Positions 1-43,345 of a stretch of 43,345 bases of DNA are shown here, in pieces (position 1 is the stretch's first letter; each line of letters begins with the position of its first letter). The notes under the pieces are model-generated. The model did no database searches and had not been told where the DNA came from. It worked only from the letters and a program-made list of their open reading frames with translations. Location of the stretch: positions 1 through 43,345 of the forward strand of contig NZ_CAJYVU010000045.1 of assembly GCF_913778135.1 (NCBI RefSeq). Reading direction: 5' to 3'. The translations under genes were made by a program, and so were the position numbers. Origin of the DNA: an uncultured Sphingomonas sp. GTDB taxonomy: Bacteria; Pseudomonadota; Alphaproteobacteria; Sphingomonadales; Sphingomonadaceae.

Positions 1-2
1 GC

Positions 3-1928
3 TTCGCGGGTGTGCCGATCGTCAGGCGCGAGCGTTCGGTGGGCGTGCTGGCGGTGCAGCACGCCGATCCGCGCCGTTATGCCGATATTGAGATCGAGGC
101 GTTGCAGACGGTGGCGATGGTCTTGTCCGAGCTGATCGCCAATGCCGGGCTGATCGATCAGGGCGGGCCGAAGGACCGGGTGCAGTCGACCGCGACCGTG
201 CGCATGGCCGGACAGAAGCTGGTCGACGGCATGGCGGCGGGATATGCCATTTTCCACCAGCCGCGCGTCACGATCGAGCACACGGTCGCGGAGGATACCG
301 AGGCCGAGCGCCACCGCGTTTACGCCGCGTTCGACAAGATGCGCGAGCAGATCGACCGCATCGCGCGCGAGGCCGAGTTCGGCGTCGGCGATGAGCATCA
401 GGAGGTGATCGCCACCTACAAGATGTTCGCCTACGACGAGGGCTGGGCAAGGCGGATCAACGAAGCGATCGATTCAGGGCTGACCGCCGAGGCCGCAATC
501 GAGCGGGTGCAGCAGCGCACGCGCCAGCGGATGCGGCAGATCGACGATCCTTTGCTCGCCGACCGGATGCACGATCTGGAGGACCTGTCCAACCGGTTGC
601 TGCGGATCGTGTCGGGGCAGATGGGGACCGCGGCGCAACTGGGACTGAGGCAGGACACGATCCTGATAGCGCGCAATCTTGGTCCGGCGGAGTTGCTGGA
701 ATATGACCGTCGGCGATTGAAGGGCGTGATCCTGGAGGAAGGATCGCTGACCGCGCACGTCACGATCGTGGCGCGCGCGATGGGCGTGCCGGTGCTGGGC
801 CGCGTGCGCGACGTGCGGCGGATGATCGCGGAAGGCGACCTGCTGCTGCTCGACGTGACCGAAGGCTCGGTATTGGTGCGACCGACGCTGCCGATGGAGG
901 AAGCGTTCGACGCCAAGCTGGTGCTGCGGCAGAAGCGCAAGGCCGCCTATGCTGCGCTGCGCGATCTGGCGCCGCAGACGCGCGACGGACAGCGTATCAC
1001 CGTGATGGTCAATGCGGGGCTGCGCGACGATGTGGCCGCGCTCGATGTGACGGGTGCCGACGGGATCGGGCTATTTCGTACCGAATTCCAGTTTCTCGTC
1101 TCCGCCACGCTGCCGCAGCGCGAGCGTCAGCAGCGGCTGTACCGCGAGGTGCTCGACGCCGCGGGCGACCGGCCGGTGGTGTTCCGCACGGTCGACATCG
1201 GCGGGGACAAGGCGCTGCCGTACCTCGTGTCCGATGCGCCGGACGAGGAGAATCCGGCTATGGGGTGGCGCGCGCTCCGCCTCGCGCTGGAACGCGACGG
1301 GTTGATGAAGGCGCAGGCGCGCGCGCTACTGGAAGCAGCGGCTGGCCGGACGCTCAACGTCATGTTCCCGATGGTGAGCGAGGCATGGGAGTTCGACGAG
1401 GCCAAGGCCTTGTTCGAGGCGCAGCGCGACTGGATCGCCTCGCGCGGGCGGCGATTGCCGAATGAGATACGCTATGGCGCGATGCTGGAGGTGCCGAGCC
1501 TTGCCTATCAGCTCGACCTGCTGCTGCCACGCGTGCAGTTCCTGTCGATCGGCACCAACGACCTGACGCAGTTCCTGTTCGCCGCCGATCGTGCCAACCC
1601 GAAGCTGGCCGAACGCTACGACTGGCTGTCGACCTCGATCCTGCGGTTCGTGAAATTGGTGTCTGATCAGGCGCATGCGGCGGGCGTACCGGTCGCGGTG
1701 TGCGGCGAGATGGGCGGGCGTCCGCTGGAGGCGATGGCGCTGATCGGGCTGGGTATCGAGCGGCTGTCGATCACCCCGGCGGCGGTCGGGCCGATCAAAG
1801 CGATGATCCGCTCGATCGACCGCGCTAAGCTTGCCGAGCGGATGGCGACGTTGCTGGCGCAGCCCCCGCGCGACTTCCGCGGCGCACTTTCGACGTGGGC
1901 GACGGGCGAAGGCGTCGAATTGGCGTGA
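3..1928 (+). CDS. ptsP: Phosphoenolpyruvate-protein phosphotransferase of the nitrogen PTS (5' end outside window)
   Basis: Enzyme I of the nitrogen-related phosphotransferase system, which takes phosphate from PEP and passes it to NPr (cytoplasmic regulatory phosphorelay). The frame is open to the left edge and the first visible residues are the end of a GAF sensor domain, so the true start lies upstream; the GTG at 12 is an internal valine. Counting from that valine, the HPr-interacting helical region spans about residues 55-215. The swivelling phosphohistidine segment reads GSLTAHVTIVAR with the acceptor His near 249. The PEP-binding barrel follows, with GLFRTEF, FRTVDIGGDK, the GTNDLTQF segment and the active-site Cys in VCGEMGG. 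The C-terminus is complete. The next gene is on the same strand about 120 bases away; a TTGACA hexamer at 1957 may be a -35 element but has no good -10 partner. Confidence 0.95.
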   Translation, partial: FAGVPIVRRERSVGVLAVQHADPRRYADIEIEALQTVAMVLSELIANAGLIDQGGPKDRVQSTATVRMAGQKLVDGMAAGYAIFHQPRVTIEHTVAEDTEAERHRVYAAFDKMREQIDRIAREAEFGVGDEHQEVIATYKMFAYDEGWARRINEAIDSGLTAEAAIERVQQRTRQRMRQIDDPLLADRMHDLEDLSNRLLRIVSGQMGTAAQLGLRQDTILIARNLGPAELLEYDRRRLKGVILEEGSLTAHVTIVARAMGVPVLGRVRDVRRMIAEGDLLLLDVTEGSVLVRPTLPMEEAFDAKLVLRQKRKAAYAALRDLAPQTRDGQRITVMVNAGLRDDVAALDVTGADGIGLFRTEFQFLVSATLPQRERQQRLYREVLDAAGDRPVVFRTVDIGGDKALPYLVSDAPDEENPAMGWRALRLALERDGLMKAQARALLEAAAGRTLNVMFPMVSEAWEFDEAKALFEAQRDWIASRGRRLPNEIRYGAMLEVPSLAYQLDLLLPRVQFLSIGTNDLTQFLFAADRANPKLAERYDWLSTSILRFVKLVSDQAHAAGVPVAVCGEMGGRPLEAMALIGLGIERLSITPAAVGPIKAMIRSIDRAKLAERMATLLAQPPRDFRGALSTWATGEGVELA

Positions 1929-2047
1929 TCCTGCGATCGCTTACGCGCGGGTCCGGTTGACACTCACCGGCCCGTTTGAAACACGCAGGTTCGGGTTGCA
2001 GCCAATCGGGGCCCAGATCGGGGAAAGGCTGCGCGCTGGAGAACAAG

Positions 2048-3028
2048 ATGAGCGACGGCGACTTGGGCGAGATGGCGGGCGCGAAACCGGCGACGGTCGG
2101 TCAGCGGCTGCGCGCCGCGCGCGAGGCACAGGGACTGTCGCTGCCCGAGGTCGCGACGCGCACGCGGGTGACGCAGCGGTTCCTGGAAGCGATCGAGAAC
2201 GGCCGGCCGCAGGACCTGCCGTCATCGACCTACGCGGTCGGCTTCGCCAAGGCGTACGCACGGGCGGTCGGGATGGACCAGGTCGTGATCGGCCGCGAGA
2301 TCCGCGACGAGATGAACGCGCCCGGCGCGGTGCAGCGGCAGCATCATCACGTGCAGGAGATCGCCGACCCCGCGCGCGGGCCGTCGCGCACCGTGGTGAT
2401 CGTCGCGCTGGGCTTGGCGCTCGCGGTGCTGATCCTGGCGCTTTTGTGGTTCGCGACCGGCGTGTTTCGAGGCGGCGATAGCGGGTCGGAGGCGATCGGG
2501 AACGCGCGGGTGACCGCCGCGGTGCCCGCGCCCACGGTGGTGCCAACGACGGCCGCGAACGGTCCGGTGGTGCTGACCGCCGCCGATTCCGTGTGGCTGC
2601 GCGTCTACGATGCCGCCGACAAGACGCTGTACATCGGCACGATGAAGCCGGGCGAGCGGTTCGAGGTGCCCGCGAACGCGAACGATCCCAAGATCAACGT
2701 CGGCCGCCCCGACAAGCTGCGGATCACCGTCGGCGACCGCGTCATCGCGCCGCTGGGTGACGGCAGCCGGCCGCTGAAGGACATCCGCATCAGCGCGAGC
2801 GCGCTGGCCGATCGTGCGACGGGCACGGCGCCCGCGCCGACACCGAGCGCGAGCGCATCGACGCCGGTCGTGTCGCGCGCGGTGCCGGCGCGTGTCACCG
2901 GTCAGCGCCGCAGCAACGCGTTGCCGCCGGCGTTCGCGTCGCCGGCGGCGGACGACGCCGCGGGTGCCAACCGTGCCGCCGCTCAGGGTACTACGCCGGC
3001 CGCGACAGCCACGCCGGCCGCGCAATAG
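2048..3028 (+). CDS. RodZ-like membrane-anchored helix-turn-helix protein (HTH_25 + DUF4115)
   Basis: The predicted 326-residue protein has the RodZ layout. An N-terminal Cro-like HTH lies at about residues 15-78 (it includes LRAAREAQGLSLPEVATRT). A polar linker and one transmembrane helix at about 115-140 follow, then a periplasmic DUF4115 beta domain at about 175-260 (VWLRVYDAADKTLYIG) and a low-complexity Ala/Pro/Thr tail. In RodZ the HTH is cytoplasmic and binds MreB rather than DNA, linking the actin-like filament to wall synthesis. That role is inferred here from architecture only. The ATG at 2048 is chosen because GGAGA lies just upstream and the HTH begins soon after; the frame is open further upstream without a better start. 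It sits between ptsP and cpoB. Confidence 0.85.
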   Translation: MSDGDLGEMAGAKPATVGQRLRAAREAQGLSLPEVATRTRVTQRFLEAIENGRPQDLPSSTYAVGFAKAYARAVGMDQVVIGREIRDEMNAPGAVQRQHHHVQEIADPARGPSRTVVIVALGLALAVLILALLWFATGVFRGGDSGSEAIGNARVTAAVPAPTVVPTTAANGPVVLTAADSVWLRVYDAADKTLYIGTMKPGERFEVPANANDPKINVGRPDKLRITVGDRVIAPLGDGSRPLKDIRISASALADRATGTAPAPTPSASASTPVVSRAVPARVTGQRRSNALPPAFASPAADDAAGANRAAAQGTTPAATATPAAQ

Positions 3029-3099
3029 GCTGCTTCAGCGTAAGGACAGGTGCGTTGAGCGAGTTGGGGCGCATGATGATCGAGGGTCGGGGGCGACGC

Positions 3100-4071
3100 A
3101 TGAACAGATTGTGGTTGGGTACGGGTTGTGCGCTCGGCGCGATGATGCTGGCGGCGGGCGTCGCGCCCGCGACCGCGCAGTCGAACGTCGAGGGACGCGT
3201 CGGGCGACTGGAAAGCGAGATGCGCGCGGTGCAGCGCAAGGTGTTCCCGAACGGCACTGCCGCGATGGTCGAGCCACAGATCTCGCCCGAGACGAGCGTG
3301 GCGGTGCCCGCGGGAACCCCGGCGACCAGTCCGGTCACCGACCTCAGCAACCGCGTCGTCGCGCTCGAGCAGCAGATCGCGACGATGACCGGGCAGATCG
3401 AGCAGACGCAATATCGCCTGCGCCAGATCGAGGACCAGTTCGCCGCCTACAAGAAGGCGACCGACGCGAAGCTCGCCGGGCAAGCCGCCGGCGCGCCGCG
3501 CGACGTCGATGCGGCGGGGGTGACGGTGCCATCCGCACCACGCGCGGCGGCAGCAGAGGCGGCGAGCGGCAAGCCGGTCGCGCGCGGCGGCGGTGTGCTG
3601 ACCCCGCCGGATGACGCTGCCCCGGCGCGGGGTTCGACTGCGTCGGGCAGTGTCGCGGGTATTGAGAAGCCGAGCACGGGTGACGCGGGCGAGGACGCCT
3701 ATGTCTACGGCTATCGCCTGTTCGCCGCGAAGAAATATGCGGAGGCAGAGGCGCAGTTGAAGCAGGTGGTCGCGACCTATCCGAAGCATCGCCGTGCCAG
3801 CTACGCGCAGAATCTGCTCGGCCGCAGCTACCTGGATGAGGGCAAACCGAGCCTCGCCTCGATCGCCTTCTATGACAATTACAAGAAGTTCCCCGAAGGT
3901 GAGCGCGCGCCGGAGAGCCTGTATTATCTCGGCCAGTCGCTAACCAAACTCAACAAGCCGGCGGATGCGTGCAAGGTCTACGGTGAGCTGACCGACGTCT
4001 ACGGCGACAAGATCTCGGCCAGCATGAAGGCCGATATCGCGAAGGCGCGTGTCACCGCCAAGTGCAAGTAA
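3100..4071 (+). CDS. cpoB: Cell division coordinator CpoB / Tol-Pal system protein YbgF
   Basis: Periplasmic protein that links the Tol-Pal envelope-constriction machinery to septal peptidoglycan synthesis. The 323-residue product starts with a signal peptide of about 27 residues ending ATA-Q. Coiled-coil segments follow (VEGRVGRLESEM, and VVALEQQIATMTGQIEQ at about 85-125), then an Ala/Pro linker and C-terminal tetratricopeptide repeats at about 195-320 (YGYRLFAAKKYAEAEAQLK, SYAQNLLGRSYLDEGK, SLYYLGQSLTKL). I chose the ATG at 3100 because the signal peptide begins there; in-frame ATGs at 3073 and 3076 and a TTG at 3055 would add a non-signal extension. Its end overlaps the likely GTG start of tilS by 23 bases, which suggests coupled translation. 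The rest of the tol-pal cluster is not in the window. Confidence 0.92.
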   Translation: MNRLWLGTGCALGAMMLAAGVAPATAQSNVEGRVGRLESEMRAVQRKVFPNGTAAMVEPQISPETSVAVPAGTPATSPVTDLSNRVVALEQQIATMTGQIEQTQYRLRQIEDQFAAYKKATDAKLAGQAAGAPRDVDAAGVTVPSAPRAAAAEAASGKPVARGGGVLTPPDDAAPARGSTASGSVAGIEKPSTGDAGEDAYVYGYRLFAAKKYAEAEAQLKQVVATYPKHRRASYAQNLLGRSYLDEGKPSLASIAFYDNYKKFPEGERAPESLYYLGQSLTKLNKPADACKVYGELTDVYGDKISASMKADIAKARVTAKCK

Positions 4072-5059
4072 CCTTGCGCTGATCCGGTCTGGCGCGATTG
4101 ATCCCGCGGCGGTGGCGCGCTTCGCGGACGATCTCGGGCGGACGTTCACGCCGGACGCGCCGCTGCTGGTCGCGGTGTCGGGTGGACCCGACAGCGTCGC
4201 GCTGCTGCTGCTGGCCCACCACGTGCTCGGTAACGGCTGCGTCGCGGCGACGGTCGATCATGGTCTGCGCAAAGAGGCGGCAGACGAGGCGAGATGGGTC
4301 GCCGATCTATGCGCGGGCATCGGCGTGCCGCATACGGTATTGACGGGCGCGTTACCGACGCGCGCGGCTGGCACGCGCAACCTGTCGGCACGCGCGCGGG
4401 CGCTGCGCTACGCGTTGCTGCGCGCACACGCGGGTGAGGTCGGGGCAGCGGCGATCGCGACCGCGCACCACGCCGACGATCAGGTCGAGACGATCGCCAT
4501 GCGACTGAACCGCGGCGCCGGGCTGTCGGGACTTGCCGGGGTGCGGGCGGGGAACGGCGACGTGATCCGGCCGCTGCTCGGTTGGCGGCGTGATGAGCTG
4601 GCAGCGATCGTGGCGGCGTGCGGCATCACGCCGGTCGATGATCCGAGCAACCGCGATGCGCGCTTCGCCCGGGCCCGGGTGCGCGCGGCATTGGAAGGCG
4701 CGGGCTGGATCGACGCAGCGGCATGGTCGAGGAGCGCGTCGGCGTTGGCCGACGCGGACGAAGCGCTGGCGTGGGTAACGCAGCGCTTGTGGGACGAGCG
4801 ATGCTCAGAGGCGGACGGCGGGATCGTCATGGCCGCGGCGGACCTGCCGTTCGATCTGCGCCGCCGACTCGTCGCGCGTTGTGTGCTGACGGTCGATCCG
4901 GCCGGTGATCCGCGCGGGTCCGCGATTGCGCGAGGCGTTGCCGCGCTGGACCGCGGCGCCACGGTGACGCTGGGCGAGGTGCTGTGCCGGCCGTCGCGCG
5001 ACGCGCGCGACGAACCGGTCTGGCGCTTCGTCCGGGCGCGGTCGCGTCGATCATCGTGA
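4049..5059 (+). CDS. tilS: tRNA(Ile)-lysidine synthetase
   Basis: TilS adds lysine to C34 of the CAU anticodon of tRNA-Ile2 using ATP, so that the tRNA decodes AUA as isoleucine; it is normally essential. The PP-loop ATP-binding motif SGGPDS is at residues 44-49. Further conserved segments are VDHGLR, the [10 protein letters not shown] metal/substrate motif and [12 protein letters not shown]. At 336 residues it is a short TilS, as is usual in alphaproteobacteria, with a reduced C-terminal domain. GTG at 4049, inside the end of cpoB, is the only standard start that leaves the N-domain intact, and GAAGG lies just upstream of it. The order cpoB-tilS-ftsH is common in this group. Confidence 0.93.
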
Positions 5060-5073
5060 ACGGTCTTGTTCCA

Positions 5074-5101
5074 TTGCCATTAACCCCGGCGCGCCTACAT
5101 A
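5074..5101 (+). promoter_or_regulatory. Candidate promoter of ftsH
   Basis: In the 64-base gap between tilS and ftsH, TTGCCA (5074-5079) and TACATA (5096-5101) stand 16 bases apart, close to a housekeeping promoter, and would give a short leader before the ftsH start at 5124. A CTTGTT at 5065 followed 13 bases later by CCCCGG could instead be a degraded heat-shock-type element. Read by eye only; ftsH may also be reached by read-through from tilS. Confidence 0.3.
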
Positions 5102-5123
5102 TTCGCGGACGAAAGGCTCCCGA

Positions 5124-7103
<1,980 letters not shown>

Positions 7104-7126
7104 CACGCCGTCGGACGTGAAGCAGC

Positions 7127-7164
7127 AAAAGGCCGTGGAAGGAGCTACCTTCCGCGGCCTTTTT
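7127..7164 (+). terminator. Intrinsic terminator after ftsH
   Basis: A near-perfect inverted repeat, AAAAGGCCGTGGAAGG, loop AGCTA, CCTTCCGCGGCCTTTTT, gives a 16-pair stem with one G-U wobble and ends in a T tract on the plus strand, 24 bases after the ftsH stop. The A run on the other side could allow weak function on the minus strand too. Confidence 0.9.
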
Positions 7165-7522
7165 GCTTGAACTCATCTGTGCGCGTATACGCCGGAAGGG
7201 TCACGACAACCTGCGATGCGAGTACGCTGATCACTTTCAGCGCGACCTCACGCCGATCAAAAGCCGTTGGGAGCAGGCTGAACCTGTCATCGTCGGCGTA
7301 TCGGTAAGAAATACGGCTATTTAGAAGAAGAGCCGAACGGCGCGGGATAAGTAGATCACACTAAAAGATCGTCAGACGCGTACGCCACCGCCGCTCGGCC
7401 GAAGGGCGTAAACATCACAAGTTCTAAGTAGCAGAAGCCTGATCGAGCGTCGTGCAGGTGACGATCGTGCGACAGCGGCAAGCGACCACTCCGAGGACCG
7501 CTACTGATCGGTCGCGTGGCTT
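7165..7522. other. Gene-free stretch of about 360 bases
   Basis: No supportable gene was found on either strand. The sequence looks less GC-rich than its neighbours, with short runs such as AAATACGGCTATTTAGAAGAAG near 7308-7330. It holds a 10-base palindrome GCGTATACGC at 7183-7192. I find no tRNA T-loop signature, no convincing second hairpin and no repeat. It separates the ftsH terminator from the 3' end of a minus-strand gene, so it needs no promoter for either neighbour. Confidence 0.5.
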
Positions 7523-7546
7523 CCTCCCGCCCAGATGAGCGGGAGG
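7523..7546 (-). terminator. Hairpin downstream of the glycine-zipper gene
   Basis: CCTCCCGC (7523-7530), an 8-base loop and GCGGGAGG (7539-7546) form a perfect 8-pair GC-rich stem 9 bases beyond the stop codon of the minus-strand gene at 7556-7867. No T tract follows on the minus strand, so it may terminate weakly, act with Rho, or protect the 3' end. Confidence 0.45.
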
Positions 7547-7555
7547 AGCATTACA

Positions 7556-7867
7556 TCAGCGGCAGCGACGCTTCGCGGTGATCGTGCGGTCGATCGCGCG
7601 ACCACCAAGCGCACCCGCTGCGCCACCTGCGACGGTGCCGAGCAGACCACCGCCAACGGCGTTGCCGAGTACCGCGCCACCGACGCCGCCCGCGATCAGG
7701 CCGGTCGTACCGCTCGAGTAGCGGCAGCGACGCGCGCCGCGGTAGCGACGATGCTTGTAGCTCTTGCCGTGATACTCGCGTGCTTCGGCCTTGTGCGTCG
7801 GGGCGACAACGGCGGCGGTCGGCACTGCGAGACCGGCTGCGGCCAGCGTGAGCAGGAATTTACGCAT
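7556..7867 (-). CDS. Small secreted glycine-zipper protein
   Basis: The 103-residue product has a signal peptide (KFLLTLAAAGLAVPTAAVV) followed by a basic Tyr/Arg/His stretch. A glycine-zipper segment with GxxxG spacing follows (GLIAGGVGGAVLGNAV, then GTVAGGAAGALGG at about residues 60-90). The tail is basic, ending KRRCR. Glycine-zipper 2TM proteins of this type (related to the rickettsial 17-kDa antigen family) sit in the envelope, and their roles are mostly unknown. The ATG at 7867 is preceded by GGGAGA at good spacing. The frame is open upstream, but that extension lacks a ribosome site and runs antisense into the neighbouring gene's region. It is 77 bases downstream of the DUF3667 gene on the same strand. 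Confidence 0.82.
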   Translation of the reverse strand: MRKFLLTLAAAGLAVPTAAVVAPTHKAEAREYHGKSYKHRRYRGARRCRYSSGTTGLIAGGVGGAVLGNAVGGGLLGTVAGGAAGALGGRAIDRTITAKRRCR

Positions 7868-7944
7868 GGTACAATTCTCCCTGTGTGAACGGTGCATGGT
7901 TGGTGGTTGCCGTAACGCAAACACCTGCCACAGGTTGCGCGCGA

Positions 7945-9042
7945 TCAGTCGGCGAGGCCGAGGTAGAGCAAACCGGTCAGGAACAAGGGCACGATCGCCC
8001 AGCAGATGAAGGTGGAGAGAACGAGCGTGCGAATCAGCGCGCCGCCGCGGCCGAGCGAATAGGCGCCTTTCAATTGCTTGTAGATGTGGACCATCGCGGC
8101 GACGAGCGCGACGATCACCACCGACGACGAGGCACCCGCCGTCAGCAGCAGCGCGGTTGCGATCGTCAGCAGCGACATGAAGGTGAGCGAATAGGTCGCG
8201 AACACCGCGTGATCGTAGAAGCCGAAGCGGCGGCTGAAGGGGAAGAGCAGCCACAGGAACGGCAGCGACAAGGGGATCAGCGCCCAGCTGTATTTATACC
8301 CACTGCTCTTCAGCTTGTAGAGCAGCAGCTTCGGGTTCTCGGTCGCATGTTGCCACTTGCCCGCCGCCCAGCTCTCGAAACCTGGGGCGGCGGCGTTGAA
8401 AGCGCTATGTTCTACAGCGCGGGGCAGCGCACGTTCGGCAGCGGTGAGGTCGTTCACCGCGGTGCGCGCGTCGTTGATGCGCTTTTCCAGTTTCACGATG
8501 CGAGCCGCGTCGGGTTTGGACGCCGCACGTTCCTCGCTCAATTCGCGGCGCAGGTCGGTGAGATCGCGCGCAATCTTGCCGCGTTCGACGGCGACGGTCG
8601 ATTGCAGGGTGGCGATGCCGCCTCCACCCTTGAGGAAGTCTCCCTCGAAATGGAACATCGGCAGCTGCGCGAGGATCGCGAACAGCAGGAAGACCGAAAA
8701 CAGGAACAGCGCGATCGGCGAGACGAAGCGCGCGCGTTCGCCCGCGACGTAGCGGCGCGTCAATGCACCGGGATGGAGCACCAGCATCGGCAGCGTGCGC
8801 CACGCCTTGCCCTCGAAATGGAATACGCCGTGGAGCACATCGTGGAAGAAGGCGCCGGCGGTGCGGTGGACGTGGCCGGCCTGTCCGCAGCGGTGGCAGT
8901 GGGCGTCGATCAGAGCCGTTCCGCAGTTGAGGCACAGGCCGTGTTCGAACTGACCCGCCGCCACGTGCCCGCCCGCGCGCGGCTCGACCGCGTGCGCGAT
9001 CACGCCGCCGGTCACCACGTCCGCTGCCATTTCACCAACCAT
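7945..9042 (-). CDS. DUF3667 family membrane protein with N-terminal zinc ribbon
   Basis: The predicted 365-residue protein carries a CxxC...CxxC zinc ribbon at about residues 37-52 (CLNCGTALIDAHCHRCG). The family-typical segment that leads into the first membrane helix follows (HPGALTRRYVAGERARFV, then SPIALFLFSVFLLFAI). A long soluble, helical, Glu/Arg-rich middle segment and about four C-terminal membrane helices come next. This matches DUF3667, an uncharacterised inner-membrane family; no enzymatic role is known. ATG at 9042 is chosen because of a G-rich ribosome site about 9 bases upstream and because the zinc ribbon follows shortly. It lies 58 bases after the P450 gene on the same strand and could be cotranscribed with it. 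Confidence 0.85.
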   Translation of the reverse strand: MVGEMAADVVTGGVIAHAVEPRAGGHVAAGQFEHGLCLNCGTALIDAHCHRCGQAGHVHRTAGAFFHDVLHGVFHFEGKAWRTLPMLVLHPGALTRRYVAGERARFVSPIALFLFSVFLLFAILAQLPMFHFEGDFLKGGGGIATLQSTVAVERGKIARDLTDLRRELSEERAASKPDAARIVKLEKRINDARTAVNDLTAAERALPRAVEHSAFNAAAPGFESWAAGKWQHATENPKLLLYKLKSSGYKYSWALIPLSLPFLWLLFPFSRRFGFYDHAVFATYSLTFMSLLTIATALLLTAGASSSVVIVALVAAMVHIYKQLKGAYSLGRGGALIRTLVLSTFICWAIVPLFLTGLLYLGLAD

Positions 9043-9100
9043 GTCGAAGCCCCCGCTTGTCGGTCGCGATGCTAGCCGCAAACGGCGGAGGCTCAAGCCC

Positions 9101-10339
9101 TCAATAACGCGAGAGTTCGACCGGCAGCGCACGGTAGCCGTGAACGAAGCAGGCAGCGACGCGTGATGGCTCGCCCACCACGTTCACGCGCATACGCCGC
9201 GCCGCCATTTCTTCCAGCAGGATCGACACCTGCAACTCTGCCAGTCGCGCGCCGACGCAGCGATGGATGCCGTGGCCGAAGGCGAGGTGACGGCGTGCAT
9301 TGGCGCGGTCGACCTGGAAGTCGTCGGCATTGTCGCCGAACACGCTCTCGTCGCGGTTGGCGGAAATATACCACATCACGACCTTGTCTCCGGCCGCGAT
9401 TCTTTGTCCGGCGAGTTCGGTGTCGGCGGTGGCGGTGCGTGCCATGTGCGCGAGCGGGGTCTGCCAGCGGATAATCTCGCTGGTCGCGTTGGCGATCAGG
9501 CCGGTGTCGGTCTCCAATTTTGCGCGCTGGTCGGGGAAGCGGTCGAGCGCGTAGACGAGCCCGCTCATCGTGTTGCGCGTCGTGTCGTTGCCGCCGACGA
9601 TCAGCAGGATCAGGTTTCCCATGAACTCGTGCGCGTCCATGTGGCTCATTGCGTCCGAGTGGATCATCATGCTGATCAGGTCGGGGGCGGGATCGGCATT
9701 GAGCTTGGTGTTCCACAGACCCTGGAAATAGGCGCCCATTTCGTAGATCTTGCCCAGCCGCTGCTCGCGCAATGCATCGTTCTTGATGATCTCGATATCG
9801 CCCGCCCAGTCGGACCATTCGGTCAGCTTGCGCCGGTCGGCCCAGGGAAAGTCGAACAGGATCGCAAGCATCTGCGTCGTCAGCTCGATCGAGACGCGGT
9901 CGACCCAGTCGAAGGTCTCGCCATAGGGGAGTGCGTCGAGGATCTCGGCGGTGCGGCGGCGGATGTCGGCGGTCATGCGGACCATCTCGCTCGGCGTGAA
10001 GGCTGGGGCGACGGTGCGGCGCTGACCGGTGTGGACGGGACGATCGCGGCCGATGAACATCGGCATGCGTACCTCGCTGCCCTCGGGCCCGAATGGCGCG
10101 ATGGTGAAACCGCCGACCTCGGACGAGTAGAGGTCGGGGAGCGACTCGACCTCGACGATCGGCTTGTAGGTGGACGCCGACCAATAGGGTCCGAACTCGG
10201 AATGCTCGACCTTGTGGACCGGCGCCTCGGCGCGCAGGCGGCGGAACGGCTCGCCCCAAGTATCGTCGCGGTAGAGTTCGGGCCGGCTGACGTCGAACGG
10301 GTCGACCGCGGGGGCAGCGTCTCGCGCAAGCGTCGCCAT
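9101..10339 (-). CDS. Cytochrome P450, CYP153-like alkane/fatty-acid hydroxylase
   Basis: The 412-residue soluble P450 has the I-helix motif GGNDTT (249-254), the K-helix ExxR EIIR (288-291) and the haem loop FGHGIHRCVG with ligand Cys361. The segments IIRWQTPLAHMARTATADTE and GDKVVMWYISANRDE are characteristic, as far as I recall them, of CYP153 enzymes, which hydroxylate medium-chain alkanes or fatty acids at the terminal carbon. Those enzymes need a ferredoxin and ferredoxin reductase, neither of which is in this window. The ATG at 10339 has AGGAGAGA upstream. The nearest genes are an ABC exporter upstream and DUF3667 downstream. Subfamily and substrate are inference; membership of the bacterial class I P450s is clear. 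Confidence 0.93.
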   Translation of the reverse strand: MATLARDAAPAVDPFDVSRPELYRDDTWGEPFRRLRAEAPVHKVEHSEFGPYWSASTYKPIVEVESLPDLYSSEVGGFTIAPFGPEGSEVRMPMFIGRDRPVHTGQRRTVAPAFTPSEMVRMTADIRRRTAEILDALPYGETFDWVDRVSIELTTQMLAILFDFPWADRRKLTEWSDWAGDIEIIKNDALREQRLGKIYEMGAYFQGLWNTKLNADPAPDLISMMIHSDAMSHMDAHEFMGNLILLIVGGNDTTRNTMSGLVYALDRFPDQRAKLETDTGLIANATSEIIRWQTPLAHMARTATADTELAGQRIAAGDKVVMWYISANRDESVFGDNADDFQVDRANARRHLAFGHGIHRCVGARLAELQVSILLEEMAARRMRVNVVGEPSRVAACFVHGYRALPVELSRY

Positions 10340-10376
10340 CTTCTCTCTCCTATTTGGTTGCGAGAAGAAACCTAAC

Positions 10377-10391
10377 TGACATTGCTGTCAA
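10377..10391 (-). promoter_or_regulatory. Palindromic operator-like site overlapping a -35-like hexamer, upstream of the P450
   Basis: Read on the minus strand the site is TTGACAGCAATGTCA. TGACA and TGTCA are inverted around four bases, and TTGACA matches a consensus -35. It lies 38-52 bases before the P450 start in the 63-base gap after the ABC permease gene. A repressor dimer, for example of the TetR family, binding here would block transcription of the P450. No regulator gene is nearby and the -10 is not obvious, so this is a proposal. Confidence 0.4.
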
Positions 10392-10402
10392 TAGTGTTGC
10401 GA

Positions 10403-11620
10403 TCAGCCGCGCGCGAAAAGCCGTTTCCACGCCGGCTTGCTGCTGGCGGACTGGAGCACCCCGCGCCGGAACAGCCGCGCCCCGACGGTGATGAAGATCG
10501 ACACCCACATGAGCTGCCACGCGAGCGCCGCTGCGTGCGGCCACAGCTCGGGCCGATTGGCGGCATGCCCCGCCATCGCGAAGGGGGATGAGAGCGGGAA
10601 CAGCTCGGCCAGCGTCGCGATCCACGTGCCCGGGCGCGATGCGGCAGCGCTGGAGAGCGCGAACATGCCGACCTGTACGACGGTGATCGGCAGCGACAGC
10701 ATCTGGATCTCGCGCATCGTCGATGCCTGCGCGCCGACGCCTAGGAACACCGCGCCGAGCAGCAGATAGGCGGTGGTGAAATAGGCGACGAACAGCAGCG
10801 CGAACCAGCCGAGGCCGACCGCGGGCACGAGCTGCGCTGCCTGCAAGGCGAGATCGGCGGGGAGGAACTGCCCCACCTGCGCGATGATCGTGCCCCAGAA
10901 GGCTACGAACAGCACTGCGACCCCGAACATGCCGAGCAGCTTGCCGAGAAACACCGATTCGAGCGGCACGGCGGCGGCGAGCACCTCGATCACCTTGTTG
11001 TTGCGCTCCTCCGCCATCGTGCCGACGACCTGACCCGACAGGAACAAGGTCAGGAAGAAGATGCCGAAGACGGCGAAGAAGGCGGCAGTCTTCTGCCCGC
11101 CCTGCGACGGGGTGGAGATGCTGACGCGTTCGATCTTGGGCGTCGACAACCGCGCCTCGCCGGTGGCGTGGCGGCGCAGCGCCACGTCGGCGACGGCGGC
11201 TAAGTAACGCGCGTCGCGGCGATTGCCCGCGGCGTAGAAGATCGCGGGACGGTCGAGCGGTCCCTGCATCACCGCCGACACGTCGAAGTCGCGCCGGCGC
11301 AACTGCCCGCGCGGATCGACCGGATCGGCGACGACGACGATCGCGGGAGGGCGCGCGTCGCGCGGGAAGGTCGCGCGCAACTGCTCGTCGGCCGCGCGCA
11401 CCAGCCGTGCCTCGTCGAGCGGCATGACCAGCACCATGCGCTGCTTGTCGGACGACCCGTCGGCGGCGTTCGCCGCGCCGAGGCCACCGATCGCGCCAAA
11501 CGAACTCATGATCAACGGCGCGAACAGGAACAGGAGGAAGATCGGCGTGAAGACGGTCGCGATGAAGTCGCGGCGCGCGATCGTCAGCGTCTGGCGGAGC
11601 TGGCGTTGGAAGCGCGTCAT
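10403..11620 (-). CDS. ABC-2 type exporter permease (NatB-like)
   Basis: The 405-residue membrane protein has a first helix near residues 20-45 (FIATVFTPIFLLFLFAPLI) and a large extracytoplasmic domain of about 170 residues. A cluster of five or so C-terminal helices follows, including FFAVFGIFFLTLFLSGQVVG and the conserved EERNNKVIEVL motif. This is the NatB/CcmB-like exporter layout, in which a half-transporter pairs with a separate ATPase to export ions, drugs or lipids; the substrate is unknown. The ATG start at 11620 overlaps the stop of the ATPase gene by 4 bases (ATGA), so the two are coupled. It ends 63 bases before the P450 start. Confidence 0.9.
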   Translation of the reverse strand: MTRFQRQLRQTLTIARRDFIATVFTPIFLLFLFAPLIMSSFGAIGGLGAANAADGSSDKQRMVLVMPLDEARLVRAADEQLRATFPRDARPPAIVVVADPVDPRGQLRRRDFDVSAVMQGPLDRPAIFYAAGNRRDARYLAAVADVALRRHATGEARLSTPKIERVSISTPSQGGQKTAAFFAVFGIFFLTLFLSGQVVGTMAEERNNKVIEVLAAAVPLESVFLGKLLGMFGVAVLFVAFWGTIIAQVGQFLPADLALQAAQLVPAVGLGWFALLFVAYFTTAYLLLGAVFLGVGAQASTMREIQMLSLPITVVQVGMFALSSAAASRPGTWIATLAELFPLSSPFAMAGHAANRPELWPHAAALAWQLMWVSIFITVGARLFRRGVLQSASSKPAWKRLFARG

Positions 11621-12534
11621 CGTGCGGTCTCCACGGCCTGCGCGCCGACGATGTGGACGAATGCCTCGTGCAGGCCCGGCCGCTCGATCGACAGGCCGGA
11701 GATGCCGTGGCCGGCGTCGATCAACTGCTTCAGCGTCCGCTCGATCCCGTCGGGCGGCAGCGTGAAGCGCCAGCCCTCGCCATCGCGCGTCGCATCGGCG
11801 GGAAGCGCGGCGACAATATCTGGTCCGGGGTGATTGGGCACGTAATGGACCTGCTGCGGCAGCAGCGCGCGCGCCTCCTCGACCGTTCCCTCGAAGCGGC
11901 GCTTGCCGCCCGCGATCACGGCGAGACGGTCGCACAGGCGCTGCGCGTGCGACATGATGTGGGTGGAGAACAGGATCGTCGCGCCACGGTCGCGCTCGGC
12001 GACGATCAGCCGCTCCAGCCGTTCCTGGTTGACGGGGTCGAGCCCGGAGAAGGGTTCGTCGAGCACGAGCATTTCGGGCTGGTGGACGACCGAGCCGAGC
12101 AGCTGGACGAGCTGCGCCATGCCCTTCGACAGCTTGCGGATCTTCTCATCGGCGGCGTGGCCGAGCCCGGCGGCCTCAAGCATCTCGCCGGCGCGCGCGC
12201 GTCCCAGGCGCCAGTCGAGCCCGCGCAATGCGCCCATGAAGGCGATCGCCTCGCGCGCCTTCATCGCCGGATAGAGCCCGCGCTCCTCGGGCAGGTAGCC
12301 GACCTGGTCGCTCGCATCCTGCGGCTGCGCGTGGCCGAGCAGGGTGCGGGATCCAGCGTCAGGTTCGATGATACCGAGCAGCATCCTGAGCGTCGTCGTC
12401 TTGCCCGCGCCGTTCGGGCCGAGCACGCCGTAGATCGCGCCCGTCGGCACCGCCAGATCGACGCCGTCGACGACGCGGCGCTCGCCGAAGCGCTTGACCA
12501 ATCCCTCGGCGGTGACCGCCCAATCCCCTGCCAC
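11617..12534 (-). CDS. ABC transporter ATP-binding protein (NatA-like)
   Basis: ATPase partner of the following ABC-2 permease. The 305-residue protein shows Walker A GPNGAGKTT near residues 38-46, a Q-loop region GYLPEERGLYP and the signature LSKGMAQLVQL. Walker B is MLVLDEPFSGLDP and the switch histidine is in FSTHIM. A C-terminal DUF4162-type domain typical of NatA proteins ends the chain. I start it at GTG 12534, which has GGGGGTGA upstream and places the ABC domain at the N-terminus. The frame continues open upstream into the intergenic and lipoprotein region without coding character. It probably belongs to one transcript with the EI24 and lipoprotein genes upstream; the gap is 58 bases. 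Confidence 0.93.
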   Translation of the reverse strand: MAGDWAVTAEGLVKRFGERRVVDGVDLAVPTGAIYGVLGPNGAGKTTTLRMLLGIIEPDAGSRTLLGHAQPQDASDQVGYLPEERGLYPAMKAREAIAFMGALRGLDWRLGRARAGEMLEAAGLGHAADEKIRKLSKGMAQLVQLLGSVVHQPEMLVLDEPFSGLDPVNQERLERLIVAERDRGATILFSTHIMSHAQRLCDRLAVIAGGKRRFEGTVEEARALLPQQVHYVPNHPGPDIVAALPADATRDGEGWRFTLPPDGIERTLKQLIDAGHGISGLSIERPGLHEAFVHIVGAQAVETAR

Positions 12535-12592
12535 GCACTCACCCCCGTCGTTCGCCGGTGGTGGTAGCGCGCCGGTCCGCGTCCCGAAAGCG

Positions 12593-12949
12593 CTACTTAC
12601 CGCCGTCGCGGCGGGATAGGGCAGCGATGCAGCTGGCGCGGTCGATCGGGCTACCGTCGCGCTGGCGGGCGTCGACCCAGGTGACGCGCGGATCGCCGCT
12701 GCCTTTGGGGTAGAGGTACGCGTCGAGGACGCAGATCGCGCTTTCGAACTGGAGCTTGCGCGCGGTGCCTTCGCGCACGTCGGCGTCGGGATTGCCGAAC
12801 AGGCGGACGAGCCCGGCGGCATCCTGTCCCATCACCGCGAGATTGGCCTGCGACGGCGCGCTGCTGAGCGCGGGCGGCGGGGTGACGCCGGTCGGTCCGC
12901 AGGCGGCCAGCGCGGCGAAGGGAGTGAGCGGGAGCAAACGGCGGATCAT
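12593..12949 (-). CDS. Small predicted lipoprotein
   Basis: The 118-residue product has a lipoprotein signal with lipobox LAAC near residue 17 (PLTPFAALAACGPTG), a Pro/Ser-rich linker, and a soluble domain. Recognisable phrases in that domain are AGLVRLFGNPDADVREG, LQFESAICVLDAYLYPKG and VTWVDAR. Similar small lipoproteins occur in sphingomonads, but I know no function; the combination of a short domain ending near CIAAL with a DxYLYP segment is all I can describe. The start ATG at 12949 overlaps the stop of the EI24 gene by 4 bases (ATGA), so the pair is translationally coupled. Confidence 0.82.
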   Translation of the reverse strand: MIRRLLPLTPFAALAACGPTGVTPPPALSSAPSQANLAVMGQDAAGLVRLFGNPDADVREGTARKLQFESAICVLDAYLYPKGSGDPRVTWVDARQRDGSPIDRASCIAALSRRDGGK

Positions 12950-13614
12950 GGTCGCGTCCTGTGGAACAGATGGGTCGCCATCGCCGCGCCGAGCACGGGG
13001 GCGAGCAGGTTGAACAGCGGAACCACGAACAACCCCGTGCCCGCAAGCCCCAGCAGGAAGCGTTTGGCCGCATTCGCCTTGCGCCAGTCGCGCATCGCCG
13101 CACGCGACAGATGCCTGCTCGCCACCATGTCCGACAGGTCGCGTCCGAGCAGCCACGCGTTGACCACGAAGAACGCCGCCGCGGTGCCGACACCGGTGAC
13201 CAGCAGCGCAAGGTACACCGGCGTCATGAGGAGGTTGACGAGGAGGAACCGCACAGCGGAGCCCAGACCCATCTGCATCGAGCGATGAAGCGGGACTGCA
13301 CGAGCGCTCGCCAATGCGGCCGGATAATGTTTGCGTTCGACCGCGGCGACGACATCGTCGGCGAAGACGCCCACCACCAGCACCGCGATCGCGCGGAACA
13401 GCAGCCACAGCGCGAGCAGCGTCGCAAGCGTCGCCGCCGCACCCGCAAGCGCATTGTGGTAGCGCCAGTCCGCCATCGCCGCGTCGAGGCTCCACCAGAT
13501 CGCCGCACCGAGCGCCGCGAAGATCGCGAGCGTCAGCGCCAGCGACCTGGCAAGCACGCGCCGGATCGCAGGATCGCCGAGTTGGCCGAGCGAGAGCAGC
13601 AGCGCGTGGAACAT
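12946..13614 (-). CDS. EI24-domain integral membrane protein (CysZ-like)
   Basis: The 222-residue protein has about five hydrophobic segments. Visible landmarks are SLALTLAIFAALGAAIW, TLATLLALWLLFRAIAVLVV, the ADDVVAAVERKHYP segment after the second helix, and the FVVNAWLLGRDLSDMV motif. It ends in a C-terminal helix pair near VPLFNLLAPVLGAAMATHLF. These are hallmarks of the EI24/CysZ family; CysZ itself is a sulfate channel, but most alphaproteobacterial members are unassigned. The ATG at 13614 is the first plausible start, the frame upstream being antisense to the kinase leader. It is divergent from the PfkB-family gene, with about 120 bases between starts that must hold both promoters. Confidence 0.85.
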   Translation of the reverse strand: MFHALLLSLGQLGDPAIRRVLARSLALTLAIFAALGAAIWWSLDAAMADWRYHNALAGAAATLATLLALWLLFRAIAVLVVGVFADDVVAAVERKHYPAALASARAVPLHRSMQMGLGSAVRFLLVNLLMTPVYLALLVTGVGTAAAFFVVNAWLLGRDLSDMVASRHLSRAAMRDWRKANAAKRFLLGLAGTGLFVVPLFNLLAPVLGAAMATHLFHRTRP

Positions 13615-13733
13615 GAGCGCGAGGATCGCGGGCCGCGGTGTATGCGTCAATGGTTGCGGCGTGCCGGCGGCTTGGCTACCGCGAGCGCCATCCGCGCCGG
13701 CCGATATGCCCGCGCCCCTGTTGGAGCACCTTC

Positions 13734-14729
13734 TTGACCGAACCCCGTTACGATGTGGTCGCGATCGGCAACGCCATCGTCGACGTCCTCTCGCCCGCCG
13801 ACGACGGCTTCGTCGCCGAGAACGGCATGACCAAGGGCGCGATGGCGCTGATGTTCTCACCCGAGGAGGCCGACGCGCTCTACGCCAAGATGGGACCGGG
13901 GCAGGAGGTGTCGGGCGGTTCGGCCGCGAACACGATCGCGGGCATGGCGGCACTGGGCAGCGAGTGCGCCTTCATCGGGCAGGTCGCCGACGACCAATTG
14001 GGCGAGGTGTTCGCACACGACATTCATGCCGCGGGCATCCGTTTCGACGTGTCCGCGCGCGCGGGGCAGCCGACCACCGGGCGCTGCCTGATCTTCGTGA
14101 CGCCCGACGGGCAGCGAACGATGAACACGTTCCTGGGCGCGTCGCACTACCTGCCGGCGGAGTCGATCGACGCCAAGCTGATCGAGGACGCGCGCTACCT
14201 CTATCTCGAAGGCTATTTGTGGGACCCGGAGGAGCCGCGCGCCGCGATGCGTGCCGCGATCGACATCGCGCGCAAGGCCGGGCGCAAGGTCGCGTTCACG
14301 CTGTCGGCGGAGTTCGTGATCGATCGCCACCGCGCCGCGTTCCAGGAACTGATCGATCAGGGGCTGATCGACGTGCTGTTCGCCAACGAGGCGGAAATCG
14401 TGTTTCTGACGCAGGCCGCGGACGTCGACTCGGCGATCGCCGCCGTGTCGGACAAGGTGCCGCTGGTCGTCGTGACGCTGAGCGAGCGCGGGGCGCTGGC
14501 ACAGGCGGGCGAGGAGCGCGTGACGGTGCCGGCGCAACCGATCGACGCGGTGGTCGACACGACCGGCGCGGGCGATCTGTTCGCCGCTGGTTTCCTGCAC
14601 GGTCAGGCACGGGGCAAGACGCTGGAGCAGTCACTGACGCTCGGCGCGGTGTGTGCGGCCGAGGTCATCAGCCATTTCGGCGCCCGCCCGATCGCCGACC
14701 TGAAGGAGCTGGCGCAGAAGGCGCTCTGA
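13734..14729 (+). CDS. PfkB-family carbohydrate/adenosine kinase
   Basis: ATP-dependent sugar or nucleoside kinase of the ribokinase fold. The 331-residue protein begins with the glycine-rich YDVVAIGNAIVDVL strand and has the substrate-side GGSAANT motif (61-67). It carries the PfkB signature 2 DTTGAGDLFAAGF (275-287), in which Asp281 is the catalytic base. Alphaproteobacterial proteins of this type are annotated as adenosine kinases, which salvage adenosine to AMP; substrate is inferred. I take the TTG at 13734 as the start because GGAG lies 7 bases upstream and the fold starts within six residues. In-frame ATGs upstream give an Arg/Pro-rich extension foreign to the family. hrpB follows after 13 bases. 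Confidence 0.9.
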   Translation: MTEPRYDVVAIGNAIVDVLSPADDGFVAENGMTKGAMALMFSPEEADALYAKMGPGQEVSGGSAANTIAGMAALGSECAFIGQVADDQLGEVFAHDIHAAGIRFDVSARAGQPTTGRCLIFVTPDGQRTMNTFLGASHYLPAESIDAKLIEDARYLYLEGYLWDPEEPRAAMRAAIDIARKAGRKVAFTLSAEFVIDRHRAAFQELIDQGLIDVLFANEAEIVFLTQAADVDSAIAAVSDKVPLVVVTLSERGALAQAGEERVTVPAQPIDAVVDTTGAGDLFAAGFLHGQARGKTLEQSLTLGAVCAAEVISHFGARPIADLKELAQKAL

Positions 14730-14742
14730 CCGGGTTAGCCCA

Positions 14743-17169
14743 GTGACGGCGCTGCCGATCCACGCCGTCCTGCCCGACCTGCTTGCGGCGCTGCGTGCAG
14801 GCTCGTCGGCAGTGCTGGTGGCGCCACCGGGCGCGGGCAAGACGACCGCGGTCGCGCCCGCGCTGCTGGGCGAGGATTGGTGCACGGGCGAGGTGCTGGT
14901 CACGTCCCCGCGCCGGCTCGCCGCGCGCGCGGCGGCGGAGCGGATGGCGGCGCTGGCGGACGAGGCGGTCGGGCGCACCTTCGGCTATGCGACGCGGCTC
15001 GACAGCAAGCGGTCGGCGGCGACGCGCGTGACGGTCGTGACTGAAGGCATTCTGACCGCGCGGTTACAAGCCGACCCCGAACTGTCGGGCGTGTCGGCGA
15101 TCCTCTTCGACGAGGTGCACGAACGCAGCCTCGACGGTGATTTCGGGCTGGCGCTGGCACTCGACGCACAAGCCGGGTTGCGGCCGGACCTGCGCGTAGT
15201 GGCGATGTCGGCGACGCTCGATGGCGCGCGTTTCGCGGCGCTGATGGATGGTGCGCCCATGATCGAGAGCGCGGGGCGCAGCTATCCTCTGGTGCTCCGC
15301 CACGTCGGTCGCGGGGGCGAGCAGCGGATCGAGCAGGCGATGGCCGGGGCGATCCGGCAGGCGCTGGCGGAGGAAGAGGGCGGCGTGCTCGCCTTCCTGC
15401 CTGGCGTTGCGGAGATCGAGCGCACCGCGACCGTGCTCGGCGATCTGCCGAATGTCACGCTCCACCGGCTGCACGGCAGCCTCGACCCCGCCGCGCAGCG
15501 CGCTGCCATTCGTGCGGAGCCGGATGGTGCACGCAAGCTGGTGCTCGCGACCTCGATCGCGGAGACGAGCCTGACGCTCGACGGCATCCGCGTGGTGGTG
15601 GACTCCGGGCTCGCGCGACGCCCGCGCTACGACCGTGCGGCGGGGATGACGCGGCTGGTGACCGAGCGCGAGAGCCAGGCGGCGGCGACGCAGCGCGCCG
15701 GGCGCGCGGCGCGGCAGGGGCCGGGGGCTGCGTACCGGTTGTGGGAGGAAGCGGCGACTGCGGGGATGCCGCGCTTCGACCCACCCGAGATTTTGGAGGC
15801 GGACCTTTCGGCGCTGCTGCTCGCCACCGCGATCTGGGGCGTCGCCGATCCGCGCGAGCTGCGCTGGATCGACCCGCCGCCCGAGGCTGCGATTGCCGAG
15901 GCGCGTGCGCGGCTGACGACGCTCGGCGCGCTGGGCGAGGACGGGCGCCCGACGCCGCACGGCCGGCGGATCGCGGCGATGCCGATGGCGCCGCGGCTGG
16001 CGCACATGCTGCTCTCGGCAACCGACAAGCGGCTCGCGGCCGAGATCGCGGTGCTGTTGCAGGAGCGCGGGCTTGGTGGCCCCGACGCCGATCTGGAGGT
16101 GCGGCTGCGGCGCTGGCGCGGCGAGCGCGGGCAAAAAGCGGATGGCGCGCGCAAGCTGGCGGCGAGGTGGACCGGCTCGGCCGGACGGGCAGAGGGTGAG
16201 GCGAGTATCGGCGCGACGCTGGCGCTCGGCTTTCCCGACCGCGTTTCTCGCCGCCGCGATGCGAGCGGGGAGCGCTGGGCCTCGGTCGGCGGGCGCGGGT
16301 TCCGGCTCGACTCGACCGCCTCGCTCGCGCGCGCGGAATGGCTCGCGGTGGCGGAAACGCAGGGAAGTGCGGCGGGCGCGCGCATCCTGTCGGCGGCACC
16401 GCTGACGCTCGCCGAGGTCGAGGACCTGTTCGCCGACCGGATCGAGACGGTACGCAGCGCGACCTTCGACCCCGATACTGGGGCGGTGCAGCCGGTGCGT
16501 GAGCGGCGGCTCGGGGCGATCCGGCTGTCGTCGGGGCCGGACACGCGCGCCGAGCCGTACACGATCGCCGCCGCGCTGGTCGAGGGTGTGCGCCTACACG
16601 GCGTCGCGCTGCTGCCATGGGGCGAGGGGGCGACCGCGCTTCGGCAGCGGGCAGCGTTCGCGGGGGTCGCGCTCGACGACGAGACGTTGACCGAGCGGCT
16701 GGACGAATGGTTGCCCGCGCTGGTCGAGGGGCGTCGGCGATTGGACGCGATCCCGCCGGGTGCGCTCACCGACGCGTTGCGGAACCTGATCGGCTGGGAC
16801 GCGCAGCGCCAGATCGACCGGCTCGCCCCAGCCGATTTCACCACGCCGGCGGGCAGCACGCACGCGATCGATTACGCCGCCGAGGCCGGCCCAACCGTCG
16901 CGCTGCGGGTGCAGTCGCTGTTCGGGCTGGCCGAGCACCCAATCGTCGGCGAGGCCTGCGTTCCGCTGGTGCTGTCGCTCACCTCGCCCGCGGGGCGCCC
17001 GATCCAGACGACGCGCAATCTGCCGGGCTTCTGGGCGGGGTCATGGGTGGCAGTGGCGAAGGAGATGCGCGGGCGCTATCCCAAGCATCCCTGGCCCGAC
17101 GATCCCGCCGCCGCGACCGCGACGCTCAGGACCAAAAAGGCGGATGCGCGGAACGCCGGCGCGCGCTAG
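14743..17169 (+). CDS. hrpB: ATP-dependent helicase HrpB
   Basis: DExH-box helicase of the HrpA/HrpB group, a presumed RNA helicase of unclear physiological role. The 808-residue length fits HrpB. Motif I is APPGAGKTT (27-35), motif II DEVH (123-126) followed by ERSLDGDFGLALAL, motif III SAT near 156, and the C-terminal helicase motifs include TSIAETSLTLDGI and TQRAGRAARQGPG. The HA2-type and HrpB C-terminal domains follow, ending with the family phrase near YPKHPWPDDP. The GTG at 14743 sits 13 bases after the kinase stop and no competing start fits better. Probably cotranscribed with the PfkB-family gene, a pairing without obvious functional meaning. Confidence 0.95.
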   Translation: MTALPIHAVLPDLLAALRAGSSAVLVAPPGAGKTTAVAPALLGEDWCTGEVLVTSPRRLAARAAAERMAALADEAVGRTFGYATRLDSKRSAATRVTVVTEGILTARLQADPELSGVSAILFDEVHERSLDGDFGLALALDAQAGLRPDLRVVAMSATLDGARFAALMDGAPMIESAGRSYPLVLRHVGRGGEQRIEQAMAGAIRQALAEEEGGVLAFLPGVAEIERTATVLGDLPNVTLHRLHGSLDPAAQRAAIRAEPDGARKLVLATSIAETSLTLDGIRVVVDSGLARRPRYDRAAGMTRLVTERESQAAATQRAGRAARQGPGAAYRLWEEAATAGMPRFDPPEILEADLSALLLATAIWGVADPRELRWIDPPPEAAIAEARARLTTLGALGEDGRPTPHGRRIAAMPMAPRLAHMLLSATDKRLAAEIAVLLQERGLGGPDADLEVRLRRWRGERGQKADGARKLAARWTGSAGRAEGEASIGATLALGFPDRVSRRRDASGERWASVGGRGFRLDSTASLARAEWLAVAETQGSAAGARILSAAPLTLAEVEDLFADRIETVRSATFDPDTGAVQPVRERRLGAIRLSSGPDTRAEPYTIAAALVEGVRLHGVALLPWGEGATALRQRAAFAGVALDDETLTERLDEWLPALVEGRRRLDAIPPGALTDALRNLIGWDAQRQIDRLAPADFTTPAGSTHAIDYAAEAGPTVALRVQSLFGLAEHPIVGEACVPLVLSLTSPAGRPIQTTRNLPGFWAGSWVAVAKEMRGRYPKHPWPDDPAAATATLRTKKADARNAGAR

Positions 17170-17210
17170 AGCATCTGGCAACATACGAGACCGGTTCGAG
17201 AGTTTTCCTA

Positions 17211-17492
17211 ATGGCCAACGCCCGCATCTATCAGCGCCCGAAGAACGCCATGCAGTCGGGTCGATTCGCCACGACACACTGGGTGCTGGAGTTCGAGCCC
17301 ACTGAGCCCAAGCGTGCCGACCCGCTGACCGGCTGGGCCGGCAGTGGCGACGTGCGCGAACAGGTGAAGCTGAGCTTTCCGTCGTGCGACGCCGCGGTTG
17401 CCTACGCCGAGGATCAGGGGCTCGCCTATACGGTTATCCCGACACCGACCAAGAAGCTGAAGCTGCAGAGCTACGCCGACAATTTCCGGTGA
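17211..17492 (+). CDS. NADH dehydrogenase accessory subunit, NDUFS4/ETC complex I 18-kDa type
   Basis: The 93-residue protein matches the ETC_C1_NDUFS4 family, the supernumerary 18-kDa subunit of respiratory complex I that alphaproteobacteria share with mitochondria. Visible family phrases are ARIYQRPKNAMQSG, the conserved WVLEFEP and DPLTGWAGSGD segments, AVAYAEDQGLAYTV and the closing SYADNFR. It is expected to sit on the peripheral arm near the NADH module. The nuo operon is elsewhere, as is usual for this gene. The ATG at 17211 begins at the conserved N-terminus. Its stop overlaps the next gene by 4 bases (GTGA). Confidence 0.94.
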   Translation: MANARIYQRPKNAMQSGRFATTHWVLEFEPTEPKRADPLTGWAGSGDVREQVKLSFPSCDAAVAYAEDQGLAYTVIPTPTKKLKLQSYADNFR

Positions 17493-18040
17493 CGCTGTCC
17501 GCGACACCCTGGCCCAGACTGGCGCCGGGTGAGCGGATAGCGTGGCAGGGTGCACCCGCGCGCGGGTTGCGGCTGACGCGGCGGGACCTGATGCTGGTGC
17601 CGTTCAGCATGGTCTGGCTCGGCTTCGTCATCTTTTGGAACATCGGCGTGGGTCATAGCGACGGTGCACCGTTGCCGTTCAGACTGTTCGGCCTCCTCTT
17701 TCTGCTGATTGGGTTGTTTTTCTTTGTCGGACGCTTCTTCGTCGACGCCTGGCTACGCGGCCGGACGCGGTATGTCCTGACCGGGCGACGCGCGGCGATC
17801 GAGCGCGCGGGACCGTTCGGCGTGCGCACGATCGTCGACCTGCAGGCGGTCGGCGACGTACATCTGACGACCGAGCTGGGCGGTCATGGGACGATCCGCT
17901 TCGGTGCTGCTACCCCGCTGTTCGGCTTCGGCCGGTCGGGCGTCAGCTACTGGGTGCCGTCGCTGGATCCTATCCCGCAGTTCCTGCTGCTGGAGGACGC
18001 CGATCGCGTGTTCGAGATGGTGCTGGTCGCGCGCGAGTAG
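17489..18040 (+). CDS. PH-like domain membrane protein coupled to the NDUFS4 homologue
   Basis: The 183-residue protein starts with a soluble stretch including LAPGERIAWQGAPARGL, which resembles the opening of bacterial PH-domain membrane proteins. Two adjacent membrane helices follow at about residues 38-85 (MLVPFSMVWLGFVIFWNI and LFGLLFLLIGLFFFVGRFF). A beta-rich cytoplasmic domain comes next (RYVLTGRRAAIERAGPFG, VDLQAVGDVHL). Similar proteins are annotated as DUF/PH-domain proteins without known role. The GTG start at 17489 overlaps the upstream stop as GTGA and lacks a Shine-Dalgarno, so translation is probably coupled. It ends 9 bases from the convergent Nudix gene. Confidence 0.82.
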   Translation: MTLSATPWPRLAPGERIAWQGAPARGLRLTRRDLMLVPFSMVWLGFVIFWNIGVGHSDGAPLPFRLFGLLFLLIGLFFFVGRFFVDAWLRGRTRYVLTGRRAAIERAGPFGVRTIVDLQAVGDVHLTTELGGHGTIRFGAATPLFGFGRSGVSYWVPSLDPIPQFLLLEDADRVFEMVLVARE

Positions 18041-18049
18041 AGCCCGTCG

Positions 18050-18580
18050 CTACAGCAACGCCTCGCCGAGTAGCAGCAGCATCTTGACGTCGATCGCGAC
18101 GCCGGCCGTGCGTTTTGCGGCAACGAAGGCGGGCAGGTTGGCACGCGGGACCAGGATGACCTCGATATTTTCCTGCGCGTCGCCGCCGCCGTCGCCGACC
18201 TTCTCCACGTCGTGTGCGCGCACCAGCGTGAAGCCTTCGCTGGTCATGCCGGGGGAGGCGTAGAAGAAGCCGAGTTCCTCGATGCGTCCGGCGCGGTAGC
18301 CGGTTTCTTCCTCCAGCTCGCGCGCGGCGGCGCTCGCCACGCCTTCTCCCTCCGTATCATCGCCTACTAGGCCTGCGGGTAGTTCAAGGCTGCGACGGCC
18401 GAGCGGGACGCGATATTGCTCGACCAGAATTACCTCTCCCGCGGGCGTATCGGCGTAGATGACCGCCGCCTCGATCCCGCCGCGGCGGCCGACATATTCC
18501 CACCGTCCGCGGCGCACCGCGCGGATGAAGCGGCCTTCCCACATTACCTCGACAGGCTTGTCGGCATCCTCGACGCTCAT
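18050..18580 (-). CDS. NUDIX hydrolase, ADP-ribose pyrophosphatase-like
   Basis: The 176-residue hydrolase carries a complete Nudix box at residues 73-95: G, five residues, E, seven residues, REL-EEETGY. This site binds Mg and cleaves nucleoside diphosphate-X bonds. The preceding EQYRVPLGRRSLELPAG and the following FYASPGMTSEGFTLV are typical of the ADP-ribose pyrophosphatase (NudF) subgroup, though the substrate cannot be fixed by eye. The ATG at 18580 overlaps the stop of the upstream TPM gene by 4 bases (ATGA). It is the last gene of a four-gene minus-strand operon with lemA and two TPM-domain genes, so a link to envelope maintenance is possible but unproven. Confidence 0.93.
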   Translation of the reverse strand: MSVEDADKPVEVMWEGRFIRAVRRGRWEYVGRRGGIEAAVIYADTPAGEVILVEQYRVPLGRRSLELPAGLVGDDTEGEGVASAAARELEEETGYRAGRIEELGFFYASPGMTSEGFTLVRAHDVEKVGDGGGDAQENIEVILVPRANLPAFVAAKRTAGVAIDVKMLLLLGEALL

Positions 18581-19245
18581 AGCTCGATCACCCGGTCGGG
18601 TAATTCGTTGGGATTGTCGTCGGTCTTGGGCAGCACCTCGGCCAGCACGACGCCGATCGCGGTGACTGCGCCCGCAAGGCCGTCGGCGGTGCGGCCGGCG
18701 CGGATCGCGGACACGAGCGTCGTCATCGCCTTGCCCCAGCGTTCGGGTGCGACGCGGGCGTGGACGGCGGCGTCGGCGACGATCTCGGCACGGTGTTCTG
18801 CAAGCGAGAGGTAGAGCAGCACGCCCTCGTGCCCTGCGGTGCGGCGCTCGGTGCCGACGCGGAATGCTTCCAGCGCGCGGCGACGAACGCGGCGTGCCTT
18901 GGTCGCTGGAGGAGTGAGCGCGAGCCGCAGCGGGCGATAGGCGAGCAGCAGCCGAACAAGAAGGAATGCGACTGCCTGCGCGATCAGCAGCGTGAACAGC
19001 ATGCCGTGTATGCTCGGCTCATGCTCCCAGCCATTGTCGAACGGGGTGAGCCAGTCGGGCCTGATCGCACCGACTGCGGTCACCGCGAGGACGGCGGCGA
19101 GCGCGTAGTGGAGCGCGACGTCGTGATAGGCGTCGGACTGCTGCGCGACGATCGTCACGATCTCGCCGTCGGTGGTCGCCTCGGCTGCGGTGACCGCGGC
19201 GGCGACCGCGTCGCGCTCGCTGTCGGAAAAGGTCGCCATCACCAT
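18577..19245 (-). CDS. TPM-domain protein with two central membrane helices
   Basis: The 222-residue protein has a split TPM-type domain. The N-terminal part is short and acidic (DSERDAVAAAVTAAEATTDGEIVTIV). Two membrane helices follow at about residues 45-65 and 82-103 (GMLFTLLIAQAVAFLLVRLLL). The second half contains FRVGTERRTAGHEGVLLYLSLAEHRAEIVAD, the family core shared with the YgcG/Psb32 group. Start is ATG 19245 or ATG 19239; both overlap or abut the stop of the preceding TPM gene, so translation is coupled either way. The pairing of a secreted-type TPM protein with this second form behind lemA is a recurring operon in proteobacteria; function is not established. Confidence 0.88.
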   Translation of the reverse strand: MVMATFSDSERDAVAAAVTAAEATTDGEIVTIVAQQSDAYHDVALHYALAAVLAVTAVGAIRPDWLTPFDNGWEHEPSIHGMLFTLLIAQAVAFLLVRLLLAYRPLRLALTPPATKARRVRRRALEAFRVGTERRTAGHEGVLLYLSLAEHRAEIVADAAVHARVAPERWGKAMTTLVSAIRAGRTADGLAGAVTAIGVVLAEVLPKTDDNPNELPDRVIEL

Positions 19246-20099
19246 CCCCCGCTCGCGCCGCCGCCGCCGAACGATCCGCCGCCGCCACCGAAGCCACCAC
19301 CGCCGCCGCCGAAGCCACCGAACCCACCGCCGCTGCCGCCACCGCCCCAGCCGCCGCCCATGCCCGGGCCCCAGATCACGACCGGCGGCACGAAGCCGCC
19401 GCTGCGACGACGCTGGCCACCACCGCCGCCGCCACTGCCATGATCGTCGTCGTCATCGTCGTCGAAGCGCCGGCCGCCCGCGCGGCGGAAGATCAGCGGC
19501 ACGACGAAGAACAGCACCACCATGATCCAGAAGACCGCGATCAGGCCGCCGCGATTGTTGCCGCCGGCCTGCGCGCGCTTGGCGCCCGCCGCCTTGGCGC
19601 GCTGCTCCGCGGCCTCGAGCGGGAGCTTCAGCTGCTCCGCGATCGCGTTCGCGCCCGCGACGATGCCACCCGCCATGTCGCCGTCGCGAAAACGCGGCAG
19701 GATCGTCTGGTTGATGATGACGCTGGACAGCGCGTCGGTGACGATCGGCTCCAGCCCGTAGCCGACCTCGATCCTGACCTTGCGCTCCTTGGGCGCGACC
19801 AGCAGGATCACGCCGTTGTTCGCGTCCTTCTGCCCCAGACCCCAGGCACGACCAAGACGGTAGCCGTAATCCTCGATCGGGTAGCCTTGCAGGTCGGGGA
19901 TCGTCGCCACCACCAGCTGTCGCGTCGAGGCTTGCTCGACGCCCGCGCTCAGCTGCGTCAGTTGCTGCACCTGCTCGGGCGAGAGCAGGTGCGCGTCATC
20001 GACGACGCGGCCAGTCAGCTTGGGGAACGTCTGCGCTGCGGCCGGCAGCGCGAACACGACCAGCAGCAGCGCGAGGATCGAGCGGATCAGCCGCGACAC
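19239..20099 (-). CDS. TPM-domain (YgcG family) exported protein with Gly-rich tail
   Basis: The 286-residue protein has a signal peptide of 23 residues (ending PAAAQ) and a periplasmic TPM domain at about 25-150 (VVDDAHLLSPEQ, YGYRLGRAWGLGQKDANNGV, RIEVGYGLEPIVTDALSS). A helical linker and a membrane helix at about 185-205 (GLIAVFWIMVVLFFVVPLIF) follow, then RRFD with seven consecutive Asp, and a long Gly-rich tail to the end. TPM domains occur in photosystem repair and phosphatase-like proteins, but the bacterial YgcG branch has no agreed function. The gene starts 10 bases after the lemA stop and its stop abuts the next TPM gene. Confidence 0.92.
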   Translation of the reverse strand: MSRLIRSILALLLVVFALPAAAQTFPKLTGRVVDDAHLLSPEQVQQLTQLSAGVEQASTRQLVVATIPDLQGYPIEDYGYRLGRAWGLGQKDANNGVILLVAPKERKVRIEVGYGLEPIVTDALSSVIINQTILPRFRDGDMAGGIVAGANAIAEQLKLPLEAAEQRAKAAGAKRAQAGGNNRGGLIAVFWIMVVLFFVVPLIFRRAGGRRFDDDDDDDHGSGGGGGGQRRRSGGFVPPVVIWGPGMGGGWGGGGSGGGFGGFGGGGGGFGGGGGSFGGGGASGGW

Positions 20100-20109
20100 G
20101 GGTGTTGGC

Positions 20110-20697
20110 TCAGGCGCCGAAGTTCACCGTCGGCGCGGTCTGCGCGTTGGGCGTGGTCGCCTGGAACGGCACCATCGGCTTCGCACCGTAGAAAATCTTC
20201 GCGCCGACCGCGTCGGGGAAGGTGCGGATGCGCGTGTTGTAGTCCTGCACCGCCGAATTGTAGTCGCGCCGCGCGATCGTGATGCGGTTTTCCGTGCCCT
20301 CAAGCTGCGATTGCAGCGCCATGAAGTTGGCGTTGCTTTTCAGGTCGGGGTAGGCCTCCTGCAAAGGGCGCAGCTGCGTCAGTGCGACGCTCAACCCGTT
20401 CTGCGCATTGGCATATTGCTGCACCTTGGCGGGATCCTTCAGGTCGTCGCCCGACAGCTGGATACGGCCGGCATTGGCGCGCGCCTCGGTCACGCGGGTG
20501 AGCACGTCCGACTCCTGCTTGGCATAGCCCTTCACCGTCGAGACGAGATTGGGGATCAGGTCGGCGCGGCGCTGATACTCGTTCTGGACGTCGGCCCAGC
20601 GCGTCTTCGCAGTCTCCTCGGCGGTCGGAACGCTGTTGAGCCCGCACGCGGCGAGCGGAAGCGCCATCAGCGCGGCGGCAACGGCACGGTGGGTCAT
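20110..20697 (-). CDS. lemA: LemA family lipoprotein
   Basis: The 195-residue protein has a lipoprotein signal with lipobox LAAC (Cys18), then the LemA helical bundle: WADVQNEYQRRADLIPNLV, STVKGYAKQESDVLTRVTEAR, a LTQLRPLQEAYPDLKSNANF segment and TENRITIARRDYNSAVQDYN. LemA proteins are envelope-anchored helical bundles without a known enzyme activity, widely found in operons with TPM proteins, as here. First gene of the lemA-TPM-TPM-Nudix operon; the promoter must lie between 20698 and about 20800, where I see only a weak TATA-like CTATAT. The lipobox form differs from LemA versions with an uncleaved N-terminal helix. Confidence 0.95.
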   Translation of the reverse strand: MTHRAVAAALMALPLAACGLNSVPTAEETAKTRWADVQNEYQRRADLIPNLVSTVKGYAKQESDVLTRVTEARANAGRIQLSGDDLKDPAKVQQYANAQNGLSVALTQLRPLQEAYPDLKSNANFMALQSQLEGTENRITIARRDYNSAVQDYNTRIRTFPDAVGAKIFYGAKPMVPFQATTPNAQTAPTVNFGA

Positions 20698-20802
20698 CGT
20701 CTCGGCTCACTCCCTAGGTCTGTGTCAGCCATATAGGACACGTGAAGGCGTGCGCGAAGGGGGATTGGTGTCAGACGTGAAATGAAATGGCTTGTGCCAA
20801 AG

Positions 20803-20832
20803 AAAAGGCCGGAAGGATCGCTCCTCCCGGCC
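20803..20832 (-). terminator. Intrinsic terminator after the amino acid permease
   Basis: On the minus strand GGCCGGGAGGA, loop GCGA and TCCTTCCGGCC form an 11-pair stem with one G-U wobble, followed by TTTTCTTT. It lies 24 bases after the permease stop at 20856 and isolates that gene from the lemA operon promoter. Confidence 0.88.
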
Positions 20833-20855
20833 CCTGTCTGCACGGTCAGACGGTG

Positions 20856-22394
20856 TCAGTGACCCGCGTCGGGTGTCACCACCACGCCGCGGCCGAGATG
20901 GCTCGTCTTGCGGCTGTAGGCGTAATAGACGGCGAGGCCGATCGCGCCCCAGACGAAGAACACCAGCATCGCCTGCCACGGCAGGTTGACGAACAGGAAG
21001 ATACAACCCGCAATCGTCAGCGGCCCGACCAGCCACAATGCGGGCGTGCGGAACGAGCGCTTGGCATTCGGTTGCTGGCGACGCAGCAGCATAACGTTGA
21101 TCGCAACCATCATGAACGCATAGAGCGTGCCCGCATTCGCCCAGTCGGCGAGCTGGCCGACGGGCAGGAACGCCGCCGCGATCGCGACCGCGATGCCGGT
21201 GAGCGCGGTTACGATATATGGCGTCTTCCACTTCGGGTGCACACGGCTGAGCGCCTCGGGCAGCAGGCCGTCGCGGCTCATCACGAAGAAGATGCGCGTC
21301 TGGCCGAACAGCAGGATCAGGATGACCGACGGCAGCGCGATGTTCGCCGCGATCCCGAGCAGGTTGCCGATCTTGCCGAAGCCGACCACGCGCAGCACGT
21401 GTGCCAGCGCCTCGTTCGAGCAGACGAGCGCGTCGCGGTATTGCGGCAGCGCGCACTGGCGCGCGAGTTCGGGCGAGCCGGCCTCGAGCGGCATGCCGGT
21501 CAGCGCGTTCATCACCGGCTGGCCGCCGATGGCCCCGATCGCGCCGGCAGAGACGACGATGTAGAAGACGGTGCAGATCAGCAGCGAGCCGATCAGGCCG
21601 ATGGGGACGTTGCGCTGCGGGTTCTTGGTTTCCTCCGCCGCGGTTGAGACCGCATCGAAGCCGACATAGGCGAAGAAGATCGTCGCCGCCGCGCCGACCG
21701 CGCCGACGCCGGTACCGAGCCCGCCGAACACGCCCGCGGGCAGGAACGGGCTGTAATTGGCGGTGTCGATCTTGGGCAGGGTGAGCGAGCAGAAGATCAC
21801 CAGCGCGACGACCTTGATCGCGACCAGGATCGCGTTGACCTTCGCGCTCTCCGACGTGCCGACCATCAGCAGCCACGTCATCAGCAGCGAGATGAACACG
21901 GCAGGCAGATTGACGAAGCCGCCCGGCGCGCCGCCCAGCGCCAGCGGACCCGCGCTCGCCCAGGCAGGCAAATGGATGCCGAGGAATTGCTGCAGGATCG
22001 TGCCGTTGAAATAACCCGACCAGCTGACCGCCACCGCGCTCGCCGCGACCGCATATTCGAGGATCAGCGCCCAGCCGACCGTCCAGGCGATCGTCTCGCC
22101 GATGGTGGTGTAGCTATAGGTATAGGCGCTGCCCGCGACCGGGATCATCGCCGCGATCTCGGCGTAACAGAGTGCGGCCACGATGCAGATCGCGCCCGCG
22201 ATCGCAAAGGCGAGCATCAGGCCGGGCCCGGCCTTCTGCGCGCCGACCGCGGTCAGCACGAAGATGCCGCCGCCGATGACGCATCCGATGCCGAACAGCA
22301 TCAGCTGGAACCAGCCGAGCGAGCGGTGGAGCGATTTCTCCTCCGCGGTCGCCAGGATGGCGTCCAATGGTTTCATGCGTTCGAAAAAGATCAA
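20856..22394 (-). CDS. APC-superfamily amino acid permease (cationic amino acid transporter-like)
   Basis: The 512-residue integral membrane protein has about 12-14 helices. The family N-terminus FGIGCVIGGGIFVLTAVGA leads into helix 1, and GSAYTYSYTTIGE precedes helix 3. YVGFDAVSTAAEETKNPQRN is the loop motif conserved in the CAT branch of APC transporters, and FGQTRIFFVMSRDGLLP follows later. It should import amino acids by proton symport; specificity is unknown. TTG at 22394 is taken as start because GGAGG lies about 9 bases upstream, with ATG 22376 as a close alternative lacking a ribosome site. It is a single-gene unit: a terminator follows and about 100 bases separate it from the HIT gene upstream. 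Confidence 0.93.
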   Translation of the reverse strand: MIFFERMKPLDAILATAEEKSLHRSLGWFQLMLFGIGCVIGGGIFVLTAVGAQKAGPGLMLAFAIAGAICIVAALCYAEIAAMIPVAGSAYTYSYTTIGETIAWTVGWALILEYAVAASAVAVSWSGYFNGTILQQFLGIHLPAWASAGPLALGGAPGGFVNLPAVFISLLMTWLLMVGTSESAKVNAILVAIKVVALVIFCSLTLPKIDTANYSPFLPAGVFGGLGTGVGAVGAAATIFFAYVGFDAVSTAAEETKNPQRNVPIGLIGSLLICTVFYIVVSAGAIGAIGGQPVMNALTGMPLEAGSPELARQCALPQYRDALVCSNEALAHVLRVVGFGKIGNLLGIAANIALPSVILILLFGQTRIFFVMSRDGLLPEALSRVHPKWKTPYIVTALTGIAVAIAAAFLPVGQLADWANAGTLYAFMMVAINVMLLRRQQPNAKRSFRTPALWLVGPLTIAGCIFLFVNLPWQAMLVFFVWGAIGLAVYYAYSRKTSHLGRGVVVTPDAGH

Positions 22395-22500
22395 GGAATG
22401 CCCCCTCCCGGCGGGTATGCGAAAGCGGGGAGCCTAGCGACCTCTCCCGCGGTGACAAGTAGGCCCGGTTTTACGCGGGCTGCGTTGGTAGCCGTTGTTA

Positions 22501-22893
22501 CTAGCGTTGGCTGTCGTTCGCTACCAGCATCGGTCCGAGTGCGCGACCGGCGAGGATGTGGACGTGGAGGTGCGGCACCTCGGCGTGCGCGTCGCCGCCG
22601 ATATTGGCGATCAGGCGATAGCCGCCGGCGACCAGCCCGGCGTCGCGCGCGACACGGCCGATTGCGCGGGTTAAGCCGGCGATCTCCGCATCCGATGCGC
22701 GTTCGCTGAAATCGTCCCAGCTGACGTAGGCCCCGCGCGGGATCGCGAGCAAGTGGGTCGGCGCCCAGGGCGCGATGTCGCGGAACACGACCGCGTAATC
22801 GTCCTCGTACACCCGCGTCGAGGGGATCTCGTCACGCAGCAGGCGGGCGAAGATGTTGTTGTCGTCGTAGGGTTGGGTGGCGTCGACGGTCAT
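22501..22893 (-). CDS. HIT-family nucleotide hydrolase
   Basis: The 130-residue protein has the histidine-triad motif VPHLHVHILAG with His108, His110 and His112. The HINT-branch landmarks FARLLRDEIPSTRVYEDDYAVVF and APWAPTHLLAIPR are also present. These enzymes hydrolyse purine nucleoside phosphoramidates or related adenylates. The gene follows hisE by 16 bases and ends the his block. The same hisE-HIT neighbourhood recurs in alphaproteobacteria as far as I recall, perhaps by cotranscription rather than shared chemistry. The upstream open frame before the ATG at 22893 overlaps hisE and is not coding. Confidence 0.93.
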   Translation of the reverse strand: MTVDATQPYDDNNIFARLLRDEIPSTRVYEDDYAVVFRDIAPWAPTHLLAIPRGAYVSWDDFSERASDAEIAGLTRAIGRVARDAGLVAGGYRLIANIGGDAHAEVPHLHVHILAGRALGPMLVANDSQR

Positions 22894-22909
22894 GGTCGCG
22901 GCTCCGGGA

Positions 22910-23257
22910 TCAGGGGCGAAAGGAGAGGGGGAGTCCGGCCGGGGTGCGCGCGGCCTTTTCGTCGAGACCGCCCAGTCCTTCGCGCTTCGCGAGCTCCATC
23001 CGCACGTCGCCGAGACTGAGCCCGGCGTCGGCGAGCAGGACGAGCAGGTGGTAGATGAGGTCGGCGGCCTCGGGCACGATCGCGTGCGGGTTGTCCCCCA
23101 TCGCGGCGATGATCGTCTCGGTCGCTTCCTCGCCCAGTTTCTGCGCGATCCGCGCGCGGCCCTTGTGGAACAAGGAGGCGGTGTAGGAGGCGCCCGCGTC
23201 GGCACCCTTTCGTTCAGCGATCGTCGCCTGAAGGCGATCGAGGATGTCGTCGGCCAT
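22910..23257 (-). CDS. hisE: Phosphoribosyl-ATP pyrophosphatase
   Basis: HisE removes pyrophosphate from phosphoribosyl-ATP, the second step of histidine synthesis. The 115-residue all-alpha protein shows LQATIAERK, SYTASLFHKGRARIAQKLGEEATETIIAA (cut here to family landmarks KLGEEATE) and the EAADLIYHLLVLLAD helix with the Mg-binding Glu/Asp. It is a stand-alone HisE, not fused to HisI. ATG at 23257 is chosen; a TTG at 23293 would add 12 residues but has its AAGGA too close. The gene lies downstream of hisF and the small peptide gene in the same direction and 16 bases before the HIT gene. Confidence 0.93.
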   Translation of the reverse strand: MADDILDRLQATIAERKGADAGASYTASLFHKGRARIAQKLGEEATETIIAAMGDNPHAIVPEAADLIYHLLVLLADAGLSLGDVRMELAKREGLGGLDEKAARTPAGLPLSFRP

Positions 23258-23315
23258 GTCGCGCGGGGTGCCCCCGCCCGCGACGCGGGTCAATCCTTAG
23301 CGACGACGCTCCCGA

Positions 23316-23501
23316 TCAATCCTTGCGGGTTGCGGCGCGGCGTCTCAGCGCACGACGCGTGAGCCACACCGCGATGACCGCGAACACGAACAGCGCCACG
23401 TCCGACAATTCGGGTGCGGTGCGCGGGCGCGGGTGCCCGTCGTGTCCGCTCGCCGCGACGAGCAATGGGGCGAGCAGCAGGGCAAGCAGGCGCGGGTTCA
23501 T
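23316..23501 (-). CDS. Tiny exported membrane peptide with PEP-CTERM-like C-terminus
   Basis: The 61-residue product has a signal peptide (LLALLLAPLLVAASG), a His/Pro/Arg-rich spacer of about 12 residues, then TAPELSD, a hydrophobic helix (VALFVFAVIAVWL) and a basic tail TRRALRRRAATRKD. The Pro-Glu element, a single helix and an Arg-rich end is the order of PEP-CTERM sorting signals, so this looks like a minimal sorted peptide or a bitopic membrane peptide. The PEP motif is imperfect. It starts with ATG 23501, 41 bases after hisF and 58 bases before hisE, all on the same strand, so it is probably cotranscribed with the his genes. No function known to me. Confidence 0.72.
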   Translation of the reverse strand: MNPRLLALLLAPLLVAASGHDGHPRPRTAPELSDVALFVFAVIAVWLTRRALRRRAATRKD

Positions 23502-23542
23502 CGTCTTGGCCCTAGCAGACGATTGTCACTGAAACGTTGGCG

Positions 23543-24304
23543 TCAGTGCGTGCGCACCGGAACGCCCGCCGCCAACAGCGCGGCGTGCGCGTCGGCGATC
23601 GTCGCCTCGCCGAAGTGGAAGATCGAGGCGGCGAGCACCGCGGATGCGTGGCCCTGCGTCACGCCGGCGACGAGGTCGCCCAGCGTACCGACGCCGCCCG
23701 AGGCGACGACGGGCACGCTCGTGCGGTCGGCGATCGCGCGGACGAGGTCGAGGTCGTAGCCGCCGCGCGTGCCGTCGCGGTCCATAGAGGTGACGAGCAG
23801 CTCGCCCGCGCCCAGTTCGGCGAGGCGGAGCGCGTGCGCGACCGCGTCGATGCCGGTCGCGCGGCGCCCGCCGTGGGTGAACACCTCCCAGCCGTTCTCG
23901 ACGCGGCGCGCGTCGATGCTGGCAACGCAACATTGCGCGCCGAAGCGCTCGGCGATGTCGGCGACCACCTCGGGCCGCGACACGGCGGCGGAATTGACCG
24001 CGACCTTGTCCGCGCCCGCCAGCAGCAGCGCGCGCGCGTCCTCCGCGGTGCGTACCCCGCCGCCGACGGTCAGCGGCATGAAGCAGACCGCGGCGGTGCG
24101 GCGGACCACGTCGAGGATCGTACCACGTGCCTCGTGGCTGGCGGTGATGTCGAGGAAACAGAGCTCGTCGGCGCCCGCCGCGTCATACGCGCGCGCCTGC
24201 TCGACCGGATCGCCCGCGTCGACCAGGTCGACGAAGTTGACCCCCTTCACGACGCGCCCGTTCGCCACGTCGAGGCATGGGATGACGCGCGCGCGGACGG
24301 TCAT
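23543..24304 (-). CDS. hisF: Imidazole glycerol phosphate synthase, cyclase subunit
   Basis: HisF uses ammonia from HisH to close the imidazole ring, giving imidazole glycerol phosphate and AICAR. The 253-residue TIM barrel has catalytic Asp12 ([14 protein letters not shown]) and Asp131 (ASIDARR). The two phosphate-binding loops are GGGVRT near 81-86 and [11 protein letters not shown] in the second half. The ATG at 24304 overlaps the hisA stop by 4 bases. Complete and of normal length. Confidence 0.97.
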
Positions 24305-25035
24305 GCGGCGGATGCAACCGACAGCGCGGCGGCGAGGTCGAGGCGGCCGTCGTAGAGCGCGCGGCCGGTGATGACGCCTTCGACGCCGTCGCGGGCGTGG
24401 AGCGCCAGGACATGGATGTCGGCGATGCCCTTCACCCCGCCGCTGGCGATCACAGGAATGTCGACGCTGCGCGCGAGATCGACCGTCGCTTCGACGTTGC
24501 AGCCCTTGAGCATCCCGTCGCGCCCGACATCGGTGAACAGGACGGCGGCGACGCCCGCGTCCTCGAAGCGGCGCGCTAGGTCGGTCGCCGAGACGGTCGA
24601 GACGTCGGCCCAGCCCTTGGTCGCGACCATACCGTCCTTGGCGTCGACCGCGACGACGATGCCGCCGGGATAGTCGCGCGCCATGTCGCGGACGAAGTCG
24701 GGATTCTCGAGCGCGGCGGTGCCGATCACGACGCGCGCGACGCCGAGGTCGAACCACGCCGCGACCGCCTTCGGCGTGCGGATGCCGCCGCCGAGCTGTA
24801 CGTGGCCGGGGAAGGTCGCGACGATGCTGCGCACCGCGTCACCGTTGACGCTCTCCCCTGCGAACGCGCCGTCGAGGTCGACGACGTGGAGGTGGCCGGC
24901 ACCGGCGTCGGCGAACTTAGTCGCCTGCGCAGCGGGATCGTCGCCGTAGACGGTGGCGCGCGCCATGTCGCCTTCGGCGAGGCGGACGACCTGACCGGCC
25001 TTCAGGTCGATGGCGGGGAAGACGATCAAACTCAT
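24301..25035 (-). CDS. hisA: ProFAR isomerase
   Basis: HisA isomerises the aminoaldose ProFAR to the aminoketose PRFAR (fourth step of histidine synthesis). The 244-residue TIM barrel has the catalytic Asp pair Asp10 (FPAIDLKAG) and Asp131 (VAVDAKDG), with phosphate loops at LGGGIRT and [14 protein letters not shown] at 25035 overlaps the hisH stop (ATGA), and its own stop overlaps hisF, so hisH-hisA-hisF form one coupled unit. Confidence 0.97.
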
Positions 25036-25643
25036 GGGCGCCACTTCAGGAAACGGTCGAGGAGCGCGAGGCCGTAGCGCTGGCTCTTCTCGGGGTGGAA
25101 TTGCACGCCGACCATGTTGTCGCGCGCCATGGCGGCGGTGACGGGACCGGCGTGGTCGGTGGTGGCGACCACATCGGTATCGTCGCCCTGACAGGCGAAG
25201 CTATGGAGGAAATAGGCCTCGCCCGGCACGATCAGCGGGTGGGGGCGGGTCGGTACCACGTCGTTCCAGCCCATGTGCGGCACCTTTGCGTCGGTGCCGG
25301 CGGCGTCGATCAGCCGGACGCGCCCGTTGACCCAGCCGAGGCCGGCGTGCGTGCCGAGTTCCTCGCCCGCCTCCGCCATCAACTGCATGCCGACGCAGAT
25401 GCCGAGGAACGGCACCCCCTCGCGCCGGACGCGCTGTTCCAGCGCCTCGACCATGCCGGGCACGCCGCGCAACGCGGTCGCGCACGATCCGAACGCGCCG
25501 ACGCCGGGCAGGACGACGCGATTGGCGCGCGCGACCGTTTCGGCGTCCGCAGTTACCGTCAGGTCGGTGCAGCCCGCTGCCCTGAGCGCGTTCTCGACCG
25601 AGTGGAGATTGCCCGCGCCGTAGTCGATCAGCGCGAGCGTCAT
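25032..25643 (-). CDS. hisH: Imidazole glycerol phosphate synthase, glutamine amidotransferase subunit
   Basis: HisH hydrolyses glutamine and channels ammonia to HisF. The 203-residue class I amidotransferase has nucleophile Cys83 in GICVGMQ and the His183/Glu185 pair in QFHPEKS. It begins MTLALIDYGAGNLHSV, the family N-terminus, at ATG 25643. A further open frame upstream overlaps hisB and is not coding. It lies 25 bases after hisB. Confidence 0.97.
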   Translation of the reverse strand: MTLALIDYGAGNLHSVENALRAAGCTDLTVTADAETVARANRVVLPGVGAFGSCATALRGVPGMVEALEQRVRREGVPFLGICVGMQLMAEAGEELGTHAGLGWVNGRVRLIDAAGTDAKVPHMGWNDVVPTRPHPLIVPGEAYFLHSFACQGDDTDVVATTDHAGPVTAAMARDNMVGVQFHPEKSQRYGLALLDRFLKWRP

Positions 25644-25668
25644 GGGCGAGCGCTCACAGCACGCCTGC

Positions 25669-26256
25669 TCACAACACCCCCTTGGTCGAGGGGATCGCGT
25701 CGGCCTTGCGGGGGTCGATCTCGGTTGCGGTGCGCAGCGCACGCGCCAGGCCCTTGAACGCGCTCTCGGCGATATGGTGGTTGTTGTGGCCGTGGAGCAG
25801 CTCGACGTGGAGCGTGATGCCGGCGGTCTGCGCGAACGAGTGGAAGAAATGCTCGAACAACTCGGTGTCCATCGTCCCGAGCGTCGCTTGACCAAACGGT
25901 GCGCGCCACACCAGCCACGGACGTCCCGAGATGTCGAGTGACACGCGCGTCAGCACCTCGTCCATCGGCGACAGCGCGTCGCCGTAGCGGCGGATGCCGC
26001 GCTTGTCGCCGAGCGCCTGCGCGACTGCGCTGCCCAGCGCCAGTGCGGTATCCTCGACCGTGTGATGCGCGTCGATGTGGAGGTCGCCCGTCGTCTTCAC
26101 GTCCAAGTCGATCAGCGAGTGGCGCGACAATTGTTCGAGCATGTGGTCGAAGAAGCCGACGCCGGTTGCGACATGGTAGACGCCGGTGCCGTCGAGGTTG
26201 ACGGAAACCTCGATGCTGGTCTCGCTGGTCGAGCGCTTGATGGTCGCGGTCCGCAT
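25669..26256 (-). CDS. hisB: Imidazoleglycerol-phosphate dehydratase
   Basis: HisB dehydrates imidazole glycerol phosphate to imidazole acetol phosphate. The 195-residue protein is the monofunctional form, without a histidinol-phosphatase domain. Both Mn-binding histidine clusters are present ([10 protein letters not shown] and [10 protein letters not shown]), as is [16 protein letters not shown] 26256 has GGGAG upstream. It is the first gene of this minus-strand his block and is divergent from sspB, with 93 bases between the starts holding both promoters. Confidence 0.97.
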
Positions 26257-26349
26257 GGAGGCTCCCTTAGCGCCGCCGCCGCGCCAAGCAAGTTCGTGCC
26301 TGCCGCGCACTCTTGACCGGGCCAGCCACGACGCTACCCATGCGCCGCG

Positions 26350-26832
26350 ATGAGCGAGATGCCCGACAGCCTGATACCGTACGACGAGATCGTGCAGGAA
26401 GCCCTGCGTGCGGTGGTGGGCCGCGTGCTTAACACCGTGGCGGAAACGGGCGGGCTGCCCGGCGAGCACCATTTCTATATCACGTTCAAGACGCAGGCGC
26501 CCGGCGTCGACATTCCGCAGCGGCTGATCGAGCGTTTTCCCGACGAGATGACGATCGTGCTGCAGAACCGGTTCTGGGACCTGCTGGTCGACGAGCAGAA
26601 ATTCTCGGTCGGATTGTCGTTCAACCAGGTGCCGTCGAAGCTGGTGATCCCGTACTCGGCGATTACGGGCTTCCACGATCCGGCGGTCAATTTCGAACTG
26701 CGCTTCCAGGCGCAGGAGGGGCCGGGCGACGGTCCGGGCGGGCACGATCCGGCGGAGAATGACGGCACGCCGACCGCGGAGCAGCAGGACGGCAGCAACG
26801 TCGTCGCGGTGGATTTCAAGCGCAAGAAGTGA
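26350..26832 (+). CDS. sspB: SspB-type ClpXP adaptor
   Basis: SspB tethers ssrA-tagged proteins to the ClpXP protease. The 160-residue protein shows the alpha-SspB core: [48 protein letters not shown] and [18 protein letters not shown] disordered Gly/Asp/Glu-rich linker follows. The C-terminal tail [10 protein letters not shown] matches the ClpX-binding module. Start is ATG 26350, with an ATG four residues further as alternative; neither has a strong ribosome site. It lies 67 bases upstream of fumC on the same strand. Confidence 0.92.
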
Positions 26833-26899
26833 GGCGGCGCACACGCGGTTGATCCGCGGGTGCGTGCAACGAGTTGCGTGCCCGCGCGCTTGATCGTGC

Positions 26900-28288
26900 A
26901 TGGCCGACACACGCACCGAAACCGATTCGATTGGACCGATCAAGGTCCCCGCCGACGCTTACTGGGGCGCGCAGACCGAGCGTAGCCTAGAGAATTTCCC
27001 GTTCGGCGCGCGCGAGCGGATGCCGATCGAGATCGTCCGCGCGCTCGCCTGCGTCAAACTGGCCGCGGCGCGGGTTAACAAGCGCCACGGGCTGGAGACG
27101 GAGAAGGCCGAGGCGATCGAGGCGGCGGCGCGCGAGGTGATCGACGGACGCCTCGATGACCAGTTCCCGCTCGTCATCTGGCAGACGGGGTCGGGCACGC
27201 AGTCGAACATGAACGTGAACGAGGTGATCGCAGGCCGCGCCAACGAGGCGCTGTCGGGTACGCGCGGCGGCAAGGTGCCGGTCCACCCCAATGACGACGT
27301 CAATCGCGGGCAATCGTCGAACGACAGCTTTCCGACTGCGCTGCACGTCGCGGCCTCGATCAAGGCGGGGGCGGAGCTGCTGCCGGCGTTGACCAGCCTG
27401 CACGACACGATCGATGCCAAGGCGCGCGAATGGGACGATCGGGTCAAGATCGGCCGCACGCATTTGCAGGATGCGACGCCGCTGACGCTGGGACAGGAGT
27501 TTTCGGGCTACGCAGCCCAACTCGCCGCTTGCCGTGCGCGGATCGATGCGGCGCTGATCGACGTCAACAAGCTGGCGCAGGGCGGGACGGCCGTGGGTAC
27601 GGGCCTGAACGCGCCGGCCAAGTTCGACCGTGACATGGCGACCGAGATCGCGGCGCTGACCGGCATCCGCTTCGTGCCCGCAGACAACAAGTTCGAGGCG
27701 CTGGCGAGCAACGACGCGCTGGTGCAGCTGTCGGGCGCGCTCAACACGCTGGCGGTCGCCTTGACCAAGATCGCCAACGACATCCGCCTGCTCGCCTCGG
27801 GTCCGCGCTCGGGCCTGGCCGAAATCGATCTGCCCGCGAACGAGCCCGGCAGTTCGATCATGCCGGGCAAGGTCAACCCGACGCAGTGCGAGATGCTGAC
27901 GATGGTGGCGGCGCAGGTGATGGGCAACCACGTCGCGGTGACGGTCGGGGGCATGCAGGGGCATCTGGAACTCAACGTGTTCAAGCCGCTGATAGGCAGC
28001 AACGTGCTCCGATCGATGGACCTGCTGGCGATTGGAATGCGCGCGTTCGAGGAGCGTTGCGTTGCCGGGATCGTGCCGAACGAGGGGCGGATCGCGGAGT
28101 TGCTCGACCGCTCGCTGATGCTCGTCACCGCGCTCGCGCCCGAGATCGGCTATGACAATGCCGCCAAGATCGCCAAGCACGCGCATGCGCAAGGGCTGAC
28201 GCTGCGCGAGGCGGGGCTGGCGCTCGGGCTGGTCGATGCCGAGACGTTTGACCGTGTCGTGCGGCCGGAGACGATGATCGGCAGGTAA
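26900..28288 (+). CDS. fumC: Class II fumarate hydratase
   Basis: FumC converts fumarate and malate in the TCA cycle without an iron-sulfur cluster. The 462-residue protein shows [14 protein letters not shown] near the N-terminus, [13 protein letters not shown], the substrate segment [27 protein letters not shown] and the fumarase/aspartase signature [11 protein letters not shown] near residues 317-327. Start ATG 26900 has only a weak ribosome site, but the family N-terminus fits. The length is normal. Confidence 0.97.
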
Positions 28289-28362
28289 GGGCCGAGCTAA
28301 GTAGGTCCGCGCCGGAACCGCAACTCGCCTCCGCTCATTACCCCGCCGAAGGAGATCATTTC

Positions 28363-28572
28363 ATGGGTGCAACAAGCGTGGGCGCGCTGATCGGCGGTGC
28401 GATCGATGCGATGTCGGGCGATGACGACAGCGTCGCCGATGGCGCGTTGATCGGAGCGGTCACGGCCAATGTGCTGAAAGTGGTTCTGCCGATCGCGGTT
28501 ACCCACGCGATCGGCTGGGGCGTGTTGAAGGGCGTCGCGGTGCTGAGCGACCGGATCAAGGAGGCTGTGTAA
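28363..28572 (+). CDS. Small hydrophobic protein, first of a coupled pair
   Basis: The 69-residue product has AAGGAG ideally placed before ATG 28363. It starts with a Gly/Ala-rich stretch (SVGALIGGAIDAM), then an acidic turn (SGDDDSVADG). A hydrophobic segment long enough to reach the membrane follows (LIGAVTANVLKVVLPIAVTHAIGWGVL), and the end is amphipathic. I do not recognise a named family. The ribosome site and the TAATG junction with the next gene support real translation. Confidence 0.7.
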   Translation: MGATSVGALIGGAIDAMSGDDDSVADGALIGAVTANVLKVVLPIAVTHAIGWGVLKGVAVLSDRIKEAV

Positions 28573-28784
28573 TGTTGAGGACGATTTTGGGCGCGCTGGT
28601 CGGTCGCGAAGTAAGCCAGAACAGCCGCGGCAGCGGCGTCAAGGGTGCGGTGATCGGCGGGCTGCTGACGCGCGGTCTGTCGCGCATGGGGCCGCTCGGC
28701 ATGGCGGCGAGCGCGGCGTACCTCGGCAAGAAGGCATACGACCGTCGCAAGGCCGCGCGCGCAGGAATTCCGCCGCGGGTGTGA
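28572..28784 (+). CDS. Small basic glycine-rich protein, second of a coupled pair
   Basis: The 70-residue product starts at an ATG that shares its A with the previous stop (TAATG), a classic coupling junction. It contains ILGALVGREVSQ, GSGVKGAVIGGLLTRGLSR, a moderately hydrophobic GPLGMAASAAYLGKKAYDRR and a basic tail ending PPRV. GxxxG-like spacing suggests membrane or helix packing. Unrecognised; similar tiny proteins are seen in sphingomonads but without function, to my knowledge. A 98-base leader with a direct repeat separates it from the DUF5694 gene. Confidence 0.68.
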   Translation: MLRTILGALVGREVSQNSRGSGVKGAVIGGLLTRGLSRMGPLGMAASAAYLGKKAYDRRKAARAGIPPRV

Positions 28785-28787
28785 CCG

Positions 28788-28832
28788 CGCGATCCTGACG
28801 GGTTGAGGAAACACGCGACCCTGACGGGTTGA
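28788..28832 (+). repeat. Two tandem near-identical 19-base direct repeats
   Basis: CGCGATCCTGACGGGTTGA (28788-28806) and CGCGACCCTGACGGGTTGA (28814-28832) differ at one base and start 26 bases apart. The second copy contains ACCC-TGAC-GGGT, able to form a small hairpin. The pair lies just after the small gene's stop and about 50 bases before the DUF5694 start, so it may be a regulator site spaced for the same helix face, or a short chance duplication. Confidence 0.7.
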
Positions 28833-28882
28833 AGCATCCTCCCCGCCGTGTACCAAGGTCGTGACGGCGGGGAGTTGATGCG

Positions 28883-29740
28883 ATGAAGAAGTTGATTGGC
28901 GCAGGTTTGCTCGCGCTCGGCGTCGGTCTGGCGGCTGGTGCTGCCATGGCGCAGGGCGTCTCCTTCTCAGGCAATCGCGCCGCGTTGCTGGTGGTGGGCT
29001 CTGCCCATTTCGGCAATCCTGGACAGGACATCGGCAACACGCGGGTCGAGAACGTGCTGGCACCCGACCGACAGCGCGAGATCGAGGCGGTGGTGGAACG
29101 GCTCGCGCGATTTCATCCCAACCATGTTGCGGTCGAGTGGGATACTGCCGACCAGGCGAAGCTCGACAAGCGCTACGCCGATTATCGCGCCGGCCGCTAC
29201 AAGCTGACCGCCGATGAGAGCGACCAGCTGGGCCTGCGGCTCGCGGCCAGGCTCAATCTGCCGCGCGTCGACGCCGTCGATTTCCAGGGTGACAAGCCGG
29301 GCAAGGACAGCGATTACGATTTCGTGGGCTGGATGAAGGCGCACGGACGCGCAACCGAGTGGGCGGCGTTTCAGCGGCAGGCTCAGGCGCAAGCGGACGC
29401 CAACGGTGCGCGGCAGCGCTGTAGCTCGGTCGGCGACTGGCTACGTTATTTTGCCGACCCCAATTACGTGGCGCTCAACGAAGCACCTTACTACACCATC
29501 GCGCGGATGGGCGACGCGCGCGACAACCCCGGCGCAAATTGGGTTGGGCAATGGCACGCACGCAACCTGAAGATCTACGCCAATCTGGCGCGCGTCGCGG
29601 GGCGTCCGGGCGACCGAACGGTGGTGATCTTCGGTGCGGGACACGCGCCGTTGCTGCGTGCCTATGCGAGCGAGTCGGGCACGTTCAACGTCGTCGACGC
29701 GCGCGATTACCTGCCGAGCGGACCCAGGCGGCGCTGCTGA
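28883..29740 (+). CDS. DUF5694 family exported protein
   Basis: The 285-residue protein has a signal peptide ending AAMAQ and then LLVVGSAHFGNPGQD, RQREIEAVVERLARFHPNHVAVEW, a DADY-like segment and VVIFGAGHAPLLRAYA near the C-terminus. The paired VGSAHF and GAGHA histidine motifs resemble TraB/DUF5694 proteins, distantly related to metal-dependent hydrolases of the Tiki/TraB type. No activity is known for DUF5694. The ATG at 28883 has GGGGAG upstream. Two Cys residues (one mid-protein, one at the last position) could form a disulfide. Confidence 0.85.
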   Translation: MKKLIGAGLLALGVGLAAGAAMAQGVSFSGNRAALLVVGSAHFGNPGQDIGNTRVENVLAPDRQREIEAVVERLARFHPNHVAVEWDTADQAKLDKRYADYRAGRYKLTADESDQLGLRLAARLNLPRVDAVDFQGDKPGKDSDYDFVGWMKAHGRATEWAAFQRQAQAQADANGARQRCSSVGDWLRYFADPNYVALNEAPYYTIARMGDARDNPGANWVGQWHARNLKIYANLARVAGRPGDRTVVIFGAGHAPLLRAYASESGTFNVVDARDYLPSGPRRRC

Positions 29741-29828
29741 CGCGGCGCCCATTTAGCACGCTCGGCCAGCCAGTATCCCGCGCAGCCTTCGTCATCAGCG
29801 AACGTTGAGCGCGCAAAGGAGTGCGGGC

Positions 29829-31181
29829 GTGAGTGACGAAGATCGGATGACGGGTGGCGGCCGCGCAGTGCCGAGCGGACGGATCGCGAGAGTGAGCGCG
29901 TTCGGGCGGCTGGCGGGCGGAGTCGCAGGCGGCGTCGTTGCCGAGGGCGCGCGTCGGCTGGCGAACGGTGAGCGCCCGCGGATGGGCGACCTGCTGCTCA
30001 CCCCGGCGAATGCGACGCGTGTCGCCGATCAGCTCGCCAACCTACGCGGCGCGGCGATGAAGCTGGGGCAGATGGTGTCGATGGATGCGGGCGACCTGCT
30101 GCCGCCCGAACTGACCCAGATCCTGGCACGGCTGCGCGACAATGCGCACCACATGCCGCCCAAGCAATTGGACGCGGTTTTGGTGCGCGAGTGGGGTCAG
30201 GGCTGGCGGCGCCGCTTCGCGCATTTCCAGGCGCACCCGATCGCCGCCGCTTCGATCGGACAAGTCCACCGTGCGCGGCTGCCCGATGGGCGCGAACTGG
30301 CGATCAAGGTGCAATATCCGGGCGTCAAAGAGAGCATCGACGCCGACGTCGACAATGTCGCGACGCTGCTGCGCGTATCGGGGCTGCTGCCGCGCGAACT
30401 CGACATCAAGCCGTTGCTGGAAGAAGCCAAGCGGCAGCTGCACGAGGAGGCCGATTACCGCCGCGAGGGTGCGATGCTGACGCGCTACGGCGAGCTGCTG
30501 GCGGGCGAGGACGGCTTCGTCGTGCCGAAGCTTGAGCCAGTGCTGACGACCGAGCGCGTGCTGGCGATGGACTTCGTCGCGGGCGTGGCCGTGGAGACGC
30601 TGGAGGACGGAGCCCGGGAGGTGCGCGACGCGGCGATGGCGCGGCTGATCGCGCTGGTGCTGCGCGAGCTGTTCGACTGGGGGTTGATGCAGACCGACCC
30701 CAATTTTGCCAATTACCGCTGGCAGCCGGAGACCGGTAGGCTGGTGTTGCTCGATTTCGGTGCGGCGCGCGGTGTGCCGGCGGAGACGAGCGCGGGCTAT
30801 CGCCGGCTGCTCGCCGCCGGGCTGTCGGGCAACCGCGACGCGGTGCGCGAGGCGGCGGTCGCGGCGGGGTTCATGGGCGAGGCGGCGGCGACTGCGCACC
30901 GCGCGCTGGTCGACCGAATGATCGACGTGATCCTGTCCGAGCTCAACCAGCCCGGCGTGTTCGATTTCGGCGACCGCGCCTTCGTCGGCGTGCTGCGCGA
31001 ACAGGCGATCGACATGGCGCGCGACCGTTCGACCTGGCACGTCCCGCCGATCGACACCTTGTTCGTCCAGCGCAAGATCAGCGGCACCGCGCTGCTCGCC
31101 GCGCGGTTGAAGGCGCGGGTCGATATCCGTGCGATGGTCGCGGCGCGGATCGAGGGGGAAGGTGTCGCCGCGATCGCCTGA
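29829..31181 (+). CDS. ABC1/AarF-family atypical kinase (UbiB/ADCK-like)
   Basis: The 450-residue protein belongs to the UbiB/ADCK protein-kinase-like family. It has the KxGQ motif (78-81, MKLGQMV), the Ala-rich nucleotide loop AAAS (139-142), Lys160 in LAIKVQYPGV, a catalytic-loop variant QTDPNFANY (Asp290) and DFG at 309-311. The QTDPN form is closer, as I recall, to eukaryotic ADCK3/4 than to UbiB, which has a HADPHPGN type. Family members support ubiquinone synthesis or lipid handling. It has no C-terminal membrane helices that I can see. GTG at 29829 is chosen because AAAGGAG lies 7 bases upstream. Confidence 0.92.
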   Translation: MSDEDRMTGGGRAVPSGRIARVSAFGRLAGGVAGGVVAEGARRLANGERPRMGDLLLTPANATRVADQLANLRGAAMKLGQMVSMDAGDLLPPELTQILARLRDNAHHMPPKQLDAVLVREWGQGWRRRFAHFQAHPIAAASIGQVHRARLPDGRELAIKVQYPGVKESIDADVDNVATLLRVSGLLPRELDIKPLLEEAKRQLHEEADYRREGAMLTRYGELLAGEDGFVVPKLEPVLTTERVLAMDFVAGVAVETLEDGAREVRDAAMARLIALVLRELFDWGLMQTDPNFANYRWQPETGRLVLLDFGAARGVPAETSAGYRRLLAAGLSGNRDAVREAAVAAGFMGEAAATAHRALVDRMIDVILSELNQPGVFDFGDRAFVGVLREQAIDMARDRSTWHVPPIDTLFVQRKISGTALLAARLKARVDIRAMVAARIEGEGVAAIA

Positions 31182-31243
31182 CCTCGTGCGGGAACGCATC
31201 GGCGGCCCGGTTCTTTGTGCGTCGGCAGATGCAGGAGCCACGC

Positions 31244-32101
31244 ATGACCTTTCGCCCCGAACCGCCTTTCGCCGAGCAGCAGCAACAGGTGCCCGGCGAC
31301 ACCGAGCAGATGGATCCGCGGCCGGACCACGGTGAGGACAGCTACGTCGGCTACGGGCGATTGAACAGCCGCAAGGCGATCGTGACCGGCGGCGACAGCG
31401 GGATCGGACGCGCGGTCGCGCTCGCCTTCGCGCGTGAAGGCGCGGACGTGCTGATCAGCTATCTGAACGAGGACGACGACGCGGCCGAGACGAAGCGGCT
31501 GGTCGAGGACGCGGGGCGCACGGCGGTGCTGGTGCCCGGCGACATCAGCGATCCCGCACACGCGCGCGCGGTGGTCGCCAAGGCGGTGGAGGCGTTCGGG
31601 CGCGTCGACGTGCTGGTCAACAACGCGGCCTACCAGCACACCTTCGCCGAGATCGAGGACATTCCGGATGAGGAATGGGAGAAGACCTTTGCGATCAACA
31701 TGCACGCAATGTTCTATCTGTCGAAAGCCGCGGTGCCGCACATGCGCGAGGGTTCGTCGATCATCAACACGACATCGATCAACGCCGACAAGCCGCTGCC
31801 GACCTTGCTCGCCTATGCGACCACCAAGGGCGCGATCCACAATTTCACCGCCGGGCTGGCGCAGATGCTCGCCAAGCGCGGCATCCGCGTCAACGCAGTC
31901 GCGCCGGGTCCGGTGTGGACGCCGCTGATCCCGTCGACGATGCCGGCCGATCAGGTCAAGTCGTTCGGGCAGGAAACGCCGATCGGGCGCGCAGCGCAGC
32001 CGGCCGAGCTGGCGCCGCCCTACGTCATGCTGGCGAGCGACGAGGCGAGCTATATCTCGGGCGCGACAATCCCGGTGACGGGTGGTACGCCATTCCTCTG
32101 A
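31244..32101 (+). CDS. SDR family oxidoreductase (YghA/general-stress type)
   Basis: The 285-residue short-chain dehydrogenase has a proline- and Gln-rich N-terminal extension (PFAEQQQQVPG, PRPDHGEDSY) that marks the YghA/Gsp39 subgroup. The cofactor motif TGGDSGIG is at 48-55, NNAAYQ follows, and the catalytic triad is Ser178, Tyr191 and Lys195 (YATTK). The segment APGPVWTPLIP is typical of the subgroup. The substrate is unknown; relatives use NAD(P) and are stress-induced. ATG 31244 has GCAGGAG 6 bases upstream. It is followed after 20 bases by pncB on the same strand, so the two may be cotranscribed. Confidence 0.95.
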   Translation: MTFRPEPPFAEQQQQVPGDTEQMDPRPDHGEDSYVGYGRLNSRKAIVTGGDSGIGRAVALAFAREGADVLISYLNEDDDAAETKRLVEDAGRTAVLVPGDISDPAHARAVVAKAVEAFGRVDVLVNNAAYQHTFAEIEDIPDEEWEKTFAINMHAMFYLSKAAVPHMREGSSIINTTSINADKPLPTLLAYATTKGAIHNFTAGLAQMLAKRGIRVNAVAPGPVWTPLIPSTMPADQVKSFGQETPIGRAAQPAELAPPYVMLASDEASYISGATIPVTGGTPFL

Positions 32102-32121
32102 CCTGTTGAGGAGGACTCCGC

Positions 32122-33426
32122 GTGGCGGTGACCGACATCGCCACGCGCGTATACGACCATAGCTGGCGGCTGGACCCGATCGTCCGCAGCCTGCTCGATA
32201 CCGACTTTTACAAGCTGCTGATGCTGCAGATGATCTGGCGCGAGCACCGCGACGTGCGCGCGACCTTCGCGCTGATCAATCGGACGAAGTCGGTGCGGCT
32301 GGCGGAGGTGGTCGACGAGGCCGAGTTGCGCGAGCAGCTGGATCACGCACGCGGGGTCAGGCTGGCGAAAAAGGAGCTGATCTGGCTGGCGGGCAATACT
32401 TTTTACGGCGAGCGGCGGATGTTCGCGCCCGATTTTCTCGCCTGGCTCGCCGACTTCCGCCTGCCCGACTATGATCTGCGCGTTGCTGACGGGCAGTACG
32501 AACTGCATTTCGAGGGCGCGTGGACCGACACGACGATGTGGGAGATCCCCGCGCTCGCGATCGTCAACGAACTGCGCAGCCGTGCGGCGCTCAGGGCGCG
32601 CGGGCGGTTCGAGCTCGATGTGCTGTACGCACGCGCCAAGGCGAAATTGTGGGAGAAGGTCGAGCGGCTGCGATACTTGCCCGAGCTCGTCATCTCCGAT
32701 TTCGGTACGCGGCGGCGGCACAGCTTCCTGTGGCAGCGCTGGTGCGTTAGGGCGTTGAAGGAGGGGCTGGGCAGCCGCTTCATCGGATCGTCCAACGTGC
32801 TGCTGGCGATGGATAACGATCTGGAGGCGATCGGCACCAACGCGCACGAGCTGCCGATGGTGATGGCCGCGCTCGCCGACGACGATGCGGGTGTGGCCGC
32901 GGCGCCGTACCGGGTGCTGGAGGAATGGCAGGCGCATTACGGCGGCAATTTACGCGTGGTGCTGCCCGACGCGTTCGGGACCGCGGCGTTCCTGGCACAC
33001 GCGCCCGACTGGGTCGCCGACTGGACGGGATTTCGCCCCGACAGTTTGCCGCCGATCCAAGCGGGCGAGCAGATCATCGATTGGTGGCGCGCGCGGGGCC
33101 GCGATCCTCGGGCCAAGCTGCTGATCTTTTCCGACGGCATGGATGTCGACTCGATCGAGGCGACGTACCGCCACTTTGCCGGGCAGGTGCGGATGAGCTT
33201 TGGCTGGGGCACCAACCTGACCAACGATTTCCGCGGTTGCGATCCGCAAGGCGGACACGCGCTGGAGCCGATCTCGCTTGTCGCCAAGGTGATCGAGGCG
33301 AACGGGCGACCTGCGGTCAAGCTGTCGGACAATCCGTCGAAGGCGACGGGCGATCCGGCAGAGATCGAACGATACCTTTGCATCTTCGGTAACGGTGGGC
33401 GGGCCGAGGCGGCGGTGTCGGTCTGA
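32122..33426 (+). CDS. pncB: Nicotinate phosphoribosyltransferase
   Basis: PncB makes nicotinate mononucleotide from nicotinic acid and PRPP, the salvage entry to NAD. The 434-residue protein shows [17 protein letters not shown] at the N-terminus, [23 protein letters not shown], the phosphorylated-His segment GTNAHELPM (His242), [11 protein letters not shown] and [11 protein letters not shown]. All are hallmarks of the enzyme. GTG 32122 is supported by GAGGAG upstream. The length is normal and no residue looks missing. It ends near the convergent hypothetical gene with no strong terminator in the 17-base gap. Confidence 0.96.
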
Positions 33427-33443
33427 GTGGCCTGGTTTGAGAC

Positions 33444-33857
33444 CTAACCTGCTGACCCGCCCGAGGAGGGATGGTTGGCGGATAGGTCAAGCGACGCGAA
33501 CCAGTCGGCGTAGGGTGTGTTGCGCGCCATGTGGCGGTTGAGGTCGGGGGCGCCGTCATCCCACCAGACCGGGCCGCGCTCGCCGAGCGCGACCTTGGCG
33601 GCGTGAACCCTGGTGCGCGCCGCGGCGATTGCTTCGGTGTCGCCGGTGCGGCCAGCGCTGCCGATGATCCGCCGCGCGTCCATCAATTCGGCAACCAGCC
33701 CGGCGCGCACGTTGTCGGATAGTGCAGGATTGCTCCGCCGCCACAAACGGCCGCGTACCACGAGGTAGCGGCCGTCCGGCGTGACGGGTGCGCGGTCAGT
33801 CGTGGCGACGCCGCCAGAAGAATGCGGCGAGCCCGGCCAGCCCCGCGGCGGCGACAC
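33444..33857 (-). CDS. Conserved-looking hypothetical protein, overlaps the upstream SDR gene
   Basis: The frame encodes 137 residues. The first 25 or so read like filler, then comes TPDGRYLVVRGRLWRRSNPAL, a helical pair (VRAGLVAELMDARRIIG, AIAAARTRVHAAKVALG) and a C-terminal segment RGPVWWDDGAPDLNRH followed by ARNTPYADWFASL. The TPDGRY...RGPVWWDDG...PYADW pattern recurs, as I recall, in small unnamed proteins of alphaproteobacteria. GTG 33857 is the only standard start before the conserved part, so the gene overlaps the end of the SDR gene by 62 bases on the same strand. An atypical or shorter start cannot be excluded. Confidence 0.7.
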   Translation of the reverse strand: MSPPRGWPGSPHSSGGVATTDRAPVTPDGRYLVVRGRLWRRSNPALSDNVRAGLVAELMDARRIIGSAGRTGDTEAIAAARTRVHAAKVALGERGPVWWDDGAPDLNRHMARNTPYADWFASLDLSANHPSSGGSAG

Positions 33858-34776
33858 CGCCGGCGACTAGCCCGGCCTTGCGTCGCCGTTCGGGATGGCG
33901 ACGACCACCATCGACCCCGCTGGGCGCGGCGGGTGGTTCGTGGAGCGCGCCGGCGTCGTCTTCACCGGGCTTGGCGCGGTCGGACCACACGTCCATGAAG
34001 CCGTTCATCATCGCGGCACCGAGGTTCGGCGCGGCGAACTGTCCGAGCTTCATCGCGCAGGCGGGCGCGCCGACGACAGTCGTGTTGCGCGGTCGTTTGG
34101 CGAGTTTCACCACTGCTTTCGCCACCGTCTCGGGCGCGAGCGCGCCGGGGGGCAGCGACAGCGTCGCACCGGTGTAATTGCCCGCGTGGTCGATGCCCGG
34201 CGTGTCGACGAAGGTCGGGTAGACGTCGCAGACGTGGATGTGCGGGTGCTTCGACACTTCGGCGCGCAGTGCCTGGCTGAATCCACGCAAGCCAAATTTG
34301 CTCGCGGCATAGGCGGCGGCGTAGGGCGTCGCGACAAAGCCGCCGACCGAGATCATATTGACCCAGGTGCCGCGGTCCTGCGCGAGGAAGATCGGCCAGA
34401 CCGCGTGCGCGTCGTTCATGTGGCCGATCAGATTGGCGTCGATGACGCGGGCGTGATCCGCCATCGGCACGTCGTGGTATTTGCCGACCACGCCGACGCC
34501 GACGTTGCTGAACCACAGGTCGATCTCGCCCAGGATCACCTGCGCCTCGGCGGCGAAGGCGGCGACCGCAGCGGCGTCGGTCACGTCGACCGATCGTACC
34601 TCGGCGGTGCCGCCCGCGGCGCGTACCTTCGTGGCAATGTCCTCCAGCCCCGCTTCACCGCGCGCGACGAGCACGAGGTGCGCACCCTTTTTGGCGAAGG
34701 CGATCGCGGTGGCGGCACCGATCCCGCTCGACGCGCCTGTGATGACGATCCGCAGGCTGGAGGATCGCTTTTTCAC
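33796..34776 (-). CDS. SDR oxidoreductase with C-terminal membrane anchor
   Basis: The 326-residue short-chain dehydrogenase has TGASSGIG (13-20), the NVG variant of NAG near 91, and active-site Ser143, Tyr156 and Lys160 (YAASK). After the SDR core, a Pro/Asp/Arg-rich linker leads to a hydrophobic helix at about 301-321 (AGLVAGGVAAAGLAGLAAFF) closed by WRRRHD, so the enzyme is probably tail-anchored. Substrate unknown. GTG 34776 overlaps the cupin stop as GTGA and is the natural start for the Rossmann fold. It is translated after the cupin gene from one transcript. Confidence 0.92.
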   Translation of the reverse strand: MKKRSSSLRIVITGASSGIGAATAIAFAKKGAHLVLVARGEAGLEDIATKVRAAGGTAEVRSVDVTDAAAVAAFAAEAQVILGEIDLWFSNVGVGVVGKYHDVPMADHARVIDANLIGHMNDAHAVWPIFLAQDRGTWVNMISVGGFVATPYAAAYAASKFGLRGFSQALRAEVSKHPHIHVCDVYPTFVDTPGIDHAGNYTGATLSLPPGALAPETVAKAVVKLAKRPRNTTVVGAPACAMKLGQFAAPNLGAAMMNGFMDVWSDRAKPGEDDAGALHEPPAAPSGVDGGRRHPERRRKAGLVAGGVAAAGLAGLAAFFWRRRHD

Positions 34777-35189
34777 CGGCCGATCGCGTCCTTGACCGCG
34801 TCGGTCGCCTTGGCGAGCAGGCCCTTCTCGGCTTCCTCGGCCTCCGCCTTGGTCTTGAACGCGGCACCCTCGGGCTCGGCGGGCGGCGCGTAGACCGAGA
34901 ACAGCTTCAGCGCCGACGAGCCCTTGTTGGTGAAGTTGTGCTTCGATCCCTTGGGCACGACGACCATGTGGTTCGGGCCGGCCTTGGTGTGATGATCGTC
35001 GATCGTGACCTGCGCCTCGCCGGTGACGATGAAGGTGGTCTGGTCGGCGTTGTGCGTCTCAAGCCCGATGTCCTCGCCTGCCGGGATGCTCATCAGCACC
35101 ACCTGCACCTTGTTGTCGCGGAACACTTCCTTCTGCCACAGCTCGTTGTTGTTCGCGAGCTCGACCATGTCCTTGTTGAAGATCGCCAT
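34773..35189 (-). CDS. Cupin-domain protein
   Basis: The 138-residue protein has a single cupin barrel: IPAGEDIGLETHNADQTTFI with the metal His/Glu-type motif 1, then GPNHMVVVPKGSKHNFTN as motif 2, and an amphipathic C-terminal tail (KTKAEAEEAEKGLLA, then KDAIGR). Similar cupins with the GEDIG-H-DQ pattern bind metal, with no assigned reaction. ATG 35189 has AAGGAAG at good spacing; the upstream extension is not needed. It is the first gene of a pair with the membrane-anchored SDR and is divergent from the glutamine amidotransferase gene, with about 90 bases between starts. Confidence 0.9.
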   Translation of the reverse strand: MAIFNKDMVELANNNELWQKEVFRDNKVQVVLMSIPAGEDIGLETHNADQTTFIVTGEAQVTIDDHHTKAGPNHMVVVPKGSKHNFTNKGSSALKLFSVYAPPAEPEGAAFKTKAEAEEAEKGLLAKATDAVKDAIGR

Positions 35190-35278
35190 CTTTCTTCCTT
35201 TCAATGTGTTGCAGGGGAGAACGACGTGGAGCGCCAAGCGTTCACTCACATTCACAACAATCATTCGATCGGACGCGC

Positions 35279-36124
35279 GTGAGATTTCTGGTGGCGGAAA
35301 GCGAGACTGCGCAGGACCGTGCCGACCGGCGCAAGCGCGCGGGCAAGAGTTCGGGCGAGAGTTTCCAGGCGACGCTGGAACAGATGGCGCCGGGTGCGGA
35401 AGTTACGCGCGTCGAGCCGGCCGACGCGGACGGTGACCGCCTGAGCGCGGACGAGATTGCCGCCTATGACGCGGTGTTCCTGACCGGATCGCCGCTTCAC
35501 GTCTACGACGATGCGCCCGAGGTCGAGCGGCAGATCGCCTTCATGCGCGCGGTGTTCGACAGCGGGGTGCCGTCATTCGGTTCGTGCGCGGGATTGCAGG
35601 TCGCGGTCGCGGCGGCGGGCGGGCGCGTCCGCAAGATGCCCGAGCGGCTGGAGGCAGCTGTAGGCCGACGGATCACGGCGACCGAGGCGGGGCGCGACCA
35701 CCCGCTGCTCGCCGGACGCGCGCCGGCGTGGGATGCGGCATCGGTGCATAGCGACGAGGTCGAGGAACTGCCCGAGGGCGCGCTGCTGCTGGCGACGAAC
35801 GGCGTGACGCGGGTGCAGGCGGTGGAAATCCGGCACGGCAATGGCGTGTTCTGGGGCGTGCAATATCACCCGGAGCTGAGCCCGGGTGAGATCGCCTCCG
35901 CAATCCGATCGCAAGGCAATTCGCTGGTCGAGGAAGGGCTGGCAAGTGACGAGCAGGCGGTGGAGCAGCGGGCCGTGCTGCTCGATCGCATCCAGCGCGA
36001 CCCCGACGACCACGCCGCACGCTGGGAGCTGGGCGTCGACGACGAGTTCGCGCACGATGACCGGCGACGGCTGGAGATCGCCAACTTTATCGCCGCGATC
36101 CCGATGCTGCGTGGAGGCGGCTAA
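35279..36124 (+). CDS. Class I glutamine amidotransferase (GMP synthase-like)
   Basis: The 281-residue protein has a class I GATase fold: FLVAESETAQDRADRR at the start, FLTGSPLHVYDD, nucleophile Cys103 in GSCAGLQ and His197/Glu199 in VQYHPELSP. A C-terminal extension of about 80 residues (NSLVEEGLASDEQAVEQRAVL, then a helical end NFIAAIPML) is not part of the core domain. No partner synthetase is adjacent, so the ammonia acceptor or peptidase-type role (gamma-glutamyl hydrolase-like) is unknown. GTG at 35279 is taken from the fold start; its ribosome site is weak. Its stop overlaps the stop of the convergent phosphoesterase gene. Confidence 0.9.
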   Translation: MRFLVAESETAQDRADRRKRAGKSSGESFQATLEQMAPGAEVTRVEPADADGDRLSADEIAAYDAVFLTGSPLHVYDDAPEVERQIAFMRAVFDSGVPSFGSCAGLQVAVAAAGGRVRKMPERLEAAVGRRITATEAGRDHPLLAGRAPAWDAASVHSDEVEELPEGALLLATNGVTRVQAVEIRHGNGVFWGVQYHPELSPGEIASAIRSQGNSLVEEGLASDEQAVEQRAVLLDRIQRDPDDHAARWELGVDDEFAHDDRRRLEIANFIAAIPMLRGGG

Positions 36125-36606
36125 GGCGCGAGCAGATCGGCGAGGCGGACGGGCGCGAAATCGCGCGCGTCGACGCCGACGTCGAACTGGCGTGGCGTCG
36201 GTTTGAGCCGGCCGTGGCTGTGCCCGTGCAGGTTGATCGCGCCGCGCCCCTGCCCGTTCCATGAGCGGAACGGATAGTGGCAGAGCACGAGCTTGCGGCC
36301 GTCCTCCTCCAGTTCGGCATAGTCGGCGACGCTTGCCCAGCCCTGCGCGGTGAGCGTCGCGTCGGGATCGTTGTTGCCGCGGATCAGATGCTTGGTGCCG
36401 TTCAGGCGGGTGAGCAGCGCGGGCACGTCGGCGGCGCGGCGTGCGACATCGCCCAGGTGCCAGACCTCGTCGCCTGCGCCGACCACATCGTTCCAGCGCG
36501 CGACGAGCAGTGCGTCCATATCCGCCACCGACGCGAAGGGGCGCCGCTGGATGTTGATCGTGCGGTGATCGCCGAAATGGGTGTCGGCGGTGAAGAAGCG
36601 CGTCAT
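36121..36606 (-). CDS. Small metallophosphoesterase
   Basis: The 161-residue calcineurin-like phosphoesterase contains all metal motifs: ADTHFGD near residue 7, VWHLGDVA, RGNNDPD, LCHYPF and HGHSHG. Proteins of this compact form hydrolyse phosphodiesters or phosphomonoesters with two divalent metals; the substrate is unknown. It converges with the glutamine amidotransferase gene, with stop codons overlapping. The start at ATG 36606 has a weak ribosome site. It is 56 bases downstream of the glycosyltransferase stop's opposite side and on the same strand as it. Confidence 0.93.
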   Translation of the reverse strand: MTRFFTADTHFGDHRTINIQRRPFASVADMDALLVARWNDVVGAGDEVWHLGDVARRAADVPALLTRLNGTKHLIRGNNDPDATLTAQGWASVADYAELEEDGRKLVLCHYPFRSWNGQGRGAINLHGHSHGRLKPTPRQFDVGVDARDFAPVRLADLLAP

Positions 36607-36662
36607 CGTCCGGGCGAACGCCTGGTGCGGCTTGCCTGATCCCGCTGTTCCTCGATCGGTCC

Positions 36663-37424
36663 TCAGGCTGGTTGCAGCAGGTCGGCCAGATAGGGATGCG
36701 CGCGGACGCGGCGCGCGTTGACCGCGTTGATCGCCTCGTCATCGACCAGCCGCGCGCCCGCGACCGTGCGGTACAGCGCGACGCAGCGGTCGATGCGCGC
36801 GAAGCGGGCGCCATCCGCGGCGGCGCGGGTGTAGAAATCCCAGTCGTTGCAATTGTGGAAGCTGGGATCGAAGCCAGCGACCGCCGTCACGGTAGCGCGG
36901 CGCACGATCGACCAGCTCGGCCCGATCACGCCGCCGCTGGCGAGCGCGCGGCGAATGTCGCCACCCGACCAACCGCACTCGGGCTCATCCGGCACGGCGT
37001 TTCCTTCGACCCGCGCGAAGAACCCGACGACGATGTCATGGCCCGCGGATCGCTCCAGCAGCGCGCGCGCCGCGCCTGCTAGCCAGACGTCGTCGCTGTC
37101 GAGAAAGGCGACCCAGGGCGCGGTGCAGAGCGACACGCCGACGTTGCGCGCGTTCGACGCGCCGCCGTTGCGGGGCAGCACCGCGGCCTCGACGTTCGCG
37201 TGCATGGCCGCCAGCCGCCGGATCACCGCGGCGCTGCTGTCGCTCGATCCGTCGTCGACCAGCACGACCCGCGTCGGCGCGTGCTCCTGCGCAAGCACGC
37301 TCTCGAGCGCATCGGCGACGACGTGCGCGCGATTGTAGCAGGGTATGACGACGTCGTAGGCGGGCAGGGGAGCGTGCGTGGAGAGGGTGAGGTCGGTACG
37401 GCAGTCGTCGGTCGGCAGGTACAT
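36663..37424 (-). CDS. Family 2 glycosyltransferase
   Basis: The 253-residue GT2 enzyme has the nucleotide-binding opening YDVVIPCYNRAHVVADALESVL, the VLVDDGSSD motif, PRNGGASNARNVGV and the metal/donor motif FLDSDD near 108-112, with NDWDFYTRA in the second half. It transfers a sugar from a nucleotide donor, perhaps to a polysaccharide or lipid; donor and acceptor cannot be read. It has no membrane helix. ATG 37424 has AAAGGA 5 bases upstream. It stands alone, with no polysaccharide cluster around it. Confidence 0.92.
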   Translation of the reverse strand: MYLPTDDCRTDLTLSTHAPLPAYDVVIPCYNRAHVVADALESVLAQEHAPTRVVLVDDGSSDSSAAVIRRLAAMHANVEAAVLPRNGGASNARNVGVSLCTAPWVAFLDSDDVWLAGAARALLERSAGHDIVVGFFARVEGNAVPDEPECGWSGGDIRRALASGGVIGPSWSIVRRATVTAVAGFDPSFHNCNDWDFYTRAAADGARFARIDRCVALYRTVAGARLVDDEAINAVNARRVRAHPYLADLLQPA

Positions 37425-37603
37425 GGCGTCCTTTGCGGGTTTGGCGATCGCGCACGCGCCGGCATGATCGGCGGCGCGCGATTATTTTCTTAGCCTTGTG
37501 GAACCTTCTGCGAAGATCGCTGGCACCATAGCAAATCGCGCGAGAACGGGAAGGAGCGTGAGGCCGTTTTCGCTGTTTTTGGAGCACTTTGCCGCCGCAC
37601 GAG

Positions 37604-38179
37604 CTACAGCCTCGCGTCGTTCAGCAATCCGGCAGCTTGCATGAGCGTATTTCGGATCGTGCGTGCGATGTCCGGACTGGTGCAGACGATCGTGGGCGAG
37701 GGATGCGGCATCGTCAGCATCGCTACGCGAGGGCAGCAGCCGGCGAGCACCGGTGCGGCTTCGCCAGCAACGCGGCCGGCGAGCACGGCGACGCAGAGGC
37801 GCGGGAGCAAGGCGAGGAAGTCAGGCAGGGTGGCGAGCCCTTCGCGTATCTCGCCGCGACGGAGCGGGCGATTGCGCGCGCCGGGTTCGTGGACGATCCA
37901 CGGCACGGTGTTCCACAGGATCGTGTCGCGGCGCGCGATCGCGGCCTCATCGAGGAAGCGGGTCAGGTTGCGCGCCGTACCGGTCTGATTGTCGCGCGAC
38001 ACTTGACGATCGCCTGCATCGCCGGGACCGGGTGTCTCGAGCAAAATCAGCAGGCGCGCGCTCGCGCCGCCGTCGGCGGGATCGAACAACGGCATGCGGC
38101 GCCCGCTGTCGACCAGCGAGCGCCGCCATGCTTGCAGTCGCTCCTGCGCGATGCTGTTCAATCGGTCAGCGTCGTGCAC
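37604..38179 (-). CDS. Uracil-DNA glycosylase superfamily protein
   Basis: The 191-residue protein has the superfamily features LLILLETPGPGDAG (motif A region), NTVPWIVHEPG, LAGRVAGEAAP and the motif B segment MPHPSPTIV with His159. It is probably a DNA repair enzyme excising uracil or related bases, but the usual catalytic residue of motif A (Asp or Asn after GQDP or GEAPG) is not seen in the LETPGP context, so it may have altered specificity or none. GTG 38179 is the chosen start, 12 bases after the DUF4142 stop; no strong ribosome site. Confidence 0.8.
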   Translation of the reverse strand: MHDADRLNSIAQERLQAWRRSLVDSGRRMPLFDPADGGASARLLILLETPGPGDAGDRQVSRDNQTGTARNLTRFLDEAAIARRDTILWNTVPWIVHEPGARNRPLRRGEIREGLATLPDFLALLPRLCVAVLAGRVAGEAAPVLAGCCPRVAMLTMPHPSPTIVCTSPDIARTIRNTLMQAAGLLNDARL

Positions 38180-38191
38180 GAGCGGCGCGGG

Positions 38192-38743
38192 TCACATCTT
38201 GTGCCCGGCACCCATCTCTCCGGCCTGCATTTTCGTTACCATGTCGACGTGGCGCTTGACGATCGGGGCCGCGGCCTTCGCGTTGGCACGCAGCGCAGCC
38301 TGATCGCCGCCGGCGGCGTAGCTCTGCTGCAGGTCGAGCGCCACCTTATGCGCGGGCAGCTGCTGCGCGAGATAGATGCGGTCGAAGTCGCCCGGTGCGG
38401 CCTGCTGCAATTCGGTGATCGACGCGGTCGCGCCGGCATCGAGCATCGGTGGCGTCGGCGTGAGACCGGCCTTCTTCGCCGCCGCCATCGTGGTGGCGGT
38501 CGTCTTTTGATGGTCGCGAATCATCATCGTCGCGAAACGCTTGATCGCAGGGTTCTGCGACTTCTGCAGCGCGATTTGGCTGGAGTTGATCTCAAACAGG
38601 TCGCTCATGCCCGAGGCCATGACATAGGGCATCGCCTGCAACTTCGCCTCGGCGGGCGGCGGGGGCGGCGGGGTCTGTGCGACGGCGGGCAGTGCGGCGG
38701 TGGCCGAGGCCAGCGCGACGGCGAGACCAGTAAGCGTCTTCAT
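38192..38743 (-). CDS. DUF4142 exported protein
   Basis: The 183-residue protein has a signal peptide ending AVAQ and a six-proline spacer. The DUF4142 helical bundle follows (SDLFEINSSQIALQKSQNP, IKRFATMMIRDHQKTT, LQQAAPGDFDRIYLAQQL, HKVALDLQQSYAAGGD). The spaced His/Asp residues give a ferritin-like look, as in the family. The role is unknown; it is found in envelope and stress contexts. The ATG at 38743 has AGGAGA at good spacing. It is on the same strand as the TonB receptor upstream, with about 200 bases between, so it likely has its own promoter. Confidence 0.92.
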   Translation of the reverse strand: MKTLTGLAVALASATAALPAVAQTPPPPPPAEAKLQAMPYVMASGMSDLFEINSSQIALQKSQNPAIKRFATMMIRDHQKTTATTMAAAKKAGLTPTPPMLDAGATASITELQQAAPGDFDRIYLAQQLPAHKVALDLQQSYAAGGDQAALRANAKAAAPIVKRHVDMVTKMQAGEMGAGHKM

Positions 38744-38855
38744 TTTCTTCTCTCCTAGTCGGACAGCAACATGGGTGGCGCGGCACGGGGTCGCGACATG
38801 CGCCTTCAACCCGGAAGAACAGTCGGTAGTTTCGCCCGTGAACAGGAAAAGAACA

Positions 38856-38869
38856 CTGATATCGATCAA
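38856..38869 (-). promoter_or_regulatory. FNR/FixK-like box upstream of the DUF4142 gene
   Basis: On the minus strand the sequence is TTGATCGATATCAG, nine of ten defined positions of the FNR/FixK consensus TTGAT-N4-ATCAA. It lies about 113-126 bases before the DUF4142 start, where an activator site of this family could act only if the transcript has a leader of about 70 bases. The plus strand reads TGAT-ATCG-ATCA. Proposed from pattern match alone. Confidence 0.35.
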
Positions 38870-38941
38870 GGTCGTTGTTGTGCGTCGTGGAAGTTGACCG
38901 CTTCCGCGCGGCGTGGCGTTACTTGATAAAGTCGAGCATCC

Positions 38942-41026
38942 TCACGATCCGCGCAGTCGAAGCCCGATCCACAACGTACGCGGCGTGGCGCGTTCGACCA
39001 GGTCGGCGCCGCTGATGCCTGCCTCCACGCGCGCGTCGAACAGGTTCTCGGCCCGCGCCTCCAGCGCCAGCGCGCGCGTGAGTGGCAGCGACAGGTAGCC
39101 GTCGACGGTCGTCGCGGGCGCCAGCGCGCGCGTGTTGGCGTCATCCTCGAACTGGCGCGCGGCGTGGCGCAGCGTCGCCGACGCGGTGAGCGCGTCGTGT
39201 CGCCAGCCGAGCGTCGCCGAGACGAGGTCACGCGGCGTCTGCGCAGGGCGCAAGCCATCGAGCGCTGTGGCGCTGCCCGATGCCTCCACCCGCGGCGACA
39301 CGTGGCTCCACGACGCGCGCGCGAACAATGGTCCCGCGAGATCCCAGTCGGCGTCGAGCTCGAGCCCGGTCGAGCGGATCGCGTCGAGGTTCTGGCGCAC
39401 GCGGTACACGCCCGCCGCCGAGACAAAGCCGACGCCGGGGAAGGTGCCGGGCCCGCGCGCAACCGTCACGTTGGCAATCGCGTCCTCCAGCCGGTTCCAG
39501 AATATGGTCGCGGCGAGCGTCATGCGTGCGGCAGGGGTGATCGTGACGCCGCCGTCGATGCCGGTCAGCCGCTCGGGTGAGAGCGCGGCGTTGGCAGCGA
39601 TCGCGTCGGCACCGACGCGGAACGGGCGGTATAGCTCGTTGAGTGTCGGCAGGCGCCAACCGCGATAGCCCGAGGCGCGCAATGTTACGCCATCTCCCAG
39701 CCGGTACGCCACGCCCGCGCGCCCGGTCGCCTCGGTGCCGTCGCGGTCGGCGAAGCGATCGTCGGTGAAGACGGTCGCGGCGGCGAGCGCGCGCTCGTTC
39801 AGCCGCCCGTCGGTGATCCACCAGCGATCGACGCGTCCGCCGAGCGTCAGCGTGAGCGGGCCGCGTGTCCGGCTCGCGTCGGCGAAGGCCCCGAGCGTCG
39901 TGCTGCTGCCCCCCGCCACGCGGCGCCTGGTCGGAAGACCGTTTGTGTAGCTGTAGAGTTCCTGCGTTCGCCCGCTGACATCGCGCCAGTCGACGCCCAG
40001 CCGCAGGTCCGCGCCCGTGCCGAGCGGCGGCACCAGCTCAAGCCGCGCGCCGAGCCCGGTCGCGGGCGTGTTGTACTGGTCGAGCGTCGGCGTCGCAGTG
40101 GTGCGCGCGGCGTCGACGCTGGCGAACTGCGACGCGAAGGCGCGGGTCTGCACGTGGGCGAGCGCCGAATAGCCCCAGTGTCCGCGCCCGATCAGGCGCA
40201 GGCTCGCGTCCGCGCCCTCGCTGCGGTTGGCGGTGAACGGCAGCCCGCGCGTGCGATGGTCGGTGAAGGCGCTGACGTTGGCCTGCAATTCGCTGTCGGC
40301 GCCGGTGCGGATCACGCCGCGTATCGCGCCCGACGCCTGCTCGTAGGGTGCGCGACCGTCGACGAAGCCGCGGTCCTCCGCGACGATCGGCGCGAAGCCG
40401 TCACCGCGCGCGTAGGCGGCGGACAGGGTCGCGAAGCCGCCGTCGTTGCTGAGCGTGGCGGAACCTTGCGCGTCGAGCGCGTTGCGGCTGCCATAAGCGA
40501 CGCTGCCGAGATAGCGCGGCACTTGCGTCGGGGTGGCGCTCTCCAGTTCGACCGTGCCGGCGAGCGCGCCGGGGCCGAAGTAACCGCTGCCGCCGCCGCG
40601 GGTCACGCGAATGCGCCCGATACGGTCGGTCGCGTAGGCGGGAAACGGCACCCAGCCGCCGAACGGGTCAGCCTGCGGCACGCCGTCGAGGATCAGGAGC
40701 GCGCGGCTCGACGCGTTGCCGCCGATCCCGCGCAACGAGATCCCCTGGCTGGTCGGATTGGCCGAGCGAGAGTCGGAGCGGCGGAACTGCTGCACCCCCG
40801 CCACATCGGCGAGCACGCTTTCGAGCCGGTCGGCGGCGTTGCTGCGGATCTGCTCGGCAGTGATCGTCACCACGCTGGCGGCGGCGTCGCCGGGGCGATC
40901 GCTCAGGCCCCGGCCGGTGACGACGACGTCCTCGCCCGCTGTGGGGTCGGTTGGCGCGGGCGTTTGGGCGAAGGCCGGGGGCGCACTGCCGAGCAGCAGG
41001 GCGAGCGAGAGGGTGGGGCGGATCAT
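38942..41026 (-). CDS. TonB-dependent outer-membrane receptor
   Basis: The 694-residue outer-membrane receptor has a signal peptide ending FAQ and a TonB-box-like EDVVVTGRG. The plug domain is at about 40-165 (NPTSQGISLRGIGGNASSRA, ILDGVPQADPFGGWVPF), followed by a 22-strand barrel. The substrate is not readable: there is no siderophore or vitamin gene nearby, no Fur-box-like sequence or riboswitch in the 85-base leader, and the protein ends in LRLRGS rather than an aromatic residue. The CoA-transferase gene is upstream on the same strand. ATG 41026 begins the signal peptide. Confidence 0.94.
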   Translation of the reverse strand: MIRPTLSLALLLGSAPPAFAQTPAPTDPTAGEDVVVTGRGLSDRPGDAAASVVTITAEQIRSNAADRLESVLADVAGVQQFRRSDSRSANPTSQGISLRGIGGNASSRALLILDGVPQADPFGGWVPFPAYATDRIGRIRVTRGGGSGYFGPGALAGTVELESATPTQVPRYLGSVAYGSRNALDAQGSATLSNDGGFATLSAAYARGDGFAPIVAEDRGFVDGRAPYEQASGAIRGVIRTGADSELQANVSAFTDHRTRGLPFTANRSEGADASLRLIGRGHWGYSALAHVQTRAFASQFASVDAARTTATPTLDQYNTPATGLGARLELVPPLGTGADLRLGVDWRDVSGRTQELYSYTNGLPTRRRVAGGSSTTLGAFADASRTRGPLTLTLGGRVDRWWITDGRLNERALAAATVFTDDRFADRDGTEATGRAGVAYRLGDGVTLRASGYRGWRLPTLNELYRPFRVGADAIAANAALSPERLTGIDGGVTITPAARMTLAATIFWNRLEDAIANVTVARGPGTFPGVGFVSAAGVYRVRQNLDAIRSTGLELDADWDLAGPLFARASWSHVSPRVEASGSATALDGLRPAQTPRDLVSATLGWRHDALTASATLRHAARQFEDDANTRALAPATTVDGYLSLPLTRALALEARAENLFDARVEAGISGADLVERATPRTLWIGLRLRGS

Positions 41027-41111
41027 GCGATTTTTCGTGGCCGGGAAGCGACCCCCTTAGCCACGTGGCGACCCGAACGCCTCAACGTCGCGCAGGTGAA
41101 CGAGAGCGCGA

Positions 41112-42272
41112 TCAAGCCCAGTCGGCGTCGGCATGCTCGCCGAGCCTGGGACTGGCACGTTCAGCGATGACGCGGCGACCGTCGATCGTGATCGGGGCGG
41201 CGAGGCCCGCCAGACCTTCGACGCTGATCTGCATGCCGCGGGCCACCACCTGCGGGTCGGCGAAGACCTGATCGATGCGGTTGACGGGGCCGACCGGTAC
41301 CCCGGCCTGCTCCAGTGCGGCGAGCAGCTGTGCGCTCTCCCACTTCACCGTCTCCGCGACGATCAGCGGAAGCAGCGCGGCGCGGTTGCGCACCCGCGCG
41401 GGGTTGGTGGCGAAGCGTTCGTCGGCGGCGAGTGCAGGCGCGCCGAGGACAGCGCACAGCCGGGCGAATTGCCGGTCGTTGCCGACCGCGACGATCAGGT
41501 CGCCGTCGCTCGTCGGGAAGCTCTGGTACGGGGCGAGGTTGGCGTGGCCGTTACCCATGCGGCCGGGCACGGCGCCGCTCGCCATCCAGTTGAGCGCCTG
41601 ATTGGCGAGCACGCCGACCTGCGTGTCGAGCAGCGCCATGTCGATGTGCGCGCCGACGCCGGTCCGCTCGCGCTCACGCAGGGCGGCGAGGATCGCGACC
41701 GCGGAGTAGACGCCGGTGAACAGGTCGGCGATCGCGACGCCGCTCTTCTGCGGGTCGCCGTCCGGCTCGCCGGTCAGCGACATGATCCCGCCCATGCCCT
41801 GGATGATGAAATCGTAGCCGGCGCGGTGCGCGTAGGGGCCGGTCTGACCGAACCCGGTGACCGAGCAGACGATCAGTCGCGGGTTGGCCGCGCGCAGCGT
41901 GGCGGCGTCGAGCCCGTATTTGGCAAGGCCACCGACCTTGTAATTCTCGATCACCACGTCGGCGCCAGCGGCGAGCGTGCGGACGCGGGCTTGGCCCTCG
42001 CCGCTCGCGATGTCGATCGCGACCGATCGCTTGCCGCGGTTGCAGGCGTGGTAATAGGCCGCCGACAGGTCGGTGCCGTCGTCGGCGGTGACGAAGGGCG
42101 GACCCCAGTGACGTGTGTCGTCGCCCTCGCCCGGCCGCTCGACCTTGATCACGTCTGCGCCGAGATCGGCGAGCAGCTGCCCGCACCACGGCCCCGCAAG
42201 AATGCGCGCGAGTTCGAGCACGCGCAGGCCGGCGAGCGGTCGGGGCGGGGTGGCGGTCGGAGCGGTCATCAT
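41112..42272 (-). CDS. CaiB/BaiF (class III) CoA-transferase
   Basis: The 386-residue family III CoA-transferase shows LARILAGPWCGQLLADLGADVIKVE, the NRGKRSVAID motif, ENYKVGGLAKYGL, GFGQTGPYAHRAGYDFI and the segment AIADLFTG, whose Asp183 aligns with the catalytic Asp of formyl-CoA transferase. It moves CoA between carboxylic acids; the acids are unknown. Start ATG 42272, with ATG 42269 as alternative, has GGGTCG upstream as a weak ribosome site. It stands between the TonB receptor and a small gene, and no acyl-CoA dehydrogenase or related gene is in the window. Confidence 0.95.
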   Translation of the reverse strand: MMTAPTATPPRPLAGLRVLELARILAGPWCGQLLADLGADVIKVERPGEGDDTRHWGPPFVTADDGTDLSAAYYHACNRGKRSVAIDIASGEGQARVRTLAAGADVVIENYKVGGLAKYGLDAATLRAANPRLIVCSVTGFGQTGPYAHRAGYDFIIQGMGGIMSLTGEPDGDPQKSGVAIADLFTGVYSAVAILAALRERERTGVGAHIDMALLDTQVGVLANQALNWMASGAVPGRMGNGHANLAPYQSFPTSDGDLIVAVGNDRQFARLCAVLGAPALAADERFATNPARVRNRAALLPLIVAETVKWESAQLLAALEQAGVPVGPVNRIDQVFADPQVVARGMQISVEGLAGLAAPITIDGRRVIAERASPRLGEHADADWA

Positions 42273-42274
42273 CG

Positions 42275-42287
42275 ACCCTTGTAGGGT
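42275..42287 (-). promoter_or_regulatory. Inverted repeat just before the CoA-transferase start
   Basis: ACCCT-TGT-AGGGT on the plus strand is a perfect 5-base inverted repeat with a 3-base centre, two bases before the ATG at 42272. A protein bound there could block initiation, or in RNA it could form a small hairpin over the ribosome site. Short and possibly chance. Confidence 0.25.
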
Positions 42288-42332
42288 ACTATTGTGCCAA
42301 GTCGACGCTCTATAGGCTCGCGTTAATCGGCC

Positions 42333-42342
42333 GGGGGGGGGG
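42333..42342. repeat. Homopolymer tract of ten G (plus strand)
   Basis: An uninterrupted run of ten G residues (C on the minus strand) lies in the 3' part of the frame that continues the small gene at 42364-42582. In one minus-strand frame it encodes PPP before a TAA stop at 42323. Runs of this length slip in replication and are error-prone in sequencing. Confidence 0.95.
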
Positions 42343-42363
42343 CCTCGTCGAGCGTGACGAGGA

Positions 42364-42582
42364 CTACGCGCTCCCAGGTCGCGGTGTCGCCAGCGTCCGC
42401 CATCGCGCGTGAAGGTTCGCGCACGGTGTGTGGCGCACCGCCAACGCGTCGTCGCAATAGTCGGGCCAGTTCGCGTCGATCAGTCTGCCCGCCGATTCCT
42501 CTTGTCCGGCCCGTTCGCGCTGATGCGCTGCGCGGCGAGCACGCGCGATACGCTCGACGAGCGGCGTAACGGATACATGCAT
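42364..42582 (-). CDS. Small protein, apparently cut by a one-base frameshift
   Basis: The frame is 72 residues long and starts MHVSVTPLVERIARARRAA. AGGAGG stands exactly 7 bases upstream, so translation is likely. Up to about residue 50 (IDANWPDYCDDALAV) it reads like a normal helical protein, then becomes HTPCANLHARW. In the frame shifted by one base the sequence continues VREPSRAMADAGD, TWERVVLVTLDEA, ending at 42323. That resembles a family I recall in sphingomonads, in which an REP(S/T)xxM motif and a Trp-containing C-terminal helix follow such an N-terminus. A single missing base in the GTGTGTG at 42426-42432 would explain it, by mutation or sequencing error. Function unknown. Confidence 0.6.
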   Translation of the reverse strand: MHVSVTPLVERIARARRAAHQRERAGQEESAGRLIDANWPDYCDDALAVRHTPCANLHARWRTLATPRPGSA

Positions 42583-42607
42583 GATGCGACCTCCTGCATC
42601 TCAAACG

Positions 42608-42672
42608 CGAAACGGCCCGCGCGGCTCCCGCGCTCGCCTCGAAGGCAGAGCGCGAGCGCCACGCGGGCCGCT
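42608..42672 (-). terminator. Large hairpin after the RNA helicase gene
   Basis: CGGCCCGCG (42613-42621) pairs perfectly with CGCGGGCCG (42662-42670), and inside it GCGCTCGC pairs with GCGAGCGC, giving a long stem 20 bases after the helicase stop on the minus strand. The tail is TTTCGCGTTT, a weak T tract. It ends the helicase transcript and precedes the ribosome site of the small gene. Confidence 0.75.
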
Positions 42673-42690
42673 TACGATCGGCGAGAAGGA

Positions 42691-43345
42691 TCAGGCAGAG
42701 ATGCTGCGCCCGCCACCTGCGCCGCCGCGGCCGCGCCCACCGCGACGACGGTTGCCGCTCGCGTTGGCGTAGTTGCGACCGCCGGTATTGGCGCCTGCGC
42801 CGCCGTTGCCACCCTGTGCGCTACCCTGCGCCGGGCGCTGGCCACCGTGTGCCGGACGACCGCCGCCCCCATGACCGCCACCGTGCGCGCGGGCGGGTGC
42901 CTGCGGCTCGTGCTGGCGCGAACCGTGTGCGGGGCGCGGCGCGTGCGTCGCCTTCGGTCGTGCGGGGCCACGCTGGCGGTCGGCGCGGGGTGCCGGATCG
43001 GCACCGATCGCCTTGACGCGCTCGGCCTTCAGCTGATCGGCGCGGCGGGTGAAGTCGTCGGGCAGCGGCACCGACGGGATCTTCTGGCGCGTCACCTTCT
43101 CGATGTCCTTCAGGTACGGCCGCTCGTCATCGGCGCAAAAGGCGATCGCCTCGCCGCTGGCGCCAGCGCGCGCGGTGCGGCCGATGCGGTGGACATACTG
43201 CTCGGGCACGTTGGGCAGCTCGAAGTTGAACACGTGGCTGACGCCCGACACGTCGATGCCGCGCGCGGCGATATCGGTCGCGACCAGGATCGGCACCTCG
43301 CCCGACTTGAACAAGGCAAGCGCGCGCTCGCGCTGCGGCTGACTC
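42691..43345 (-). CDS. DEAD-box RNA helicase, C-terminal part (5' end outside window)
   Basis: The frame runs off the right edge of the window, so only the C-terminal part is seen. The visible part starts in the second RecA domain at SQPQRERALALFKSGE (motif IV region), then VATDIAARGIDV (motif V) and YVHRIGRTARAG (motif VI). A linker with RPYLKDIEKVTRQKIP and a long basic Arg/Gly/His/Ala-rich tail, ending RRRGGRGRGG and GGGRSISA, follow. The motifs are those of RhlE/CsdA-type helicases, which remodel RNA in ribosome assembly or decay. The tail is RGG-like and probably binds RNA. The subfamily cannot be decided without the N-terminus. Confidence 0.95.
   Translation of the reverse strand, partial: SQPQRERALALFKSGEVPILVATDIAARGIDVSGVSHVFNFELPNVPEQYVHRIGRTARAGASGEAIAFCADDERPYLKDIEKVTRQKIPSVPLPDDFTRRADQLKAERVKAIGADPAPRADRQRGPARPKATHAPRPAHGSRQHEPQAPARAHGGGHGGGGRPAHGGQRPAQGSAQGGNGGAGANTGGRNYANASGNRRRGGRGRGGAGGGRSISA

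Follow-up and report, generated by a model that had tools for sequence, protein, structure and literature searches.

In this study, we propose that ORF61, a gene for a protein of 61 residues that precedes hisE in Sphingomonas, probably encodes a miniature, lineage-derived PEP-CTERM protein and a dedicated target of exosortase A (XrtA). A preliminary description of this DNA had likened the peptide to a minimal exosortase-type sorting signal. The comparison is supported by orthologues before hisE, by co-occurrence with XrtA and by a profile relation to PEP-CTERM proteins. The window, that is the whole stretch of 43,345 nucleotides analysed, stems from an uncultured Sphingomonas sp.

To our knowledge, the action of exosortases on their targets and the acceptors of attachment have been little tested, and there is little biochemistry on this enzyme class. 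The PEP motif has been proposed to lie at the outer face of the inner membrane and to be recognised there by EpsH in a sortase-like processing with a link to exopolysaccharide; PEP-CTERM sets are numerous, with a median of 8 in a genome, and rank with the fastest to evolve (Haft 2006, PMC1569441). In a study that used transposon mutants of a freshwater Sphingomonas, 'Amidotransferase, exosortase associated' is listed among the genes affecting colony morphology (PMC11340318). This suggests that exosortase-linked genes are tied to exopolysaccharide in Sphingomonas; the available excerpts of that study are silent on ORF61. The PMC open-access literature yielded no paper on PEP-CTERM, exosortase and Sphingomonas together, none on PEP-CTERM with Novosphingobium and none on Sphingomonas ribosome profiling and small proteins. 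ORF61 is not named in the PMC open-access titles and abstract beginnings among the matches listed on exosortase/PEP-CTERM, hisE, hisF, sphingomonads and XrtA.

ORF61 and its conservation in the genus

The minus-strand translation of ORF61 reads MNPRLLALLLAPLLVAASGHDGHPRPRTAPELSDVALFVFAVIAVWLTRRALRRRAATRKD (Table 1). It confirms the peptide with TAPELSD, a hydrophobic helix and an Arg-rich tail that had been read from this position: TAPELSD occupies residues 28 to 34, a hydrophobic N-terminus precedes it, and one hydrophobic stretch and RRALRRR follow. Further copies in the same genome are limited to four weak matches (E 0.1 to 0.4), which we took as chance. Neighbouring genes in the window, at positions 19239 to 20697, look as if they encode a LemA-like lipoprotein and a TPM-domain (YgcG-like) protein whose tail is Gly-rich.

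Table 1. Coordinates of ORF61, its parts and the adjoining genes in the window.
Feature	Position	Strand	Remarks
ORF61, 61 residues	23316..23501	minus	ATG start, TGA stop; no internal stop
Signal-peptide-like N-terminal segment, residues 1-17 (MNPRLLALLLAPLLVAA)	23451..23501	minus	read by eye
Signature PELSD, residues 30-34	23400..23414	minus	SD invariant; PE in 52/75 orthologues (weak cases over-represented); aligns with VPEPSD of other genera
Putative hydrophobic helix, residues 35-47 (VALFVFAVIAVWL)	23361..23399	minus	helix read from sequence
Basic tail RRALRRR, residues 49-55	23337..23357	minus	sequence and orthologue alignment
hisE	22910..23257	minus	start at 23257; constant downstream partner of ORF61; gap 58 nt
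hisF	23543..24304	minus	stop codon 23543-23545; upstream neighbour in the window, gap 41 nt; not so in all genomes
Gene presumed from its sequence to be of the HIT family (histidine triad)	22501..22893	minus	3' of hisE; order usually conserved

A search with the single ORF61 sequence found a match in 118 of 151 same-genus genomes at E<=0.01. A profile of 25 ORF61 sequences recovered the same 118 and one more, G049, at E<=1e-7 (119/151), the next weaker matches (E>=6e-4) being taken as chance. With this conservation ORF61 is not a chance ORF, and orthologues at the same locus in sphingomonads, which the preliminary description had proposed to look for, are abundant before hisE. Ser33, Asp34 and Arg53 are the same in all of 47 diverse orthologues that share 33-74% identity with the window protein; Arg27, Ala36 and Arg55 are nearly invariant. 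The pN/pS ratio of ORF61 (median 0.54 over 1242 pairs, 0-0.13 in six of the closest pairs, a few values above 1) is uninformative for coding and was dropped as coding proof.

Relation to PEP-CTERM proteins

The order of the ORF61 tail, from signature through hydrophobic helix to a basic cluster near the protein end, is that of PEP-CTERM proteins (TIGR02595 / PF07589), which go with EpsH/exosortase, and an exosortase is likewise present in the genome. ORF61 differs from them in that the window protein has PEL instead of the near-invariant Pro-Glu-Pro and is matched by neither TIGR02595 nor PF07589 when scanned at E<=10, and in that it is single-copy and fixed in place. Its matches to PEF-CTERM (14.3 bits, cut-off 23), to midcut-by-XrtH (10.3 bits, cut-off 45) and to the Pfam families DUF5134 and Rubella_E2 are all sub-threshold and were not used. 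Orthologues within the genus vary in this respect. The one in G003 has APEPSD and passes TIGR02595 with 17.5 bits (cut-off 16), its 19.7 bits for PF07589 lying below the cut-off of 20.7; the one in G033 has no TIGR02595 match and reaches 13.8 bits with PF07589.

Of 249 family genomes searched with a profile of 47 Sphingomonas sequences, 38 gave a match at E<=1e-3, and 33 of these belong to other genera. Twenty-five other-genus loci were fetched, and in 21 the match lies between hisF and hisE; these 21 proteins carry a tail as in IPEPSNLALFGLGLAGVIIGRHASRRRRR, with PEP in 20 and AEP in one. The remaining four matches are away from his genes and chance-like. Five of the other-genus hisE-adjacent proteins were scanned, and four pass TIGR02595 and three PF07589. 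In some genera a Ser/Gly-rich body precedes the PEP tail of the hisE-adjacent protein (three fetched: L140, L143, L147), and the slot holds tiny as well as larger surface-type proteins.

In profile-profile comparison the Sphingomonas ORF61 proteins matched the other-genus slot group at 98.4% (E 8.6e-15, over the tail), a match favoured by the retrieval of this group through its similarity to ORF61. The shared slot before hisE is independent evidence of the relation. Exosortase-type tails of the PEPxxWA type occur in the same genus too, and are numerous in two XrtV genomes without ORF61, but their profile, drawn from G009 and G053 (both XrtV), G048 and G148, matched ORF61 at 11.9%; it matched the other-genus hisE-adjacent group at 74.9%. 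Moreover, in G026 and G037, which carry XrtA and lack ORF61, a protein ending PVPAPAALGLFSLGVAGLALARRRRR fills the same slot, and that of G026 passes both TIGR02595 and PF07589. Because of the slot proteins of other genera, the profile match, the model passes in G003 and in other genera and the replacement in G026 and G037, ORF61 is, as judged from sequence and place, a derived PEP-CTERM protein. It shares slot, small size and homologous tail with the hisE-adjacent PEP-CTERM proteins of the family, which we propose as one orthologous group. In two genomes of one genus, good matches to this group lie away from hisE (G154:C11:327618-327782, E 8.6e-11; G247:C1:50138-50290, E 1.9e-13), and the gene may have moved there.

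A comparably small protein is PExPT-CTERM (TIGR04200, 57 positions), the target of exosortase J, which by the length of its model is mostly signal peptide and sorting tail, as ORF61 would be. Two other-genus hisE-adjacent proteins have sub-threshold matches to TIGR04200. The PExPT-CTERM gene is encoded beside xrtJ. PExPT-CTERM differs from ORF61 in exosortase and motif, and ORF61 adjoins hisE on a contig separate from xrtA.

Co-occurrence with exosortase A

The window genome has one exosortase match, a frame of 536 residues that TIGR03109 identifies as XrtA (320.4 bits, cut-off 208) and that includes an EpsI domain (TIGR02914). Its gene is on another contig than ORF61, next to genes that we judged from their sequences to be glycosyltransferase-like and asparagine-synthase-like. 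XrtA, which is the proposed processing enzyme and not a relative of ORF61, is found in 116 of the 119 genus genomes with ORF61.

In the genus sample, 149 of 151 genomes match the exosortase family PF09721, the two without a match being G124 and G148, and XrtA is over cut-off in 122. XrtA and ORF61 occur together in 116 genomes, XrtA alone in 6, ORF61 alone in 3 and neither in 26 (Fisher 2.5e-20, uncorrected for kinship). Six genomes have XrtA without ORF61. G026 and G037 are those with the replacement in the slot; in G043, G072 and G076 only ~12-49 nt separate hisF and hisE; G012 is 85% complete and has no hisF match. The three with ORF61 and without XrtA over cut-off are G017, where XrtA matches come in pieces, G093, which is 87% complete, and G048. 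The single-contig assembly of G048 shows xrtA in several broken frames and ORF61 open (locus L118), which may be real decay or sequencing error. Among the genomes without XrtA, G053 and G009 were typed and carry XrtV, and most others have exosortase frames of similar short length. ORF61 is retained in at least eight genomes where a short second exosortase accompanies XrtA (G004, G021, G029, G047, G062, G075, G099, G145), so the absence of ORF61 goes with the loss of XrtA and not with the presence of the other enzyme.

The family sample comprised 119 genomes of 96 genera, mostly one or two per genus; hisE was not found in three. The family table was built on 87 matches up to E 1e-3; its counts hold among the matches listed, with presence as a lower bound, and by eye none of the other listed family matches lies before hisE. 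A same-strand match upstream of hisE is present in 48 genomes among the matches listed. On this basis XrtA and the hisE-adjacent copy occur together in 44 genomes, XrtA alone in 32, the copy alone in 4 and neither in 39 (Fisher 8e-8, uncorrected for kinship); 32 of 76 family genomes with XrtA have no detected hisE-adjacent copy among the matches listed. Within each of two genera, one genome has both and another has neither (G171/G256 and G185/G267, among the matches listed). The four genomes with the copy and without XrtA are G181 and G263, which belong to one genus and have another exosortase, and the drafts G220 and G266, in which no exosortase was found; the genus of G266 also includes G184, where the copy and XrtA are both present. 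The preliminary description had held that genomes with the peptide and without any exosortase would speak against its reading. No such genome occurs among the 119 of the genus, whereas among the matches listed no exosortase was found in two of the 48 of the family, both drafts, the other 46 having one.

Kinship was addressed with a hisF tree of 95 of the 151 genomes, among them 31 of the 32 that lack ORF61; on this tree ORF61 and XrtA each change 11 times. On the supported branches of a quick tree, the mean numbers of concordant independent pairs were 5.4 and 5.9 (median p 0.06 and 0.03). A careful tree gave means of 3.9 (median p 0.125) and 3.0 (median p 0.25); without the three genomes whose xrtA is broken or incomplete, the means were 4.0 and 3.8 (median p 0.125 each). 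Opposed independent changes had a mean of 0.1 or fewer on both trees, and in about 3 independent pairs one trait changes without the other. This control is weak evidence, consistent in direction and from an underpowered test; we do not claim significance since the median p on the careful tree is 0.125-0.25.

These numbers bear on the view that ORF61 encodes an ordinary microprotein with a single membrane pass, stands before hisE by chance and is linked to XrtA solely through the common descent of Sphingomonas clades. XrtA status is indeed clade-structured, the ORF61 motif drifts and the careful tree holds only 3-4 concordant independent changes. However, there is almost no independent change the other way, the same trend appears at family level, with XrtA in 44 of 48 genomes with the copy among the matches listed, and the profile relation of ORF61 to PEP-CTERM tails would find no place in such an account, which we consider unlikely.

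Drift of the signature

Motif conservation was followed in 75 orthologues, 72 from sample genomes and three from Sphingomonas relatives. Pro-Glu, one residue and SD are found in 52 of the 75, and the 23 without mostly show a GFxxSD pattern, fractions that are not population estimates since weak cases were deliberately over-represented among the fetched loci. All 20 sample genomes whose orthologue lacks Pro-Glu carry XrtA. Since 23 of 75 orthologues are without Pro-Glu and all of these 20 genomes keep XrtA, a strict PEP-recognition model does not fit. The N-terminal hydrophobic core falls under an arbitrary threshold in 20 of the 75 in a hydrophobicity scan; the signal peptide of the window protein is plausible by eye. 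As both Pro-Glu and the N-terminal core drift, SD, helix and basic tail are the retained parts of the ORF61 signal.

Another reading is that ORF61 serves the XrtA system as a small membrane-bound partner or as a regulator, which binds XrtA or the polysaccharide machinery via its helix and is left uncut. The co-occurrence with XrtA holds in the 20 genomes where Pro-Glu is lost and in most genomes with a weak ORF61 signal peptide, and SD, helix and basic residues are just what ORF61 keeps. Against an uncut partner stand the same-slot proteins of other genera, which have ordinary PEP-CTERM tails, several of them reaching curated cut-offs, and three of which, as fetched, have long Ser/Gly-rich bodies. 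We regard such a role as quite unlikely.

Other PEP-CTERM proteins in genomes with XrtA

Fifteen hand-picked genomes and 14 control genomes were scanned with PF07589, matches being recorded at E<=1. None of the eight genomes with XrtA as only exosortase match has a PF07589 match over cut-off. The window genome and G010 have none at E<=1, and G013, G035, G091, G116, G129 and G003 have one or two each, all sub-threshold, one of the two in G003 being its ORF61. Sub-threshold matches appear in 6 of the 14 controls, none over cut-off, so a single weak PF07589 match means little alone. G017 has one sub-threshold match, and G086, which has a second exosortase match, has four, one of them over cut-off. 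Matches number 31 and 21 in the XrtV genomes G053 and G009, and 19 in G048. Of the two genomes without a detected exosortase, G124 has no match and G148 has 7, which argues against the simple rule that such tails need a detected exosortase; G148 may be missing a contig or have an exosortase invisible to the models.

A Ser/Gly-rich protein that ends in PVPAPPM(M/V/L)LLFGAAAAALV.RKR, or nearly so, occurs below the PF07589 cut-off in six of the eight XrtA-only genomes and in G017 and G086, one per genome (loci L159-L165 and L171, around position 1500). It is possibly a second XrtA target, with a candidate non-PEP signature that is without the Glu.

Linkage to hisE

The preliminary description had placed the peptide within a histidine block. 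It does lie between hisF and hisE in the window; its partner, however, is hisE, because ORF61 and hisE stand together with hisF elsewhere in 11 of 72 same-genus loci, three more being on contigs that end too soon. We therefore replaced linkage to the whole his block by linkage to hisE. Between ORF61 and hisE, 58 of 71 loci have a spacing of 25-35 nt, which is the usual spacing also where hisF lies apart. In 8 loci stop and start overlap by 4-5 nt, and in the other 5, among them the window with its 58 nt, the gap is 46-101 nt. The gap between hisF and ORF61 ranges from -41 to 727 nt (57 loci, estimated from aligned ends with the hisF stop codon counted; the -41 reflects start-site uncertainty). 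The position before hisE is best understood as an arrangement for expression that has been conserved, by close spacing or stop/start overlap, and for which a role in histidine synthesis is not needed. That ORF61 is mainly a leader that sets hisE expression by translational coupling, the peptide itself having little role, would suit this tight spacing to hisE as against the gap to hisF that varies from overlap to >700 nt, but is very improbable, as the protein sequence is conserved down to 33% identity, SD without any change and the basic tail with very little, and as the tie to XrtA and the PEP-CTERM relatives would be left unexplained.

Discussion

ORF61 is a single-copy, place-conserved and drifted PEP-CTERM protein that tracks XrtA, and it fits the PEP-CTERM architecture cut down to a minimum. 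As the XrtA target that we propose, the peptide would enter the inner membrane with the N-terminus facing outward and be halted there by its hydrophobic helix and the basic tail RRALRRR. XrtA, whose gene lies elsewhere next to polysaccharide-type genes, would recognise the signature at the membrane surface, cut there and pass the short outer piece to an acceptor in the envelope or to exopolysaccharide. In the window this outer piece, counted from a signal-peptidase site that is plausible by eye up to the signature, would have about 14 residues, SGHDGHPRPRTAPE.

A further idea, which we offer tentatively and consider rather unlikely as a whole, is that XrtA in XrtA-only Sphingomonas is not a general sorter. 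Its main product might instead be a short peptide conjugate, in which the ORF61 outer peptide of ~14-20 residues, with a conserved His-Ser-Gly-like element and a Pro/Arg-rich stretch, would be joined to a lipid or an exopolysaccharide end; Pro-Glu would then be free to be lost as the enzyme serves one or two targets.

ORF61 is a candidate target for those XrtA genomes in which the standard PEP-CTERM model sees hardly any target. If it is a true XrtA target, a single-copy protein of ~60 residues that is found in one place through much of the family and tracks one enzyme would be a simple system for the measurement of cleavage and for the search for the acceptor.
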